Assembly: GCF_014637725.1 (NCBI RefSeq) | Contig: NZ_BMFC01000009.1 | Coordinates: 1-64,000, forward strand | Length of the DNA stretch: 64,000 nucleotides | Source of the DNA: Marivita lacus | GTDB lineage: Bacteria > Pseudomonadota > Alphaproteobacteria > Rhodobacterales > Rhodobacteraceae | Reading direction: 5' to 3' | Position numbers and translations under genes: made by a program | In this document: positions 1 to 64,000 of the stretch, piece after piece | Numbering within the stretch: the first letter of the stretch is position 1 | Layout of the letters: each line of letters starts with the position of its first letter | Notes under the pieces: generated by a model | Databases searched by the model: none | What the model was told of the DNA's origin: nothing | Seen by the model: only the letters and a program-made list of their open reading frames with translations

Positions 1-272
1 CCGAAACCGCCGTGCAGATCCAGCTCGCCGAGGCCGATCTGGCCACCCGCGACATGATGCTGGCCGCCGCCCTCGAACGCCTCGACCAGGCCCGCCGCGA
101 CGCCGACAGCCAGGCCCGCTACCTCACAACCTCGGTCTACCCCCTGCCCTCCCAGGACCCCAGCTACCCCCGCGCCTTCGAGAACACCCTCCTCACCTTC
201 CTCGTCTTCTCGGGCATCTACCTGCTCATCTCCCTCACCGCCTCCATCCTCAGAGAGCAGGTCGCCAACTAG
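1..272 (+). CDS. Capsule polysaccharide export inner-membrane protein (KpsE/BexC/CtrB-like), C-terminal part
   Basis: Only the last ~90 codons lie in the window; the reading frame is open to the left edge, so the gene starts upstream. The visible part has a coiled-coil-like stretch rich in Ala, Glu, Asp and Arg, then a Pro-rich segment (VYPLPSQDPSYP), then one hydrophobic helix (about FLVFSGIYLLISLTASIL) and a short basic tail. This is the typical ending of polysaccharide co-polymerase proteins of the KpsE/RkpR/BexC type, which span the periplasm in ABC-dependent capsule export. The family call is from sequence recall; the substrate is unknown. The gene ends in TAG, and the next gene follows after about 100 nt. 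Confidence 0.7.
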   Translation, partial: ETAVQIQLAEADLATRDMMLAAALERLDQARRDADSQARYLTTSVYPLPSQDPSYPRAFENTLLTFLVFSGIYLLISLTASILREQVAN

Positions 273-375
273 GGCAAAGACCCCAGTTTGCTGCAGGTGC
301 GAAGGACACGGGTGACAATGCGGATCGCGCGTCCTATAAGGCGCGCGACCCGATTTTGGCAGAGCAGAGGCCCCA

Positions 376-1296
376 ATGACCACCCTCGTTTTCGGACACA
401 AGTCCCCCGACACAGACAGCACCGGCAGCCCGATCATCTGGGCGTGGTATCTCAACCAGATCAAGGGCGAGGACGCCAAGCCCGTCCTGCTCGGCGAACC
501 CAACACCGAAGCGGCGTTCATGCTCGACCACTGGAAGCTCGACAAGCCCGAGATCATCTCGGACGTCGCCGCCGATCAGCCCGTCGTCATCGTCGACACA
601 AACAACCCCGCCGAACTGCCCACCGCGATCAACAGCGCAGACATCCGCGCGATCATCGACCACCACAAGCTGGTCGGCGGCCTTGAAACCAAGGGCCCCA
701 TCGAGATCCGCATCGAACCCGTCGCCTGCACCGCCACCATCATGTGGAAGATGATCGGCGACGATCTGGCCCAGGCCCCCACGGGGATCAAGGGCGCGAT
801 GCTGTCCTGCATCCTGTCCGACACGCTGGAATTCCGCTCGCCCACCACGACGCAGGAAGACAAGGCCATCGCCTACAGCCTTGCAGAGGATCTGGGTGTG
901 TCGATCCCCGACTTCGCCGCACAAATGTTCGCCGCGAAATCCAATGTCTCGGCCTTCTCGGACGCCGAACTGCTGCGCATGGACAGCAAGGAATACGAGA
1001 TCGAAGGCACCAAGTTCCGCGTGTCGGTTCTCGAAACCACCTCCCCCAAGATGGTGCTCGACCGCAAGGACAGCCTGATGGCCTCCATGCCCGAGGTGGC
1101 AACCGAGGACGGCGTGCATCAGGTGCTGCTCTTCGTGGTCGACATCCTGAACGAGGAAGCGACGATGCTGATCCCCAACGATCTGACAAGGACGGTGGCC
1201 GAGAAAAGCTTCGGCGCGACCGTCACCGGCGACACCGTGGTCCTTCCCGGCATCATGAGCCGCAAGAAGCAGATCATCCCGAACCTCAAGCTTTGA
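376..1296 (+). CDS. ppaC: Manganese-dependent inorganic pyrophosphatase (family II)
   Basis: Hydrolyses pyrophosphate to two phosphates in the cytoplasm, pulling biosynthetic reactions forward. The 306-aa product has the normal family II length. It opens with the metal-binding motif GHKSPDTDS (residues 7-15). The DHH signature (IIDHH) lies near residue 95 and the C-terminal DHHA2 domain ends with SRKKQIIPNL, the substrate-binding SRKKQ motif of Mn-dependent PPases. The ATG at 376 begins directly with the conserved beta strand. A good intrinsic terminator lies just after the stop (1324-1350), so the gene appears to be transcribed alone. Confidence 0.95.
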   Translation: MTTLVFGHKSPDTDSTGSPIIWAWYLNQIKGEDAKPVLLGEPNTEAAFMLDHWKLDKPEIISDVAADQPVVIVDTNNPAELPTAINSADIRAIIDHHKLVGGLETKGPIEIRIEPVACTATIMWKMIGDDLAQAPTGIKGAMLSCILSDTLEFRSPTTTQEDKAIAYSLAEDLGVSIPDFAAQMFAAKSNVSAFSDAELLRMDSKEYEIEGTKFRVSVLETTSPKMVLDRKDSLMASMPEVATEDGVHQVLLFVVDILNEEATMLIPNDLTRTVAEKSFGATVTGDTVVLPGIMSRKKQIIPNLKL

Positions 1297-1323
1297 TCTT
1301 GCGCGCAACCTGAGCCATCATGA

Positions 1324-1350
1324 GGGGGTGCTGGACGGCATCCCCTTTTT
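1324..1350 (+). terminator. Intrinsic terminator of ppaC
   Basis: An 8-bp stem (1324-1331 with 1338-1345, one G-U pair) and a 6-nt loop are followed at once by five T residues (1346-1350). It stands 27 nt after the ppaC stop and before the next gene's start at 1390. Confidence 0.75.
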
Positions 1351-1389
1351 CATGTGCCCCGACACGATATTTTCCCGGAAAGACCAGCC

Positions 1390-2262
1390 ATGACCCAGAT
1401 CATCTCTTCCCTCGCCGACATCGCCAATCGTTATGACGTGCTGCTCGTCGATCTTTGGGGCTGCGTGCACAACGGCGTCACCGCCTATCCAGAGGCAGTC
1501 GCGGCGTTGCGGGGCTTCAGGCAGGGTGGCGGGACGGTGGTTCTGGTCACGAATGCGCCGCGCTCGCGTCAGGAGGTGGCCAAGCAGCTTGTCCGCATGA
1601 ACGTGCCCGAGGACTGCTATGACAGCATCGCCACCAGCGGCGACAGCGCCCGCGCAGCGATGTTTCAGGGCGCGGTAGGAGAGAAGGTCTGGTTCATGGG
1701 CCAGCCCTTTGACGAGCCGTTTTTCGACCCGATGGAGTTGATTGGCGATCCGGTGAACATCCAGCGCGTCGATCTGGAAGACGCGGAAGGCATCGTGTGC
1801 TGCGGGCCGTTTGATCCCCTGGCCGACCCGGCGGTGAACCGCCCTCAGTTTCTGTATGCCAAGCACAAGGGCCTCAAGCTGCTCTGCGCCAATCCCGACA
1901 TCGTGGTCGATCGCGGCGAGGTCCGCGAATGGTGTGCCGGCGCTCTGGCCGCGCTCTATACAGAGATGGGGGGCGAAAGCCTCTATTTCGGCAAACCGCA
2001 CCCGCCGATCTACGACCTTGTCCGCAGACGCATCGCCGCTTTGGACATCGAAGCCGATCCAACGCGGATGCTGGCCATCGGGGACGGGGTTCATACAGAT
2101 ATCGACGGCGCGATGGGCGAGGATATCGATTCCCTTTTCATTTCGGGCGGGCTGGCGTCGGCAGAGACACTAACGTCGCACCAACCCGATGCCGACGCGC
2201 TGAACGCCTACCTGGCGCGGGAAAACGCGTCCCCGACCTATACCATCGGACAACTGCGCTGA
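1390..2262 (+). CDS. TIGR01459-type HAD-superfamily hydrolase (NagD-like)
   Basis: A 290-aa haloacid dehalogenase-type phosphatase, class IIA like NagD. The first HAD motif reads VLLVDLWGCVHNG, with the nucleophile Asp near residue 21. The usual DxDG is changed to DLWG, as in the TIGR01459 subfamily. The third and fourth motifs are visible as FGKPHPPIYD and AIGDGVHTDIDGA. The ATG at 1390 was preferred over one 36 nt upstream because the family begins close to this point. The substrate of the subfamily is not established; a small phosphorylated metabolite is likely. Confidence 0.85.
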   Translation: MTQIISSLADIANRYDVLLVDLWGCVHNGVTAYPEAVAALRGFRQGGGTVVLVTNAPRSRQEVAKQLVRMNVPEDCYDSIATSGDSARAAMFQGAVGEKVWFMGQPFDEPFFDPMELIGDPVNIQRVDLEDAEGIVCCGPFDPLADPAVNRPQFLYAKHKGLKLLCANPDIVVDRGEVREWCAGALAALYTEMGGESLYFGKPHPPIYDLVRRRIAALDIEADPTRMLAIGDGVHTDIDGAMGEDIDSLFISGGLASAETLTSHQPDADALNAYLARENASPTYTIGQLR

Positions 2263-2292
2263 CGCAGATTCCGCTTGCTTTTCTGCGTCAGC
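2258..2292. other. Inverted repeat overlapping the HAD hydrolase stop codon
   Basis: A perfect 10-bp inverted repeat (2258-2267 with 2283-2292) has a 15-nt loop and begins inside the last codons of the HAD hydrolase. No T tract follows directly, so it may stabilise the mRNA 3' end or act as a weak terminator rather than a classic intrinsic one. Confidence 0.4.
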
Positions 2293-2365
2293 AAAGTAAT
2301 AAAGTTGCCAGATTGGGCGTGTTCGGTGGTTTTTTATTACCCGCAGCCCCGGACTGGAGTGCGAA

Positions 2366-2809
2366 ATGTTGGATAATCTGCCACGCGGAACGATCTGCAT
2401 CGAAGACATCGAAATGGGCATGTCGCGTCACCTGCGCAAACAGGTGACCGATCAGGATATCGAGATGTTCGCGCAGATCTCCACCGACCGGAACCCGGTG
2501 CACCTCGATGACGACTACGCGCAGGACACCATATTCGAAGGCCGCATCGCCCACGGGATGCTGACCGCAGGTCTGATCTCTGCCGTGATCGGCGAACAGC
2601 TTCCCGGTCATGGCACGGTCTACATGGGCCAGACGCTCAAGTTTCTGGCCCCCGTGCGCCCCGGCGACATGGTGTATGCCGAGGTCAAGGTGGTCGACAT
2701 CGACATCGCAAAGCGGCGCGTGACGCTCGACTGTCATTGCTCGGTCGATGGCAAGAAGGTGCTGATCGGCGAAGCCAAGGTGCTCGCGCCCTCGCGCAAG
2801 TTCGACTGA
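2366..2809 (+). CDS. MaoC family hot-dog fold (R)-hydratase
   Basis: The 147-aa product is a single MaoC-like hot-dog domain. Family members hydrate trans-2-enoyl-CoA to (R)-3-hydroxyacyl-CoA. The catalytic Asp/His segment is present as DRNPVHLDDDYA (near residues 43-54), followed by the helix motif FEGRIAHGM. A GGAGTG Shine-Dalgarno stands 6 nt before the ATG. It could supply monomers for polyhydroxyalkanoate (PhaJ-like) or serve fatty-acid breakdown; no neighbour decides this. A double-hairpin element follows the stop. Confidence 0.85.
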   Translation: MLDNLPRGTICIEDIEMGMSRHLRKQVTDQDIEMFAQISTDRNPVHLDDDYAQDTIFEGRIAHGMLTAGLISAVIGEQLPGHGTVYMGQTLKFLAPVRPGDMVYAEVKVVDIDIAKRRVTLDCHCSVDGKKVLIGEAKVLAPSRKFD

Positions 2810-2819
2810 GCCTGTCACC

Positions 2820-2875
2820 GGCGCGGATGCGTCGACGCATCCTCGATTTTCCATTGGTGGAAAATCACCCGCGCC
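2820..2875. repeat. Two-hairpin intergenic element enclosed by an outer stem
   Basis: 2825-2842 is a perfect 18-nt palindrome with core ATGCGT-CG-ACGCAT. 2845-2866 is a second hairpin with a perfect 9-bp stem (GATTTTCCA/TGGAAAATC) and a TTGG loop. The flanks GGCGCG (2820-2825) and CGCGCC (2870-2875) can pair, so the whole could fold as a three-way junction. It lies between the MaoC gene and ribF, both on the plus strand. Related paired hairpins occur at 51474-51512. Confidence 0.6.
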
Positions 2876-2926
2876 AAGCCGGACCGGGGATTGCAACCCC
2901 CCCACGCCCCCGCTAACCCTCTGCCC

Positions 2927-3859
2927 ATGAAGATCGTGCGGGACTATCAATTCGTCGCTGACGCCGACAAGGGCGCGACTGTTGCCATCGGCAATTTCGA
3001 CGGCGTGCATTCCGGTCATCAGGCCGTGATCGCGCTTGCGCGGGATGCGCTGCCGGACGCGCCTCTGGGCGTCCTCACCTTCGAGCCGCATCCCCGCGAA
3101 TATTTCGCGCCCGACGCGCCGCCGTTCCGGTTGATGAGCGCCAATGCCCGCGCCACCCGTTTGAAAAAGCTGGGTGTCGACGTGCTTTACGAGCTGAATT
3201 TCAATACCCAACTGGCCGACCTGACACCCGAAGAGTTCGCAGCGAACGTGATCGTGGGCGGGCTGGGTCTGCGCCATGTCGTGGTCGGCGCGGATTTCTG
3301 TTTCGGCAAGGGTCGCAAGGGAACTGTCCCGGATCTCGAACGGTTCGGGGCACGGATGGGTTTTGGCGTCACCGTGGCCGAGCTTGTGACCGGAACCTCC
3401 GGGGCCGTGTCCTCGACCGCGATCCGCGCCGCATTGTCGGACGGCAATCCGCGTCTGGCGGCGGACATGCTGAGCCATTGGCACCGCATCGAAGGCGAGG
3501 TGATCGGCGGCGAACAGCGTGGCCGCGAATTGGGCTATCCCACCGCGAACATGTCGATCGACGGGCTGCACCCGCCGAAATTCGGCGTCTATGCCGTACT
3601 GGTCGATGTGCTCGATGGCCCGAATGCCGGATCGTACCACGGCGCGTCCTCTATTGGCGTGCGCCCGATGTTCGGGGAAAACCGCGCCAATCTGGAAACC
3701 TTTTTGTTCGATTTCACCGGCGATCTCTACGGTGCCACCGTGTCGGTCGCGCTGGTCGATTTCCTGCGCCCGGAAATGAAATTCGACAGCCTCGAGGCGC
3801 TGATCACCCAGATGGAGGCCGATTGCCTGCAAGCCCGCGCGATCCTGACCGCGCTATGA
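2927..3859 (+). CDS. ribF: Bifunctional riboflavin kinase / FAD synthetase
   Basis: Makes FMN and then FAD from riboflavin in the cytoplasm. The 310-aa product has the usual length and two domains. The N-terminal adenylyltransferase domain has the nucleotide-binding motif AIGNFDGVHSGHQ (near residues 21-33) and the SSTAIR motif near residue 165. The C-terminal kinase domain has GYPTANM, then a conserved late segment (YGATVSVALVDFLRPEMKF). The ATG at 2927 was chosen because upstream codons are proline-rich and not family-like. The stop overlaps the next start (ATGA), so translation is probably coupled to the cysteine-cluster protein. Confidence 0.95.
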   Translation: MKIVRDYQFVADADKGATVAIGNFDGVHSGHQAVIALARDALPDAPLGVLTFEPHPREYFAPDAPPFRLMSANARATRLKKLGVDVLYELNFNTQLADLTPEEFAANVIVGGLGLRHVVVGADFCFGKGRKGTVPDLERFGARMGFGVTVAELVTGTSGAVSSTAIRAALSDGNPRLAADMLSHWHRIEGEVIGGEQRGRELGYPTANMSIDGLHPPKFGVYAVLVDVLDGPNAGSYHGASSIGVRPMFGENRANLETFLFDFTGDLYGATVSVALVDFLRPEMKFDSLEALITQMEADCLQARAILTAL

Positions 3860-4329
3860 GCAACGATCCGATCAAGCGCACAGGTCTGGCCCCCCGGTTC
3901 TGGGAACGCAAGGCGCTGACCGATCTGAACCCGCAGGAATGGGAAGCCCTGTGCGACGGCTGCGGCAAGTGCTGCCTGAACAAGCTCGAAGACGAAAACA
4001 CCGGCCAAGTGGAACTGACCCGCGTGGCGTGCCGGTTGTTCGACGACAGCACCTGCCGCTGCGCGCAATACGAGATCCGGCATCAGTTCGTGCCGGAATG
4101 CATCGTGCTCAAGCCGTCGAATATCGACGAACACGCCTACTGGATGCCCAAGACCTGCGCGTACCGCCTGCTGTGGGAGGGCAAGCCGCTCTACAGCTGG
4201 CATCCGCTGATCTCGGGCACGCCGGAAACCGTGCATGACGCCGGTGTTTCGATGCGAAACGCGACTGTGCCCGAATTCGAAGTCCATGAGGACGATTGGG
4301 AAGACCACATCATCGAGGAGCCCACCTGA
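3856..4329 (+). CDS. YcgN/UPF0260 family cysteine-cluster protein
   Basis: A 157-aa protein of the YkgJ/YcgN cysteine-cluster group. The motif LCDGCGKCCLNK (near residues 32-43) and the later CRLFDDSTCRCAQY and PECIVL cysteines could bind a metal or Fe-S cluster; the role is unknown. Its ATG overlaps the ribF stop by 4 nt and its own stop overlaps the next ATG, so it lies inside a tight three-gene unit. This position is seen directly. Any link to flavin or PLP metabolism is only inferred from it. Confidence 0.85.
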   Translation: MSNDPIKRTGLAPRFWERKALTDLNPQEWEALCDGCGKCCLNKLEDENTGQVELTRVACRLFDDSTCRCAQYEIRHQFVPECIVLKPSNIDEHAYWMPKTCAYRLLWEGKPLYSWHPLISGTPETVHDAGVSMRNATVPEFEVHEDDWEDHIIEEPT

Positions 4330-5372
4330 TGTTTTTTGCCTCCGACAACAGCGGACCCGTGCCGCAGGCCGTGCTTGACGTCATGGCGGAAGCCAATACC
4401 GGGCACATGATGGGCTACGGGGCCGATCCCCTGATGGACGAGGTGCGCCTGCGCATCCGCGACCTGTTCGAGGCGCCCGAGGCAGCGGTCCATCTCGCGG
4501 CGACAGGCACGGCGGCGAACGCTCTGGCGCTGGCGACACTGATCGAGCCTTTCGACACGGTGTTCTGCACGCCAATGGCCCATATCGAGGAAGACGAGTG
4601 CAACGCGCCCGAATTCTATACCGGAGGCGCCAAGCTGACGCTGGTCGAAGGGGCCGACCGGATGACACCCGATGCCCTGACCCGCGCCATCGAAAGCCAG
4701 GGCAACCGCGGTGTGCATGGGCCACGGCGCGGCGCGGTGTCGATCACGCAGGTGACCGAGATGGGCAATGTCTACACGCTGCCCGAGTTGAAGGCGCTGT
4801 GCGACGTGTCGAAATCCTATGGCCTGCCGGTGCATCTGGATGGCGCGCGGTTTGCCAACGCCGCCGTTTCGCTGGGGTGCAGCCCGGCCGAGATGACCTG
4901 GAAGCTGGGTGTCGATGTCGCTGTGTTCGGCGGCACCAAGAACGGGCTCATGGGCGTCGAGGCGGTTGTGTTCTTTGATCCCACCAAGGCCTGGGAATTC
5001 GAGCTGCGCCGCAAGCGCGGCGGGCATCTTTTTTCAAAGCACCGATACCTGTCGGCACAGATGGCGGCCTATCTGCGAGGCGACCTGTGGCACGATCTGG
5101 CGCAGCGGGCCAATGACAAGGCCGCGCATCTGCATGATGGGATCCGCAAGCGCAACGATGTGCAGATCGTGAACGATGTCACCGCCAACATGATCTTTTT
5201 CAACGCCCCCCGTGCCCTGCACCAGACCTTGCAGGCGGCAGGTGCGAAGTATCATGTGTCCGGCGGGCTGAATGGCGATGCCGACGTGCTGCTGCGCGGG
5301 CGTCTGGTCTGCGACTGGTCGATCCCCGATGCCGAGATCGACCGCTTTGTTTCGCTGCTGACCACCGCATGA
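4329..5372 (+). CDS. Low-specificity L-threonine aldolase / beta-eliminating lyase family PLP enzyme
   Basis: A 347-aa fold-type I PLP enzyme. Family members cleave L-threonine or allo-threonine to glycine and acetaldehyde. Conserved blocks are the N-terminal ASDNSGPVPQAVLDVMAEAN, the substrate/PLP block LDGARFANAAV and the PLP-lysine motif FGGTKNGLMG (Lys near residue 205). The start at 4329 overlaps the previous stop by one base. The gene ends the plus-strand unit and is followed by a strong palindromic terminator shared with hspQ. Confidence 0.88.
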   Translation: MFFASDNSGPVPQAVLDVMAEANTGHMMGYGADPLMDEVRLRIRDLFEAPEAAVHLAATGTAANALALATLIEPFDTVFCTPMAHIEEDECNAPEFYTGGAKLTLVEGADRMTPDALTRAIESQGNRGVHGPRRGAVSITQVTEMGNVYTLPELKALCDVSKSYGLPVHLDGARFANAAVSLGCSPAEMTWKLGVDVAVFGGTKNGLMGVEAVVFFDPTKAWEFELRRKRGGHLFSKHRYLSAQMAAYLRGDLWHDLAQRANDKAAHLHDGIRKRNDVQIVNDVTANMIFFNAPRALHQTLQAAGAKYHVSGGLNGDADVLLRGRLVCDWSIPDAEIDRFVSLLTTA

Positions 5373-5397
5373 AAAAAGGGCTCCCGATCGGGAGCCC
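5372..5397 (-). terminator. Shared terminator between the PLP lyase gene and hspQ
   Basis: 5378-5397 is a perfect 20-nt palindrome. Read on the minus strand it is followed by six T residues (5377-5372), making a textbook intrinsic terminator for hspQ. On the plus strand the same hairpin stands directly after the lyase stop codon but lacks a clean T tract, so it terminates that strand less strongly. Confidence 0.8.
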
Positions 5398-5439
5398 TGA
5401 CTCGTTAAATTTTGCAAAACCAGGAGCGAGAGAGATCGT

Positions 5440-5766
5440 TCAGTTGTACTGGAACTGAAGCTCGTAGCTGCCATCCTCGAACGCGCCGAACAGGTCCGGC
5501 ACATCGGGATGTTCGACGGGTTCACCCGAGTAATCGGCGATGAGGTTCTGTTCCGAGACATAGGCGACGTAAAAGCTTTGTTCGTTCTCTGCGAGCAGAT
5601 GATAGAACGGCTGCTTTTTCGCGGGCCGACTGTCTTCGGGAATAGCCTCGTACCATTCCTCGGTGTTGTTGAATTCAGGGTCCACGTCGAAAACCACCCC
5701 CCGAAACGGGTGTCTGCGGTGGCGAACGACCTGGCCGATGTTGTATTTTGCGCGTTGTCTGATCAT
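5440..5766 (-). CDS. hspQ: Heat shock protein HspQ
   Basis: The 108-aa product matches HspQ (YccV-like, hemimethylated-DNA-binding fold). In Enterobacteria HspQ is a heat-inducible protein that modulates Lon and DnaA stability. Conserved blocks are KYNIGQVVRHRRHPFRGVVFDVDPEF near the N-terminus, QPFYHLLAENE, and the C-terminal YVSEQNL...HPDV. The internal ATG at 5766 was chosen because upstream codons do not match the family. A perfect 17-nt palindrome lies 34 nt upstream of this start and may control it. Confidence 0.92.
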   Translation of the reverse strand: MIRQRAKYNIGQVVRHRRHPFRGVVFDVDPEFNNTEEWYEAIPEDSRPAKKQPFYHLLAENEQSFYVAYVSEQNLIADYSGEPVEHPDVPDLFGAFEDGSYELQFQYN

Positions 5767-5799
5767 GAGTCCTGTCCGTTGCCATATACCTGCCTGATT

Positions 5800-5816
5800 T
5801 TGGACAAATTGTCCAA
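5800..5816 (-). promoter_or_regulatory. Palindromic operator candidate upstream of hspQ
   Basis: TTGGACAA (5800-5807) and TTGTCCAA (5809-5816) form a perfect 17-nt palindrome around one central A. It stands 34 nt upstream of the hspQ ATG, where a repressor or activator would act on the hspQ promoter. Similar GGAC...GTCC half sites occur in operators of Rrf2-type regulators; that link is only a guess. Confidence 0.5.
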
Positions 5817-5995
5817 TTGTAGCGGCGTTTTTTTGGGAAACAGTCTGTGATGCATTTCGACACAAGGTTTTTTCGTGGCATGGCAGGGACTTGCCAGCCC
5901 GAGCAATTGTGATTTCCACCAAGCCACCTTTGCGCTAGACTGCAAAAAATTCCAAAGTCGGGATAACCGGCTTCGACCAAAAGAGCGAGAGGCCC

Positions 5996-6586
5996 ATGAG
6001 CAGATTCTTTCGCGCCCTTGTGATTGTCCTGTTGGTGGCCTCTTGTGGAGGCGGCAGCGGCACATCGGCGCCCCGTAACCTCGACGATGCCTGTTCCATC
6101 CTGCAGCAGCGCCCCGGATACCTGCGGGCGTTCCGTGCGGCCGAGCGCAAATGGGGTGTTCCGGTGCATGTGCAGATGGCCTCGATGTACCAGGAAAGCA
6201 AGTTCCAGTCCGACATCCAAACCCCGTTCCGTTATACGCTGGGCGTGATCCCGATAGGGCGCCAAAGCTCGGCCTATGGTTACAGCCAGGCGCTGAACGG
6301 CACGTGGGAGGAATACCAGACCAACCAGCGCAAGTTCCGGGCGCGGCGCAACGACATCAGCGATGCCGCGGATTTCATGGGGTGGTACATGGCCGAGTCG
6401 AATCGCAGCCTTGGAATTTCACTGGCGGATGCCCGCAACCAGTACCTTGCCTATCACGAAGGCCGCACCGGGTTTTCGCGCGGCAGCTACAACAGCAAGG
6501 CCTGGCTCCTGCGCGTTGCCGACGAGGTTGCCGCCCGGTCGGTGCTGTACCAGCGGCAATTGGCAAGCTGCCGCGTCCGGGCATAG
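5996..6586 (+). CDS. Putative SLT-domain lipoprotein (lytic transglycosylase-like)
   Basis: A 196-aa predicted lipoprotein. A signal peptide ends in the lipobox LLVASC (Cys at residue 17), so the mature protein should be anchored in a membrane facing the periplasm. The mature part resembles a family 1 lytic transglycosylase domain: MYQESKF carries the probable catalytic Glu, then YGYSQALNGTW and a late YLAYHEG block. Such enzymes cleave the glycan strands of peptidoglycan. The domain is short and divergent, so the activity is likely but not certain. Confidence 0.75.
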   Translation: MSRFFRALVIVLLVASCGGGSGTSAPRNLDDACSILQQRPGYLRAFRAAERKWGVPVHVQMASMYQESKFQSDIQTPFRYTLGVIPIGRQSSAYGYSQALNGTWEEYQTNQRKFRARRNDISDAADFMGWYMAESNRSLGISLADARNQYLAYHEGRTGFSRGSYNSKAWLLRVADEVAARSVLYQRQLASCRVRA

Positions 6587-6603
6587 GTCCGGACCGGCCC
6601 CAT

Positions 6604-6621
6604 TGTTTCGCGCGCGAAACA
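6604..6621. other. 18-nt perfect palindrome in a convergent intergenic region
   Basis: The half sites TGTTTCGCG and CGCGAAACA form an uninterrupted 18-nt palindrome. It lies between two convergent genes (SLT lipoprotein and FAD protein) without a T tract. The outer six bases on each side equal those of the ParB site parS, but the spacing is 2 bp longer. Confidence 0.5.
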
Positions 6622-6675
6622 TTCGGACAGGGGCACTGACCCTTTAAGGTTTTGTTAATATTTGCGAAATTCGCG

Positions 6676-7902
6676 TCAGGGCGAAGGATAAGCGCCGCTC
6701 AGAACCTGCATTGCGCGGGACAGGATATCCTCGTCTGACAGTCCGGCAAGATCGCGTGCGGGCTGTGCGCCGTTGAAACCAACAAGGACGGGCGCGTCCA
6801 GCACAGGCGCCAGATTGAGCCACTGGTTGAACTGACCCCGTGGCAAGCCCGTCTCTGGCGTCAGGATCCAGGTGGCCCCAGCGTCCCAGAACACCTCGTC
6901 GAACTGCATGTACAGCTTGTCGAGCAGCCCATAGCCCAGCCGGTCGATCGCGATCTGCTTGGCCTCGGGCAAGGGCGGCGAGAACGCGATGCGCTGCTGT
7001 TTGAGCACACCCAGCGGGACGGTGACGATCACCGCATCGAACCGACCCAGAGATCCCGCCCCAGAGGCAAGCTGCACCGATCCGTCGTGGGCGCGAACAG
7101 ACCGCACCTCTGTGCCCAGCCGGAGATCAATGGCAGGGTCCGCCGATCCGAGAATCCGGGTATAACCACCGGGAAAGAGCCGGTCGTCGCCGTCGTAATC
7201 GCTGTCATCCTCATAGGCGGACCAGTTGATCTGGTTTTCGCTGGCGCCGTAGTCCTGTTGGATTGTCATCACGTCCTCGAACCAGTCCGGCAGATCGCGG
7301 TCCCGCAGCCGGCGGCCCCCTGCCCCGCGTGCGATGTAATCGTCGTCGGTGACCACGCTGCGCATGCCCCGGCTTGCGGCCAGTGCCACCAGCGGATTGT
7401 CCTCATCCCCGTGCAGCCAGCTCGCACCCAGATCAAGCGGCAGGCCAAGGCTGTGATCGGTCCAGATGCGTCCTCCGATTCGATCCCGCGCCTCAAAAAG
7501 GGTCACGCTGATCCCTGCTTCGGCAAGGCGGCGCGCGGCGGTCAGGCCGCTGATGCCTGCGCCGATGATGGCAACCGCTCTGGCCCCGGTTTCCGCGACC
7601 GCGTCAGCCGTGTCGAGACCGCTCTCGTAGGCGGCATGCACGGTGCTGTTGTAGGCTGGATGCGTGGCCTCGCCCGCAAAGAACAGAAGGCTGTCGACGG
7701 GTCGGCCCAGTTCTAGCACATCGGCTCGGGATGCGCCGCGCGCGATGTAGGAATAGGCACCATGGCTGAAGGGATCGCGGCTCCAGTTGGTGCGCAGATA
7801 CCCGGTCAAGGCTGGCAGGGATTGCGCATGTGCACTGTGGGGAGCGCTGGCAGCAACCGTGACGGCAGCAGCAGCGGTGGTCAGGAGATGTCGGCGATCC
7901 AT
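6676..7902 (-). CDS. Tat-exported flavin amine oxidase-like protein with circularly permuted domain order
   Basis: The 408-aa product begins with a twin-arginine-type signal (MDRRHLLTTAAAAV...AHAQ). Residues 34-95 then match the C-terminal end of flavin monoamine/polyamine oxidases: TNWSRDPFSHGAYSY, LFFAGEATHPAYNSTVH and AAYESG. Only after that, at residues 110-160, comes the dinucleotide-binding motif AIIGAGISGLTAARRLAEAG with EARDRIGGR and DLGASWLHG, which normally starts these enzymes. The protein stops at AYPSP, exactly where the missing C-terminal segment would follow. The frame is continuous, so this is not a frameshift or a pair of genes. Start at 7902 was chosen for the signal peptide. 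The lolA stop lies just upstream. Substrate unknown; a periplasmic amine is possible. Confidence 0.85.
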   Translation of the reverse strand: MDRRHLLTTAAAAVTVAASAPHSAHAQSLPALTGYLRTNWSRDPFSHGAYSYIARGASRADVLELGRPVDSLLFFAGEATHPAYNSTVHAAYESGLDTADAVAETGARAVAIIGAGISGLTAARRLAEAGISVTLFEARDRIGGRIWTDHSLGLPLDLGASWLHGDEDNPLVALAASRGMRSVVTDDDYIARGAGGRRLRDRDLPDWFEDVMTIQQDYGASENQINWSAYEDDSDYDGDDRLFPGGYTRILGSADPAIDLRLGTEVRSVRAHDGSVQLASGAGSLGRFDAVIVTVPLGVLKQQRIAFSPPLPEAKQIAIDRLGYGLLDKLYMQFDEVFWDAGATWILTPETGLPRGQFNQWLNLAPVLDAPVLVGFNGAQPARDLAGLSDEDILSRAMQVLSGAYPSP

Positions 7903-7909
7903 CGCTTCC

Positions 7910-8497
7910 CTAACGGTTCGCAGTGCGTTCGATTTCGACGTTGAACAGGCTGTTGGCCAGTTGCTTGCGCTCCAGCGCGCCCAGAACCACCGTCGTCTGC
8001 CCGCCGCTGTCATCGGTGATGACCCATTGGCGCAGCTCTACGGGATCACTGGTGAACTTGAGCTCGATGCTGCCGTATTCGGGATTTTCGGGGTCCTGCG
8101 CGGTCACCGTGGTCGCGGTGCCGTCAAAGCCATGCGCCACCACCATGTTGGCGCGGCTCAGGTCCACGTTGCGCGCAAGGATCAGCCCCAGCGGAGTGCG
8201 GTTGAGCGGATAGGTTTCGGGCTCGCCGCCCAGTTTGCGATCAAACACGAACACCCCACCATTGTTGGCCATCACCAGCGCCTGTTCCGGCGGGTTGTAT
8301 TCGAAGCGCATCTTGCCGGGGCGGCGCATGTAGAGCGTGCCGGTCGAGATCGTGCCATCGGCGTTGATCTGGGTGAAGGCGGATTCGGCACTGGTCAGCT
8401 GGTTGAGGTAGTTGGACAGCGTGTTCAGCGAAAGCTGCTGGGCTGCGGCCGGAAGGGCCGTCAGCATGAGGGCGGTCAACATGGCGATGAATCGCAT
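7910..8497 (-). CDS. lolA: LolA-like outer-membrane lipoprotein carrier protein
   Basis: A 195-aa periplasmic protein with a clear signal peptide ending ALPAAAQQ. LolA accepts lipoproteins from the LolCDE exporter and carries them to the outer membrane. The core strands are recognisable: a TGTLYMRRPGKMRFEYNPP block near residue 52 and VMANNGGVFVFDRKLGG after it. The gene is 7 nt upstream of the permuted flavoprotein on the same strand, so the two may be co-transcribed. The length fits alphaproteobacterial LolA. Confidence 0.88.
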   Translation of the reverse strand: MRFIAMLTALMLTALPAAAQQLSLNTLSNYLNQLTSAESAFTQINADGTISTGTLYMRRPGKMRFEYNPPEQALVMANNGGVFVFDRKLGGEPETYPLNRTPLGLILARNVDLSRANMVVAHGFDGTATTVTAQDPENPEYGSIELKFTSDPVELRQWVITDDSGGQTTVVLGALERKQLANSLFNVEIERTANR

Positions 8498-8591
8498 GGG
8501 GCAAGATCCTGTCTGCTCGGGTCGTCTTTGACCCTATATGGCAAGCCGCACGGTGTTATGCGATAGCAGCGGGGATTTTTGCCGATGCGGC

Positions 8592-8648
8592 GTGCCGGGC
8601 AGTCGCCCCGCCGACAGCCGCCGCGCAGGCCGGGCGACTGCCCGGCAC
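8592..8648 (-). terminator. Long inverted repeat downstream of ftsK
   Basis: A perfect 17-bp inverted repeat (8592-8608 with 8632-8648) encloses 23 nt. It starts 11 nt after the end of ftsK and could stop its transcription. No T tract follows. The right arm contains CCGGGC-GACT-GCCCGG (8630-8645), one of three copies of a dispersed 16-nt palindrome also seen at 29635 and 41909. Confidence 0.55.
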
Positions 8649-8658
8649 CCATCCGGCC

Positions 8659-11655
8659 TTATTGCTCCGGCACGAGGATCTCGCGTTTGCCGACATGGTT
8701 GGCGGAGCTGACGACGCCTTCCTCTTCCATCTGCTCGACCAGACGCGCGGCCTTGTTGTAGCCGATGGCCAGCTTGCGCTGGATATAGGAGGTGGAGCAT
8801 TTGCGGTCGCGGACCACGATGCCCACGGCCTGATCGTACAGCGCGTCTTCGCCGTCGGTGTTGCCGCCGGTGTTGAGGCCAAGCACCGCGTCGATATTGT
8901 CGGCCTTTTCGTCATCCGGTCCTTGCACGACACCCCCGACATATTCGGGCGGGCCGTATGCCTTGAGATGGGTGACGATTTCCTCGACTTCTTCATCAGA
9001 CACGAACGGGCCGTGGCAACGGATGATCTTGGAGCCGCCTGCCATGTAGAGCATGTCGCCCTGCCCCAGCAGTTGTTCGGCCCCCATTTCGCCAAGGATG
9101 GTGCGGCTGTCGATCTTCGACGTGACCTGGAAGCTGATGCGCGTGGGGAAGTTCGCCTTGATCGTGCCGGTGATGACATCCACCGACGGGCGCTGCGTGG
9201 CCATGATCAGGTGGATTCCGCTCGCACGGGCCATCTGGGCGAGGCGCTGAATGCAGGCTTCGATTTCCTTGCCCGCGACCATCATGAGGTCGGCCATCTC
9301 GTCGACGATGACGACGATATAGGGCATCTTGACCGGCTGCAGTTCCTCGGATTCGAAAATCGGTTCTCCGGTTTCATCGTCAAAGCCGGTCTGCACGGTG
9401 CGTTCGAACATTTCACCGCGCGACAGCGCGTCGGCGACGCGGCCATTGTAGCCGTCGATGTTGCGCACACCCATCTTGGACATCTTGCGGTAGCGGTCTT
9501 CCATCTCGCCCACGACCCATTTGAGGGCGACAACCGCCTTTTTCGGGTCGGTCACGACGGGCGACAGAAGGTGCGGGATGCCGTCATAGACGGAAAGTTC
9601 GAGCATCTTGGGGTCGATCATCACAAGGCGCAGATCGGCAGGCGTCAGCTTGTAGAGCAGCGACAGGATCATGGTGTTGATCGCCACGGATTTCCCGGAC
9701 CCGGTCGTTCCCGCGATCAGCAGGTGGGGCATCTTGGCGAGGTTGGCGACCACCGGATCGCCGCCGATGTCCTTGCCCAGCGCCAGCGGCAGTTTCTGCG
9801 TGCCGTCGCCGTAATCGCGGGTCGAGAGAATCTCGCGGAAGCTGACCATCTCGCGCTTTTCGTTCGGCAGTTCGATGCCGATCACGCTGCGCCCCGGCAC
9901 GGTTGAGACACGCGCGGACAGAGCGGACATGGAGCGCGCGATGTCGTCGGCCAGACCGATCACACGGGACGCCTTGAGGCCCGGCGCGGGTTCAAGTTCG
10001 TACATGGTCACGACCGGGCCGGGGCGAACCGACACGATCTCGCCCTTCACACCGTAATCGTCCAGCACCGCTTCGAGCATGCGGGCGTTCTCTTCGAGCG
10101 CCTCGTCGCTCAGGTGGTGGCGTTCGATGTTAACCGGGTCCATGAGCAGGCCGAGCGGCGGCAGGTCGTAATCCACCTGCTTTTCCTCGAATCGCAGACG
10201 CGGTTGGGCTTCTTCCTGTGCGCGCTTGGAGGGCTGGAGCGGTTTGCGTTGCGGCTGCTGGACGACCTTGCGGGCTTCGGGCACGGGGATCGATGCGGAT
10301 GTCGCGGGCGCATAGGCCTGCGCCGCATCGTCGTAATCGTCCCAATCGGTCATGTCGTCGAAAATGTTGTCCGGATCATCCTCGTAGGCCGGTGCCTGCG
10401 AAAGCGGTTGGACCTGTGGCTGAATCTGCGGCTGCGGCTGCGGCTGGTAGGTAGGGGCCCTTGGCGCGGTGACAGGCGGCTCTGCGCGCAGCGGAGCTGC
10501 GGCGCGGGCGGTGACGGGCGGTTCCGGTGGCAGGGATGCGGTCGGCTTGAAGATCAGCGGATCGGGGCCGCGGCCCCGGCCCTTCGTCAGCGGCGCGGCA
10601 AAGGCCGAAGTCAAAGCCGGGTTCTGGCGCACGCGCGACTTGATGGCATCCGCGATCTTTGCGCGCACGCGGTCATCACCGGGCAGCGAGTCGGGCAGAT
10701 CGCCATGGGGAAAGGTCTCGACCAATTCGGGTTCGGGATCGGCGCGACGCATGAGCGACGGCATCTTGGACAGGAACCCGGTTTTCTGCGGCGCGTGTAC
10801 AGGTGCGGCATAGGGATCGTCGATAAGGCTGTCTTCGTCGTGATAGGCGGGCGGCGCCTTGGGCGCGATGCGGGTCACACGCGGTTCCGCCTTCACGGCC
10901 GCCTGCGCTGCGGCCCACTCGGCGGCCTCGGCCTCTTCCTGCGCACGCAGGGCGCGGCGTTCGGCAGTCTTGGCCTGCAGGTCACGGGCCGCGATCAACG
11001 CGCCGGACGCACCCTTGCCCAAAAGCGAGAGCAGCGTGGCATAAACCATGATCACGCCAACGATCAGGAACCGCGCAAGGCGCTTCAGCTCCACCTTGGT
11101 GAAGCCCAGAACGAAAGTGCCCATGACCAGAACGACACCGCCCAGAAGCAGCATCATCAGCTTGAGCCCGAAGGTGGTGCCCAGCGGCAGGATCGTCAGG
11201 ATCGACCCCATCATCATGTCCCCGAACAGGCCGCCAAGACCAAAGCTGTGGGTCCACGCGGTGGTTTCGGGCACGCCTGCGGCATAGACGGCGGCAAGCG
11301 CCACCCAGATCGGCGCGAAGATCAGGCAGGACAGCGCGCGCTCTTCGCCCCGGTGCAGCGCCAGACGCGCGCCCCAGACGAGGAGCACCAGCGCCAGACC
11401 CCAGCTTGCCCAGCCGACGATCATGAAGAGCGGTGCGGCAATCGACGCCCCTGCCCGGCCCAACCAGTTCTGAACGGGGGCATCGGTGGCGGACAGCCAG
11501 CTTGGGTCTTGCGGCGAGTAGGAATAGATCATCGCGGCGGCCATCGCCCCCAGCGCCATGAGCACGAAGCCACCGAGCTCCTTGCCCCGCTTCTCGAGTG
11601 CAGCCTGCATGTTGCTGTCGAATAGGGGGTCACGCCCCCGCGCCTGATATGCCAT
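8659..11655 (-). CDS. ftsK: DNA translocase FtsK/SpoIIIE
   Basis: The 998-aa product is a septal DNA pump that clears and orients chromosome ends at division and activates XerCD recombination. The N-terminus has four to five membrane helices within about residues 28-210. A long Pro/Gln/Ala-rich linker follows (about 220-480). The motor domain has Walker [10 protein letters not shown] near residue 646 and Walker [13 protein letters not shown] near 778. The C-terminal gamma winged helix (about 930-998, ending KREILVPEQ) would read the KOPS orienting sequences. Start at 11655 gives a normal N-terminus. It follows the dapC-like gene by only 11 nt. Confidence 0.95.
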
Positions 11656-11666
11656 CCTTCGCCTCT

Positions 11667-12857
11667 TTATTGGTCTTCACCGCCGTAAAGGCAGTCCCTG
11701 ATCTGCGTCAGGCCATGCTCTGTTTCGTCTTTCGGAGCCACCATGGCGACCCGGATATAGTTCTGGCCGGGGTTTCCCGTTTCGGTGTCGCGCGACAGGT
11801 ACGCCCCCGGAAGCACCCGGACACCGGTTTCTTTCCAGAGCTTCAGCGCCGCCGCTTCGCCGTCCTCGACCGGCAGCCACAGGAAGAACCCCGCTTCGGG
11901 TGACCGGTAGCCCGGCACATTGCCCAGGATGCGGTCAGCCAGTGCGTATTTCTCTGCATAAAGCGCGCGGTTTTCCTCGACATGCGCCTCGTCGTTCCAG
12001 ACCGCTTGGGCCACCGCCTGAAGCGGCAGGGGCAAAGGCGTGCCCGCGTAGTTGCGCAGTTGCAGGATGCGTTTCATCGAATCCGGCCCACCGGCCACGA
12101 AGCCCGACCGCAGCCCCGGCAGGTTGGAGCGTTTGGACAGCGAATGGAAGATCACCACGCGTTCTGGATCGGCACCCATCTCATGCGCCACCTGCAACGC
12201 GCCGACGGGCGGCGTGTCGCGGTAGATCTCGGAATAGCATTCGTCTGCGAGGATCTGGAAATCGTGCTTTTCGGCCAGCGCGATCAGGCGTTCCCAATAG
12301 TCACGATCGGCCACCGCGCCCTGCGGATTGGCAGGCGAACAGATATAGGCCAACGCGGTGCGGTTCAGCACGTCTTCGGACAGGCCCTCGAAATCCGGCA
12401 AATGGCCGGTCGCTTCGGTGGCGTTCACGAAAACCGGCTCTGCCGCCACGGAAATGGCCGAGATCAGGTAGACCTGATAGAACGGGTTGGGCATCAGAAC
12501 AGCAGGTTTCGCGCCATTCTTGGTCTCGGGGCACAGCGCCATGCCGACATTGTACAGCCCCTCGCGCGTGCCGTTCAGCGCCATGATCTGCGTGTCGGCA
12601 TCGAGGCTGACACCATAGCGCCGCTGCACCCAGTCGCGGATCGCGGCGCGCAACTCGGGCGTGCCCTCGTTCGGAGGGTACTTGTTGAACCCGGCCATGT
12701 TCTGCAGGAGGATCTCGGAGATCCACGCCGGAAAGGCGTGTTTTGGCTCTCCGATCGTCATGTGTATCACCGGCCCGCCCGGTTCGTGCACGTCCAACAG
12801 GGCGCGCAGACGCGGGAACGCATAAGCCGGAAGGTTCGAGAACCGCTCGGGAAACAT
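11667..12857 (-). CDS. dapC: Class I/II PLP aminotransferase, probably succinyldiaminopimelate aminotransferase
   Basis: A 396-aa fold-type I aminotransferase. The conserved blocks are [16 protein letters not shown] near residue 57, [10 protein letters not shown] (the NPxG turn), ADECYSEIY, and the PLP-lysine motif [16 protein letters not shown] near residue 238. The closest family by overall motif wording is DapC, which makes N-succinyl-LL-2,6-diaminopimelate for lysine and peptidoglycan synthesis. The aminotransferase class is firm, the exact substrate is inferred. It is followed closely by ftsK on the same strand. Confidence 0.8.
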
Positions 12858-12979
12858 GCCAGTACTGCCTCAGATGGAGGGTCGTTCGCGCCCTCATTGA
12901 CGCCAAATTACATAGGCAGGGGATGCGCGTCCAGAAAAACAGCGTAGAGTTCAGAGCGTTGTGGCTTTCAGGCCAATGC

Positions 12980-14308
12980 TCAGGACAGCGCCTTTTCCGC
13001 CGCCAGACCCAGCCGCAACAGCCTTTTTTCGTCGCGCGGGGCCGCCATGAGCGACACTCCGCACGCGGGAACGCCCGTGGGCAGCGTCAGGGCGCACAGG
13101 CCCATCATGTTTCCAATCCGGGTGTTGCGCAAAGTCAGCAGGTTTTCCGTGACATAATAGTCACTATCCGTCATCAACCGGTCCACGTTTGGCGGCAGGA
13201 TCGGGCAGGTCGGACACAGCACCGCGTCGAACCCGGCGGTCGCGCGCAGATATGTGACGCGGTATGCGTCGAGCTTGTGCCACGCGGCGACGTAATCGGC
13301 AGCGGTGAAATCCTTGCCCGACCGGAAGCGTGCGAGGATCTCGGCGAACATGGCGTCGGGATTAGCCTCGATCTCGTCCTTCCAGGTGCCGTAGGCTTCG
13401 GAGCTGTAGAGGATGGGGGCAAGCGTGATCGCGTCTGCCACCTCGGGGATGGCGATGTCCACGATCTCGGCACCAGCCTCGCGAAAGCGCTGCACCGCAT
13501 GGTCGAACCCCTTGCGCGGGTCATCGCGCAGATCGTCCAGCGCCACGGTGGTCAGCACGGCAAGCCGCGTGCCGCGCAAGGATGAAGGCGCAAGGTCGAT
13601 CGCCGGTTCGCCCTTCATGATGGCGAACAGCAGCGCGGCATCCTCGACCGACTGGCACAGGGGGCCAACGGTGTCGAATCTCGCGGCCAGGGGCACTGTC
13701 CCCTGAAGGCTGAGCACACCCGTGGTGGTCTTGAGGCCGACCAGATCGTTCCATCCGGACGGCACGCGGACAGACCCGCCGGTGTCTGACCCGATGGCCG
13801 CGGGGGCCAGGCCGAAGGCAACCGAGGCCGCCGCACCCGAGGATGACCCCCCCGGCGCATTGTCGGGGTTGTGGACATTCGGCGGCGTGGCGGTTTTGGG
13901 GTTCAGGCCGAGACCCGAAAAGGCCAGTTCGCTCTGATGCGTCTTGCCAAGGCAGACAAGCCCCTGATGCGTGGCCGCCTGCAGCACTTCGGCATCCGTA
14001 TCGGGTGTGCGGCCCTCAAGCAGCTTCGATCCGCTTTCGGTCGCAATGCCCGCGGTGTCGAACAGGTCTTTCCAGCTGATCGGCACACCGTCCAGCGGAG
14101 AGCGGCGCAGCTTGAGACGCGCACGCTCCTGCGCGGCAGTGGCCTCGGCAATCGCGCGATCTGGCGTCATCCGGGCATAGATGCGGTCGCCGTGCTCATG
14201 CGCCTCGACGGCATCGAGGAAGACCTGTGTCAGCTCGACCGGATCAATCTCGCCCTTGTCGATACTGCGCCCCAGATCGGCGGCTGTCATGCCCTGCCAG
14301 TCGCTCAT
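12980..14308 (-). CDS. Amidase signature family enzyme
   Basis: A 442-aa amidase signature hydrolase. The Ser-cisSer-Lys triad can be placed: Lys in SWKDLFDTAG near residue 77, the Gly/Ser-rich loop PGGSSSGAAASVA near 155, and the nucleophile Ser in GSDTGGSVRVPSG near 178. The start at 14308 was preferred because upstream codons are not family-like. Substrate unknown. The short gap to the divergently transcribed UbiH-type gene (14397) must hold both promoters. Confidence 0.87.
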   Translation of the reverse strand: MSDWQGMTAADLGRSIDKGEIDPVELTQVFLDAVEAHEHGDRIYARMTPDRAIAEATAAQERARLKLRRSPLDGVPISWKDLFDTAGIATESGSKLLEGRTPDTDAEVLQAATHQGLVCLGKTHQSELAFSGLGLNPKTATPPNVHNPDNAPGGSSSGAAASVAFGLAPAAIGSDTGGSVRVPSGWNDLVGLKTTTGVLSLQGTVPLAARFDTVGPLCQSVEDAALLFAIMKGEPAIDLAPSSLRGTRLAVLTTVALDDLRDDPRKGFDHAVQRFREAGAEIVDIAIPEVADAITLAPILYSSEAYGTWKDEIEANPDAMFAEILARFRSGKDFTAADYVAAWHKLDAYRVTYLRATAGFDAVLCPTCPILPPNVDRLMTDSDYYVTENLLTLRNTRIGNMMGLCALTLPTGVPACGVSLMAAPRDEKRLLRLGLAAEKALS

Positions 14309-14396
14309 GTGCTGTCTCCCTGCACTGTCGTTTCGCCGGACGGTAGCGGCACAGAAGCGCATGGACAATCCCGCATGCAATTCCATATTTCGGTCC

Positions 14397-15614
14397 ATGA
14401 ACACATCGTCTGATATCCTGATCGTCGGCGGGGGGCTGAACGGCCCGATGCTGGCCCTTGCTGCCGCCCGCGCGGGCCTGTCCAGCACCGTGATCGACGC
14501 CCGCCCCGAAGGCGCGCGGCGCAGCGACAATTTCGACGGGCGGTCTTACGCTTTGGCACTGGCCTCCGTACGGATGCTGACCGCTTTGGGGCTGTGGGAC
14601 GGGCTCAAGGCAAACGCGCAGCCGATGAACGAGATCAAGGTCAGCGACGGGCGCGCGGGCGATGCCGAGGTGTTTCTGGGCCTGCATTTCAACAGCGCCG
14701 AGATCGAGGAAGGGCCGATGGGCCATATGCTCGAAGACCGGTATCTGCGCCGGGCGCTGCTGGAGGCGATGGCGGCGGAGCCTCTGGTGACGCATCTGGC
14801 CGGGGAATCGGTGGTGAATCAGGCGGTCAGCGCCTCGGGCGCGTCGGTGACACTGGCCTCGGGCGAGGTGCTTGGCGGCAAGCTGATCGTCGGGGCGGAT
14901 GGCCGGCAAAGCGGCACCGGTCAGCGCGCGGGCATCCGGCGCACCGCGTGGGATTACCCGCAAACCGCGCTGGTCTGCGCGATTGCCCATGAGAAACCGC
15001 ATGGCGGCGTGGCGCATCAGCTTTTCATGCCTGCCGGGCCGCTGGCGATCCTGCCGCTGACCGGCAACCGGTCGTCGATTGTCTGGAGCGAGCGCAAGGG
15101 ATTGGCCGAAGAGATCAACGCCCTGCCGGAGGATCAGTACCTGACCGTGCTGCGGCCACGCTTCGGGGATTTCCTCGGCGAGATTTCACTTGCCGGTGAA
15201 CGGTTCACCTATCCGCTGGGCCTGACCATGGCGAACCGCTTCATCGCGGATCGGACGGCGCTGGTGGGAGACGCGGCGCACGGGATGCACCCGATTGCCG
15301 GGCAAGGGCTGAACGCCGGGCTGCGCGATGTCGCGGCGCTGGCGCATGTGATCGGCCACGCGGTGCGGCGCGGCGAGGATTTCGCAAGCCCGCTGGTTCT
15401 GGCGCGCTATGAGCAATGGCGGCGGTTCGACACCGCCACGCTGCTGACCGCAACGGATACGTTCAACCGGCTGTTTTCGAACGACAACCCCATCCTGCGT
15501 GCAGGGCGTGACCTTGGCATGGCTGCGCTCAACGCGATCCCGGCGGCGCGGCGGACCTTCATCCGTGAAGCCGCCGGGTTGAACGGAGAGCTGCCGGACT
15601 TGATGGCGGGGTAA
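14397..15614 (+). CDS. UbiH/UbiF/COQ6 family FAD-dependent monooxygenase
   Basis: A 405-aa class A flavoprotein hydroxylase, probably acting on the ubiquinone ring. It has the N-terminal FAD motif ILIVGGGLNGPMLALAAARAG (residues 7-27) and the second FAD motif ALVGDAAHGMHPIAGQGLNAGLRD near residue 288, typical of UbiH/UbiF/COQ6. The variant GGGLNG replaces the more usual GGGxVG. The position of hydroxylation cannot be told from sequence. ATG 14397 was preferred over an in-frame ATG 36 nt upstream. A convergent DUF2125 gene follows. Confidence 0.87.
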   Translation: MNTSSDILIVGGGLNGPMLALAAARAGLSSTVIDARPEGARRSDNFDGRSYALALASVRMLTALGLWDGLKANAQPMNEIKVSDGRAGDAEVFLGLHFNSAEIEEGPMGHMLEDRYLRRALLEAMAAEPLVTHLAGESVVNQAVSASGASVTLASGEVLGGKLIVGADGRQSGTGQRAGIRRTAWDYPQTALVCAIAHEKPHGGVAHQLFMPAGPLAILPLTGNRSSIVWSERKGLAEEINALPEDQYLTVLRPRFGDFLGEISLAGERFTYPLGLTMANRFIADRTALVGDAAHGMHPIAGQGLNAGLRDVAALAHVIGHAVRRGEDFASPLVLARYEQWRRFDTATLLTATDTFNRLFSNDNPILRAGRDLGMAALNAIPAARRTFIREAAGLNGELPDLMAG

Positions 15615-15617
15615 GGC

Positions 15618-15638
15618 GGGCGGGTCAAAGACCCACCC
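15618..15638. terminator. Weak hairpin between convergent genes
   Basis: GGGTC and GACCC pair around AAA (15622-15634), with an outer GGG/CCC pair and one mismatch. It sits in the 31-nt gap between the UbiH-type gene and the convergent DUF2125 gene. There is no T tract, so termination is only possible. Confidence 0.3.
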
Positions 15639-15645
15639 AAAGCCG

Positions 15646-17172
15646 TCACTGAATCCGCATACCGTTGGCCAGCACATGCCCCTCTTCGTTGACCGTGAGC
15701 GACGACTTGAGGCTGTCCGGGCTGTCCCCCGGCACGGCGAACATGCTCATCATCATGCGGGCGCCCATGGCGTCTTCGCTGGTCAGCAGGCCCATCGCGA
15801 TCAGCTTGTCGATCAGCGTGTTCGCGCCCTCCAGCGTCAGGTTCACCTCGCCATTGGGGCGCGGGAAGCCGCCGAAGGTCTGCAGGTCGTCATTGTCAAA
15901 GGTGAACGACCCGCTGCCGCCAAGTTTCGCACCTGCCGCTTCGATGGTCAGATCGTTGAGCGTCAGCGCGTTCAGTTGCCCGGGCACGTCCCCGGTGGAG
16001 TCGAGGCGGGCCATCGCCTCGGGGTCAAAGAGGTTGACGAAAGGTGTCACCTGACCCGTCAGGTCCAGCGCGATCGTCGCGGGATCACGTGGAAGAGCGG
16101 CACCGGGATCAAAGACGTTCCACAGAAGATCGGACATTTCGAACCCGCGCAGCGTCAGTCCCAGCGCCATATCCTGCGGCGCGTCGGATCGGGAAATCGG
16201 AGCGGTCATTTTGAACGCGCTCTCGGCCATGCTCACATTGATGGGCAACGGCACTTCGGGCCCCGACAGGCTGAACGCCTGATCGGTCGCGGCCACGTCA
16301 TAGCGCAGCGCGCTGCCATCCATCGCGAATTCAAGGCGCACCGTTCCGCTTTGGGTGGTGCCCGATGACGTCCCCGCGCTGTCGGTGGCCGCGAACTGCA
16401 TTTCGCCGTTGTCGTAGCCCATCGCACCGGTGGCAGAAAACCCACCCGCGGCAAGGCTCTGCGGATCGTTCGGATCGAACCCTTCGGGAAGATTTGCCGC
16501 GCTGGAGACAAAGAGCGCCGACATTCCGCCCGACACCAGCCCCGCCTCATCGGTCTCGGGATCGTTGAAGGCCATGTCATAGCTGGCCGCAGCCGCCTGC
16601 ACATTCTGGGTGATCTGCGTGCCTTGAGCCGTGGCGGTGATCGTCGTGCCGGTCACATCGTCCATCACGAAATCGAACCGCGCCTCTTCGCGGCCAATCG
16701 CCGTTCCGTCGACCGTCAGCTCGGCCAGCGAGATGGCAAGCTGGTTGGCGTTGTAGGCGTAGGTCATGTTGCCCGGGTCACCGGACACGACCACTTCGAG
16801 GCCGTCATTTGTATAGGTCAGGGCCATGTTGACAGCCTCTTCACCTTCGGGCGCGGCGTCGATGGTGATCGGCACGGTTGCGGGAAAGGTCATGGACACC
16901 GAACCGTCACCCCTTTCGACAAGCGCGATGGACTCCATCGTGACTTCGACCGTCGAATTCTCTTCGGGCGCGACGATCCGCAGCACCACATCGGTCACAT
17001 CCAGACCGCTGCTGGTCGCGGTTTCGGTGGCGGCGACGGAATAGCCAAAGCCCTGCATGGCGGATTCAAGACCGTCCCAGACCTGCTCGGCGGTGAGATC
17101 GGCAAAGGCGGGTCCGCCGGCCAGTGCAAGGGCCAGCGCGGAACAGGAAGACAGACGTGTAATGCGGCGCAT
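15646..17172 (-). CDS. DUF2125 domain periplasmic protein
   Basis: A 508-aa exported protein with a signal peptide ending ALAGGPAFA. The mature part is an acidic, Thr/Ala/Gly-rich, beta-strand-type chain with repeated amphipathic strands such as VEVTMESIALVERG and IALDLTGQVTPFV. This matches the long DUF2125 proteins common in Rhodobacterales; overall the fold resembles large periplasmic or outer-membrane-associated beta proteins. The function is not known. It is transcribed towards the UbiH-type gene and away from the SDR gene. Confidence 0.8.
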   Translation of the reverse strand: MRRITRLSSCSALALALAGGPAFADLTAEQVWDGLESAMQGFGYSVAATETATSSGLDVTDVVLRIVAPEENSTVEVTMESIALVERGDGSVSMTFPATVPITIDAAPEGEEAVNMALTYTNDGLEVVVSGDPGNMTYAYNANQLAISLAELTVDGTAIGREEARFDFVMDDVTGTTITATAQGTQITQNVQAAAASYDMAFNDPETDEAGLVSGGMSALFVSSAANLPEGFDPNDPQSLAAGGFSATGAMGYDNGEMQFAATDSAGTSSGTTQSGTVRLEFAMDGSALRYDVAATDQAFSLSGPEVPLPINVSMAESAFKMTAPISRSDAPQDMALGLTLRGFEMSDLLWNVFDPGAALPRDPATIALDLTGQVTPFVNLFDPEAMARLDSTGDVPGQLNALTLNDLTIEAAGAKLGGSGSFTFDNDDLQTFGGFPRPNGEVNLTLEGANTLIDKLIAMGLLTSEDAMGARMMMSMFAVPGDSPDSLKSSLTVNEEGHVLANGMRIQ

Positions 17173-17294
17173 GATTATTTCCTTGAGGTCAAATTCCCGA
17201 TCCCAGCTTCAACCTCCTGTTCGGCAGGGTCAAGTGGGTGGACCCCGCGTCACGTCCGAAGTAGCACTGCTGTGACCATAACGGAGGGCATCGC

Positions 17295-18047
17295 ATGACC
17301 GATCTATCTGGACGTACCGTTCTCATCACCGGGGCCAGCCGTGGCATCGGCGCCGAGTCCGCGCGGGTTTTCGCCGACGCAGGTGCGAATGTCGCGCTGA
17401 TCGCGCGCACGGCCGACGGCATCGCGGATCTCGCGGGCGAGATCGGGGAACGGGCGGTGGCCATTCCCTGCGACATCAGCCGCTATTGGGAAATGGCGCA
17501 GGCGGTCGAGAACTGCGTCACCGCGTTCGGCGGGCTCGATATCCTGATCAACAATGCAGGTGTGATCGAACCCATCGCCCGGATGGAAGATGCCGACCCC
17601 GATGGTTGGGGGCAGGTGATCGACATCAATCTCAAGGGCGTGTTCCACGGAATGCGCGCGGCGCTTCCGGTGATGGAGGAGGCGGGCGGGGGCACGATCC
17701 TGACCGTCAGTTCGGGTGCGGCGCATGGCCCGGTCGAGGCGTGGTCGCATTACTGTGCCTCCAAGGCCGGGGCCGCGATGCTGACCAAGTGCCTGCACAA
17801 GGAAATGGCCGACAAGGGCATCCGCGCGATGGGTCTGTCTCCGGGCACCGTCGCCACCCAGATGCAGCGCGAGATCAAGGCGAGCGGGATCAATCCGGTG
17901 AGCCAGCTTGACTGGTCCGATCACATCCCCGCCGATTGGCCCGCCAAGGCGCTGCTGTGGATGTGCAGCCCCGACGCGGATGGCTATCTGGGTGAGGAAA
18001 TCTCGCTCAGGGACGAGGCGATCCGCCAAAAGGTGGGTCTGCTGTGA
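17295..18047 (+). CDS. Short-chain dehydrogenase/reductase
   Basis: A 250-aa classical SDR with the NAD(P)-binding TGASRGIGAESARVFADAG motif (residues 12-30), NNAG near residue 90, the catalytic Ser in TVSSGAAHG and the YxxxK pair in HYCASKAG (near residue 153). It uses NAD(P)H to oxidise or reduce a carbonyl/alcohol of unknown identity. Its stop overlaps the start of an enoyl-CoA hydratase-like gene (GTGATC), so both probably act in one acyl-CoA pathway, which is inference. Confidence 0.88.
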   Translation: MTDLSGRTVLITGASRGIGAESARVFADAGANVALIARTADGIADLAGEIGERAVAIPCDISRYWEMAQAVENCVTAFGGLDILINNAGVIEPIARMEDADPDGWGQVIDINLKGVFHGMRAALPVMEEAGGGTILTVSSGAAHGPVEAWSHYCASKAGAAMLTKCLHKEMADKGIRAMGLSPGTVATQMQREIKASGINPVSQLDWSDHIPADWPAKALLWMCSPDADGYLGEEISLRDEAIRQKVGLL

Positions 18048-18664
18048 TCGAGGTTCAGAGCGATGGCGCGCTCTGTGTGCTGACCATCGACCGGACGGAC
18101 AAGGCCAATTCGCTGACCGCCGACATGATTGAGGCGCTGTGCGTCGGTGTCGAGGAGGCGCGCAGCAGCCGGGCGCTGATCCTGACCGGCAGGGGCAAGG
18201 TGTTTTCCGCCGGGGCCGATCTCGAGGCCGCGCGGGCGGGACTTGCGACCAGCCCGCTTTGGGAACGGTTGTCCGGTGCCATCGCCCGGCATCCCGGCCT
18301 GACCATCGCCGCCTTGAACGGGACGGCCGCCGGGGGTGCGATGGGGATGGTGTTGGCCTGCGACCTGCGCATCGCGGTGCCCGGCACAAAGGTGTTCTAC
18401 CCGGTGATGAAACTGGGCTTTCTGCCGCAGCCATCGGACCCGGCGCGCTTGGCGGCCCTTGTCGGGCCGTCTCGCGCCAAGATGATCCTGATGGCGGGGC
18501 AGAAGATCGAAACCGACGCGGCGCTTACTTGGGGACTGATCGACGAGGTCGTGGAACCTGACGACCTGATGGACCGTGCCCGCGCACTGACCGAAGATGT
18601 CTGCGGCGCAACCGCCGAGCATACCCGCGCCATCAAGGGACTGATTGCACAGAGTTTGACCTAA
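18044..18664 (+). CDS. Enoyl-CoA hydratase/isomerase family protein (short form)
   Basis: A 206-aa crotonase-fold protein. The oxyanion-hole blocks are visible as GKVFSAGADLEA near residue 52 and NGTAAGGAMGMVLACDLRIA near 94. Most crotonases have 250-270 residues, so this one lacks most of the C-terminal helical part; the frame is intact up to a normal stop. The start (GTG at 18044) overlaps the SDR stop by 4 nt, indicating translational coupling. Reaction unknown. Confidence 0.82.
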   Translation: MIEVQSDGALCVLTIDRTDKANSLTADMIEALCVGVEEARSSRALILTGRGKVFSAGADLEAARAGLATSPLWERLSGAIARHPGLTIAALNGTAAGGAMGMVLACDLRIAVPGTKVFYPVMKLGFLPQPSDPARLAALVGPSRAKMILMAGQKIETDAALTWGLIDEVVEPDDLMDRARALTEDVCGATAEHTRAIKGLIAQSLT

Positions 18665-18727
18665 TCACCTTGACCCGACACGGCGGCTTCTTAGGTTGGC
18701 CGCACCGCAGCAAGGAAGGAGCGCCCC

Positions 18728-18964
18728 ATGGCCCAGCATCTGCATATCGTCTTCGGCGGAGAACTGGTGACGCCCTCGGAGAACGTGTTCAAGGACCCGG
18801 AAAACATCCATATCGTCGGGATCTTCCCGGATCGCAAATCCGCCTATGACGCATGGAAGACCGAGGCACAGCGCACGGTGGACAACGCCCATATGCGTTA
18901 TTTCGTGGGGGATTTGCAGCAGTTGATGGATGCGAGCACGTCGGACCCGGAAGCACAGGGCTGA
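18728..18964 (+). CDS. DUF4170 domain protein
   Basis: A 78-aa soluble protein with the conserved opening HLHIVFGGELVTPSENVFKDP and the later block FPDRKSAYDAWKTEAQRTVDNAHMRYF. DUF4170 genes usually sit beside Kdo transferase and lpxK in alphaproteobacteria, as here, so a role near lipid A/Kdo assembly is possible but unproven. A clear AAGGAAGGAG Shine-Dalgarno precedes the ATG. The waaA-like gene begins 7 nt after its stop. Confidence 0.85.
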   Translation: MAQHLHIVFGGELVTPSENVFKDPENIHIVGIFPDRKSAYDAWKTEAQRTVDNAHMRYFVGDLQQLMDASTSDPEAQG

Positions 18965-18971
18965 CCATTTG

Positions 18972-20195
18972 GTGCGCAGGCCCTTCAGTCTGACCGCCTA
19001 TCTGGCGCTGGCACGGGGCTCTGACCGCCTGACTGCCGAGGCCGCGCAATGGCCTTCCCGCCCGTCGGGACCGATCCTGTGGCTGCATGGCGACACGCGG
19101 GCGCGGATCGAGACCCTTCTGACACTTATCAAACGCCTGCGGGGTCAGCGCGACGACTTCACGTTGCTGCTGACCTGCGATTCGATCCCGTCCGACGGGC
19201 TGGAGCTCGATGGCCACAAAGTCAGCGCACCGCCTGCCGAAACCCTGAGCGATGTGCACCGGTTTCTGAATCATTGGCGGCCCGACATTCTTGTCTGGGC
19301 GGGCAACGGGTTGCGACCCGCGCTGATCCACGAGGCCGCAATGGCGGGCACGCATCTGCTTTTGGCCGATGCCGCAGATGCGCCGTGGCGGCAGCCGTCA
19401 AGCCGGTTTCTGCCCGATGCCTCGGCGGGTGCGCTGAGCCTGTTTCACATGATCGTTGCACAGGACAAGAAATCCGCAATCCGCATGCGACGGCTCGGCG
19501 TGCCGGATGACCGGATCGAGGTCGCCTCGCCGCTCGAACCCGAGGTGTTTCCCCTGTCGAGCCACAATGGCCTGCACGAGGAACTGACCGCGATCCTTGC
19601 CGGGCGGCCCGTCTGGCTGGGCGCAAATGTCCAACGGGACGAGGCAGACGCTATTCTGCGCGCGCACCGTCGGGCGGCACGGCTGGCGCATCGCCTGCTG
19701 CTGGTGATCGTTCCCGCCGAACCGGAAGACGAGCCGTTCATCGCGGAGCAATGTCTGGAGGTCGGGTTGAGACTGGCCCGATGGGAGAATGGCGAGATGC
19801 CAGACGAGAACACGCAGGTTCTGCTGGCAGGTGACGACAGCGAACTGGGCCTGTGGTATCGCGTGGCGCCGCTGTGTTTCCTGGGTGGATCGCTGGCGGG
19901 CAAGACCGGGGGGCAATCCCCGATGATGGCGGCGGCGCTTGGGTCCGCGATTCTCTACGGGCCGAACGTGGGGCGGCATCTTGAAGCCTATTCGCGGCTT
20001 GTCGCGGCGGGGGCTGCCCGGATCGTCAAGGACATGGACTCGCTCAGCGCCGCGGTGTCGCACCTGATCGCGCCGGACCGTGCGGCGGCAATGGCGCATG
20101 CAGGATGGAACGTGGTCTCTGCCGGGGCAGAAACCGCCGATCTGGTGCTTGGCCAGGTCAACGAATGGCTCGATTCGCTGGAGACCACGCGATGA
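18972..20195 (+). CDS. waaA: Kdo transferase-like GT30 family glycosyltransferase (divergent)
   Basis: A 407-aa protein of the Kdo transferase type (WaaA/KdtA), which adds 3-deoxy-D-manno-octulosonate to lipid A precursor. Support comes from the core [23 protein letters not shown], the C-terminal block [30 protein letters not shown] and its position directly before lpxK. It is divergent. The usual N-terminal HAxSVGE motif with catalytic Glu appears as LHGDTRAR, the ESELWP motif as GNGLRP and the HGGHNP block as TGGQSP. The start is GTG at 18972; TTG at 18969 is also possible. It could be a true WaaA of this lineage or a related transferase. Confidence 0.7.
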
Positions 20196-21184
20196 GGCCC
20201 CCGGTCTTCTGGGATGCCCCGCCGGATGCGCCGGGTCTGCGGGCGCGGTTGCTGTCGCCTCTGGGCGCGGTCTATGCAGCCCTGACCGCGCGGCGGTTGC
20301 GGCAGGGCAAGCCGATGCGCGTGGGCGTTCCGGTGCTCTGCGTCGGCAATGTGAACGCGGGCGGCACCGGCAAGACGCCCACGGTGATCGCGTTGATGCA
20401 AATGCTGTCGGACATGGGCAAGGCGGCGCATGTGGTGTCTCGCGGTTATGGCGGGTCTCTGGCAGGCCCGCTGCAGGTCGATCCCCGCCGTCATACGGCC
20501 GACCAGGTCGGGGACGAGCCGCTGCTTCTTGCGGCATTCGGCACGGTCTGGGTCGCAAAGGACAGGGCGCAGGGTGCAAGGGCAGCCAAAGCGGCGGGCG
20601 CTGAGGCGATTCTCCTCGATGACGGGTTGCAGAACCCGAGCCTTGCCAAGGATCTGTCGCTGATCGTGGTCGATGCGGCGCGCGGTTTCGGCAATGGCAG
20701 GTGCATCCCGGCAGGTCCGCTGCGCGAACCGGTGGGCGCGGCAATGGCGCGTGCCGATCTTGTGCTGTCCATCGGTTCGGGTGAGGCGCAGGCGCAGTTC
20801 GCGGGCATGTGGCGCGATCACATCCCCCTGCCTCATCTGACAGGGCAGCTGTTGCCCTTGCAGACCGGGATGGATTGGAAAGGGCTGCGCTGTCTTGCCT
20901 TCGCAGGAATCGGCCATCCGGAGAAATTCTTTCGCACCCTGCGCGACCTCAGGGCAGAGATCGTCGAGACCCGCGCGCTGGAGGATCACCAACCGCTGAC
21001 CCCCACGCTTTTGACGCGGCTGGAAAAAGACGCGAAGGCCGCCCGTGCGCAGCTGGTGACCACGGAAAAGGACGCGGTGCGACTGCCGCAAAGCTACCGG
21101 ATGAAGGTGCTGACCCTGCCCGTGCGGCTGAGCCTGTCGGATGACACTGTGCTGAAAGAGGCTCTGCACAAGCTGTTCGACTGA
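20192..21184 (+). CDS. lpxK: Tetraacyldisaccharide 4'-kinase
   Basis: Phosphorylates the 4' position of the lipid A disaccharide at the inner membrane. The 330-aa product has the normal length. After a short hydrophobic N-terminal part ([14 protein letters not shown]) comes the P-loop [18 protein letters not shown] near residue 53, then the conserved DEPLLLA and LDDGLQNP blocks. ATG at 20192 overlaps the waaA-like stop by 4 nt, so the two are translated as a unit. Confidence 0.93.
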
Positions 21185-21188
21185 CCGA

Positions 21189-22052
21189 TCATTCCGCCGC
21201 GAGCGGCATGTCCTCGGCCTGCCCGGTGGCGGCGATCTCGGCGATCACGCTGCGCAGAAGCTTGCGGAAATTGTGGAAATTGGCGTTGGGCCGGATCGTA
21301 CGTTCATCCATGTAGATCGACCGGTCGATCTCGATCTGGACGGCGTGCTGATTGCGCGACGGTCGCCCGTAAGCCTGCGTGATATAGGCCCCGGCAAACG
21401 GCGTGTTGCGTGCCACGATCAGACCGGCATCGCTGAAGGCGGCCTCGATCTGATCGACAATCGCCTGACTGGCAGACGCACCAAAGCGGTCGCCCAGAAC
21501 GATCTGCGGACGCCGCGCGGTGGATTTCGCAACACCGTCGAGCGCCTCGTGCGGCATGGAATGGCAATCGACCAGCACCGCTTCGCCAAAGCGATCATGC
21601 GCCTGCTGGATCAGCTTGCGCAGCTGGCTGTGATAGGGATGCCAGAACTGCGCGATCCGGCGTTCCGCCTCGGCCAGCGGCAGCTTGCCCTGATAGATCG
21701 GACGGCCATTCGCCACCACGCGCGGCACCACGCCCAACCCGGACGCGACGCGCGGATTGTGGGTCTGGCGGCGCACACCTTCGATGAGGGCGGGGTCCAG
21801 TTCCTCGGCAGAGCGGTTCAGGTCGATATAGGCGCGGGGTGCGCCCGCCTTGATGAACGGTGCGCCGAATTGGGGGGCGCAATCGAACAGCCGGTCGACG
21901 AATGCATCCTCGGAGGACCGGATCGTCACCTCGTCCAGAGTGGTGAAGCGCATGAAGTTCCAACTGTAGTCGCGGCCGGAATGCGGCGACGCGAACACCA
22001 CCCGCGAGGTGTGGGCTTCAGGCTGGACAAGGTGGTATGCAACTTTTGGCAT
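21189..22052 (-). CDS. N-formylglutamate amidohydrolase family protein
   Basis: A 287-aa protein of the HutG-2/N-formylglutamate amidohydrolase family. Conserved blocks are FASPHSGRDYS near residue 18, then SEDAFVDRLF, AYIDLNRSAEELDP, VDCHSMPH near residue 150 (metal ligands) and IEIDRSIYMDE. The family hydrolyses N-formyl-L-glutamate to formate and glutamate in histidine breakdown, but many paralogues act on unknown substrates and no hut gene is nearby. Start 22052 is supported by GGAG five bases upstream; an in-frame ATG at 22076 lacks this. Confidence 0.85.
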   Translation of the reverse strand: MPKVAYHLVQPEAHTSRVVFASPHSGRDYSWNFMRFTTLDEVTIRSSEDAFVDRLFDCAPQFGAPFIKAGAPRAYIDLNRSAEELDPALIEGVRRQTHNPRVASGLGVVPRVVANGRPIYQGKLPLAEAERRIAQFWHPYHSQLRKLIQQAHDRFGEAVLVDCHSMPHEALDGVAKSTARRPQIVLGDRFGASASQAIVDQIEAAFSDAGLIVARNTPFAGAYITQAYGRPSRNQHAVQIEIDRSIYMDERTIRPNANFHNFRKLLRSVIAEIAATGQAEDMPLAAE

Positions 22053-22104
22053 GGGCGCTCCGTATGTCCCATACATAGACTGATTTTTTCTGTGACCAAA
22101 GCCC

Positions 22105-22132
22105 TTGATCCCGGTTCCGACTCCTTTTATAG
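22105..22132 (+). promoter_or_regulatory. Candidate promoter of tRNA-Val
   Basis: TTGATC (22105-22110) and TTATAG (22127-22132) are separated by 16 bp and stand 67 nt upstream of the tRNA. They resemble vegetative -35/-10 elements. A second TTGACG nearby (22152-22157) has no matching -10. Confidence 0.4.
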
Positions 22133-22198
22133 ACCGCTCCACCGGCGCGGCTTGACGCGCCCCTTTTATTTGGGGCACGTGAATCAAACCGGGTCAAA

Positions 22199-22273
22199 GG
22201 GCGATTAGCTCAGTGGTAGAGCACTTCGTTGACATCGAAGGGGTCACAAGTTCGAACCTTGTATCGCCCACCA
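22199..22273 (+). tRNA. tRNA-Val (anticodon GAC)
   Basis: The 75-nt tRNA folds as a normal cloverleaf: acceptor arms GGGCGAT (22199-22205) and ATCGCCC (22263-22269), D-loop GCTCAGTGGTAGAGC, anticodon stem CTTCG/CGAAG around the loop TTGACAT, and T-arm GTTCGAACC. The loop gives anticodon GAC, which reads valine GUC/GUU codons. The 3' CCA (22271-22273) is encoded. Confidence 0.97.
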
Positions 22274-22355
22274 TTGAATTCGCAGTCTCGGGCTTCGGCT
22301 CGGGGCATCCGCAACCAAGAGGGCGCTCGCGCGCCGCGATAAGAGGAGAGACCAC

Positions 22356-22481
22356 ATGAAGGTCAAGAACTCGCTTCGTTCGCTGAAGAACCGCCATCGC
22401 GACTGCCGCGTTGTGCGCCGTAAAGGCCGCGTCTACGTCATCAACAAGACGCAGCGCCGGTACAAGGCCCGTCAGGGCTGA
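22356..22481 (+). CDS. rpmJ: 50S ribosomal protein L36
   Basis: A 41-residue basic protein opening [20 protein letters not shown], a recognisable L36 of the longer proteobacterial type. L36 binds 23S rRNA. A strong GAGGAGAG Shine-Dalgarno precedes the ATG. Only one of the usual four zinc-ligand cysteines (Cys in HRDCR) is visible, so this is the zinc-independent C-minus form. A strong terminator follows at once. It stands alone behind the tRNA-Val gene. Confidence 0.95.
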
Positions 22482-22504
22482 GCGGAAATCGCAGATTTTG
22501 CAGG

Positions 22505-22537
22505 AAAGCCGCCCTTCAGGGCGGCTTTTTTGTTTTT
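22505..22537 (+). terminator. Intrinsic terminator of rpmJ
   Basis: A 7-bp GC stem (GCCGCCC 22508-22514, GGGCGGC 22519-22525) with a TTCA loop is extended by A/T pairs and followed by a T-rich run to about 22537. Confidence 0.92.
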
Positions 22538-22622
22538 GGCTCCCGGCACAAGTGACATTGGCGTCCTGACGACGAATCCCGTAGGTTTTGGTCACCTGCA
22601 TGGATCAGTCAAGGACAGTGAC

Positions 22623-22931
22623 ATGACGCATTCCGAAGAAGACAAGGTGTCAGGCCGGCTAAACGGCGAACAGCACGAACCAGACAAGGCCGATAACCTG
22701 CTCGAACGGCTGATCTACATGATCCTGATCGCGATCATGATCTCGGTGGCGCAGACGGTCCTCGGGGTGATGACAGTCATTCAGTTCGTCATCATGCTGG
22801 TCAACAACAAGGCTCCGAACGAGCGGCTCGCGGAATTCGGCACCGACCTTGGCATCTGGATCGCCAAGGCCGCCCGCTACCAGACTGCGGCCAGCAACGT
22901 GAAGCCCTGGCCCTGGACCGACCTCGACTGA
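22623..22931 (+). CDS. DUF4389 domain small membrane protein
   Basis: A 102-aa protein with a hydrophilic N-terminus and one or two close hydrophobic stretches (IYMILIAIMISVAQTVLGVMTVIQFVIMLV, about residues 38-67). The following NNKAPNERLAEFGTDLGIWI block identifies DUF4389. The start at 22623 has AAGGAC a few bases upstream. The function is unknown. It is convergent with the peptidoglycan-binding protein gene, only 3 nt apart. Confidence 0.82.
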   Translation: MTHSEEDKVSGRLNGEQHEPDKADNLLERLIYMILIAIMISVAQTVLGVMTVIQFVIMLVNNKAPNERLAEFGTDLGIWIAKAARYQTAASNVKPWPWTDLD

Positions 22932-22934
22932 GCG

Positions 22935-24599
22935 TCAGCGCAGGATCGCATCCGCCATCAGCCGCACCACGGTGGCCTGATCGAGATACCCCGACACGCG
23001 CAGCTTGCGCGCATCCTGATATCGCCGGATGGCGCGGCGGGTCTCTTCGTCAAAGGTGCCGTCCACCGCGCCGGGTTTCAGCCCCAGTTCGTCCAGACGG
23101 GTTTCAGTCAACCGTCGCGCTGCCTCGTTCAACCCAAGTGCCGCCTCTTCTGCCTGTGCCTGGGGTTGCACGGCAATCTGTTCGGAATTGTTGTTGAAAT
23201 ACTCGATCCGGGCGCGCGCCTCTTCCACAAATGCCCCGTTTGGACGTTCCGCGAGATAGGCGCGATAGCCTGCCTCGGTGTCCGTATCCCGAGCTTCCTG
23301 CCAGCGGCGGCGGTCCTCGCCTTCGGCCTGTGCGCGGCGCTGCTCTTCAATGGCGTCAAGCTGACCTTGCGCCTCTTCGGCGTAAATCCCGTCCGGAAAC
23401 CGATTGAGATAGGCGCGGAATCCGGCCTCGTCGCCCTGTGCGCCGGTCTCGGACCAGAACGTGCGGTCCTGCCGTTCCAGCTGCGCCTGTCGTTCGCGGG
23501 CTTCCTCCTCAAGCTCTGCGGCACGGCGCTCGGCCTGCGCATCCAGCCGTGCGATCTGGTCAGAGGTCAAATACCCCGACGCGCCCTGTCCGTTCTCGTC
23601 CTGCCACGCAGTGACGGCTCCGCGCGTGCCACGACCGAAGATGCCGTCAATACCGCGCGTGTTGTACCCGAGCAGCGACAAATCACGCTGGATTTCGCGA
23701 CGCGCATCGCGCGACAGGGCCAGATCTTCTTCGGCCTGCTTTTCACGGTAGAACGGTTCGGATTGGATCGCTGTCAGGCGCTCTTGGGCGTCACTGGCGT
23801 TCTGGCCGTCGGGAAATGCCGTGAGATAGGTCTCGTAGGCGGCTTCGGTGTCCGCTGCCGCTGCCTCTTGCCATGCGGCGGTATCGGCAGCGCTCCTGTC
23901 ATCTGTCTCTGGGGTCTCGTCGATCTGGGGCAACTCGACATCGGTGCCCTGAAAGAGCGGTAATTCTCGCGGGACATAGCCCAGCAGGCTCAGCCCGGCT
24001 GCGCGCGCGACCGGCAGCACATCGCCCCCGGTCGCGTCAGAAAGTTGACTGACAAAGCGCCCGGCGGTCTCGACCGGCCCGATGGCCACGGTGACCCCTT
24101 GGGGTATGTCGCTTGGCGGCAAGCTCACCGACAGCCCTGCGGCCACATCGGTTTCGATCTCGACCTCCCCCAGGACGATCAGGGCACGACCGGGATAGGC
24201 CGCCGCAACGGCATAGACCGCATCAAGCGCGAAGCCTTCGGTCAATACGCCGCTCAGGGTCAAGGGCCCGGTTCTATCGCTCGGCAACAGGTAACTGCCT
24301 GCGACTGTCGACACGATTTGCCCGGTCAGGACGATCCCGACATCATCGGTGGTCGCGTCCAGACCGTCCATGAAACTGCGCAAGGCATCTCGCATCCCGG
24401 CGGCATCGGCGGTGGTGGCAAGACTGACCTCGGCCCCGCGCGCCTCGAAGGCGGCGGTCACGTCAGACAGGTCGGTGATCCGTGTCAGGCGCTGCAGCAG
24501 GCTCGGATCGCCGTTTCCGATGATCAGCAGATCGCTGTTGGCCCAGACCGGACCAGTTAAAGCCATTGCCATAGTCGTGGACAGTGCCAAGCGTTTCAT
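22935..24599 (-). CDS. Exported protein with caspase-like N-part, tandem repeats and two peptidoglycan-binding domains
   Basis: A 554-aa protein with a signal peptide (to ~residue 20, GPVWA). The N-terminal ~210 residues resemble a degenerate caspase/metacaspase-type fold (LLIIGNGDPS..., FALDAVYAVAAAYPG) without an evident His/Cys dyad. Three related ~40-residue repeats follow, each with a Trp, an E-A/G-[YF]-x-x-Y-L core and an FPDG- or RPNG-type turn: near residues 245 (AAYETYLTAFPDG), 385 (GFRAYLNRFPDG) and 440 (GYRAYLAERPNG). Two peptidoglycan_binding_1 domains are visible near residues 304 (LGYNTRGIDGIFGRGTRGAV) and 510 (to the end). It probably acts in the periplasm at the cell wall; function unproven. 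Confidence 0.78.
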   Translation of the reverse strand: MKRLALSTTMAMALTGPVWANSDLLIIGNGDPSLLQRLTRITDLSDVTAAFEARGAEVSLATTADAAGMRDALRSFMDGLDATTDDVGIVLTGQIVSTVAGSYLLPSDRTGPLTLSGVLTEGFALDAVYAVAAAYPGRALIVLGEVEIETDVAAGLSVSLPPSDIPQGVTVAIGPVETAGRFVSQLSDATGGDVLPVARAAGLSLLGYVPRELPLFQGTDVELPQIDETPETDDRSAADTAAWQEAAAADTEAAYETYLTAFPDGQNASDAQERLTAIQSEPFYREKQAEEDLALSRDARREIQRDLSLLGYNTRGIDGIFGRGTRGAVTAWQDENGQGASGYLTSDQIARLDAQAERRAAELEEEARERQAQLERQDRTFWSETGAQGDEAGFRAYLNRFPDGIYAEEAQGQLDAIEEQRRAQAEGEDRRRWQEARDTDTEAGYRAYLAERPNGAFVEEARARIEYFNNNSEQIAVQPQAQAEEAALGLNEAARRLTETRLDELGLKPGAVDGTFDEETRRAIRRYQDARKLRVSGYLDQATVVRLMADAILR

Positions 24600-24665
24600 A
24601 GGTTAATCCTCCATTATACTGGGGAGTAACGCACGAAACGCCGAAGTTATCCAATAACGGGTAAA

Positions 24666-25838
24666 TCAGTCGTAGACGCGCGCGTCCTCGATCACCAAAC
24701 CGTCGCGCGGCAGGGCCCCCGGCGGCACCAGTTCGACCCGGCCCTTGAGCTTGAGTGTCTCGACGATGCTTGGCTCGAACCGCGCGGCGTCGTCTGTTGC
24801 GGTTTCGATCCGCACGGTCATCACGTCCATCTCGCCATCGCGGCTGGCCACGACGCGGGCACGGTCGATCTCGGCATGTTTGGCGACAAGCGCCGCCACC
24901 TGTTCGGGGCGCACGAACATGCCCTTGATCTTGGTGGTCTGGTCGGCGCGGCCCATCCAGCCCTTGATGCGCAGGTTGGTCCGTCCGCAAGGACTTTGGC
25001 CGGGCATCATCGCGCTGAGATCCCCGGTGGCAAAGCGCACCAGCGGGTAGTCGGGGTTGAGCGACGTAACCAGCACTTCGCCCACCTCGCCCATCGCGAC
25101 CGGATCGCCCGTGCCGGGCGTGACGATTTCCACGATCACGCCTTCGTCGATCACCATGCCTTCCATGGCTGGGGTCTCGTAGGCGATGTGGCCCACATCG
25201 GCGGTCGCATAGCATTGCAGGCAGGAAATGCCGCGATCTTTGTACCACTCGCGCAATGACGGGAACAAAGCTCCACCCGAAACCGCCGCCTTGACGATGC
25301 CAAGCGTGACACCCATCTCGTCGGCCTTTTCCAAGATCACCTTGAGGTAATCCGGCGTGCCCGCATAGGCAGTGACACCCACATCATGCGCCGCCTGCAC
25401 CTGCAACTCGGTCTGTCCGGTGCCCGCAGGCAGCACGACCGCGCCCACGGTGCGCGCGCCGTTTTCAAAGATCATGCCCGCAGGCGTCAGATGGTAGCCA
25501 AAGCAGTTCTGCACGATGTCGGTGGTGCCAAAGCCTGCCGCGTGCAGGAAGCGTCCCATGCGCCACCAGTCGCGGGTCACACCGCCGGGTTCATAGATCG
25601 GACCCGGCGACTGGAAGATATGCGCGAGGTTCGACACTGGAAGCCCGCCAAAGGGCGGATTGTCCTTTTGCCGCTGGCTCAGGTCGGACTTGCGCAGCAC
25701 CGGCAGCGCGGCAAGATCGGACAGGTCCGACAGCGGATCAATGCCATGCGCGGGCAAGAGCGCGTTGAGCGTCGCAAGCTGATCTGCCGCGCGTTGGTCG
25801 GCGCTTCGGGTTTCCAGATCGTCGAAATGGGAAGTCAT
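24666..25838 (-). CDS. Phenylacetate-CoA ligase family protein (AMP-forming)
   Basis: A 390-aa adenylating enzyme of the PaaK type, which joins an aryl or acyl acid to CoA with ATP. The conserved segments are VLRKSDLSQRQKDNPPFGG, FGYHLTPAGMIFENGA, CYATADVGHIAYE (near residue 212), PLVRFATGDLS and the C-terminal hinge RIKGWMGRADQTTKIKGMFVRPEQV. It closes the ABC importer operon, so its substrate is presumably the imported acid. The substrate cannot be read from sequence. Confidence 0.85.
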   Translation of the reverse strand: MTSHFDDLETRSADQRAADQLATLNALLPAHGIDPLSDLSDLAALPVLRKSDLSQRQKDNPPFGGLPVSNLAHIFQSPGPIYEPGGVTRDWWRMGRFLHAAGFGTTDIVQNCFGYHLTPAGMIFENGARTVGAVVLPAGTGQTELQVQAAHDVGVTAYAGTPDYLKVILEKADEMGVTLGIVKAAVSGGALFPSLREWYKDRGISCLQCYATADVGHIAYETPAMEGMVIDEGVIVEIVTPGTGDPVAMGEVGEVLVTSLNPDYPLVRFATGDLSAMMPGQSPCGRTNLRIKGWMGRADQTTKIKGMFVRPEQVAALVAKHAEIDRARVVASRDGEMDVMTVRIETATDDAARFEPSIVETLKLKGRVELVPPGALPRDGLVIEDARVYD

Positions 25839-25880
25839 GGCATTCGGCCTTGTGTGATCGGTTCAGATTGGGACGTTGGG

Positions 25881-26705
25881 TTACGCCAGCCAGCGCTTGC
25901 GTCGGCGATAGCTGCGCACGTTGCGGAAGGATTTGCGGCCTTCGTCGGACACTCCCAGATAGAATTCCTTGACGTCCTGGTTCTCGCGCAATTCGGAGGC
26001 GGGGCCGTCCATCACGACGCGCCCGTTTTCAAGGATGTACCCCTCGTGGGCATAGCGCAGGGCGACATTGGTGTTCTGTTCGGCCAGAAGGAAGGACACG
26101 CCTTCATTCTCGTTCACCGATTTCACGATCTCGAAGATCTGTTCGACCAGCTGCGGCGCAAGTCCCATCGACGGCTCGTCCAGCAGGATCGTCTGGGGCC
26201 GCGACATCAGCGCGCGCCCGATCGCGGTCATCTGTTGTTCACCGCCGGAGGTATAGCCAGCCTGCGATTTGCGGCGTTCCTTGAGGCGTGGAAAATACGA
26301 ATAGACCAGTTCAAGGTCGTTCTGGATCGCCGCCTTGCCATCCTTGCGCGTGTAGGCTCCGGTCAGCAGGTTCTCCTCGACCGTGAGGTGGCCGAAACAG
26401 TGCCGGCCCTCCATCACCTGGATCACCCCGCGCTTGACCAGCGCGGCCGGGTCCAGATCCTGCACACGTTCGCCCTGATAGAGGATCGACCCCTTGGTGA
26501 CCTCACCGCGTTCGGAGTGCAACAGGTTGGAGATGGCCTTGAGCGTCGTGGTCTTGCCTGCGCCATTGCCCCCGAGAAGGGCTGTGATGCCGCCTTTCTT
26601 CACGGTCAGGCTCACACCTTTCAGAACGAGGATCACGTGATTGTAGATCACCTCGATATTGTTGACCTCAAGCAGGGTCTCGTTCGTGCGTGTGGCATCC
26701 AGCAT
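25881..26705 (-). CDS. ABC importer ATP-binding protein, LivF type
   Basis: A 274-aa ATPase of the branched-chain amino-acid-type (HAAT) importers. Walker A is GGNGAGKTTTLKAI near residue 45, the signature TSGGEQQMTAIGRAL near 155 and Walker B TILLDEPSMGLAP near 174. The Q-rich start and SLTVKKGGITALLGG wording are typical of LivF. It powers the two permeases encoded upstream and lies between the binding protein and the PaaK-like ligase, all on the minus strand. Confidence 0.9.
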   Translation of the reverse strand: MLDATRTNETLLEVNNIEVIYNHVILVLKGVSLTVKKGGITALLGGNGAGKTTTLKAISNLLHSERGEVTKGSILYQGERVQDLDPAALVKRGVIQVMEGRHCFGHLTVEENLLTGAYTRKDGKAAIQNDLELVYSYFPRLKERRKSQAGYTSGGEQQMTAIGRALMSRPQTILLDEPSMGLAPQLVEQIFEIVKSVNENEGVSFLLAEQNTNVALRYAHEGYILENGRVVMDGPASELRENQDVKEFYLGVSDEGRKSFRNVRSYRRRKRWLA

Positions 26706-26777
26706 GATTTTACCAATTGATAAAATTTCAGGGAAGCCCCCGGCGACGGGCTGCGCCGCCGGGAGTACGGTGCGGTC

Positions 26778-28076
26778 TTAGTTGCTGACCGAGCACTCTT
26801 CGTTTCTGTCCCAAGGCGCGTTCGAGGTCGCATATTCCTCGGCCGCGTTCTGGATCAGGTCTGCATAGGCATCGACATTCGGCATGATGAGATCAGACGC
26901 CTTGACGAACTTGGCGCCGTCCCATTCGAGCATCCAGCCACCCGAATGACCGGTGTGGTTGGCGCAGGAGGTCGAGAACGGCGGCACCATGCCTTCCATG
27001 CCGAGCTCCACGATCCGCTCCTGGGTGAGGTTGATGTTTTCCAGACCCCAGCGCAGCTGCGTCGCGTCGATGTCAGCCGTGCCGAAGTTTTCCTGCGCGT
27101 TCTTGATGCCTTCGGCGAGGATCGCCGACATCACGAGACCCCGGCCGTAGAACACGCCCTGCATCTCTTCTTCGTTGGTCTGGCTCAGACCCGCGTCGAT
27201 GACATGCTCCTTGATCTCTTTCATCAAAGGCGCGTCGAGGTTCGGGAAGGACCAGGAAATCGACTTGTAGCCCTTGCCGTCCTCACCGACGAGCTTCAGG
27301 TCCGCATCGTGACCAGCCCACCAGACGCCGACAAAGTTTTCCATCGGGAACTTGGTCTTGACCGCTTCGGTGATGGCACCGGCGTTCATCGCACCCCAGC
27401 CCCACATCACGACGTAGTCGGGACGTTCACGGCGGATTTGCAGCCACTGAGCGGACTGGTTCTGCATCTCGTTGAGACCGACCGGGATCGGCAGCAATTC
27501 AAAGCCCTTGTTCTCGGCGTGCATTTCCATCACCGGCAGGGGTTCCTTGCCGAAGGGGTGGTCAAGGTGAAGGAACGCGATCTTCTTGCCCTCGAGCGAT
27601 CCTTCCGCTTCGAGGTGCTGGATGATCATGTCGGCACCATCCCAGTAACCGGCAGGCATGTTGAACGCCCACTGGAACACGGTGCCATCGGCCATCGGCG
27701 AGAAACCATAACCGGGAGCCAGGATCGGAATCTCGTCGACGTTGGTCTTGGGCAGAACCTGAAGCGTGATGCCGGTGGACCAGGGTTGCGTCACGATGGC
27801 CTCGCCCTTGGTCTTTTCATAGCATTCCACGCCCTTTTCAGTGGAATAGCCGGTCTCGCATTCCTCGAAGTCGATCGTTGCGCCACCAATGCCGCCATCG
27901 CGCTGATTGAGCATGGTCATGTAATCCGCCTGACCGTTCATCAGGGGAATCCCTGTGGCCGCAAAGGGCCCGGTCCGGTACGCGAGGTTCGGCGTATAGA
28001 GCTCTTGTGCAACGGCCGCCGTGCCAATCACGGTGCCAAGCGCTGCTGCTACTGCCAGTTTGGTAAAGTGTTTCAT
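26778..28076 (-). CDS. ABC importer periplasmic substrate-binding protein (Liv type)
   Basis: A 432-aa exported protein with a Sec signal peptide (MKHFTKLAVAAALGTVIGTAAVA). The mature part is a type I periplasmic binding protein, with MLNQRDGGIGGATIDF near residue 60, GKKIAFLHLDHPFGKEPLPVME near 166 and a late VPPFSTSCANHTGHSGGWMLEWDG. Family proteins bind amino acids, urea, aromatic acids or fatty acids. The two CoA ligases in the operon point to an organic acid rather than an amino acid. Start 28076 is set by the signal peptide. Confidence 0.88.
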   Translation of the reverse strand: MKHFTKLAVAAALGTVIGTAAVAQELYTPNLAYRTGPFAATGIPLMNGQADYMTMLNQRDGGIGGATIDFEECETGYSTEKGVECYEKTKGEAIVTQPWSTGITLQVLPKTNVDEIPILAPGYGFSPMADGTVFQWAFNMPAGYWDGADMIIQHLEAEGSLEGKKIAFLHLDHPFGKEPLPVMEMHAENKGFELLPIPVGLNEMQNQSAQWLQIRRERPDYVVMWGWGAMNAGAITEAVKTKFPMENFVGVWWAGHDADLKLVGEDGKGYKSISWSFPNLDAPLMKEIKEHVIDAGLSQTNEEEMQGVFYGRGLVMSAILAEGIKNAQENFGTADIDATQLRWGLENINLTQERIVELGMEGMVPPFSTSCANHTGHSGGWMLEWDGAKFVKASDLIMPNVDAYADLIQNAAEEYATSNAPWDRNEECSVSN

Positions 28077-28137
28077 GGTTGTCCTCCCATTGGAACGTTC
28101 ATGTTTTTCGGTTCTTGGTCTTGGGCCGCCCCCCGCC

Positions 28138-29367
28138 TCAGTGCGGGAAGGGCCAGATGATGAGTTTTTCACGGATCAGACGCCAAAGCTGGTTCAACCC
28201 GTGCGGCTCGATGATCAGGAAGAAGATGATCAGCGCCCCGATGATCATGACATTGATGTGCTCGATCATCGCGGATTCGATGCGGAAGCCGTGCAACTGT
28301 GCATAGCCATAGATCAGCGTCACTGCGCCAAAGCCAATCGCCGCTCCCATGCCCCAGAGGTTGCGCGCGACCCCGAAAAGGAAGGTCGCCACCGCAATCA
28401 GCACGATCAGCAGAATGGCCGATCCTGTGGACATCTCGAACACCTGCGTGCCAGCCACGACGTTCAGCACGACAGGCAGGCCGACGATCAGGATCGCGCC
28501 GAGGTAGTTGCCCATGATGGACCCCAGACCGCCGATGATCGCGATGAACAACACCTGGAAAGACAATTGGATGTAGAAGACGTTCGGTTCCGCAGCGCCT
28601 TTCCACATGAAGACATACAGCGCCCCCGCAACGCCCACGATATAGGATGACACCGCAAAGGCTGTCAGCTTCGACTTAAGCAGGTTGATCCCGATGAGTT
28701 CCGCCGCGATGTCCATATCGCGGGTGGCCTTCCAGGTTCGGCCGAGGTTGCCGCGTGTCAGGTTGATGCAGAGCACTGTCAGCAGCGTCACGACGAACAG
28801 GACGATGTAGTATTCGGTAATGGAGGCCGCCTGCGGACCCATCACAAAGATGCCGAAAGCCTCGGAGTTCGGCACTTGGATCGCCCCGGACGCGTTGTAA
28901 TTGTAAAGCCACGACCACTTCTCGAACAGCCATGCGAGAAAGAACTGCGCCGCCAGCGTTGCAATGGCGAGATAGAAGCCCTTGATGCGCAGCGACGGGA
29001 TACCGAATGCGACCCCAATGCCCGCGCTGAAGAAGCCCGACAGCAGAATGGCGATGACCGGGTTCAGCTCGGGGAAGATGGTTATGATCTTGTAGCACGC
29101 ATAGGCGCCGACCCCCATGAAGGCCCCGGTGCCAAGGCTCAACTGACCGGCAAAGCCCGTCAGGATGTTCAGCCCCATCGCCGCCAGCGCATAGATCAGG
29201 ATCGGGATCAGCAGGGTCTGGACGGTGAATTCCGACGCCGTCATCGGAAAGATCACCCAACCGAAGATCAGGATGATGCCCAGCAGAAACGCATCCTGCC
29301 GAACCGGGAACAGGGCCTGATCGGCGATGTAACTCGTCTTGAACTGGCCAGCCGTGCGGTACAGCAT
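28138..29367 (-). CDS. ABC importer permease, LivM type
   Basis: A 409-aa multi-spanning permease of the branched-chain amino-acid importer family, with 8-10 hydrophobic helices, for example FLLGIILIFGWVIFPM, TLLIPILIYALAAMGLNILTGFAG and VLFIAIIGGLGSIMGNYLGAILIVGLPVVL. The sequence NILTGFAGQLSLGTGAFMGVGAYA (near residue 69) is the LivM cytoplasmic loop that meets the ATPase. The start overlaps the stop of the 79-aa membrane protein, a sign of coupled translation. It pairs with the LivH-type permease. Confidence 0.9.
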   Translation of the reverse strand: MLYRTAGQFKTSYIADQALFPVRQDAFLLGIILIFGWVIFPMTASEFTVQTLLIPILIYALAAMGLNILTGFAGQLSLGTGAFMGVGAYACYKIITIFPELNPVIAILLSGFFSAGIGVAFGIPSLRIKGFYLAIATLAAQFFLAWLFEKWSWLYNYNASGAIQVPNSEAFGIFVMGPQAASITEYYIVLFVVTLLTVLCINLTRGNLGRTWKATRDMDIAAELIGINLLKSKLTAFAVSSYIVGVAGALYVFMWKGAAEPNVFYIQLSFQVLFIAIIGGLGSIMGNYLGAILIVGLPVVLNVVAGTQVFEMSTGSAILLIVLIAVATFLFGVARNLWGMGAAIGFGAVTLIYGYAQLHGFRIESAMIEHINVMIIGALIIFFLIIEPHGLNQLWRLIREKLIIWPFPH

Positions 29368-29606
29368 CAGGCGGTCTCCTCTTCAATGATCACCGCACGG
29401 TTGCGCGGCTTGGCGTATCCGGTGACCTCCGAGTGGCGGATCAGCCAGAAATAGGCCCAGAACCCGGCAGCGCCTCCGGCAGCGGCCAGCAGGATCGCTA
29501 TGACGGTCTGGTTGCCCGCCCCGGCCCCGCTCGCCAGCGCGAGATAGCCGAAGGCCCAGAAGCCGGACCAGGCGATGACGTTCAGAACTGCGATCAGTTT
29601 GGCCAT
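29367..29606 (-). CDS. Small two-helix membrane protein inside the ABC importer operon
   Basis: A 79-aa protein with two hydrophobic helices (about residues 4-26 and 33-55) and a charged, basic-then-acidic tail ending EEETA. I do not recognise a named family. It overlaps the LivM start by a few bases and follows the LivH-type gene by 76 nt, so it is almost certainly co-transcribed with the importer. It might be an accessory subunit or small regulator of the transporter; that is only an inference from position. Confidence 0.75.
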   Translation of the reverse strand: MAKLIAVLNVIAWSGFWAFGYLALASGAGAGNQTVIAILLAAAGGAAGFWAYFWLIRHSEVTGYAKPRNRAVIIEEETA

Positions 29607-29634
29607 GTGAATTTACCTTCGATCTTTTCGTAGA

Positions 29635-29650
29635 CCGGGCGATTGCCCGG
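29635..29650. repeat. Copy of a dispersed 16-nt palindrome
   Basis: CCGGGC-GATT-GCCCGG lies between the LivH-type and 79-aa protein genes. It and the following CACCC match, with one change, the element at 8630-8650; a third copy is at 41909. Within the operon it could form an RNA hairpin that sets differential expression of the two parts. Confidence 0.55.
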
Positions 29651-29682
29651 CACCCCTTGTGAACAGCGCGCCCCGCGCCGCC

Positions 29683-30636
29683 CTAGACCCTTTCGATGAT
29701 CCGCTCACCGAACAGACCCTGCGGACGGAACAGGAGCACGATCAGCGCCAGCACGAAGGCGAACCATGTCTCGGTGTTTCCCCCCAGAAGCGGCTGCCCC
29801 CAGTAGATCTCGAACAGCTTTTCCAGGATGCCGATCATGAGCCCGCCGACGATGGCCCCGGTGATCGATTCCAGCCCGCCCAGCATCAGCACCGGCAGCG
29901 CCTTGTACGCGATCACCTCGAGCGCAAAGCTCACCCCCGCGCGTGCACCCCAGGCAATGCCCGTGACCAAAGCGATGATGCCCGCGATGAACCAGACCAG
30001 CACCCAGATCGTCTGGAGGCTGATGCCCACCGACAGCGCCGCCTGATGATCGTCGCCCAGCGCCCGGATCGCCCGGCCCATCTGCGTGTAGTTGAGGAAG
30101 GCCAGCAGCGCGAGCACCAGCAGGGTCGCCACGATCACCACGGTGATGTCGAGATGCTGCAGGATCAGCAGACCGCCGAACGGCTCGAGCACAGTGTCAC
30201 CTGTGGGGATGCCCAGTTCCTCGGTGATCATCACCTTGTTTTCACCGCCGAAAATGGTCTCGCCCAAACCGATCAGGAACAGCGTGATCCCGATGGTGGC
30301 CATGAAGAGGATGATGTCAGGCTGCCCGACAAGAGGCCGCAGCACCACGCGTTCGATGACCACCGCCAACACGAACATGACGACCAGCGTCAACCCGACG
30401 CTGAGCCATGCCGGCACACCCATGGCGAACAGGCCCACCAGCGTCAGAGCGGCGAACACCACCATGATGCCCTGGGCGAAGTTGAAGATGCGCGAGGACC
30501 GGAAGATCAGCACGAATCCCAGCGCGATGAGCGCATAGAGGATGCCCGAAACCAGCCCTTCCCACAGCACCTGCATCAGGAAATCCGGGGCCTCGACCAT
30601 GTCCACGAATGGCGCGATGAAGATGTCGTTCAGCAT
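29683..30636 (-). CDS. ABC importer permease, LivH type
   Basis: A 317-aa permease with about eight membrane helices. The opening LWEGLVSGILYALIALGFVLIFRSSRIFNFAQG (residues 24-56) is the signature of LivH. The central LGDDHQAALSVGISLQTIWVLVWF block is the cytoplasmic coupling region. It works with the LivM-type permease in one channel. Start 30636 lies 11 nt after the LivG-type stop, within the operon. Confidence 0.9.
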   Translation of the reverse strand: MLNDIFIAPFVDMVEAPDFLMQVLWEGLVSGILYALIALGFVLIFRSSRIFNFAQGIMVVFAALTLVGLFAMGVPAWLSVGLTLVVMFVLAVVIERVVLRPLVGQPDIILFMATIGITLFLIGLGETIFGGENKVMITEELGIPTGDTVLEPFGGLLILQHLDITVVIVATLLVLALLAFLNYTQMGRAIRALGDDHQAALSVGISLQTIWVLVWFIAGIIALVTGIAWGARAGVSFALEVIAYKALPVLMLGGLESITGAIVGGLMIGILEKLFEIYWGQPLLGGNTETWFAFVLALIVLLFRPQGLFGERIIERV

Positions 30637-30646
30637 GCCTGCTCCT

Positions 30647-31459
30647 TCAATGTGGGACGCCCAGATAGGCGTCGATCACATCCTGATTGTTGCGCACCTC
30701 GTCCGGGGTGCCGTCGCCGATCTTCTTGCCGTAATCCATGACGACCACGCGGTCGCTCAGGTCCATCACGACCCCCATGTCATGTTCGATCAGGCAGATC
30801 GTTGTTCCGAATTCGTCGTTCACATCGAGGATGAAGCGGCTCATGTCCTCTTTTTCCTCGACGTTCATGCCCGCCATCGGTTCGTCCAGCAGGAGCAGTG
30901 ACGGCTCGGCCGCCAGCGCCCGCGCCAGTTCGACCCGCTTTTTCAGACCGTAGGGCAGACGCCCCACCGGGGTCTTGCGGATGTTCTGGATCTCGAGAAA
31001 GTCGATCACCCGCTCGACCTTTTCGCGGTTCTCCATTTCCTCGTTGCGCGCCTTGCCCCACCAGAGCGCCTGGCTGACGACGCCCGCGTTCATGTGGGTC
31101 AGGCGACCGGTCATGACATTGTCGAGCACCGTCATCCCTTCGAAGAGCGCGATGTTCTGGAAGGTCCGCGCGACACCCTGCCGGGCCACCTCGTAGGGTT
31201 TCATCGGCGGGCGCTTGGCACCCTGGTACCAGACCTCACCCTCGGAGGGCGTGTAGAAGCCGGAAATGACGTTGAGCATCGAGGACTTGCCCGCGCCGTT
31301 CGGCCCGATGATCGCGCGCACCTCGCCTTCGTGAATGTCGAACGAGATGTCCTGAATCGCCACCACGCCGCCGAAGCGCAAGGTGATGTTGCGCATCTCC
31401 ATGAGGGTGCCGCCGATCTGACGCCCGTCGGCGGTGACGTATCCTTCGGTGTCTTTCAT
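30647..31459 (-). CDS. ABC importer ATP-binding protein, LivG type
   Basis: A 270-aa ATPase. Walker A GPNGAGKSSMLNVISGFY lies near residue 56 and Walker B SLLLLDEPMAGMN near 185; the LPYGLKKRVELARALA segment is the LivG form of the ABC signature. Met at 31459 was chosen because GGGAG stands 7 nt upstream; a start 36 nt further up lacks a good site. It partners the LivF-type ATPase. Confidence 0.9.
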   Translation of the reverse strand: MKDTEGYVTADGRQIGGTLMEMRNITLRFGGVVAIQDISFDIHEGEVRAIIGPNGAGKSSMLNVISGFYTPSEGEVWYQGAKRPPMKPYEVARQGVARTFQNIALFEGMTVLDNVMTGRLTHMNAGVVSQALWWGKARNEEMENREKVERVIDFLEIQNIRKTPVGRLPYGLKKRVELARALAAEPSLLLLDEPMAGMNVEEKEDMSRFILDVNDEFGTTICLIEHDMGVVMDLSDRVVVMDYGKKIGDGTPDEVRNNQDVIDAYLGVPH

Positions 31460-31514
31460 TGCACTGCTCCCTTGGCAAATGCCACTGGGCTCCATGATTT
31501 CTTAAGGGTTTGCG

Positions 31515-31536
31515 AGAATCTTCGTACGAAGATTCT
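31515..31536. repeat. 22-nt perfect palindrome between importer and CoA ligase genes
   Basis: The half site AGAATCTTCGT is followed directly by its complement, making a 22-nt perfect palindrome. It lies in the 130-nt gap between the AMP-dependent ligase and the LivG-type gene. No T tract follows on either side, so it is not an intrinsic terminator. It may be an operator, a dispersed repeat or an RNA processing hairpin. Confidence 0.55.
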
Positions 31537-31589
31537 TGGCGTTGCCCATAAAATTCTGGGAGCGACCGTCAGTGACATGACCAATCCCA

Positions 31590-33563
31590 TCACTCCGCTG
31601 CCAGCTTCTGCGGGGTCACCGGCACCACCTTGGCATCGCGAATCTCCAGCGTCGCCTTGATCTTGCCCTTGCGCCCGTCTTCGTAGGTCACTTCGGTTTC
31701 CGTGTAGACCGTGTCCGACCCGTCATAGAGCGCGTTGACCAAATCCTCGAACTTCTCGCCGATGATCTTGCGGCGCACCTTGCGGGTGCGGGTCAATTCG
31801 CCATCATCCGCGTCCAACTCCTTGTGCAACACGAGGAAGCGATGCACCTGGCAGCCCGACAACATCTCGTCCTGCGCGATGCTCGCGTTGACCTCTTCGA
31901 TATGCGCCTGGATCGTGTCGAGCACCTGCTTGTGCCCGGCCAGTTCCTGGTAGGACGCATAGGCGATGTTGTTGCGTTCCGCCCAATTGCCCACCGCGGC
32001 AAGGTCGATATTGATGAAGGCACAGCAGCGGTCGCGCCCGGAGCCGAACACCACGGCCTCGAGGATGTTGGGATAGAACTTGAGCTTGTTCTCGACATAT
32101 TTCGGCGCGAACATCGCGCCATTTGCCATCGCTCCCACATCCTTGGCGCGGTCGATGATGCGCAGATGGCCGGTCGACTCCTCGATGAAGCCCGCGTCCC
32201 CCGTGGCGACCCAGCCCTCGGCATCCTTGGTATCGGCGGTCGAGTCGGCGTTCTTGTAATACTCCACAAACACGCCCGGTGACCGGTAATACACCTCGCC
32301 GCTGTCCGAGATGCGGATTTCGACGCCGGGTGACGGCACACCCACCGTATCCGACCGGACCTCGCCATCGGGTTGCTGGGTGATGAACACCGACGCTTCG
32401 GTCTGGCCGTAAAGCTGCTTCAGATTGATGCCCAAAGAGCGATAGAAATCAAAGATTTCCGGCCCGATCGCCTCGCCCGCCGTGTAGCCGACGCGCACTT
32501 TCGAAAAGCCCAGCGCGTTCTTGAGAGGACCGTAGACCATGATCTCGCCCACGCGGTATTTCAGCCGGTCCAGCAGCCCCACATCGTGCCCGTCCAGAAT
32601 GGCCGGACCGACCTTGCGGGCATGCGCCATGAAATAATCAAACGTCTTTTTCTTGAACGCGCCCGCATCCTCCATCCGGATCATGATCTGCGTCAGCTGC
32701 GTCTCGAACACGCGCGGCGGGGCGAAATAATAGGACGGCGCGATCTCGCGCAGGTCGGTCATCATGGTCTCGGGGCTTTCGGGGCAATTCACGCAAAAGC
32801 CCGACCAATAGGCCTGCCCGATGGAAAAGATGAAATCGCCGACCCAGGCCATCGGCAGATAGGCCAGAACCTCGTCATCGACCTTGAGGTGATCGAACTC
32901 GGACGACGCCTTGGCGGTCTCGATGATGTTGCGGTTCGACAGGACCACGCCCTTGGGCTTGCCGGTCGTGCCGGAGGTGTAAAGCATCACGCAGGTGCTG
33001 TCATAATCAAGCTTGGCGGTGCGCGCCTTCAGTTCCTTGGAGAACTCGTCACGGGCGGTGCGACCTTGTTTCTGCACATTGCTGAACTCGTGCAGCCGGG
33101 TGTGATCGTATTTCCGCAAACCCCGGGCGTCGAGGTAGATCATGTGCTCGAACTGATGCAGGCGGTCCTGCACCTCGATCACCTTGTCGACCTGTTCCTG
33201 GTCGCTGACGATGGCAAAACGCGCACCGCAATGATCGAGCACGTATTCCATCTCTTCGGCAACAGCGTCCTGATAAAGCGGCACCGGGATCGCGCCCACG
33301 GACTGCGCGGCAACCATCGACCAATAGAGATAGGGCCGGTTGCGTCCGATGATGGCAATGAAATCGCCCTCGTTCACGCCCAGGTTCAAAAGACCCAGCG
33401 CCAAAGCTTCGATCTCCTTGGACGTTTCGGCCCAGGACCAGCTTTGCCAAATGCCGTATTCCTTTTCGCGATAGGCAGGCGAACGGCCATATTGCGATAC
33501 ATTGCGCGCCAACAGCGCTGGAACCGAGCGCAGACCTTCTGCGCCCTTGGTCATGTGTGCCAA
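31590..33563 (-). CDS. AMP-dependent long-chain acyl-CoA synthetase family protein
   Basis: A 657-aa ANL-superfamily ligase. The P-loop is MLYTSGTTGKPKGVVLSNRN near residue 195, followed by AYLPMAWVGDF and the adenylate-binding YGQTEASVF near 390; the hinge region is GWVATGDAGFIEESTGHLRIIDRAKD near 450. It forms acyl-AMP, then acyl-CoA, from a fatty or related acid. It heads the importer operon. The start may be TTG at 33563, well placed 7 nt after GGAGG, or ATG at 33554. Confidence 0.88.
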   Translation of the reverse strand: MAHMTKGAEGLRSVPALLARNVSQYGRSPAYREKEYGIWQSWSWAETSKEIEALALGLLNLGVNEGDFIAIIGRNRPYLYWSMVAAQSVGAIPVPLYQDAVAEEMEYVLDHCGARFAIVSDQEQVDKVIEVQDRLHQFEHMIYLDARGLRKYDHTRLHEFSNVQKQGRTARDEFSKELKARTAKLDYDSTCVMLYTSGTTGKPKGVVLSNRNIIETAKASSEFDHLKVDDEVLAYLPMAWVGDFIFSIGQAYWSGFCVNCPESPETMMTDLREIAPSYYFAPPRVFETQLTQIMIRMEDAGAFKKKTFDYFMAHARKVGPAILDGHDVGLLDRLKYRVGEIMVYGPLKNALGFSKVRVGYTAGEAIGPEIFDFYRSLGINLKQLYGQTEASVFITQQPDGEVRSDTVGVPSPGVEIRISDSGEVYYRSPGVFVEYYKNADSTADTKDAEGWVATGDAGFIEESTGHLRIIDRAKDVGAMANGAMFAPKYVENKLKFYPNILEAVVFGSGRDRCCAFINIDLAAVGNWAERNNIAYASYQELAGHKQVLDTIQAHIEEVNASIAQDEMLSGCQVHRFLVLHKELDADDGELTRTRKVRRKIIGEKFEDLVNALYDGSDTVYTETEVTYEDGRKGKIKATLEIRDAKVVPVTPQKLAAE

Positions 33564-33770
33564 AACTTTTCCTCCCGTTGCCCGGGTCTTCCCCGAACGG
33601 ATCGCTTTGCGCGACTCTGTCTCAAGATTGGACAGATGGCAGGGTGGGGGTCAACTTTTTCCTGAAGTTTTCTCAATCCCAACGAATTGTAACAGCGGAC
33701 CGCACGGTCTTTGCGTCGCGCGGATCCGGTGCTAGCCAGAACAAGGCAGACCCATTTTCGGACCCGTTTC

Positions 33771-35657
33771 ATGCAGACCGACGCACTCATCCAGGCCGGG
33801 CTCAACCTGATCGGACAGGCGCTGTCGATCTATGACAGCGATCTGCGGCTGGCCGCCTGCAATGCCCGCTTTGCCGAGATGTTCGACCTGCCCCGGGCCC
33901 TGACCCGTCCCGGCGCAGATTTCGAAGCCACCATCCGCCATCTGGTAGACCGGGGCGAGTATGGCGAGATCGACGATGTCGAAAGCTTCATCGCCACGCG
34001 TGTCGAACAGGCCAGCGCGTTCCAGCCGCATTACATGGAGCGCACCCGCGCCAATGGCCGTACGATCAGCGTCGAAGGCGCGCCGCTGCCCCAAGGCGGC
34101 TGGGTCACCGTCTATACCGACATCACCGCGGTCAAATCGCAGGAACAGCTCTTGCGCACCCGGTCGGAACTGCTGTCCGAAGAGGTGCTGGCCCGGTCCG
34201 AGGAACTCGCGGCCACCAACCGCAAGCTGGCCGCCACCGTGTCCGCGCTCGAGGAGGCGCAGCGCGAACTGACCGAGATGGAAGCCCGCACGCGGCTGAC
34301 CACCGAAATGATGCCGGCCCATATCGCCCACGTGGACAGCGCCGGGTGCTACACGTTTTCCAACCGCCGCCTGTCCAACGTGATGCCGGGGCGTCCATCC
34401 AGGATCGTCGGCCTGCACATCTCGGAGGCGTTGGGAGACGATGCCTATGCCCGCGTCTTGCCGCACCTTCAAATGGCTCTGGCGGGGGATCCTTCGACGT
34501 TTGAATTCACCGATGTGCACAGCTCGCGGCGAATCCGCGTGGCCTTCACCCCCGACGAGTCTGAGAAGGGCGTGTATATCCTGTCGATGGACGTGACCGA
34601 GGAAACCCAGGCACGTGCCGCGCTCCAGCAAACCCGCCGCCGCGAGATGGCAGCGCAACTGACCTCGGGCCTCGCGCATGATTTCTCGAACCTGCTGACC
34701 ATCATCCTTGGCATGCAGTCAAAGCTTGCGCGCATGGACCTGCCGCCCGACGCCGACCCCCTGATCACCGCCACGTTGCAAGCCGCCCGGCGCGGTGGTG
34801 ACCTGCTAAACCGGATCGCCGACATCACCGCGCACCGCGCATGGCGACCCGAACCGCTCGATCTGGGCGCGTTCCTGTCCGACCTGCACACGCTGGCGGC
34901 GCCCTCGCTGCCCGACAGCATCAACCTGCGCGTCGAGACCACCATCACCCAACGCGCCCTGCTTGATTCCGGCCAGCTTCAGGACAGCCTGCTCAACCTC
35001 ATCCTGAATGCCCGCGATGCCTGCGGCGACCAAGGCATCATCCGCCTGACCGCGACAGAATTGCGCGACACCTGGATCGACTTCACCGTAGAGGATACGG
35101 GCGCGGGATTTTCCGACGACGCGCTGAAACACGCGCTTGATCCGTTCTTCACCACCAAGGGCGATGGCGGCTCGGGGCTTGGCCTGTCGATGGTCTATGA
35201 CACGGCGAAACTGGCAGGCGGGCAGCTGCGCATCGGCAATACCGGAACCGGCGCCAAGGTCACCCTGCGCCTGCCCCTGCGCCATGCGGCAAAGCACCTG
35301 AGCAACGAGCTTGTGCTGCTGGTCGAGGACAGCCCGGATCTGCGTACCACGATCCGCGACATGCTCACCAGCCTTGGCCACAGTGTGATCGAGGCCACCT
35401 CGGTCGACGAAGCACTGGCGCTGGCACAAGGTGTGCCGGACATCGCCTTCGTGCTGTCGGACATCTCGCTCGAAGGACCGGCCTTGGGCACCGAACTGGT
35501 GACCGCTCTGCCCAGGAAACCCGTCTACCTGATGACCTCCCTGCCCGTCTCCGACCCACGTCACCGGGACGCCGCATCGAAAACCGCCGTCCTGCCGAAA
35601 CCCTTTACCAATTCCGATCTGGCCGCGTTTCTGGGCCACGAGGACGCGCTGACATGA
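33771..35657 (+). CDS. PAS-domain hybrid sensor histidine kinase with receiver domain
   Basis: A 628-aa protein with no clear membrane helix, so probably cytosolic. A PAS_7-like domain lies at residues 5-120 and a coiled coil at 125-175. A second PAS follows at 175-280. The dimerisation/phospho-acceptor box LAHDFSNLL has His at 303. ATP-binding N (NLILNARDA, 409-417) and G boxes (DTGAGF, GSGLGLSMV) are present. The C-terminal receiver spans about 513-625, with Asp 564 (LSDISLEG) and Lys 610. The HDFSN box is of the NtrB/hybrid type. Its stop overlaps the response regulator start by 4 nt. It is divergent from the CoA-ligase operon. Confidence 0.9.
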   Translation: MQTDALIQAGLNLIGQALSIYDSDLRLAACNARFAEMFDLPRALTRPGADFEATIRHLVDRGEYGEIDDVESFIATRVEQASAFQPHYMERTRANGRTISVEGAPLPQGGWVTVYTDITAVKSQEQLLRTRSELLSEEVLARSEELAATNRKLAATVSALEEAQRELTEMEARTRLTTEMMPAHIAHVDSAGCYTFSNRRLSNVMPGRPSRIVGLHISEALGDDAYARVLPHLQMALAGDPSTFEFTDVHSSRRIRVAFTPDESEKGVYILSMDVTEETQARAALQQTRRREMAAQLTSGLAHDFSNLLTIILGMQSKLARMDLPPDADPLITATLQAARRGGDLLNRIADITAHRAWRPEPLDLGAFLSDLHTLAAPSLPDSINLRVETTITQRALLDSGQLQDSLLNLILNARDACGDQGIIRLTATELRDTWIDFTVEDTGAGFSDDALKHALDPFFTTKGDGGSGLGLSMVYDTAKLAGGQLRIGNTGTGAKVTLRLPLRHAAKHLSNELVLLVEDSPDLRTTIRDMLTSLGHSVIEATSVDEALALAQGVPDIAFVLSDISLEGPALGTELVTALPRKPVYLMTSLPVSDPRHRDAASKTAVLPKPFTNSDLAAFLGHEDALT

Positions 35658-36355
35658 CCAGACCCCTGATCACCATTCTCGACGACGAACCCGCGATCCG
35701 CACCATGTTGTCCGAAGCGCTCGAAGACGCAGGCTACGACACCCAGTGCTTTGCCCGCGCCGCAGAATTCGAAACCGCCCTGCGCCGCACGACGCCCGAT
35801 GTCTGCCTTGTCGATCTGGGTCTGCCCGACCGCGACGGGCTGAGCCTCGTGCACCGTCTGGCGCTGGAACAGGGGGCTGTGGTCATCATCATCTCGGGCC
35901 GCGCGCAGGTGCAGGACAAGATCACCGGGTTGGAGCTTGGGGCGGATGACTACATCATCAAACCCTTCGATCCCGCCGAGGTGGTGGCCCGAGTCCGCGC
36001 CCGCCTGCGCACCCGAAGCGCGCCCGCGCCCACCGGCCAGACCGCGCGCTTCAACGGCTGGACCGCCCATTTCGACCGCTACTCGCTGCAGGATGAGACT
36101 GGCAGCGAAACCCCGTTCTCCCATGCCGAGGGCGAGGTGCTGCGGCTCTTCCTTGAAAGCCCCAATCGCTTGATCACCCGCCACTACATGCAGGACACGC
36201 TGGGCGGTGCGGCAGGGGACAGTTTCGACCGCGCGATGGACGTCCGCATTTCGCGCCTGCGCACCAAGCTGCGCGAAGATCCCAAGAACCCCCGCCTGAT
36301 CAAGACGATCTACGGCGCGGGCTATATCTTTCTGGGCGAAGTGACCTGGAGCTGA
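35654..36355 (+). CDS. OmpR/PhoB-type response regulator
   Basis: A 233-aa regulator with an N-terminal receiver (acidic pair DD at 10-11, phospho-acceptor Asp 54 in LVDLGLPDRDG, conserved Lys in IIKPF near 105). The C-terminal winged-helix DNA-binding domain (about 130-230) ends RLIKTIYGAGYIFLGEV. Its start overlaps the kinase stop, so the two form a phosphorelay pair (kinase His, kinase receiver, regulator). Targets are unknown; the adjacent divergent acyl-CoA ligase operon is the obvious first candidate. Confidence 0.92.
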   Translation: MTRPLITILDDEPAIRTMLSEALEDAGYDTQCFARAAEFETALRRTTPDVCLVDLGLPDRDGLSLVHRLALEQGAVVIIISGRAQVQDKITGLELGADDYIIKPFDPAEVVARVRARLRTRSAPAPTGQTARFNGWTAHFDRYSLQDETGSETPFSHAEGEVLRLFLESPNRLITRHYMQDTLGGAAGDSFDRAMDVRISRLRTKLREDPKNPRLIKTIYGAGYIFLGEVTWS

Positions 36356-36356
36356 C

Positions 36357-36518
36357 TCATAAGCCCAATGCCGAGCGCATGATCGGCAAAACGGCCGCCG
36401 CAACGACCCCGACAAGCGCCGCGATGGCAAACCGCGCCAAGGGTTTCGGGAAGCGCGGGCTGACAAGGCCCAGCCCGCCGCAGACCAGCGCATAAAACGC
36501 CATCGCCGTGAAATCCAT
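36357..36518 (-). CDS. 53-aa membrane protein
   Basis: A small open reading frame too short for most gene finders. GGAGGGG stands 6 nt before its ATG. The product opens MDFTAMAFYALVCGGLGLV and ends IMRSALGL, with two hydrophobic helices (about 5-20 and 30-47) separated by a SPRFPKP turn. It fits exactly between the convergent response regulator stop (1 nt away) and the upstream amidohydrolase. I do not recognise the family; the ribosome site, helix pattern and fit in the gap make it probably real. Confidence 0.65.
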   Translation of the reverse strand: MDFTAMAFYALVCGGLGLVSPRFPKPLARFAIAALVGVVAAAVLPIMRSALGL

Positions 36519-36564
36519 GCTGCGCCCCTCCGTTCGTCGGGATCAGCCTAGCACGGCAAAGCCG

Positions 36565-37764
36565 TCAGCCCAAAGCCTCAACCGCCCCCGCCAGAACCCT
36601 CAGCCCGGTCACCAGATCGGCCTCGTCCGTGTCTTCGCCGAAGGCATGGCTGATCCCATTGATCGACGGCACAAAGAGCATCGCCACCGGCATCAGCTTC
36701 GACAGGTTGGTCGCATCATGCAGCGCGCCCGACGGCATCACGCGCCAACGACCCGGCACCTCTGACTCTGCCGCGCCTTCAAGCGCGCCGCGCAGCCGCA
36801 TGTCCATCTGCACAGGCTCCAGCCCCAGCATCGGCCCGAAATCCAGATCGAAACCGCCAGAGGACGCCACCTCTTCCGCCGTCTCAAGGATGATCCGCTC
36901 CATCCGCCCCAGCCGGTCCGCATCGCCATCGCGCCACTGCATCGAAAATTTCACCCGTCCCGGCACGATGGACGAGGCATTCGGATGCAGCGTCACATGC
37001 CCGATGGTCCAGACGGTCGAGGGCGTCACCACATTGGCGAACCGTTCCGCGATCAAGGCGTTGAACCGCGACAGCGCCTGGAACGCATCACGCCGCCCCT
37101 GCATCGGCGTGGTGCCCGCGTGGTTCTGCTCACCGACAAGCGTGATCTTCATGTCCCGGATGCCGACAATGGCGTCGACCACCCCGATGGCCTCGCGTTC
37201 ACGGTCCAGAACCGGCCCCTGCTCGATATGCATCTCCAGGAACCCGCTGAAGCGGCCGGGCTCGACAAAACCCTCCGACCGCCCCGGCATCCGCGCCCGC
37301 GCCTCGGCAAAGCTCAGGCCGTCCCGGTCGCTCAGCCCGTCCGCCTTGTCCAGCGACAGATTTCCCGACCACACGGCGCTTCCGGTGGTCACGCCGAACC
37401 GCCCTTCTTCGTCCTGAAACGACACCACCGACACCGGCGGCCCACCTGCCTCGACCGAGGCCCGCGCCACTTCCAAAGCCGCGATCACACCCAGCGCCCC
37501 GTCAAGCCAGCCGCCCTCTGGCTGGCTGTCCGTATGCGATCCCATGAGCAGGGATCGCCCTTCGGCCAGACCGAACACCGATCCCACCGGATCGACATGC
37601 ACCGACAGCCCCGCGTCCCGCATCCGCCCTGCCAACCACTCGCGCGCTGCGATATCGGGCTCGGAATAGGCCGGGCGCACCACGCCCTTGCCGACCCCTG
37701 CGGCCCCGAAGCTCCGCAACGCATGAAGGTCCGCCAGAAAACGGTCAGGCCGGATGGGCAGCAT
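36565..37764 (-). CDS. M20 family Zn-dependent amidohydrolase (allantoate amidohydrolase/hydantoinase-carbamoylase type)
   Basis: A 399-aa di-metal peptidase-fold hydrolase. The metal-ligand blocks are [20 protein letters not shown] (near residues 74-93), FQDEEGRFG near 117, [13 protein letters not shown] near 175 and a late [18 protein letters not shown]. The family removes carbamoyl or ureido groups from N-carbamoyl-amino acids or allantoate. The exact substrate is not evident. The start has AGAAGAAGGA upstream, part of a 27-nt leader sequence identical to that before dut. Confidence 0.87.
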
Positions 37765-37773
37765 GATGTCAGT

Positions 37774-37800
37774 CCTTCTTCTTTTTCCAAATATGCAAAC
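37774..37800 (-). repeat. 27-nt leader sequence, copy 1 (identical to one before dut)
   Basis: On the minus strand this begins GTTTGCATATTTGG and ends with the purine-rich AAAAAGAAGAAGG that serves as ribosome-binding site for the M20 hydrolase. Every base equals that at 58410-58436 before dut. Beyond the 27 nt the flanks differ. Confidence 0.7.
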
Positions 37801-37883
37801 GCGACATCACCCAAAGGCTCGGCATCCGATTGCGCGTCACCGCAGCAAACGCGTGTCGGCCAAAGGGCGCAAGCCCGACGCCG

Positions 37884-37918
37884 AGAAAAAAAGAGCGCGT
37901 CCCGCAAGGGGCGCGCTC
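37884..37918 (-). terminator. Intrinsic terminator of the PRC-barrel gene
   Basis: GAGCGCG (37893-37899) pairs with CGCGCTC (37912-37918), extended by CCC/GGG around a GCAA tetraloop. On the minus strand seven T residues follow (37892-37886). It stands about 30 nt after the PRC-barrel stop. Confidence 0.9.
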
Positions 37919-37948
37919 ATTCTTTTCATAGGTCGGCAATCCACAGGT

Positions 37949-38299
37949 CTATTCGTCGAAGGGCTGCAACGCTTCAAGCTGCGCCTCGGTCATCTTGCTC
38001 ACGTAATACGAGCCGGTCCATGTCAGCGCCTCCAAGGGCACGCTCACGTCCGAATCGCCAAAGTCCAGAAACCCTCCGATTTCCAACAGGAAACCGGCCG
38101 GTTCGCCATCGGCGTCGATCAGGATCTCCCTGACCTCACCGATCATTTCGTCATCGGTGTTCCGCAACTCGGTTCCCTCGACAGATTGCAGATAAGTGGC
38201 GTCGCGGGTCTCCACCGGCCCCGCTGCACCCTCTTCGGCATCCTGCGCAAAAAGCGGTCCTGCGCACAGCAGCGCGGCGCATGTGATCAATCGTGTCAT
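37949..38299 (-). CDS. Exported PRC-barrel domain protein
   Basis: A 116-aa protein with a signal peptide ending AGPLFAQ. The mature part is a single PRC-barrel: LQSVEGTELRNTDDEMIGEVREILIDADGEPAGFLLEIGGFL, followed by VSVPLEAL. PRC-barrels bind protein or RNA partners, and exported short forms are common in alphaproteobacteria with no assigned job. The start at 38299 is set by the signal peptide. A strong terminator closes the gene. Confidence 0.85.
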   Translation of the reverse strand: MTRLITCAALLCAGPLFAQDAEEGAAGPVETRDATYLQSVEGTELRNTDDEMIGEVREILIDADGEPAGFLLEIGGFLDFGDSDVSVPLEALTWTGSYYVSKMTEAQLEALQPFDE

Positions 38300-38358
38300 G
38301 GCGTGTCTCCCGAATGGTTCGCCCGGAAAACAACCAAACCCGCAATGTGGTTCCGATG

Positions 38359-41127
38359 TTACTCTGCGGCCACTGCTTCCACATCCGCCGCCTCGACCCG
38401 CACCGCCGAGAATTTGAACTCGGGGATCTTGCCATACGGGTCCAGCGCGGAGTTGGTCAGGATGTTCGCCGCCGCCTCGACGAAGGCGAAGGGCAGGAAC
38501 ACCATGTCGAGCGCGACCGCGCGGTCGGCGCGCGCCATCACGACAACCGATCCGCGCTTGGTGGTCAGGCGTACATGGCCGCCCGGTTCCACACCCAGCC
38601 TGCGCAGGGTCGACGGATGCAGCGAACAATTCGCCTCCGGCTCCACCGCATCGAGCACCATGGACCTCCGCGTCATCGACCCGGTATGCCAGTGTTCCAA
38701 CTGCCGACCCGTTGTCAGGATCATCGGGTATTCCGCGTCCGGCACATCATCGGGCGCAATCACCGAGGCAGGCGTGAACCGCGCCCGCCCGTGCGGACGG
38801 GGGAAGCCATCGCCGAACACGATCGGCTGGCCCGGGTCCTCGGGCGACAGCGACGGGTAGGTCACAGCGTTTTCGCGCGCCAGCCGGTCCCAGGTGATGT
38901 TGGCAAGCGATCGCATGTTCAGCTTCATCTCGGCAAACACATCAGCCGGGCTGTCATACTCCCAGTCCATACCACACCGCCGCGCCAGTTCGGTCGTGAT
39001 CGCCCAATCCTCGCGCGCCTCGCCCGGAGGTGTCACGGCGGGACGGCCCATCTGCACCTGCCGGTTGGTGTTGGTCACCGTGCCCGACTTTTCCGCAAAG
39101 GCGCTGGCGGGCAGGATCAAGTCGGCATAATTCGCGGTCTCGGTCAGGAAGATGTCCTGCACCACCAGCATGTCCAGCTTGGCCAGCGCATCGCGGGCAT
39201 GTTCGACATCGGGGTCCGACATGGCGGGATTTTCGCCCAGGATATACATCGCCTTGATGTGACCGTCATGGACCGCATCCATGATCTCGGTCACGGTCAG
39301 ACCCTTCTGGTTCGAGAAATCCTCGGACCCCCAGACCTCGGTAAAGGCGGATCGCACGCCGTCATCCATCACCGACTGGTAATCGGGCAGGAACATCGGA
39401 ACGAGACCGGCATCCGACGCGCCCTGCACGTTGTTCTGTCCGCGCAGCGGGTGGAGCCCGGCACCGGGACGACCCACATGGCCGGTCATCAGCGCCAATG
39501 AGATCAGGCAGCGCGAATTGTCGGTGCCGTGAATGTGCTGGCTGACACCCATCCCCCAAAAGATCATCCCCGCCTGCGCGGTTGCGAAATCGCGGGCCAC
39601 GGCGCGCAAGGTCTCGGCGTCGATGCCGCAAATATCGGCCATCTTTTCGGGCGGGAAATCCGCAAGATGCGCCTTCTCCGCCTCCCAGTTCTCGGTATAG
39701 GCCTCGATATACTGACGGTCGTAGAGCTCTTCCTCGACGATCACATGCATGATCGCGTTGAGCATCGACACATCCGCACCGGGGCGGAATTGCAGCATAT
39801 GCGTCGCGTGGCGTTTGAGCGCCTGACCGCGTGGATCCATCACGATCAGCTTGCCACCGCGCTTGGCGAATTGCTTGAAATAGGTCGCCGCCACGGGATG
39901 GTTCTCGACCGGGTTCGCACCGATCACGATGGCCACATCGGCATGCTCGATCTGGTTGAACGTGGCCGTCACGGCACCCGATCCGACGTTTTCCAGCAAG
40001 GCCGCAACCGAAGACGCATGGCACAGCCGGGTGCAGTGATCCACGTTGTTGTGGCCAAAGCCCTGACGGATGAATTTCTGGAAGAGATACGCCTCTTCAT
40101 TGGTGCACTTGGCGGACCCGAAGCCCGCGACCTCGCGCCCCCGGCCCTTGAGCCCCTTGGCGGCGAAATCCAGCGCCTCGTCCCAGGACGCCTCGCGGAA
40201 CACCTCTTGCCAGTTGTCCGGATCGACGTTCAGCCCCTTGGCAGGCGCATCCTCGCGCCGGATCAGCGGCTTCGTCAGGCGGTGATCGTGGTGGATATAG
40301 TCGAACCCGAACCGGCCCTTGACGCAGAGCCGCCCTTCGTTGGCCGGCCCGTTGATCCCCTCGACATAGACAACCCGGTTGTCCTTGACCTTGAGCGACA
40401 CCTGGCAGCCCACGCCGCAGAACGGGCAGACGCTTTCGACCTCGCTGTCGTAATCCTTGCTGTCGCCCTGCTGCTGGTCGTCCAGCACGGTCGCCGGCAT
40501 CAGCGCGCCCGTCGGGCAGGCCTGCACGCATTCACCACAGGCCACGCAGGTCGAGACCCCCATCGGGTCGTCGAAATCGAACACCGGGTAGGCATCATGC
40601 CCGCGCCCGGCCATGCCGATCACGTCGTTCACCTGAACCTCGCGGCAGGCGCGCACGCACAGGCCGCACTGGATGCAGGCATCGAGGTTGACGCGCATCG
40701 CGACATGGCTGTCATCGAGCAGCGGAATGCGTTCGACCTCAAGCGTCGGCAGACGGCTTTCCGTGATGCCGTTCGCATCGGCCATGTCCCAGAGATGCGA
40801 GGATTTGTCATGCGAAGCCTCACGCTCGGGCTGATCGGCAAGCAGCATCTCGACCACCATCTTGCGCGCGGATGTCGCGCGGGTGGAATCGGTCGTGACC
40901 ACCATGCCCGGCGCGGGTTCGCGGATGCAGGATGCCACCAGCACCCGCTCGCCTTCGACCTCGACCATGCAGGCGCGGCAATTACCATCGGGGCGATAGC
41001 CGGGCGCGGGCTTGTGGCACAGATGCGGGATCACCAGACCACGGCCGTTTGCGACCTCCCAGATGGTCTCGCCCGGTTGGGCCTCAACCTCTGTGCCGTC
41101 CAGAGTAAAGCGGATCGTGTCAGTCAT
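38359..41127 (-). CDS. Formate dehydrogenase alpha subunit (Mo/W-bis-MGD, cysteine type)
   Basis: A 922-aa molybdopterin oxidoreductase. A [2Fe-2S] domain (HLCHKPAPGYRPDGNCRAC, residues ~36-54) is followed by two ferredoxin clusters (CIQCGLCVRAC near 150, CVACGECVQACP near 190). The catalytic part opens with the [4Fe-4S] motif CPFCGVGC near 225. The active-site loop NNVDHCTRLCHASS has Cys, not selenocysteine, as Mo ligand. It oxidises formate to CO2. The domain order is that of soluble NAD-linked FdhA/FdsA, but no beta or gamma subunit gene is adjacent. Start 41127 precedes the conserved TDTIRFTLDG. Confidence 0.9.
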   Translation of the reverse strand: MTDTIRFTLDGTEVEAQPGETIWEVANGRGLVIPHLCHKPAPGYRPDGNCRACMVEVEGERVLVASCIREPAPGMVVTTDSTRATSARKMVVEMLLADQPEREASHDKSSHLWDMADANGITESRLPTLEVERIPLLDDSHVAMRVNLDACIQCGLCVRACREVQVNDVIGMAGRGHDAYPVFDFDDPMGVSTCVACGECVQACPTGALMPATVLDDQQQGDSKDYDSEVESVCPFCGVGCQVSLKVKDNRVVYVEGINGPANEGRLCVKGRFGFDYIHHDHRLTKPLIRREDAPAKGLNVDPDNWQEVFREASWDEALDFAAKGLKGRGREVAGFGSAKCTNEEAYLFQKFIRQGFGHNNVDHCTRLCHASSVAALLENVGSGAVTATFNQIEHADVAIVIGANPVENHPVAATYFKQFAKRGGKLIVMDPRGQALKRHATHMLQFRPGADVSMLNAIMHVIVEEELYDRQYIEAYTENWEAEKAHLADFPPEKMADICGIDAETLRAVARDFATAQAGMIFWGMGVSQHIHGTDNSRCLISLALMTGHVGRPGAGLHPLRGQNNVQGASDAGLVPMFLPDYQSVMDDGVRSAFTEVWGSEDFSNQKGLTVTEIMDAVHDGHIKAMYILGENPAMSDPDVEHARDALAKLDMLVVQDIFLTETANYADLILPASAFAEKSGTVTNTNRQVQMGRPAVTPPGEAREDWAITTELARRCGMDWEYDSPADVFAEMKLNMRSLANITWDRLARENAVTYPSLSPEDPGQPIVFGDGFPRPHGRARFTPASVIAPDDVPDAEYPMILTTGRQLEHWHTGSMTRRSMVLDAVEPEANCSLHPSTLRRLGVEPGGHVRLTTKRGSVVVMARADRAVALDMVFLPFAFVEAAANILTNSALDPYGKIPEFKFSAVRVEAADVEAVAAE

Positions 41128-41256
41128 GGCGGTCTCCCTTGTCGCGGTCACTCTAACCGCAATTCGGGCCTGTCGTGGATCAACAATCCCGACAGTTTGG
41201 CGCGGATTTGCGGCTGTGCCGTTTCCGATGCGAACAATTCTCTCCGACAAGGGCGG

Positions 41257-41282
41257 TGCAAGCCATTTCGACATGGCTTGCA
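41257..41282. other. Perfect 10-bp hairpin upstream of the formate dehydrogenase gene
   Basis: TGCAAGCCAT (41257-41266) and ATGGCTTGCA (41273-41282) pair around a 6-nt loop. It lies between the GST stop and the formate dehydrogenase start, 130 nt upstream of the latter. No T tract follows on the minus strand. It might end GST transcription or bind a regulator. The rest of this ~180-nt gap shows nothing I recognise. Confidence 0.45.
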
Positions 41283-41307
41283 AAGGGGCTTTCGACAGCC
41301 CGCGCCC

Positions 41308-41892
41308 TTACAGCGCCGCCGCGCGTTCAAAGGCGGGACGGGTCCGCAACCGCCGCAGGTACTCCACCAGCGCCTCCGGCGCATCCGGGAAGCCCGCGTT
41401 CCGCGCCCAGCCCAGGCAATGTGCCAGCAGGAAGTCCGGCACCGTCAGGTCATCGCCCGCGAGACAATCCGACGACAGATCCGCCGCGATCCGGTCAAGG
41501 TTTCTTGCGAACTCGGCCTTGAGGCTGTCCTTCACCGCAGGAACGCGCTGGTCTTCGGGCAGGATGAAGCTGTGCCGCGCCGCAGTCCACAGGATCGCGT
41601 CCACCTCGTCCAGCACCCGGAATGTCCATGCGTCCTGCCACGCGCGGGCCACCGTTCCCGCAGGCCGTGTGAATGCCCCATGCTTGTCCGCGAGATAGGT
41701 CAGGATCGCCGTCGAATCGGAAATCACATCCTCCCCGTCCACCAGCACCGGCACCTTGCCCGCCGGGCTGAACGCGCGCACGTCTTCGGATCGCGGCGCG
41801 GCGGGCACATGCTGATACGGCACACCCAGCTCTTCCAGCAACCACAAGGGCCGAAAGGCCCGCGTCGCCCGATTGCCCACAAGTTTGTACAT
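41308..41892 (-). CDS. Glutathione S-transferase family protein
   Basis: A 194-aa GST. The N-terminal thioredoxin-like domain shows MYKLVGNRATRAFRPLW, then GKVPVLVDGEDVISDSTAILTYLAD (cis-Pro V-P and glutathione-binding D-S near residues 46-62). The C-terminal helical domain has the N-capping LTVPDFLLAHCLGW near 145. It conjugates or reduces with glutathione; substrate unknown. The start at 41892 is preceded by GGGAGGA. A terminator hairpin sits immediately before this ribosome site. Confidence 0.88.
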   Translation of the reverse strand: MYKLVGNRATRAFRPLWLLEELGVPYQHVPAAPRSEDVRAFSPAGKVPVLVDGEDVISDSTAILTYLADKHGAFTRPAGTVARAWQDAWTFRVLDEVDAILWTAARHSFILPEDQRVPAVKDSLKAEFARNLDRIAADLSSDCLAGDDLTVPDFLLAHCLGWARNAGFPDAPEALVEYLRRLRTRPAFERAAAL

Positions 41893-41904
41893 GTCCGTCC
41901 TCCC

Positions 41905-41924
41905 AAAACCGGGCACCTGCCCGG
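41905..41924 (-). terminator. Intrinsic terminator after holA; copy of the dispersed palindrome
   Basis: CCGGGC-ACCT-GCCCGG (41909-41924) is followed on the minus strand by TTTT and then directly by the GGGAGGA ribosome site of the GST gene. It lies 7 nt after the holA stop. It is the third copy of the CCGGGC-N4-GCCCGG element. Confidence 0.65.
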
Positions 41925-41930
41925 CAAACC

Positions 41931-42956
41931 CTATCGCCGCCCCAGCATCGCCAGCCGGATGAACGCCCGTTCCACGATCGCCAGCGCAGGTCCGTGCTGC
42001 CCGGCAGATCGCAGCGACAGGTCGGTCTCCAGCAGCATCTGCAACCCCTGTTCCAACCGGTACATGCCCCAACCCGACGCTTGCCGCGACATCCGATCCC
42101 GGCGCGGGCCAAAGACCGGCGGGCGCAACCGCCCCATGCCCTGCCCGACACCGCCGGGGTCTGACGCTGCCGTGTGCAGCGCCCGGAAATGTCGGGTCGC
42201 CATGATCAGCAGTGTCACCGCAGCCGTCCCCTGCGCTTCAAGCCGCGCCATCACCGGACCGATCTCTCCGATGCGGCCCTCAGCCACGATGTTGAGCACA
42301 TCGTCCAGATCGGCCTCGGTCGATCCCGGCGCGCAAAGCGACACCTCCTCCGGTGTCAGAGGTGCGGCATCCCCCAGCTTGTACAGCGCGATCTTCTCGA
42401 GCGCCTGGCGGAAATCCCCCGGATCGATCTCGCGCGACAGGGCGGTCAACATCTCCATCGCGGCGCCATCAGGCCGGGCCAGGCCCGCCCGCGTCAGTTC
42501 CGTCTCGATCTCGGCGCGACTGGGCGGGTCGTTGTACAAGGCCGCCGCATAGGCGTTGGAGTGTCCCTCGAACAGCTTGCGCAGGGCAGACTTGGCGGGC
42601 AATTGCCCCGCCGTGACGACGATCTGCGCATCGCCCTTCTGCCAATCCTCGACCGCCGCCGTGATCGGCTTGATCACCGTATCGTTTGCATCCTCGACAA
42701 AGGCCACGCGGGGGCCGGGAAAGAATCCCACAGACTTGATCGCATCGCCCAGCAGCGCTGGCTCCTTGCGCAGGTCCGCCGCCGGAATCCGCGTCAGTCT
42801 CATCTCGCCCTCGCCTTCGGGCCCGATCAACGCCGCGATCAGTTCCTGCCGCTTGAGCGCGACGCGCATCGCGTCTTCGCCATAGATCAGGACGCCGGTC
42901 CTGTCCCTGTCGGGCCGGGCGAAATAGCCCGAAGCGTCGCGCGGAGGCAGCTTCAT
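41931..42956 (-). CDS. holA: DNA polymerase III delta subunit
   Basis: A 341-aa clamp-loader subunit that opens the beta sliding clamp. Conserved points are GVLIYGEDAMRVALKRQEL near residue 21, FFPGPRVAFVEDAND near 77 and GMYRLEQGLQMLLETDLSLRSAG near the C-terminus. HolA is poorly conserved, but the gene order leuS-lptE-holA is widespread in alphaproteobacteria and supports the call. Its start overlaps the lptE stop by 4 nt. Confidence 0.9.
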   Translation of the reverse strand: MKLPPRDASGYFARPDRDRTGVLIYGEDAMRVALKRQELIAALIGPEGEGEMRLTRIPAADLRKEPALLGDAIKSVGFFPGPRVAFVEDANDTVIKPITAAVEDWQKGDAQIVVTAGQLPAKSALRKLFEGHSNAYAAALYNDPPSRAEIETELTRAGLARPDGAAMEMLTALSREIDPGDFRQALEKIALYKLGDAAPLTPEEVSLCAPGSTEADLDDVLNIVAEGRIGEIGPVMARLEAQGTAAVTLLIMATRHFRALHTAASDPGGVGQGMGRLRPPVFGPRRDRMSRQASGWGMYRLEQGLQMLLETDLSLRSAGQHGPALAIVERAFIRLAMLGRR

Positions 42957-43447
42957 GCGGGCAGGCCAGAGGCCGAAATGACCAGCCGGTCGACGATCTG
43001 ATCCGCGAGAATCACCATCAGACGCGCCGTGGCATCGCGTTCAGCCGCCAGGGTCGCAACTGTCGATCCGGTTGCAGAGAAGCCGGTGAAATCGCTCACG
43101 CGCCCCTGCCTCACGACGGTATCGCTCTGGGTATCGCGCAGGGCGAAATCCGCAACGCCCGTGACCTGGAACCGGTTGGTCGTGCCCTCGACCGAGGTGG
43201 CAAGCCCCTGCCGCTGGATCGTGGGTGTCACCGTCAGCACGTAGCGGCCACCGTCATTGCGCCCGAACCGGTCCTCGAGCCGCTGCGCGATCAGGAACCC
43301 GTCCCGCCGGTCAGGGGCGACCACGCGCAAATTGTCCTGCAAGACCGACGCACCGCCCTCTGGCCCGAAAGCGGGCGTGAACCCGCAGGCCGAGCCCGCG
43401 AGAAGCGCCGACAGCGCAAGAAGCATTCTGCGTCTATGCAACCACAT
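42953..43447 (-). CDS. lptE: LPS-assembly lipoprotein LptE
   Basis: A 164-aa outer-membrane lipoprotein with a signal ending in the lipobox LAGSACGF. LptE plugs the LptD barrel that inserts lipopolysaccharide. After the Cys come [15 protein letters not shown] and a later FAL...SDTVVRQG strand typical of alphaproteobacterial LptE. Its start lies inside the 3' end of leuS (14-nt overlap) and its stop overlaps holA, so the three genes are translated as a coupled unit. Confidence 0.9.
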
Positions 43448-46022
43448 TCACGATCCGACCCGGCACCACGATCACCTTCTTGGGGGCAGCGCCATCCAGC
43501 GCGCGTTTCACACCATCGGTCGCCAGCGCCAGCTTTTCAACCTCGGCCTTGTCCATATCCTTGGGCACGGTGATCTCGTCGCGGCGCTTGCCGTTCACCT
43601 GAATGGGCAGGGTCACGGTATCCTCGACCATCATCGCGGGATCGGCCACCGGCCAGGGCGCGTTGGCGACAAGGCCTTCGCCCCCCAGAAGCGCCCAGAT
43701 TTCCTCGGACAAATGCGGGGTCATCGGGGACATCAGCTGTGCCAGCGTCTTTGCCGCCTGCCGTTTCGCATCGGACCCGGCCTTGGATTTCGACAGGGCG
43801 TTGGTAAAGGCGTAAAGCCGCGCAATCGACGCGTTGAAGCCAAAGCTTTCAACCCCCAGCGTCACATCATGGATCGCCTTGTGCATCTCGCGCAGGAGCG
43901 CTTCATCGTCCCCGGTTGGGGCGTTTTCAGCTTCAGCCACCTCGGCCGCGATGCGGTAGACCCGGCCCAGATGGCGCGCCGCAGCTTCGGCACCAGAGGC
44001 GGTCCATTCCACGTCCCGCTCGGGGGGCGAGTCGGACAGCACGAACCAGCGCGCGGTGTCGGCGCCGTATTGCTGGATGATGGCAACCGGATCGACCACG
44101 TTGTTCTTGGATTTCGACATCTTGGCCGAGGGGATGATCGCGACCTCGGTTCCGTCTTTCAGGAAACCCTTGCCCTCGCGCAGCTCCACATCCTCCGGGT
44201 AGTGATAGACCGGACGGCCATCCGCACCCTTGGTCTGGTAGATCGCGTGCGTGACCATGCCCTGCGTAAACAGCGCATTGAACGGCTCCTTGCACTTTTC
44301 CGGCAGGTGCCCGGTGATGTGCATCGCCCGCGCAAAGAACCGCGAATAGAGCAGGTGCAGGATCGCGTGTTCGATACCGCCGATATACTGGTCGACATTC
44401 ATCCAGTACTCCGCATCCGCCATATCCGTCGGCGTGTCGGCACGTGGCGCGGTGAAGCGGGCAAAGTACCAGCTTGAGTCGACAAAGGTGTCCATCGTGT
44501 CGGTCTCGCGCTTGGCAGGCTGACCGCAGGACGGGCACTGGCAGTTGCGCCACGACGGGTGACGGTCCAGCGGATTGCCCGGAACACCGAAATCAATCGG
44601 CGTGCCATCCTCGTCATAGGGCAGAGCGATGGGCAGGTTTTCCTGTTTCTCCGGCACAACGCCGCAGGCGTCGCAATGCACCACCGGGATCGGGCAGCCC
44701 CAATAGCGCTGGCGCGACAGGCCCCAGTCGCGCAGGCGGAACTTGGTCACGCCGTGGCCAACGCCGTTGGTCTCGCAAAAGTCGATGGCCGCATCGATCG
44801 CCGCGTTCCCGGTCTGCGCTTCCTCGCCGGCAAAGCCGTTGATGTAACGCACGGTTTCCGGCTTGGGCGGCACATAGGCCGGGCCACCGTCTTCGGGCGG
44901 AATAAAGGTGCCTTCCTCGCCCATCGCGGGGACAAAGGTGCTCTTCACCGGCAGGTCGTATTTGCGCGCGAAATCCAGATCGCGCTGGTCATGCGCCGGG
45001 CATCCGAAGATCGCGCCGGTGCCGTAATCCATCAGGATGAAATTGGCCACATACACCGGCAACTCCCACGCCGTATCAAACGGATGGCGCACCCGCAGGC
45101 CGGTGTCGTAGCCGCGTTTCTCGGCCTTCTCCAGCGCCTCTTCGGTGGTGCCCCCCTTGCGGCATTCAGCGTTGAACGCGGCCAGTTCGGCATTGTCCTT
45201 TTCCAGATGCTTCGCCAGCGGATGATCCGGCGAGATCCCGACAAACGAGGCACCCATCAGCGTGTCGGGACGGGTTGTATAGACCTCGATCCGGTCATGG
45301 CCCTCGGGCCCGTCAATCGTCGAGAACCCGAATTGCAGTCCGCGCGACTTGCCGATCCAGTTGGCCTGCATCAGCTTGACCTTGGCGGGCCAGTCATCCA
45401 GCCCGTCCAGCGCATCAAGCAGTTCTTCCGACATGTCGGAGATCTTGAAGAACCACTGCGTCAGCTCGCGCCGTTCCACCTCGGCGCCCGACCGCCAGCC
45501 CTTGCCGTCGATCACCTGCTCATTCGCCAGAACGGTCATGTCGACCGGATCCCAGTTCACCACCGCGTTCTTGCGGTAGACCAGACCGGCCTTGAGCATG
45601 TCGAGAAACAGCGCCTGCTGCTGGCCGTAATATTCCGGATCGCAGGTCGCGAACATGCGTGACCAGTCGAGGCCGAATCCCAGCGGTTTCATCTGGCTGA
45701 CCATCGTGTCAATGTTGGAATAGGTCCAGTCCTTGGGGTGCCCACCCGACGCCATCGCCGCGTTTTCTGCCGGCATTCCGAAGGCATCGAACCCCATCGG
45801 GTGCAGCACATTATGCCCGGTCGACTGCTTGTAGCGCGCGATCACGTCGCCCATCGTGTAGTTGCGCACATGGCCGATATGGATGCGCCCCGACGGGTAG
45901 GGGAACATTTCCAGCACGTAGTATTTCGGCTTGTCGTCCGACCGCACGGCGCGGAACGTTTCATTCTCTTCCCAGACGGCCTGCCATTTGGGTTCGATGA
46001 CAGAGGGGTCATAACGCGACAT
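43434..46022 (-). CDS. leuS: Leucine-tRNA ligase
   Basis: An 862-aa class I aminoacyl-tRNA synthetase that charges tRNA-Leu. The HIGH-type motif is [15 protein letters not shown] (near residues 40-54) and the KMSKS loop [13 protein letters not shown] near 632. The editing CP1 domain spans about 225-420 with [22 protein letters not shown]. Zinc-ribbon cysteines (CPSCG, CDACG) are present. Start 46022 begins [14 protein letters not shown], the family N-terminus. lptE and holA follow in overlap. Confidence 0.96.
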
Positions 46023-46170
46023 GAAATGTGTCCTTCGGGTGTGCAGTGTGTGTTGGCAGGGTGATAGGCCGATGCCGCAGGATCGTCCAGTCCTGCCCCC
46101 ATCTGCGCCATTGTGATGCCGGATTTTTGCGGTCATACCCATGAAAACCAACGGCAAGACGTGCGGGCTG

Positions 46171-47433
46171 ATGAAGATACTCCTGATCCACCAGAACTTT
46201 CCCGCACAATTCAAGCATCTCGGCCCCGCGCTTGCGGACCGCGGCGATCAGGTCGTCGTACTGACTCCCAAGGTCAAGGAAACGACCAAGTGGAAGGGCA
46301 TCACCGTCCTGCCCTATGCCGTCAAGGGATCAACGACTCAGGGCATCCATCCTTGGTTGGCGGATTTCGAGACCAAGCTGCTGCGCGGCACAAGCTGTCA
46401 CGACGCGGCGCTGGCGCTGAAAGAGCGGCGCTTTGATCCCGACGTGATCCTCGCGCATCACGGCTGGGGGGAAAGCCTGTTTCTCAAGGATGTCTGGCCC
46501 GACGCGCGGCTTGGCCTCTACTGCGAACTCTACCACCGCTCCGGCAAGGCCGAGACCGGCTTCGACCCCGAATTTCCAAGCGCGACGCCCGGCCGCGACC
46601 CGCTGCGCCTGCGGTTGAAGAACATCAACAACCGCCTGCACGAAGAGGTGATGGATGCCGGAATCAGCCCGACGCAGTTTCAGGCGGGCACCTATCCCGA
46701 CAGCTACCAGTCGCGCATCACGATCTGCCATGACGGTGTCGACACCGACGCGATCAACGCCAATCCCGAGGCGGTGCTGACCCTGCCGGACGGCAGGACG
46801 CTCACCCGCAGGGACGAGGTGATCACCTTCATCAATCGCAACCTCGAACCCTATCGCGGTTATCACCGCTTCATGCGCGCCCTGCCGGAACTGCTGCGAC
46901 GCCGCCCGAATGCGCAGGTGGTGCTGCTGGGAGGCGACGAAACCAGCTATGGCGCAAAGCCCCCCGCAGGCCAGACATGGAAGCAGATCTTCATCGACGA
47001 GGTGCGCGGCCAGATTCCCGATGCCGACTGGGCCCGCGTGCATTTCCTTGGTCGCGTCCCCTACCCGACATTCCTGTCGATGATCCAGGTCAGCACGGTG
47101 CATGTCTACCTGACCTACCCTTTCGTGCTCTCGTGGTCCCTGATCGAGGCGATGAGCGCGAAATGCGCCATCGTCGCCTCCGACACGGCACCGGTGCGAG
47201 AAGCGATCATCAGCGGCCAGACCGGCGTGCTGGTCGATTTCTTCGATCAGGAAAACCTGATTGCGGAAACCTGCGCCCTGCTCGACTCACCTGAACGGCG
47301 GGACTTCCTCGGGTCGAATGCGCGTCGATTCGCACGCGAACGATACGACCTCAAACGGGTCTGCCTGCCGCGACAACTCAAATGGGTGGACGATTTGTCT
47401 GCAGCCTACCCGGTCAGACACCCCAGAGACTGA
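46171..47433 (+). CDS. Glycosyltransferase family 4-like protein
   Basis: A 420-aa GT-B fold sugar transferase. The opening [33 protein letters not shown] is typical of GT4 proteins. The C-terminal domain has the donor-binding [48 protein letters not shown], with its E-A-M-S signature near residue 330. A role in exopolysaccharide or LPS synthesis is plausible given the nearby surface genes; acceptor and sugar are unknown. ATG 46171 and ATG 46141 are both possible. Confidence 0.85.
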
Positions 47434-47459
47434 CCTTCGTTCGGTTATCGAACCTGAGT

Positions 47460-47972
47460 TCAGAGCCGGCTGTCCTGCTGGCGCAACTGGCGGGCCCGCG
47501 TGAGGATCGCATCCTCGACCGCCCGCACCGTTGCCCCACTGGCCGGACCCGACCGCGTCATCAACGCAAGGTTCAAAGACCGCGCATCAAGCGCCGGGTC
47601 GTTTACCAGAATCGTCGCACGGTAGGCCTGACCACCGCCCGGAGGCGTGCCAAAACCGGTTGTGATCACACCGGTAAAGGGATCGACCGACTCGACCGGC
47701 AGGAAATCTAGCGTTTCGAGAGCGGCGTTCCAGATGTACTTGTTGACCGCACCCAATTCGCCCGCATCGCCGCGCGACCGGAAAAGATCAGCCAGCGTCG
47801 AGGTCGGAGCGCGCCGGTTCCGGTTCTGATACACGGTCTCTTCGACAATGTCGGCGGCGGGCGGTGTCTCGACCGGGTCTCGATCGGCGCGCGCCCCGAA
47901 AAAACCGCATCCCGACACAAACGCAGCCATAAGAACAATGCCTGAAACGGTCCTGAAACGTGTAAGGTCCAT
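47460..47972 (-). CDS. DUF3576 lipoprotein
   Basis: A 170-aa predicted lipoprotein with lipobox FVSGCGFF (Cys near residue 22). The mature part includes VNKYIWNAALETLDFLPVESVDPFTGVITTGF and a late RQLRQQDSRL, which identify DUF3576. Family members occur across alphaproteobacteria and may work at the envelope; function unknown. It is convergent with the glycosyltransferase (26 nt gap) and divergent from the porin. Confidence 0.87.
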   Translation of the reverse strand: MDLTRFRTVSGIVLMAAFVSGCGFFGARADRDPVETPPAADIVEETVYQNRNRRAPTSTLADLFRSRGDAGELGAVNKYIWNAALETLDFLPVESVDPFTGVITTGFGTPPGGGQAYRATILVNDPALDARSLNLALMTRSGPASGATVRAVEDAILTRARQLRQQDSRL

Positions 47973-48248
47973 AGAAGACTGCCCTCAATTGCCTGTTTGC
48001 CTTGTGATGTGCATACAAGCCGATCCCAATCACGACAAGCCGAACTTGATCCCAATGCAATAAGGCCGTGATCTTTCAACGGGAAAGGCCGCCCAAAAGG
48101 CTTGTGGCAAATCAGCATCACAGAAGGCGAAGTTGCCAGAGGGCCGGTCGCGTTGCTTGCAAACCCGCCCCCCCAAAGAGCATAGAGTTTCCAGCTAATC
48201 CGGACCACCCGGTTTGGTACGCGCCTTACGAACACATGAGGGAAAAAC

Positions 48249-49244
48249 ATGAAAACTCTTCTTCTTGCTTCCACAGCTCTGGTTGCAACTGCTGGCCTGG
48301 CCGCAGCCGAAGTCAGAATCCTTGGTACCGCTGAACTGGGTATCTTTCAGAACGAAAACGGTTCGGGCGATGGCTCTTCCGGCGATCTGAGCAAAGTCCG
48401 CGTCTTCTCCGACATCGACGTGACATTCGCGATGACCGGCGAAGCCGACAACGGCCTGTCGTTCGGTGCGTCCATCGATCTGGACGAAGTGGCCAACTCT
48501 GGCGGCGCAACTGATGGCGACCTGCAAGACGCCGCTCGCCTGCCCGACTCGTTCATCTTCCTGGCATTTGGCCCGGCACGTTTGACCGTTGGTGACACCG
48601 ATTCCGCGTTTGACGCTCGTCTGACCGAAACCGCCATCGGCGGCGCGATCAACGACGATCACACCGTGCACCCGGGCTACAACGGCAACTCCGGCCTGGA
48701 CGAAATCTACGGCGGCCAGGAAATCCGTATGGATTACTCGTTCGACGCCTTCACCGGCTCGATCTCCGTGTCCCCCGACCGTAACGCCACCGACTTCGAC
48801 ATGGCATACGCCCTGGGTGCATCGTACAACCTCGAACTGGCAGGTCTCGACCTCGGTCTGGGCTTCGGCTACCAGAAAGTCGACGAAGCCGCTTCTTTGT
48901 ACGACACACGCGTCGGCCTGAGCGCATCGACAACGTTCGCCAATGGCATCACAGCCATCGTGAACTACACACACTTGTCCGATGACACCACCGGCGGTGC
49001 AGACGATGGCAGCCATTACGGCCTTGGCCTTGGCTACACCATGAACGCCCTGACGATCGGCGTGAACTACGGTGAGTATGATTTCGACGATGCATTCGCA
49101 GCTGACCGCAGCGGTTACGGCCTCGCAGCCAACTACGATCTGGGTGGCGGTCTCTCCGCACAGCTGGGTTACGGCGGTGGCGACATCGACGGCGCAGCAG
49201 ACTACGAGGACACGTTCTCCCTCGGTCTGTCGATGAGCTTCTAA
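48249..49244 (+). CDS. Outer-membrane porin
   Basis: A 331-aa Gram-negative porin of the Rhodobacterales type. A signal peptide (MKTLLLASTALVATAGLAAA) precedes alternating amphipathic beta strands, many Gly/Asp-rich loops, and a C-terminal strand ending TFSLGLSMSF with the terminal Phe needed for barrel insertion. It would let small solutes cross the outer membrane. Codon use is more uniform than in the neighbours, as expected for a highly expressed gene. GAGGGAA stands before the start and a strong terminator follows. Confidence 0.92.
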   Translation: MKTLLLASTALVATAGLAAAEVRILGTAELGIFQNENGSGDGSSGDLSKVRVFSDIDVTFAMTGEADNGLSFGASIDLDEVANSGGATDGDLQDAARLPDSFIFLAFGPARLTVGDTDSAFDARLTETAIGGAINDDHTVHPGYNGNSGLDEIYGGQEIRMDYSFDAFTGSISVSPDRNATDFDMAYALGASYNLELAGLDLGLGFGYQKVDEAASLYDTRVGLSASTTFANGITAIVNYTHLSDDTTGGADDGSHYGLGLGYTMNALTIGVNYGEYDFDDAFAADRSGYGLAANYDLGGGLSAQLGYGGGDIDGAADYEDTFSLGLSMSF

Positions 49245-49270
49245 TAGCTCATAACCAGATTTGGTTAGGG

Positions 49271-49302
49271 AAAGAGCGGGCCTTGTGCCCGCTCTTTTCT
49301 TT
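49271..49302 (+). terminator. Intrinsic terminator of the porin gene
   Basis: An 11-bp stem (49271-49281 with 49287-49297) and a CTTGT loop are followed by TTTTCTTTT. It stands 27 nt after the porin stop. Confidence 0.92.
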
Positions 49303-49345
49303 TGTGCCACTGCCAAGTAGCTAAGGGCAAAAGGCGAAGGCTCAG

Positions 49346-50815
49346 ATGCAGACCAACCCGGTTCACGCGATCAAGACAACCTATGACAAGGCTCTGGCCT
49401 TGGCCCGACAGGGGGATCTGTCGCAAGCGGCAGGTCTTCTCGACGGTCTTGCGCTTCAGGCGCCCACCCTGCCCGAAATCCACTACCAGCGCGCCCGCAT
49501 CGCGGCCCGTCTTGGCGATCAGGACAAGCGCCTGTCATCCATTGACCGCGCCGTCGATCTGAGGCCCGCAGACCCCACCCTGCTGACCGAAGCGGTTGCC
49601 GCGCATTCCGCCGCAGCCCGGCACGACACGGTGCTGTCGCTCTATGACCGGCTCATCGCGCTTGATCCGACGGCCATCAAACCGCAGGCGGAAAAAGCGC
49701 TCTACCTGCAGACCGCCGGACAGTTCGACGCCTCGGAAAAGCTGTTGCGCAAGCTTCAGAAGAAACACCCGCACGAGGCCGAACTCTACCGCATGCTGGC
49801 AACCACGATCCGCATTCAACCCAACGATCCGATGATCGGGGCGATGCGGCGGCTGGCCAACCATCCCCGCCTGTCCACCGCCGGGCGCATGCATGTCAAT
49901 TTCGCGCTCGCCAAGGCGATGGAGGACACCAGGACCACGGCCAAGGTGTTCCCGCATCTGCATCTGGCCAACGCGGCACAGGCTGCGCTTTGGCCCGACG
50001 ATGCCGCAGCCCGGAATACGGAATGGAATGGCGTCGTTGCTGCTCAGGACGGCCTGAGCCCGGTCACGTCGAGCACCGGCACCGATCCTGCCCTTGTCTT
50101 CGTGACGGGCCTTCCGCGCTCGGGTACCACGCTGGTCGAGCAGATCATCGCAAGCCACAGCAAGGTGCAGGCAGGTGGTGAAATGGCCACCGCCCTCCGG
50201 ACCGCCTATGCCCTCTTTGGATCAGGGGCCGACATGCGGCCCCTTGCACAGGAACCGCAGGGCACCCTGTCCGAGTTTGCAAACCGTCTGATGTCGGCCC
50301 TGCACCCTTTTGCAAACCCTGCAAAGCCGGTTCTCACCGACAAATCCATCATGGCTTTCCTGATTTACGGCCTGCTACATGCGACCCTGCCCAACGCAAG
50401 GTTCATCGTCGTCCACCGCGACCCGCGCGACATCGCGCTGTCGATCTACAAGAACCATTTCAACGGTGGCACCCATCGCTATGCCAACGACCTTGCCGCC
50501 ATCGCCGAGGTGATCAAATCCTTCCGCCGGATCATTGCCCATTGGCGCGCAATCCTGCCCGACCGGTTTGTCGAACTGCGCTACGAAGATCTCGTGGCCG
50601 ATCCCGAAACACAGTCGCGGCACCTCATTGCAGCCGCTGGCCTCGACTGGGAGGATCAGTGCCTTAAGTTCCACGAAAAGGGCGGAACGGTCAAAACCCT
50701 CAGCCTGCATCAAGTGCGCCAACCGATTTACCAAAGCTCTGCTGCTGCATGGCGTCGCTACGAGAGCGATCTGCAGCCCTTCATCGACGCCTGGGGAGAC
50801 ACACCATGGGATTGA
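49346..50815 (+). CDS. TPR-containing sulfotransferase family protein
   Basis: A 489-aa protein. The first ~190 residues form about three to four TPR-like helix pairs (such as ALALARQGDLSQAAGLLDGL). The rest is a sulfotransferase domain with the PAPS 5'-phosphosulfate loop VFVTGLPRSGTTLVEQIIASH near residue 252, the 3'-phosphate-binding IVVHRDPRDIALSIYKNHF near 355, and LRYEDLVADPE. It should transfer sulfate to a hydroxyl or amine of a glycan, lipid or protein. TPR parts suggest a protein partner. The stop overlaps the YggS-type start by 10 nt. Confidence 0.87.
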   Translation: MQTNPVHAIKTTYDKALALARQGDLSQAAGLLDGLALQAPTLPEIHYQRARIAARLGDQDKRLSSIDRAVDLRPADPTLLTEAVAAHSAAARHDTVLSLYDRLIALDPTAIKPQAEKALYLQTAGQFDASEKLLRKLQKKHPHEAELYRMLATTIRIQPNDPMIGAMRRLANHPRLSTAGRMHVNFALAKAMEDTRTTAKVFPHLHLANAAQAALWPDDAAARNTEWNGVVAAQDGLSPVTSSTGTDPALVFVTGLPRSGTTLVEQIIASHSKVQAGGEMATALRTAYALFGSGADMRPLAQEPQGTLSEFANRLMSALHPFANPAKPVLTDKSIMAFLIYGLLHATLPNARFIVVHRDPRDIALSIYKNHFNGGTHRYANDLAAIAEVIKSFRRIIAHWRAILPDRFVELRYEDLVADPETQSRHLIAAAGLDWEDQCLKFHEKGGTVKTLSLHQVRQPIYQSSAAAWRRYESDLQPFIDAWGDTPWD

Positions 50816-51465
50816 CCGACATCACCACCCGCATCGCCAAGGCCGCCAAGGCTGCCGACCGTGACCCCTCAGAGATCGCGCTCATCGCCGTCTCCAAGGT
50901 GCAACCCAACGAACGGGTTGAGGCTGTTCTCAAGGAAGGGCATCGCTGTTTCGGGGAAAACCGCGTGCAGGAGGCCGCAGGCAAATGGCCCACATTCCGC
51001 GAGACCTATGACGGCATTGATCTGCACCTGATCGGCCCGCTGCAAAGCAACAAGTCCCGTCAGGCGTTCGAGCTCTTCGATATGATCCACACGCTGGACC
51101 GCCCCAAGCTGGCGCAGACCTTTGCCCGACTGGCGCAGGAAATGGGCTCCTGCCCACAACTCTTCATTCAGGTGAACACAGGCGAAGAGCCGCAGAAGGC
51201 CGGGATCACGCCAGCCGAGACCGACGCCTTTGTCGCGGAATGCCGGTCGCTCGATCTGCCTGTGACGGGGCTGATGTGCATTCCGCCCGTAGACGAGACT
51301 CCCTCCCTGCACTTCGCTCTGTTGCAAAAGATGGCCGAGCGGAACGGGCTGTCGCAACTGTCCATGGGAATGAGCGATGATTTCGAGCAGGCCATTGCCT
51401 TTGGGGCCACCCATATCCGCGTTGGGTCTGCCCTCTTCGGGGCACGCGTTCCGCCTGCGGAGTGA
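50806..51465 (+). CDS. YggS/PLPBP family pyridoxal phosphate homeostasis protein
   Basis: A 219-aa alanine racemase-like TIM barrel that binds PLP and helps hold PLP balance. The PLP lysine is in LIAVSKVQPNERV near residue 31. The conserved blocks FGENRVQEA, LHLIGPLQSNKSR, QVNTGEEPQKAGI and SMGMSDDFEQAI...THIRVGSALFG are all visible. Start at 50806 lies in the 3' end of the sulfotransferase gene. Confidence 0.93.
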   Translation: MGLTDITTRIAKAAKAADRDPSEIALIAVSKVQPNERVEAVLKEGHRCFGENRVQEAAGKWPTFRETYDGIDLHLIGPLQSNKSRQAFELFDMIHTLDRPKLAQTFARLAQEMGSCPQLFIQVNTGEEPQKAGITPAETDAFVAECRSLDLPVTGLMCIPPVDETPSLHFALLQKMAERNGLSQLSMGMSDDFEQAIAFGATHIRVGSALFGARVPPAE

Positions 51466-51473
51466 CGCGCACG

Positions 51474-51512
51474 TTTTCCGTCAGCGAAAAACATGAATGC
51501 GTTGACGCATTC
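51474..51512. repeat. Two-hairpin intergenic element
   Basis: TTTTC (51474-51478) pairs with GAAAA (51486-51490), and GAATGCGT (51495-51502) pairs with ACGCATTC (51505-51512) around TG. The second hairpin has the same ATGCGT-NN-ACGCAT core as the one at 2825. Here the two hairpins come in the opposite order. It lies between the YggS-type and b-subunit stops. Confidence 0.5.
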
Positions 51513-51521
51513 AAATTCACC

Positions 51522-51548
51522 AAAAAAAAGCCCCGGAAAAACCGGGGC
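51522..51548 (-). terminator. Intrinsic terminator of the ATP synthase F0 operon
   Basis: GCCCCGG (51530-51536) pairs with CCGGGGC (51542-51548) around five A residues. On the minus strand eight T residues follow (51529-51522). It stands about 27 nt after the b-subunit stop. Confidence 0.92.
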
Positions 51549-51574
51549 CTTTGAACTCGCCATTCAGCGCGAGA

Positions 51575-52147
51575 CTAGTGCAGCTTCTGCCCGACTTCTG
51601 CAATCGCATCGTCGATGCTCTTTGCGGCGTCCTTGTCGGTCATCTGCTTGGCGATAACGTCACGCGCCGCCTCGATGGCCACGGCGATCGCACGGTCGCG
51701 CACTTCCTTGATGGCGCCGGCCTGCGCAGATGCGATCTGGTCTTCAGCAGCGGCGATGCGACGGGCGATGGATTTCTCCAGGTCCGCTTTTGCCTGCTCC
51801 CCGGCCAGGACAGCTTCGTCCTTGGCATGAGCGACGATCCGGTCCGCCTGCTCCTGAACTTCGCGCTGACGACGCTCATAGGTGGCCAGCAGCGCCTGCG
51901 CCTCGTCGCGCAATGCCTTGGCTTCGTCCAGATCGTTGCGGATGCCTTCGGCGCGCTTGTCCAGCATGCCCATCAGCAACGACGGCACCTTGAAATACAC
52001 CAGGATACCGATGAACAGAACGAAGCCGATGGTCACGATGAAATCGGTATTCGCCAACGAGAAGAACGGCTTGCCCGTTGCGGCCAGCGCGGGGCTGGCC
52101 ATCAGGGTTGCGGCGGCAATGGTCATGATACGTTGCATATCGCTCAC
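51575..52147 (-). CDS. atpF: ATP synthase F0 subunit b
   Basis: A 190-aa peripheral stalk subunit. It has an N-terminal hydrophobic stretch that may be a cleaved leader ([13 protein letters not shown]), then a membrane helix [22 protein letters not shown] (about 34-55) and a long charged coiled coil to the C-terminus. It links F0 to the F1 head. Its start overlaps the b' stop by 4 nt. It is the last gene of the operon. Confidence 0.92.
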
Positions 52148-52689
52148 CCCTTGATCTGTGCGTCTACGGCAGCGGCGACAGTGGCGTCATCCGCCTGTCC
52201 ACCAAGGGCTGCCACGATGGCGCCCGCCGTATCTTTCGCCACGGCTTCGACGCTTTCCACGGCCGATGCACGGATGTCCGAAATCGCCTTCTCGGATTCC
52301 GCGGCCTTGGCGGCGATCTCGGCATCTGCCTTGGCAATCGCCTTTTCCAGTTCGACCTGCATTTCGGCCTTGTTCCGTGCAATGATCTCCTGCGCCTGCG
52401 CGCGGGCATCTGCGAGGGCCTTGTTGTAGGCCTCTTCGGCCTCCACGGCTTTCTGCTTGAGATCTTCAGCAGCCGCGAGGTCGTTCGTGATCGTGCCTTG
52501 TCGTTCCGCCAGAACCGTCGCAATGCGCGGCAGAGCGATCCGGGACAGGACAAAGTAAATCGCGACGAGCGCGATCAGAAGCCAGAAAATCTGGTTCGGC
52601 ATCCAGTCGACGCACAGCTGCGGCATACCGATGGCGCTGCCATCCGGACCCACACATGCGCTGGCTGTACCAGTGGTTTCGGTCGCCAT
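52144..52689 (-). CDS. ATP synthase F0 subunit b'
   Basis: A 181-aa second stalk subunit, found in phototrophs and many alphaproteobacteria in place of a b homodimer. One membrane helix [24 protein letters not shown] (about 33-56) is followed by a long Ala/Glu/Lys coiled coil. It lies between the c and b genes and overlaps the latter. The heterodimeric stalk b/b' supports the alphaproteobacterial assignment. Confidence 0.92.
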
Positions 52690-52775
52690 GTCGTCCTCCG
52701 TCGGAACTTGTCGTTACATCGGGCGGGCCGCGTGATCACGGCACCGCCCGCGCGTAAGGATATAAAGTCCGAAGC

Positions 52776-53012
52776 TTAGACGGCGAACATCAGCAGCAGA
52801 GCGACGAGGAACGAGAAGATCCCCAGAGCTTCTGCAAACGCGATACCGATGAAGAGCGTGGCGGTCTGCGATGCAGCAGCCGACGGGTTGCGCAGCGCGC
52901 CGGCAAGGAAGTTGCCAGCAACATTACCGACCCCGAGAGCCGCGAGGCCGGAGCCCATAGCAGCAAGACCAGCGCCGATGTATTGACCGAGGTTTCCGAT
53001 ATCACCTTCCAT
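52776..53012 (-). CDS. atpE: ATP synthase F0 subunit c
   Basis: A 78-aa proteolipid forming the rotary c-ring. Helix 1 ([24 protein letters not shown]) is Gly/Ala-rich. The polar loop holds RNPSA, and helix 2 has the proton-binding Glu in [18 protein letters not shown] (near residue 61). The Glu and motif are those of H+-type rings; Na+ ligand residues are not evident. It lies between the a and b' genes. Confidence 0.96.
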
Positions 53013-53070
53013 GAGTGTATTCTCCTTACGATTGGAAGTTCAGATTAAGGACCAAGCCGGGATGTCCGAC

Positions 53071-53829
53071 TTAGTGATGTGGGTGCAACGCGTCCTTCAG
53101 GTAGACGCATGTGAGGATGGTAAAGACGTAGGCCTGAATGGCCGCCACGAGCACTTCAAGCCCGAAGATCGCAACCACGCCAAGGACCGCGAAAGGCGAG
53201 ACTGCCGCAATCTGTCCAAAGCCCGCGAACACCTTGAGAACCGCGTGACCGGCGGTCAGGTTGCCCGCAAGACGGATGGAGTGGCTCACCGGACGCACGA
53301 AATACGAGATGATCTCGATGATCGCGAGCACCGGGCGAATGGCCAGCGGCGCGGATGTAACCCAGAACAGGCCAAGGAATGACACGCCATTCTTGATGAA
53401 GCCGAGCGCCGTGATCGCGATGAACACGCCAAAGCCCAGCACGGCGGTGATCGCGATATGCGATGTCGGCGAGAACGATGTCGGGATCAGCGCGAGGAAG
53501 TTGGAGAACAGGATGAAGAGGAAGATCGTGAAGATGTACGGGAAGTACTTGAGCCCGTCCTTACCGGTCACATCCTCGACCATCTTGTAGACAAAACCGT
53601 AAGCCAGTTCGGCAACGGATTGCGACCGTGTCGGAACCGTCGCGCGCTTGGCCGTGCCGAGCACCATCAGCGCCGCAACTGCGGCAACCGCCAGAAGCAG
53701 CCACAGCGCGACATTGGTGAACGTGAACATGCCCACCGCACCGTCGCCGAAAAGCGGCTTGACGATGAACTGGTCCATCGGGTGAAACACCAGCCCGCCT
53801 GCGCTCTGACCGTCAGCTTCCGTCGCCAT
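53071..53829 (-). CDS. atpB: ATP synthase F0 subunit a
   Basis: A 252-aa membrane subunit that forms the proton half channels against the c-ring. Five to six helices are visible. The essential Arg lies in [20 protein letters not shown] (near residue 184) and the late [27 protein letters not shown] is the conserved ending. Its start overlaps the AtpI stop by about 17 nt, so the two are coupled. Confidence 0.95.
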
Positions 53830-54160
53830 GTCGATCCCTCTCGTTCGTCTCGGCCAGATCGGCCAGCTTCTTGGTTTGAAGCTCCTTCGCGGTGCGGATC
53901 ATCACGTTGACCCCCGCGGCAAAGCCCAACAATGTAAACAGCACCATCAACCAAGGTTGCGTTCCGAAGACCGCATCAAACCCGTATCCGATGCCAAATC
54001 CGATCCCTAGACCGGACACCAGCTCGATCACCATGCGCCACGCATGTTGCGCCTGGCTGTAATGCTCCTCCTGATGTGGCTTGTCCTCGCTGGCCCCCTT
54101 GGCCGCCGCAATCCGCGCTTCAAGCGCTTTCAGCCGCTGCTTTGGATCGTCTTCGGACAC
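53813..54160 (-). CDS. atpI: AtpI family protein (F0F1 assembly factor)
   Basis: A protein of about 115 aa with a charged N-terminal helix, then two membrane helices ([23 protein letters not shown] and [21 protein letters not shown]). AtpI helps c-ring assembly or ion supply and heads atp operons. Two adjacent GTG codons may start it; the second, at 54160, is 7 nt after GAGG and gives [10 protein letters not shown], which looks better. A promoter with good -35/-10 boxes is just upstream. Confidence 0.9.
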
Positions 54161-54189
54161 CACTCCACCTCGGTTGGAACGTTGGGCCT

Positions 54190-54218
54190 GTGCTACGGTG
54201 CAGCATGGCCTGAGTCAA
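54190..54218 (-). promoter_or_regulatory. Promoter of the ATP synthase F0 operon
   Basis: On the minus strand TTGACT (54218-54213) and TAGCAC (54195-54190) are separated by exactly 17 bp, close to the sigma-70-type consensus. Transcription would begin near 54183, leaving a short leader of about 20 nt before atpI. Confidence 0.6.
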
Positions 54219-54343
54219 GGCGCTGTTGAGGCGGGCTTCTGACACATCAAGCCCCTGATAAACATCAAAAATATCGGCCGAGCACGGAACACGGCCAAAC
54301 GGTCACAGGCCCGGATCTCCCGCATTTGCCCAAAACGGCATAT

Positions 54344-54359
54344 TCAACTTTCCGGTTGA
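54344..54359 (+). promoter_or_regulatory. Possible ArsR operator
   Basis: TCAAC and GTTGA flank 6 nt in an inverted repeat 32 nt before the ArsR-type gene start. Autorepression by ArsR proteins through such sites is common; this assignment rests only on position and symmetry. Confidence 0.3.
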
Positions 54360-54390
54360 GTTTTTCCCGCAGCTTCGTCTACTGCGCGCC

Positions 54391-54723
54391 ATGGCCCCAA
54401 GTCTCGACACCGTCTTCGCCGCTTTGGCAGACCCGACACGCCGTCAGATCCTGACGATGCTGCTCGAGGATGACATGGCCGTGACCGACGTGGCCGAACC
54501 GTTCGAGATGTCGCTGGCCGCGATTTCCAAACATCTCATGATCCTCGCCAATGCCGGTCTGATCAGCCAGGAAAAACGCGGCCGGGTGAAATGGTGCAAA
54601 CTGGAGCCGGACGCTCTCAAAGACGCAAGCGTCTGGATGCAGGCCTTCGGTCAGTTCGAGGCGATCAATCTCGACGCGTTCGAGCGCTTCCTGCAGACCG
54701 AAAACCTGACCTCGGACAGCTGA
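54391..54723 (+). CDS. ArsR-family transcriptional regulator
   Basis: A 110-aa single winged-helix repressor. The HTH core is DPTRRQILTMLLEDDMAVTDVAEPFEMSLAAISKHLMILANAGLI (about residues 14-58) with the wing EKRGRVKWCKLEPDAL. No metal-binding Cys pair is seen in the recognition helix, so it is more like the SdpR/non-metal branch. No target gene is adjacent downstream on its strand. An inverted repeat upstream may be its own operator. Confidence 0.87.
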   Translation: MAPSLDTVFAALADPTRRQILTMLLEDDMAVTDVAEPFEMSLAAISKHLMILANAGLISQEKRGRVKWCKLEPDALKDASVWMQAFGQFEAINLDAFERFLQTENLTSDS

Positions 54724-54726
54724 GCA

Positions 54727-54771
54727 CAAACGCATCAAGGCGTTTGCGACACTCCGTTAACGGAGTGTCGC
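54727..54771. repeat. Two adjacent hairpins between convergent genes
   Basis: CAAACGC (54727-54733) pairs with GCGTTTG (54740-54746). 54746-54771 is a perfect 26-nt palindrome with half site GCGACACTCCGTT. They fill the gap between the convergent ArsR and M3 peptidase genes. The palindrome could end transcription from both sides, though T tracts are lacking. Confidence 0.6.
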
Positions 54772-54775
54772 CCAT

Positions 54776-56788
54776 TCATGCAGCCAGCCCGCGCCCCTTG
54801 AGCAATGCCTCGACCCCCGGCATCCGACCCCGGAACTTGGTGTAAAGCACATCCGCCTCTTCGGAGCCGCCTGCCGACAGGATGAACCGCTCCAGCTTTT
54901 CGGCCATCTCTGCATCAAAGGCGCCGCCCGCTTCCTCGAACGCCTCGAACGCATCCGCGTCCATCACCTCGGACCACATGTAGCTGTAATACCCCGACGA
55001 ATAGCCGTCACCGGTGAACACATGCGCGAAATGCGGCGTCGCGTGGCGCATGACAATCGCCTGGGGCAGTCCCAGATCCGTCAGCACCCGCGTCTGTTCC
55101 GACATCGGATCCGCGGGTGGCTCACCCTCGTGGAACGCCAGATCGACAAGCGCCGAAGCGACATATTCCACCGTCTGGAACCCCATGTCATAGGTCGCCG
55201 CCGCCAGCACCTTGTCCAGCATCTCGCGTGGCATCGGCTCTCCGGTGTCCGCATGGGTCGCGAATTCCTGCAACACCTCCGGCACCTCCAGCCAATGCTC
55301 GTACAACTGGCTCGGCAACTCCACAAAGTCCCGCGCCACGGAAGTGCCCGAGATCATCTCGTAACTCACATCCGACAGCATCTGGTGCAGCGCGTGTCCG
55401 AACTCGTGAAACAATGTCCGCGCATCGTCATAAGACAACAGCGCCGGATCACCTTTGGCGAAGTTGCAGATATTGACCACGATCGGCCCCTGCACATCCG
55501 GAAACTTGCGCTGCGACCGCATCGTCGAACACCACGCGCCCGACCGTTTCGACGCACGCGCGAAATAATCCCCGACAAACACCGCCACATGCTGCCCGTC
55601 GCGCGTGACCTCCCACGCGCGCGCATCCCCGTGGTAGAGCGGCACGTCCAGCGGCTTGAACGCCAACCCGAACAGCCGGTGAGCACAGGAAAACGCCGCC
55701 TCGATCATCCGCTCCAGCTGCAGATAGGGCTTCAACTCCGCCTCGTTCAGCGCGAACTCCTCGCGCCGCCGGGCCTCGGAATAATATCGCCAGTCCCAGG
55801 CCTGCAACGGACCGTTCACACCATCCGCGCGCATCCGCTCTTCGAGCAGCGCCGCATCCTCCAGCGCGCGGGCTTTCGCAGGCTCCCACACCTCCATGAG
55901 CAAGCCGCGCACCGCGTCGGGCGTTTTCGCCATCTCGGTCTCGAGCTTGTAGGATGCGAAATCGTCATAGCCGAGCAACTGCGCCCGCTCATGCCGCAAC
56001 CCGAGGATCTCGGCCGCAACGTCCCGGTTGTCCGTCTTGCCACCGTTCTCACCCCGCGCAACCCAGGCGCGCCACGCCTCTTCGCGCAAGGCCCGGTTCG
56101 GACAGAACTGCAGGAATGGCACAATCACAGACCGCGACAGGGTCAGCACCGGACCACCCGCACCACGCTCCTTGCCCGCCGCGCGCACCGCGTTGATGAC
56201 AAAGCCGGGCAATCCCTCAAGCTCGTCCTCCGACAGCGCACGCTGCCAATCCCGCTCATCCGCCAGCAGGTTCTGACCGAACTGCGTGCCCAAGGTGGCC
56301 AACCGCCCCTTGATCTCCTTCATCCGCGCCGCGTCCCCGCCCATGAGCGCCGCGCCCGCACGCACGAACCCGCGATGGGTGAGCATCAGCACACGCGCCT
56401 TCTCGGGTGTCAGGTCCAGCGCATCGCGCGCCAGCCACACCTGTTCGATCCGCGAAAACAGCGCCTGATTGCCGTAGATCGCCGCCGAATGCGCCGCAAG
56501 CTTCGGGGAAAACTCCCGCATGATCTCTTCGCGCGCATCGGTGCTGTCGGCCCCGGCAAGATTGTAGAACACCCCAAGCACCCGGTCCAAACTGGCCCCC
56601 GTGCGCATCAGACCTTCGATGGTGTTCTCGAACGTGGGCGGCTCCGGGTTGATCGCTATCAACTCGACCTCGGCCAGCCCTTCCACCATCGCGGCCTCGA
56701 TCGCAGGTGCGAAATGCGCATCCTCGATCCGGTCAAAGGGCGGCAGGCCAAACGGCGTTTCCCAGGTTTCAAGCAACGGATTGGTCAT
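54776..56788 (-). CDS. M3 family metallopeptidase (peptidyl-dipeptidase Dcp/oligopeptidase A type)
   Basis: A 670-aa zinc peptidase that trims short peptides. The zinc site LFHEFGHALHQ lies near residues 458-468, followed by EMISGTSVARDFVELPSQLYEHW with the third ligand Glu. The late block GYSSGYYSYMWSEVMDADAFEAF is conserved in Dcp/OpdA. No signal peptide is seen, so it is cytosolic and probably recycles peptides. The length fits Dcp. Confidence 0.93.
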   Translation of the reverse strand: MTNPLLETWETPFGLPPFDRIEDAHFAPAIEAAMVEGLAEVELIAINPEPPTFENTIEGLMRTGASLDRVLGVFYNLAGADSTDAREEIMREFSPKLAAHSAAIYGNQALFSRIEQVWLARDALDLTPEKARVLMLTHRGFVRAGAALMGGDAARMKEIKGRLATLGTQFGQNLLADERDWQRALSEDELEGLPGFVINAVRAAGKERGAGGPVLTLSRSVIVPFLQFCPNRALREEAWRAWVARGENGGKTDNRDVAAEILGLRHERAQLLGYDDFASYKLETEMAKTPDAVRGLLMEVWEPAKARALEDAALLEERMRADGVNGPLQAWDWRYYSEARRREEFALNEAELKPYLQLERMIEAAFSCAHRLFGLAFKPLDVPLYHGDARAWEVTRDGQHVAVFVGDYFARASKRSGAWCSTMRSQRKFPDVQGPIVVNICNFAKGDPALLSYDDARTLFHEFGHALHQMLSDVSYEMISGTSVARDFVELPSQLYEHWLEVPEVLQEFATHADTGEPMPREMLDKVLAAATYDMGFQTVEYVASALVDLAFHEGEPPADPMSEQTRVLTDLGLPQAIVMRHATPHFAHVFTGDGYSSGYYSYMWSEVMDADAFEAFEEAGGAFDAEMAEKLERFILSAGGSEEADVLYTKFRGRMPGVEALLKGRGLAA

Positions 56789-56870
56789 CGGACACTCCAG
56801 AATTGTTTGATCAAAACCTAGGTCTCCGCGCGCCGAACAACAATGGCCAACGCAACGCGATCACCGGCAA

Positions 56871-57947
56871 TCAGCGCGCCAGAGCCGCCGTGTTCGTCGC
56901 TCCGGCACCGCAGACCGGACACTCCGCGCGCGGCTTCAACGCGATCTTGCGGGTCTCACCCCAGAGCGCGTCGTAAATCAGCATCTCGCCCCTCAACGCC
57001 TGCCCAGCCCCGGTGATCACCTTGATCGCCTCGACCGCCATCATCGATCCGATCACACCGGGCAACGGCCCGATGACCCCCGCCTCGGCACAGGATGGTG
57101 CCAACCCGTCCGCCGGAGCCTCGGGAAAAATGCACTGGTAGCAGGGCGCGCCCGACGCCGGATCAAAGACCGAGATCTGCCCTTCCCATTGCGACAAGGC
57201 ACCGGAGATCAACGGCTTGCCCGCCTCCACGGCCACGCGATTGACCAGATACCGCGTCTCGAAATTGTCGGTCCCGTCCAGCACCAGATCGTACTCCGCC
57301 ACCAGATCCACCGCCATCGCGTCGGTCAGCCGTCGATGATAGGGCAGAACCTCGACATAAGGATTCTGTGCCACCATCGCCGATTGCGCGGAAAACACCT
57401 TGGGGATCCCGATATCCTGATCGCGGTGGATCACCTGCCGCTGAAGGTTGGCATTCTCGACCACGTCATCGTCGATCACCCCGATGGTGCCCACACCTGC
57501 CGCCGCAAGGTATTGCAACGCGGGCGCCCCCAGCCCCCCGGCGCCGATCACAAGAACCTTGGCATCCCGCAACGCCTTCTGCCCCGGCCCACCGATCTCG
57601 CGCAGCACGATATGGCGCGCGTAACGCTCCAGTTCCGAACCCGAAAATCGCTCGCCGCGCGGCACGACCGGGACATCGGCCTGTTCCTTCACCAGCGCCC
57701 TGGTCTTCAGCCCCTGGACGACCTTGCCGTAGAGCACGGCAAGCGCCGCAAAGACGCCCAGCAGGATCCAGAGCGCGGCACTTTCCCCGGTCGCCATCCG
57801 CAACGGATGCCCCAGCGGCAGCGCGATCTGGATAAACAGAACGCCCACATACAAAAGCCCGATCATGTAAAGCCGCGCCTTGCGGGGCATCTTCATCAGC
57901 GCCCCCAACCCCCAAAGGCCGGCAGCCATGGCAAAAACGACGATCAT
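56871..57947 (-). CDS. MoeB/ThiF/HesA family E1-like adenylyltransferase with N-terminal membrane segment
   Basis: A 358-aa protein. The first ~85 residues hold three hydrophobic helices (about 2-20, 27-45, 58-76), an addition to the normal ~250-aa enzyme. The E1-like domain starts [19 protein letters not shown], has the ATP-binding [23 protein letters not shown] near residue 131 and [14 protein letters not shown]. Zinc cysteines are CYQC and CPVC, and the active-site Cys segment is [10 protein letters not shown]. It activates the C-terminus of a ubiquitin-like sulfur carrier (MoaD/ThiS). Its stop lies past moeB-like conserved ends; start overlaps the dut stop. Confidence 0.87.
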
Positions 57948-58402
57948 TGCGACACCCCTGTCGATCCGAAGCCGCCAGCACCCCGCGCCGTGTCGCTCAA
58001 CGCGTCGACCTCGACAAACGAGGCCCGCAGGACCGGCGCCACCACCATCTGCGCGATACGGTCACCATGGGCGATCTCGAACGCCTCCTGCCCGGCATTC
58101 ATCACGATCACCCCCAGCACGCCGCGATAATCGCTGTCGATGGTCCCCGGCGCATTGGGCAATGTGATCCCATGCTTCAACGCCAGACCGGAACGCGGCC
58201 GGATCTGCACTTCGAACCCCACGGGGATCGCCAGTCGCAGCCCCGTCGGCACCAGTGCCCGCGCTCCCGGCTCCAAAGTCATTGCACCGCGATCCGGGAA
58301 ATTCGCCCGCAGGTCCGCCCCCGCCGCGCCGGCACTGGCATAGGTCGGCAGACCCAAAGACCTGTCCGCCCCCTCGTCCCACGTCAATTCTATCGCGACC
58401 AC
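57944..58402 (-). CDS. dut: dUTP diphosphatase
   Basis: A 152-aa trimeric dUTPase that makes dUMP and keeps uracil out of DNA. All motifs are visible: [10 protein letters not shown] near residue 24, [11 protein letters not shown] near 68, [12 protein letters not shown] near 82, [12 protein letters not shown] near 104 and the C-terminal [10 protein letters not shown] that closes the active site. GTG at 58402 is preferred as start because AGAAGAAGGG stands 6 nt upstream; an in-frame TTG lies within that purine run. Confidence 0.94.
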
Positions 58403-58409
58403 GTTTTGC

Positions 58410-58436
58410 CCTTCTTCTTTTTCCAAATATGCAAAC
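58410..58436 (-). repeat. 27-nt leader sequence, copy 2 (identical to one before the M20 hydrolase)
   Basis: This is the second copy of the leader element at 37774-37800. Both stand directly upstream of a minus-strand start and supply the purine-rich ribosome-binding site. The flanking bases differ, so the identity is limited to the 27 nt. Confidence 0.7.
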
Positions 58437-58452
58437 TGGCCCGACCGCGCCG

Positions 58453-59646
58453 TCAGACCAGCGCGTCGGCAATCCGTGCTGCCAATTGACGCGCCACCGC
58501 ATCCTTGCCCATGCGCGGCCAGGACTCCGCCCCGCTGTCGGAAATCAGCGTCACCGCGTTTTCCGATCCACCCATGATGCCCGTCGCAGGTGACACGTCA
58601 TTCGCCACGATCCAGTCGCAGCCCTTGCGCGCCCGCTTGGCGGTGGCGTTCCGGATCACGTCATCGGTCTCGGCCGCAAAGCCCACCACCAATGCGGGCC
58701 GTCCGTGAGCCATTTGCGACACCTCGGCAAGGATGTCGGGGTTTTCCGCGAATTCCATCACGGGCAACGCCCCGGCGACCTTCTTGATCTTGCTGTCGGA
58801 CGCACCGACCACCCGCCAATCCGCCACGGCGGCCGCGAAGACAGCCGCGTCGGCTGGAAGAGCGGCCAGCACTGCCGCCCGCATCTCGCGCGCCGTTTCC
58901 ACGGGCACCAGATCGACGCCGTAAGGCGGTGCAACCGATGCCGGGCCGGTGACAAAGACAACCTCCGCCCCCAAAGCCCGCAACGCTGCCGCAATCGCAG
59001 TCCCCTGCGCGCCCGAGGACCGGTTCGCGATATAGCGCACCGGATCAATGGGCTCATGCGTCGGCCCGGAGGTGACAATGATCCGCTTGCCCGTCAGTGG
59101 CCCATCCGCCAAAGCGCCGACAACCGCGTCGACAATCTCCAGAGGTTCGGCCATCCGACCGGGGCCGAATTCCCCGCAGGCCATATCGCCCTCGTTCGGC
59201 CCAACCAGCGCCACGCCATCCCCCCGCAGCACTGCAAGGTTGCGCCGCGTCGCCGGATGATCCCACATGCGCACGTTCATCGCGGGCGCGATCATCACAG
59301 GCGTGTCCGTGGCCAGCAAAAGCGTCGTCGCCAGATCGCCCGCCAATCCCTGCGCCATCTTCGCCATCAGATCCGCCGTCGCCGGGGCCACCAGCACCAG
59401 ATCCGCCACGCGCGACAGCTGGATATGCCCCATCTCGGCCTCGTCCGTCAGGTCGAAGAGGTCGGTATAGACCTTTTCCCCGGCCAATGCAGCGACGGAC
59501 AAGGGCGTAACAAACTCCGCCGCAGCCCGCGTCATGACCGGCGTCACCACAGCACCGCGTTCGCGCAAGCGGCGGATCAGGTCGAGGCTTTTATACGCCG
59601 CGATTCCACCGCCGATGATCAGAAGGATACGTTTGCCGCTCAACAT
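58453..59646 (-). CDS. coaBC: Bifunctional phosphopantothenoylcysteine decarboxylase / phosphopantothenate-cysteine ligase
   Basis: A 397-aa coenzyme A biosynthesis enzyme. The N-terminal CoaC flavoprotein domain ([27 protein letters not shown], then [20 protein letters not shown] and the substrate-clamp block around [16 protein letters not shown]) ends near residue 175. The C-terminal CoaB domain begins [22 protein letters not shown]-like and carries AAVADWRV and FAAETDD. Length and order are standard. It precedes dut on the same strand. Confidence 0.94.
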
Positions 59647-59705
59647 AAGGCACAGTCCTGACAGGGTTCCGTGTCTTTGTTACGGGGCCGCCCGGCAAAA
59701 CTCAA

Positions 59706-60485
59706 TCAGCGGAACGCGTCGCAGGGATCGCCCCGATCGACCGGGGGCGACGTTTCGACCACATCGAACACCCCCGACGGCGCTGCACCCTCTTCACCCT
59801 GACCCAAGGCCGCCACGCGCAAGTCCGGTTCGGCCGCCATCAGGTAGACCGGCGCACCCCAATCCATCCGTGCATGCCCGTTGCCGGTGATCACCACCAC
59901 CGGCCCGCCATGCGCCTCGACCGCCTGCACCGCCGAATAGGCCAGTTCCGCATCGCGCAGCCGCTGAATGCTCACCATCACTGGCAACATCTCTTCCGGC
60001 ATCGCGTCGCAATGTGCCGCCAGTTGCAGCGCCTCGCGCTCTGCCTGCTGGGCATCCGGCAAAGGCGCGGTCAATCCGTATGCTTCCGCATCACCGCGAA
60101 ACGCCTCCGCCATGCCCTCGGCCATCGCCTGCCGCGCCACGTCACGCGGGATCGCTGCGCCGAAATAGTCGGCCTCGGGTGCCGCCGCAAAGATCGGATA
60201 ATAGATCGAGAAATCCGGCCAGCCGCTGTCGTTCCAGCCAAGTGCGGCTTCCAACGCCGCCTCATCCGTAACCAGATCCGGCGTCACCAGATCCGCCTGC
60301 GCCTGCGTCAACATCTCGAACACCAACGCAGTCGGTCCGATCTCGGTCACATACGCCGCCTGTCGCAGGTGATGCTCCGGGTTGTCATGCAACTCTCCGA
60401 GAAACACCACATCGGCCCCATCGAAAACGCCCCCAGCAGCCAAGGCCGTGGGGGCGAAAATCAGGAAACCAAGCGCATGTCTCAT
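59706..60485 (-). CDS. ChaN family exported protein
   Basis: A 259-aa protein with a hydrophobic signal-like N-terminus (MRHALGFLIFAPTALAAGG) without a lipobox Cys. The EreA/ChaN-like fold is shown by VVFLGELHDNPEHHLRQA (near residues 28-45), VFEMLTQAQ and a late VVVITGNGHARMDWG. Campylobacter ChaN binds heme; the role here is unknown. Its start overlaps the rpoH stop by 4 nt, linking it to the stress sigma factor. Confidence 0.8.
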   Translation of the reverse strand: MRHALGFLIFAPTALAAGGVFDGADVVFLGELHDNPEHHLRQAAYVTEIGPTALVFEMLTQAQADLVTPDLVTDEAALEAALGWNDSGWPDFSIYYPIFAAAPEADYFGAAIPRDVARQAMAEGMAEAFRGDAEAYGLTAPLPDAQQAEREALQLAAHCDAMPEEMLPVMVSIQRLRDAELAYSAVQAVEAHGGPVVVITGNGHARMDWGAPVYLMAAEPDLRVAALGQGEEGAAPSGVFDVVETSPPVDRGDPCDAFR

Positions 60486-61360
60486 GAAAGGAAGTGTTGC
60501 ACCTCGGGGCTCTGCGCCTCAAGCGATTTGCGGATCTTCGCAAACGCCGCCGCCTCCAGCTGGCGTACCCGTTCCTTGGACAGACCCAGCTCGTTCCCAA
60601 GGCTCTCCAGCGTCCGCGCATCTTCGCGCAGCTTGCGTTCGCGCACGATGAACCGTTCCCGCTCGTTGAGCTGGTTCATCGCCATCATCAGCCACTGGCG
60701 CAACTGCGCAAGGTCCATGTCTTCTTCGACCCGCTCATCCGCCTGCGCGCTTTCGTCCTCCAGCGCGTCGATCCACTCACGACCCTCGTCCTCGGTCGAT
60801 TGCGTCGCGTTCAGCGAATAATCTGAGCCCGACAACCGGCCTTCCATCATCTCGACGTCATGGAGTGGAACACCGATTTCCTTGGCAACCATCCGGCGCA
60901 TCTCGTGAGCCTCGAGTGTCTTGCCCTCTGCCGCCGCCTCGCGCTCCAGACGCGCCTGAACCCGGCGCATGTTGAAAAACAGCGATTTCTGCGACGAGGT
61001 CGACCCGGTCCGCACGATGGACCAGTTGCGCATCACGTAATCCTGGATCGACGCCTTGATCCACCAGACCGCGTAGGTCGAGAACCGCACGCCACGATCG
61101 GGGTCGAACTTGTCTGCGGCCTTCATCAGGCCCAGACCCGCCTCCTGGATCAGGTCGTTCATTGGCGCGCCGTAGCGCTTGAACTTCGACGCCATCGAAA
61201 TGGCCAGTCGCATGTATGCGGTGATCAACCGGTGAAGTGCCACTTCGTCGCGCTGATCGCGCCACGCATAGGCCAGCTTGAGTTCCGTCTCCGCGTCCAG
61301 CAATTCTGCCTTCATCGCACGGCGAGACAGGGTTTGGTCGTTAAACGAGTCCAGTGCCAT
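60482..61360 (-). CDS. rpoH: RNA polymerase sigma factor RpoH (sigma-32 family, RpoHII-like)
   Basis: A 292-aa heat/oxidative-stress sigma factor. Region 2 has ISMASKFKRYGAPMNDLIQEAGLGLMKAADKFDPDRGVRFSTYAVWWIKASIQDYVMRNW-type core motifs (positions ~54-115). The RpoH box follows as SQKSLFFNMRR near 124, and region 4 LESLGNELGLSKERVRQLEAAAFAKIR closes the protein. The SSQKSLFFNM box wording suggests the second RpoH class (RpoHII), which in Rhodobacter serves singlet-oxygen stress; this sub-typing is inferred. ChaN-like protein is co-transcribed. Confidence 0.93.
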   Translation of the reverse strand: MALDSFNDQTLSRRAMKAELLDAETELKLAYAWRDQRDEVALHRLITAYMRLAISMASKFKRYGAPMNDLIQEAGLGLMKAADKFDPDRGVRFSTYAVWWIKASIQDYVMRNWSIVRTGSTSSQKSLFFNMRRVQARLEREAAAEGKTLEAHEMRRMVAKEIGVPLHDVEMMEGRLSGSDYSLNATQSTEDEGREWIDALEDESAQADERVEEDMDLAQLRQWLMMAMNQLNERERFIVRERKLREDARTLESLGNELGLSKERVRQLEAAAFAKIRKSLEAQSPEVQHFLS

Positions 61361-61567
61361 TGGTGCCCCCTGATCTTATGTCTTGTAAGTGTTACGGGGA
61401 TCACCCGCGCATGGATCAAAGATTCATCGAGAAAGTTTCAATACCGTCACAACGCCCCGACACATTCATGCGTTCCGGTGATGAGGCCGCGCACAATTCG
61501 AAATTGGGCTTTTGGCAAGCTCTACGATACCATTGCACAGAACCAATGCAACACGGGACGCACCTGC

Positions 61568-62254
61568 ATGAGTTATGAGCTTTTCATCGGCGATTACGCC
61601 TATTCCAGCTGGTCGCTGCGCGGCTGGCTGCTGTTCCGCGCTCTCAACATCTTGCCGAAGATTCACCTTGTCGATTTCAACCAGACCAGTGTGGCAGACC
61701 AACTCGTCGGGATCGCGCCCGCCCGCACCGTACCCGCGATGCGCACCGCCGAAGGCACGGTGATCTGGGATTCGCTCGCAATGGCGGAAGAACTGCACAG
61801 CCGTCATCCCGAAGGCGCGCTCTGGCCCGATGATCCGGCAGCGCGCGGTCTGGGCCGGGCGCTCGCCGCCGAAATGCATTCCGGCTTTGCCGCGCTGCGC
61901 AGCGAATGTCCGATGAACCTGCGCACCGCCTATCGCGACGTGCGCTTGTCCGACGCCACGCAATCCGACATCGCCCGCATCGAAACCCTCTGGACCCATG
62001 CGCGCGACCGCTACGCCGATCTGGGCCCATGGCTTCTGGGCCGCTACTCCATTGCAGACATCGCCTTTGCCCCGGTCGCCGCACGGTTCGCGGGCTATGA
62101 CGTGGCGTTGTCGGACAGCGCGCAGCGCTATGTCGACACGCATCTCGCCGATCCCTGGTTCCGCGAGTGGCGGGACATGGCGCTGACCATCGGCGACACC
62201 CTGCCCTGGTACGCCAAACCCTTCGACACGCGGCCCTGGCCCGAACCGGCCTGA
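61568..62254 (+). CDS. Glutathione S-transferase family protein
   Basis: A 228-aa GST, divergent from rpoH. The N-terminal domain reads YELFIGDYAYSSWSLRGWLLFRAL with the GSH-activating Ser in YSSWS near residue 13, then PARTVPAMRTAEGTVIWDSLAMAEEL. The C-terminal domain has YSIADIAFAPVAARF near 163. The SSWSLR wording is that of the zeta/YfcF-like branch. It lies 207 nt from the rpoH start; that gap holds both promoters but no clear box. Confidence 0.87.
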   Translation: MSYELFIGDYAYSSWSLRGWLLFRALNILPKIHLVDFNQTSVADQLVGIAPARTVPAMRTAEGTVIWDSLAMAEELHSRHPEGALWPDDPAARGLGRALAAEMHSGFAALRSECPMNLRTAYRDVRLSDATQSDIARIETLWTHARDRYADLGPWLLGRYSIADIAFAPVAARFAGYDVALSDSAQRYVDTHLADPWFREWRDMALTIGDTLPWYAKPFDTRPWPEPA

Positions 62255-62347
62255 ACAAACCCCCGGTACGACACCGATTTCCAAAGTCCGTTAACCATTT
62301 CGCAACCAAGATCCCCTCACGGTCACAGCACACGAGGACCGGATCAC

Positions 62348-63859
62348 ATGGTTGCGCATGCCTATACTGTCGCCTTCGAAGGGGTGGATGCCCGCATGGT
62401 CGAGGTCCAATGCGCGGTCACTCCCGGCGTGCCCGCCTTTGCCGTCGTGGGCCTGCCGGACAAGGCAGTGTCGGAATCCCGCGACCGGGTACGCGGCGCG
62501 CTCTCGACCCTGCATATCGCACTGCCTTCGAAACGCATCACCGTGAACCTGTCGCCCGCCGACCTGCCCAAGGAAGGCTCGCATTTCGACCTGCCCATCG
62601 CGCTGGCGCTGCTGGCCGAACTGGAAATCCTGCCCAAGGATGCGGTGGCCGACACCGTGGCACTTGGCGAGCTGTCGCTGGATGGCGCGCTGATCCCGGT
62701 GATCGGCGCGCTGCCCGCTGCCATGGCCGCCGCCGAGGAAAACCGCACCTTGATCTGCCCCGCCGCCTCAGGGGCCGAGGCGGCTTGGGTCGGCGGCTGC
62801 CAGGTGATCGGCGCAAAGGGTCTGATGGATGTGATCCAGCACATGACCGGGCGCACGCCGCTCGCCCCCTGCGATCCCGGCGAGGTCAGCCACGCCCCCG
62901 ACTGCCGCGACATGCGCGATGTCAAAGGCCAGGAACGCGCCAAGCGCGCGCTCGAAATCGCCGCAGCCGGGCGGCACCATGTCCTGCTGGTCGGCACGCC
63001 GGGGTCGGGCAAATCCATGCTGGCGTCCCGCCTGCCGGGCATCCTGCCTCCGCTCACCCCGGCCGAGGCGCTTGAGACCTCGATGGTCCATTCGCTGTCG
63101 GGCCTGATCGAAGCCGGCGGCATCTCGCGGCATCGCCCGTTTCGGGAACCGCATCACACCGCCTCCATGCCTGCCATCGTCGGCGGTGGTCGCACCGCAA
63201 AGCCCGGCGAAATCAGCCTCGCCCATAACGGTGTGCTCTTCATGGACGAGTTTCCCGAATTCCCCCGCGCCGTGCTGGAAACCCTGCGCCAACCCATCGA
63301 GACCGGCGAGGTGATGATCGCCCGCGCCAACGCCCATATCCGCTATCCCTGCCGGTTCATGCTCGTGGCTGCCGCGAACCCCTGCAAATGCGGCTATCTC
63401 AGCGATCCGGCCCGCGCCTGTTCCCGCGCGCCGAATTGTGGCGAGGATTACATGGGCCGCATTTCCGGCCCGCTGATGGACCGGTTCGATCTGCGCGTCG
63501 ATGTGCCGCCCGTCGCGTTCCGTGACCTCGACCTGCCCAGCGCCGGCGCCAGCAGCGCCGAACTGGCGAGCCGCGTCGCCGCCGCCCGCAGCATCCAGAC
63601 AGTGCGGTTTCGGGATCACCCCGAGATGCGCCAGAACGCCGACCTTCAGGGCGATCTCCTCGATCAGGCAACCGCACTCGACACGGCAGCCCGCACGCTT
63701 TTGACCAGCGCCGCCGACCGCTTCGGCCTCTCGGCGCGCGGTTATCATCGCGTCCTGCGCGTCGCCCGCAGCATTGCCGATCTCGAGACGGCAGAGGTCA
63801 TCACCCGCGACCATGTTGCCGAAGCCCTGAGCTACCGACTTCCTGCAAACGCCCCGTGA
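62348..63859 (+). CDS. YifB family Mg chelatase-like AAA ATPase (ComM)
   Basis: A 503-aa AAA+ protein. The N-terminal ~190 residues are the ChlI/Lon-like domain (VDARMVEVQCAVTPGVPAFAVVGLPDKAVSESRDR, residues ~13-45). Walker A is LLVGTPGSGKSMLASRLPGI near residue 217 and Walker B NGVLFMDEFPEFPR near 295; AANPCKCGYL cysteines follow. The homologue ComM is a branch-migration helicase in natural transformation; whether that applies here is unknown. Its start is well placed after an A/C-rich leader. Confidence 0.92.
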   Translation: MVAHAYTVAFEGVDARMVEVQCAVTPGVPAFAVVGLPDKAVSESRDRVRGALSTLHIALPSKRITVNLSPADLPKEGSHFDLPIALALLAELEILPKDAVADTVALGELSLDGALIPVIGALPAAMAAAEENRTLICPAASGAEAAWVGGCQVIGAKGLMDVIQHMTGRTPLAPCDPGEVSHAPDCRDMRDVKGQERAKRALEIAAAGRHHVLLVGTPGSGKSMLASRLPGILPPLTPAEALETSMVHSLSGLIEAGGISRHRPFREPHHTASMPAIVGGGRTAKPGEISLAHNGVLFMDEFPEFPRAVLETLRQPIETGEVMIARANAHIRYPCRFMLVAAANPCKCGYLSDPARACSRAPNCGEDYMGRISGPLMDRFDLRVDVPPVAFRDLDLPSAGASSAELASRVAAARSIQTVRFRDHPEMRQNADLQGDLLDQATALDTAARTLLTSAADRFGLSARGYHRVLRVARSIADLETAEVITRDHVAEALSYRLPANAP

Positions 63860-63889
63860 AAAGCGCCGCAAGGCGCGATGAACCGGCCT

Positions 63890-64000
63890 TTACAGCTTGG
63901 CTTCGATCGCCTGCCAGATCTTCTCGGCCACGTTGATCCCGTCGAACCGCTCGAGCTCCTGGATACCGGTGGGCGAGGTCACGTTGATCTCGGTCAGGTA
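63890..64000 (-). CDS. gshB: Glutathione synthetase, C-terminal end (partial)
   Basis: Only the last 36 codons and the stop are in the window; the gene continues to the right edge. The visible residues [20 protein letters not shown] are the conserved end of GshB, which joins gamma-glutamylcysteine and glycine with ATP. The sequence INVTSPTG lies in the ATP-grasp core of the family. It is convergent with the YifB-type gene. Confidence 0.92.

Follow-up and report, generated by a model that had tools for sequence, protein, structure and literature searches.

Flavin amine oxidases of the PF01593 family normally open with a GxGxxG FAD motif and close with an FAGEA segment. In the window, the 64,000-nucleotide stretch of Marivita lacus DNA analyzed here, one gene encodes a protein with these elements in swapped order, and an earlier note on this DNA had proposed that it is a circularly permuted amine oxidase. 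The locus raises the question of whether this order belongs to a real protein, and whether that protein is still an amine oxidase. Matches to normal amine oxidases in swapped order, permuted homologues in many genera, and a compact model with rotated elements bear the proposal out. We place at about 0.85 the probability that the circular permutation is genuine and natural, in a flavin amine oxidase fold of the LSD1/polyamine-oxidase type, and that the protein has an amine-oxidase-like function.

Segment order within a single frame

The permuted amine oxidase gene lies on the minus strand (6676..7902), reading from 7902 to 6679 with the stop codon at 6678-6676, and was delineated from its frame, Pfam, and phmmer. 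Its 408 codons form a single uninterrupted frame, giving a product of 408 amino acids. The segment order had been read correctly in the earlier note; the strand had not been given. The features that follow are all on the minus strand. Residues 1–27 (7822..7902) read MDRRHLL...AHAQ and form the Tat-like signal that had been suggested there, with DRRHLL, a hydrophobic stretch, and an AHA-Q boundary; the assignment draws on the sequence, on a twin-arginine count, and on model confidence (pLDDT below 50 at 1–26). Residues 34–95 (7618..7803) make up the moved segment, equivalent to the part of the FAD domain that is C-terminal in normal-order proteins and carrying W40, Y50, and G77-E78-A79, as judged from alignment with LSD1 577–658, pLDDT, and purifying selection. 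Residues 36–95 of this segment (LRTNW...FAGEATHPAYNSTVHAAYESG) stand ahead of the GAGISG dinucleotide (FAD) motif at residues 114–119 (7546..7563), which was recognized from sequence, Pfam, and row conservation, and the same stretch (LRTNWSRDPF...FFAGEATHPAYNSTVHAAYESG) is the usual end of flavin amine oxidases. At residues 96–108 (7579..7617) the old C-terminal helix runs out and a new loop leading to strand 1 forms the junction, as indicated by a helix at 88–103 followed by a strand at 109–113 and by weaker constraint. The normal N-terminal FAD half and the substrate domain occupy residues 109–405 (6688..7578), which by alignment and in the model are about 40 residues short between positions 170 and 246, and AYPSP (404–408) forms the last residues of the protein. 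K329 (6916..6918) was aligned, by phmmer and row comparison, with the lysine of LSD1 GFGNLNKVVLCFD.

Pfam Amino_oxidase (PF01593) matched the product in three stretches with an E value of 7.5e-69 (score, 233.5 bits; cut-off, 19.8). In a phmmer comparison, LSD1 (2iw5_A) was the first match among solved structures, again with three stretches and in swapped order: residues 109–179 aligned with LSD1 chain 110–180 (i-Evalue 1.6e-10), residues 200–407 with 354–567 (2.3e-21), and residues 36–105 with 577–658 (2.8e-4). The reversed order in one unbroken 408-codon frame is thus seen both in the frame itself and in the LSD1 stretches, and the C-terminal-type segment does precede the FAD motif, as had been claimed. 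It follows from the stretch coordinates that the moved piece resumes at the position of the stop, with about 10 LSD1 residues between, in agreement with the further claim that the protein stops where the moved segment would normally follow (the query ends at LSD1 567 and the moved piece starts at 577). Each part of the fold is present only once in the protein by the same comparison. The alignment check against normal amine oxidases that the earlier note had called for gave swapped pieces with relatives as well as with LSD1: of the 20 normal-order relatives from the window's family, 19 aligned as two swapped pieces and one (L081) through its main piece alone.

Predicted structure

Two sets of permuted sequences were assembled, A1 with 17 of 20 permuted sequences and A2 with the window sequence and 35 of the 60 permuted named-genome loci. 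An AlphaFold2 model of the window protein from 36 permuted sequences reached a mean pLDDT of 90.1 and a pTM of 0.87, and pLDDT fell below 50 over three or more residues only at 1–26, the signal. The moved segment (34–95) was modeled with block pLDDT values of 90–97, except for 86 at residues 81–90. The control, a model with Roseovarius litoreus L177 as first row and 19 normal-order sequences, had a pLDDT of 92.1. Elements of the window model run E32–37, E50–52, H59–66, E73–75, H88–103, then E109–113, H117–128, E132–137 and on to H390–404; those of the control run E15–19, H23–34, E38–42 and on to H333–348, then E357–360, E373–375, H382–388, E397–399, H412–427, with a short additional E390–392. 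The two predicted element lists are rotations of one another. The predicted fold is compact, residues 34–105 included, a point that the earlier note had wanted checked for 34–95, and the model shows the LSD1/PAO fold of FAD and substrate domains. Foldseek, which is bound to chain order, gave the permuted model TMq values of 0.60–0.68 to LSD2, LSD1, and polyamine oxidase, compared with 0.82–0.92 for the control against the same kinds of protein, in each case among the matches listed (50). This gap is what a permutation would be expected to produce, with a part of it due to the 26 low-confidence signal residues being counted in the length.

Conservation and constraint in both parts

Residues were compared in a common register of 48 permuted and 46 normal rows. 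G114, G116, and G119 of the FAD motif, as well as W40, G77, and E78 of the moved segment, were present in every row of both kinds (48/48 and 46/46). The FAD-binding residues E137, R141, G143, G144, and R145 occurred in all 48 permuted rows, and E137 and G143-G144-R145 also in all 46 normal rows. Y50 was found in 41/48 permuted and 41/46 normal rows. K329, which aligns with an LSD1 lysine that we take to be the catalytic Lys661, was present in 41/48 permuted and 46/46 normal rows; by alignment, the window sequence would therefore possess the active-site lysine of LSD1 and polyamine oxidases. The seven permuted rows with T, A, or R in its place are all actinobacterial (L226, L234, L236, L237, L238, L239, and L216), and six of them fall in one actinobacterial branch of the 94-row tree described below. 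In five pairs comparing the window with genus relatives, pN/pS was 0.18–0.27 for the moved segment, 0.26–0.31 for the rest of the protein, and 0.49–0.95 for the 13-codon junction (96–108), showing constraint on both parts and a looser new loop, the latter value being derived from few codons.

Distribution of the swapped order

Collinear homologues, i.e., those with the same swapped order, were found at every level searched. Among 61 genomes (its own and relatives), full-length collinear homologues occurred in 5 of 16 same-genus genomes (69–73% identity) and in one further genus (53%). Within the family, 15 of 394 genomes carried one (its own and 14 others, 38–58% identity), including a homologue in G220 that was matched over 1–351 only, at a contig end. 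The order (292 genomes) yielded 10 collinear matches, its own included, and 1 in normal order, and the class (385 genomes) yielded 3, its own included, and 1 in normal order. In the actinobacterial class of Nocardiopsis, collinear homologues reaching E 1e-60 were present in at least 20 of 345 genomes. Because the searches had score limits (E 1e-20 for the family, 1e-40 for the order and class, 1e-60 for the actinobacterial class), these counts are lower bounds. In a scan of named-genome contigs, the best 80 loci comprised 60 collinear and 20 normal-order loci; 58 of the 60 were single tblastn stretches, and in L146 and L147 the match was split into two stretches that keep this order. Truncation or a frameshift affected five of the collinear loci (L111, L135, L143, L147, and L151). 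Titles of collinear records include Marivita, Jannaschia, Tropicibacter, Roseibium, Nitratireductor, and Erythrobacter, and further Granulosicoccaceae, Okeania, Opitutaceae, Nocardiopsis, and Microbacteriaceae, many of these records being metagenome bins with taxonomy as titled. The swapped order was retained in homologues down to about 35% identity, and about 30% in actinobacteria, which goes beyond chance. No permuted copy was seen on plasmids (0 of 91 matching plasmid records covered 80% of the query in one place) or in archaea, where both Haloarcula matches were in normal order. Five metagenome bins of the cyanobacterium Okeania contain a permuted copy (L113, L116, L117, L119, and L122), and four of the five share neighbors; either transfer or mis-binning is possible.

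These results bear on the possibility that the swapped order came from faulty assembly or a rearrangement artefact, or that a broken gene had become joined to a piece of a neighboring one. The source is a draft assembly of 65 contigs, which leaves room for such an error; against it, the same order recurs in independent species and genera, nearly always in one open frame, the moved segment is under purifying selection, and each part of the fold occurs once. We give this explanation a negligible chance, and the assembly error that the earlier note had named as a potential refutation is very unlikely given independent genomes with the same order. A search of related genomes for the same order had also been proposed there, and the conservation of this order in genus, family, order, class, and actinobacteria shows that the design is that of a real protein and did not come from an error in sequencing.

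The locus within the genus

The gene is flanked upstream on the same strand by lolA (7910..8497, minus strand; Pfam LolA, 2.5e-22) and faces a convergent lytic transglycosylase-like gene (5996..6586, plus strand; Pfam SLT_4, 2.4e-73). Both lolA and the SLT gene flank the permuted gene in the window and in five other same-genus carriers. Eleven same-genus genomes without the gene provided nine lolA loci, and no normal-order copy was seen in any of them; such a copy would have spoken against the permutation as first described. The arrangement ftsK-lolA was present in 9/9 of these loci, with no match to the gene within the 1.5 kb read, and the SLT gene was in view in 4/9. As the flanks carry no trace of the gene, it was probably gained or lost whole here rather than rearranged in place. 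A conserved operon was considered and rejected, the neighborhood being kept within the genus only.

A shortened substrate domain and the number of origins

The spacing between P170 and G246 is 74–81 residues in 29 of the 48 permuted rows, which form the window's branch, 101–122 in the other 19, and 113–129 in normal rows. In the window, the region concerned (7183-7392, minus strand, residues 171–240) has about 40 substrate-domain residues fewer than normal-order relatives, and permuted rows outside the window's branch retain most or all of them. Helices 112–126, 134–140, and 142–146 of the control have, by eye, no counterpart in the window model. We infer that the substrate domain became smaller in the window's branch, through a loss that followed the permutation.

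Whether the permutation itself arose once was approached with two trees, of 96 and 94 rows, the latter with more actinobacteria. Both left out L111, L135, L143, L147, and L151, as well as L093, which is partial, and L181, a duplicate. Near copies (6 rows) were also removed before the 96-row tree, and 42 further names and L242 were taken out for speed before the 94-row tree. A single origin, before the loss of the approximately 40 residues in the window's branch, is the probable course of events. AU tests did not reject one permuted clade with 96 rows (p 0.347) or with 94 rows (p 0.521, the one-clade tree being 0.59 lnL better than the free tree), and the new N-terminus and the junction lie at the same positions in the actinobacterial and proteobacterial groups. 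An alternative of lower likelihood is that two or three separate permutation events hit one and the same breakpoint, in branches of actinobacteria and proteobacteria. Consistent with this alternative, permuted rows fall in two (96-row) or three (94-row) branches among normal ones, and neither free tree can be explained by fewer than two order changes. In the 96-row tree, two such changes are required by branches with strong support, and a single change suffices for 0% of 200 bootstrap trees; in the 94-row tree, one change is required by such branches, and a single change suffices for 4% of bootstrap trees. Forcing one clade on the 96 rows costs 8.5 lnL units. The AU results and the identical sites in both groups weigh against several origins and toward a single one. 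Tandem duplication and trimming, the route suggested in the earlier note, is one candidate for how the permutation came about; among the loci read, no tandem intermediate was found. Two candidates for a duplicated intermediate, L166 and L235, were rejected: their apparent second C-terminal segment or copy was a spurious extension through stop codons, and both are normal genes. No direct repeats of 20 bases or more were found in window 5400-9000.

Function, export, and gene context

The window protein is most likely an amine oxidase akin to LSD1 and polyamine oxidases that is exported by the Tat route: amine oxidation is suggested by the fold, the lysine, and the aromatic residues, and Tat export by the signal. 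In the proposed arrangement, what used to be the C-terminal portion of the FAD domain (a strand, the aromatic-cage residues, the FAGEA motif, and the last helix) would have moved to the front, and a short loop would lead from it into the strand that once opened the Rossmann part. The chain would end in the former linker that tied the last helix of the substrate domain to the FAD domain. The Tat system transports folded proteins. The protein would fold, take up FAD, and leave by this route, and, by analogy with unpermuted relatives, may act on an amine, perhaps one of the polyamines, oxidizing it to an imine and releasing H2O2. The window sequence has the twin arginine and hydrophobic stretch of a putative Tat-type signal; a crude rule detects this pair before the core in 54/62 permuted frames and also in 17/22 frames of normal-order bacterial relatives. 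The permuted copies of Nocardiopsis L150 and L155 are without a visible signal peptide, which indicates that export is not tied to the permutation.

A flavoprotein of other chemistry (e.g., a desaturase or a non-catalytic FAD protein) is an improbable alternative. The best NCBIfam matches were to HpnE, desaturase, and protoporphyrinogen oxidase, in the FAD-motif region and far below cut-off, and the lysine is lost in some actinobacterial members; on the other side, both parts of the protein resemble LSD1, LSD2, and polyamine oxidase in sequence and predicted fold, and the window's branch keeps the lysine and the aromatic residues. Amine oxidation remains the preferred assignment. Gene context at some other loci fits it. 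In L067 and L109, the permuted gene is accompanied by a pair of glutamine-synthetase-like genes, one gene like class-I amidotransferases, and genes for amino-acid ABC transporters; in L106, it is accompanied by transporter genes and a single glutamine-synthetase-like gene. Gamma-glutamylputrescine synthetase is what the L067 synthetases resemble, although the three such neighbors tested were below the NCBIfam cut-off for that enzyme, and the L067 transporter binding protein resembles lysine, arginine, and ornithine binders, below its own cut-off. The L067-type context is consistent with amine catabolism. Such synthetases accompany the gene at only 5/62 called loci, some of them duplicate retrievals of one gene, so that any choice of substrate is guesswork; the window's own neighbors (lolA, ftsK, and SLT) point to no pathway.

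Relation to known systems and significance

Over both parts, the protein is like LSD1/KDM1A, LSD2/KDM1B, maize polyamine oxidase, and spermine oxidase (all PF01593) in sequence and predicted fold. It shares with PF01593 members the FAD motif, the active-site lysine, the Trp/Tyr pair known as the aromatic cage, and the FAGEA motif, and is unlike them in having its two parts swapped. The SWIRM domain, a mark of LSD1 histone demethylases proper, did not figure among the 19 Pfam families that matched with E values of 1 or less, and 408 residues would leave no room for the LSD1 tower insert. Normal-order bacterial FAD amine oxidases (Roseovarius litoreus L177; Chloroflexota L156, L157, and L163) are 31–40% identical over the main part; they differ in placing the FAD motif first and the FAGEA segment last, and in having about 40 substrate-domain residues more than the window's branch. 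The FMN-bind1 fold differs from the amine oxidase fold. Natural circular permutation in a bacterial flavoprotein is described for FMN-bind1 multi-flavinylated proteins of extracytosolic electron transfer, which are distinguished by FMN-bind1 domains and covalent flavin (PMC11334425).

A profile of the permuted proteins matched 104 PDB sequences at E 1e-10; among the matches listed (60 of 104), none has its best stretch running over the permutation junction, as all best stretches start at profile position 104 or later. No description of a circularly permuted amine oxidase appeared among the matches listed from open-licence PMC literature. The permuted amine oxidase is therefore apparently without prior description in the open-licence literature, within an otherwise known family.

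LSD1 and the monoamine and polyamine oxidases are among the well-studied flavoenzymes. Annotation tools bound to chain order match proteins of the present kind in pieces only. The permuted proteins offer a ready scaffold for studies of folding, FAD insertion, and Tat quality control, and for enzyme engineering. Tentatively, the same LSD1/PAO breakpoint may have been permuted repeatedly in bacteria, with branches that then changed the substrate domain or lost the catalytic lysine; if so, the flavin amine oxidase fold would be a natural hot spot for circular permutation. Widespread natural permutation shows that a two-domain fold of this kind can be reordered even by a cut within its FAD domain.
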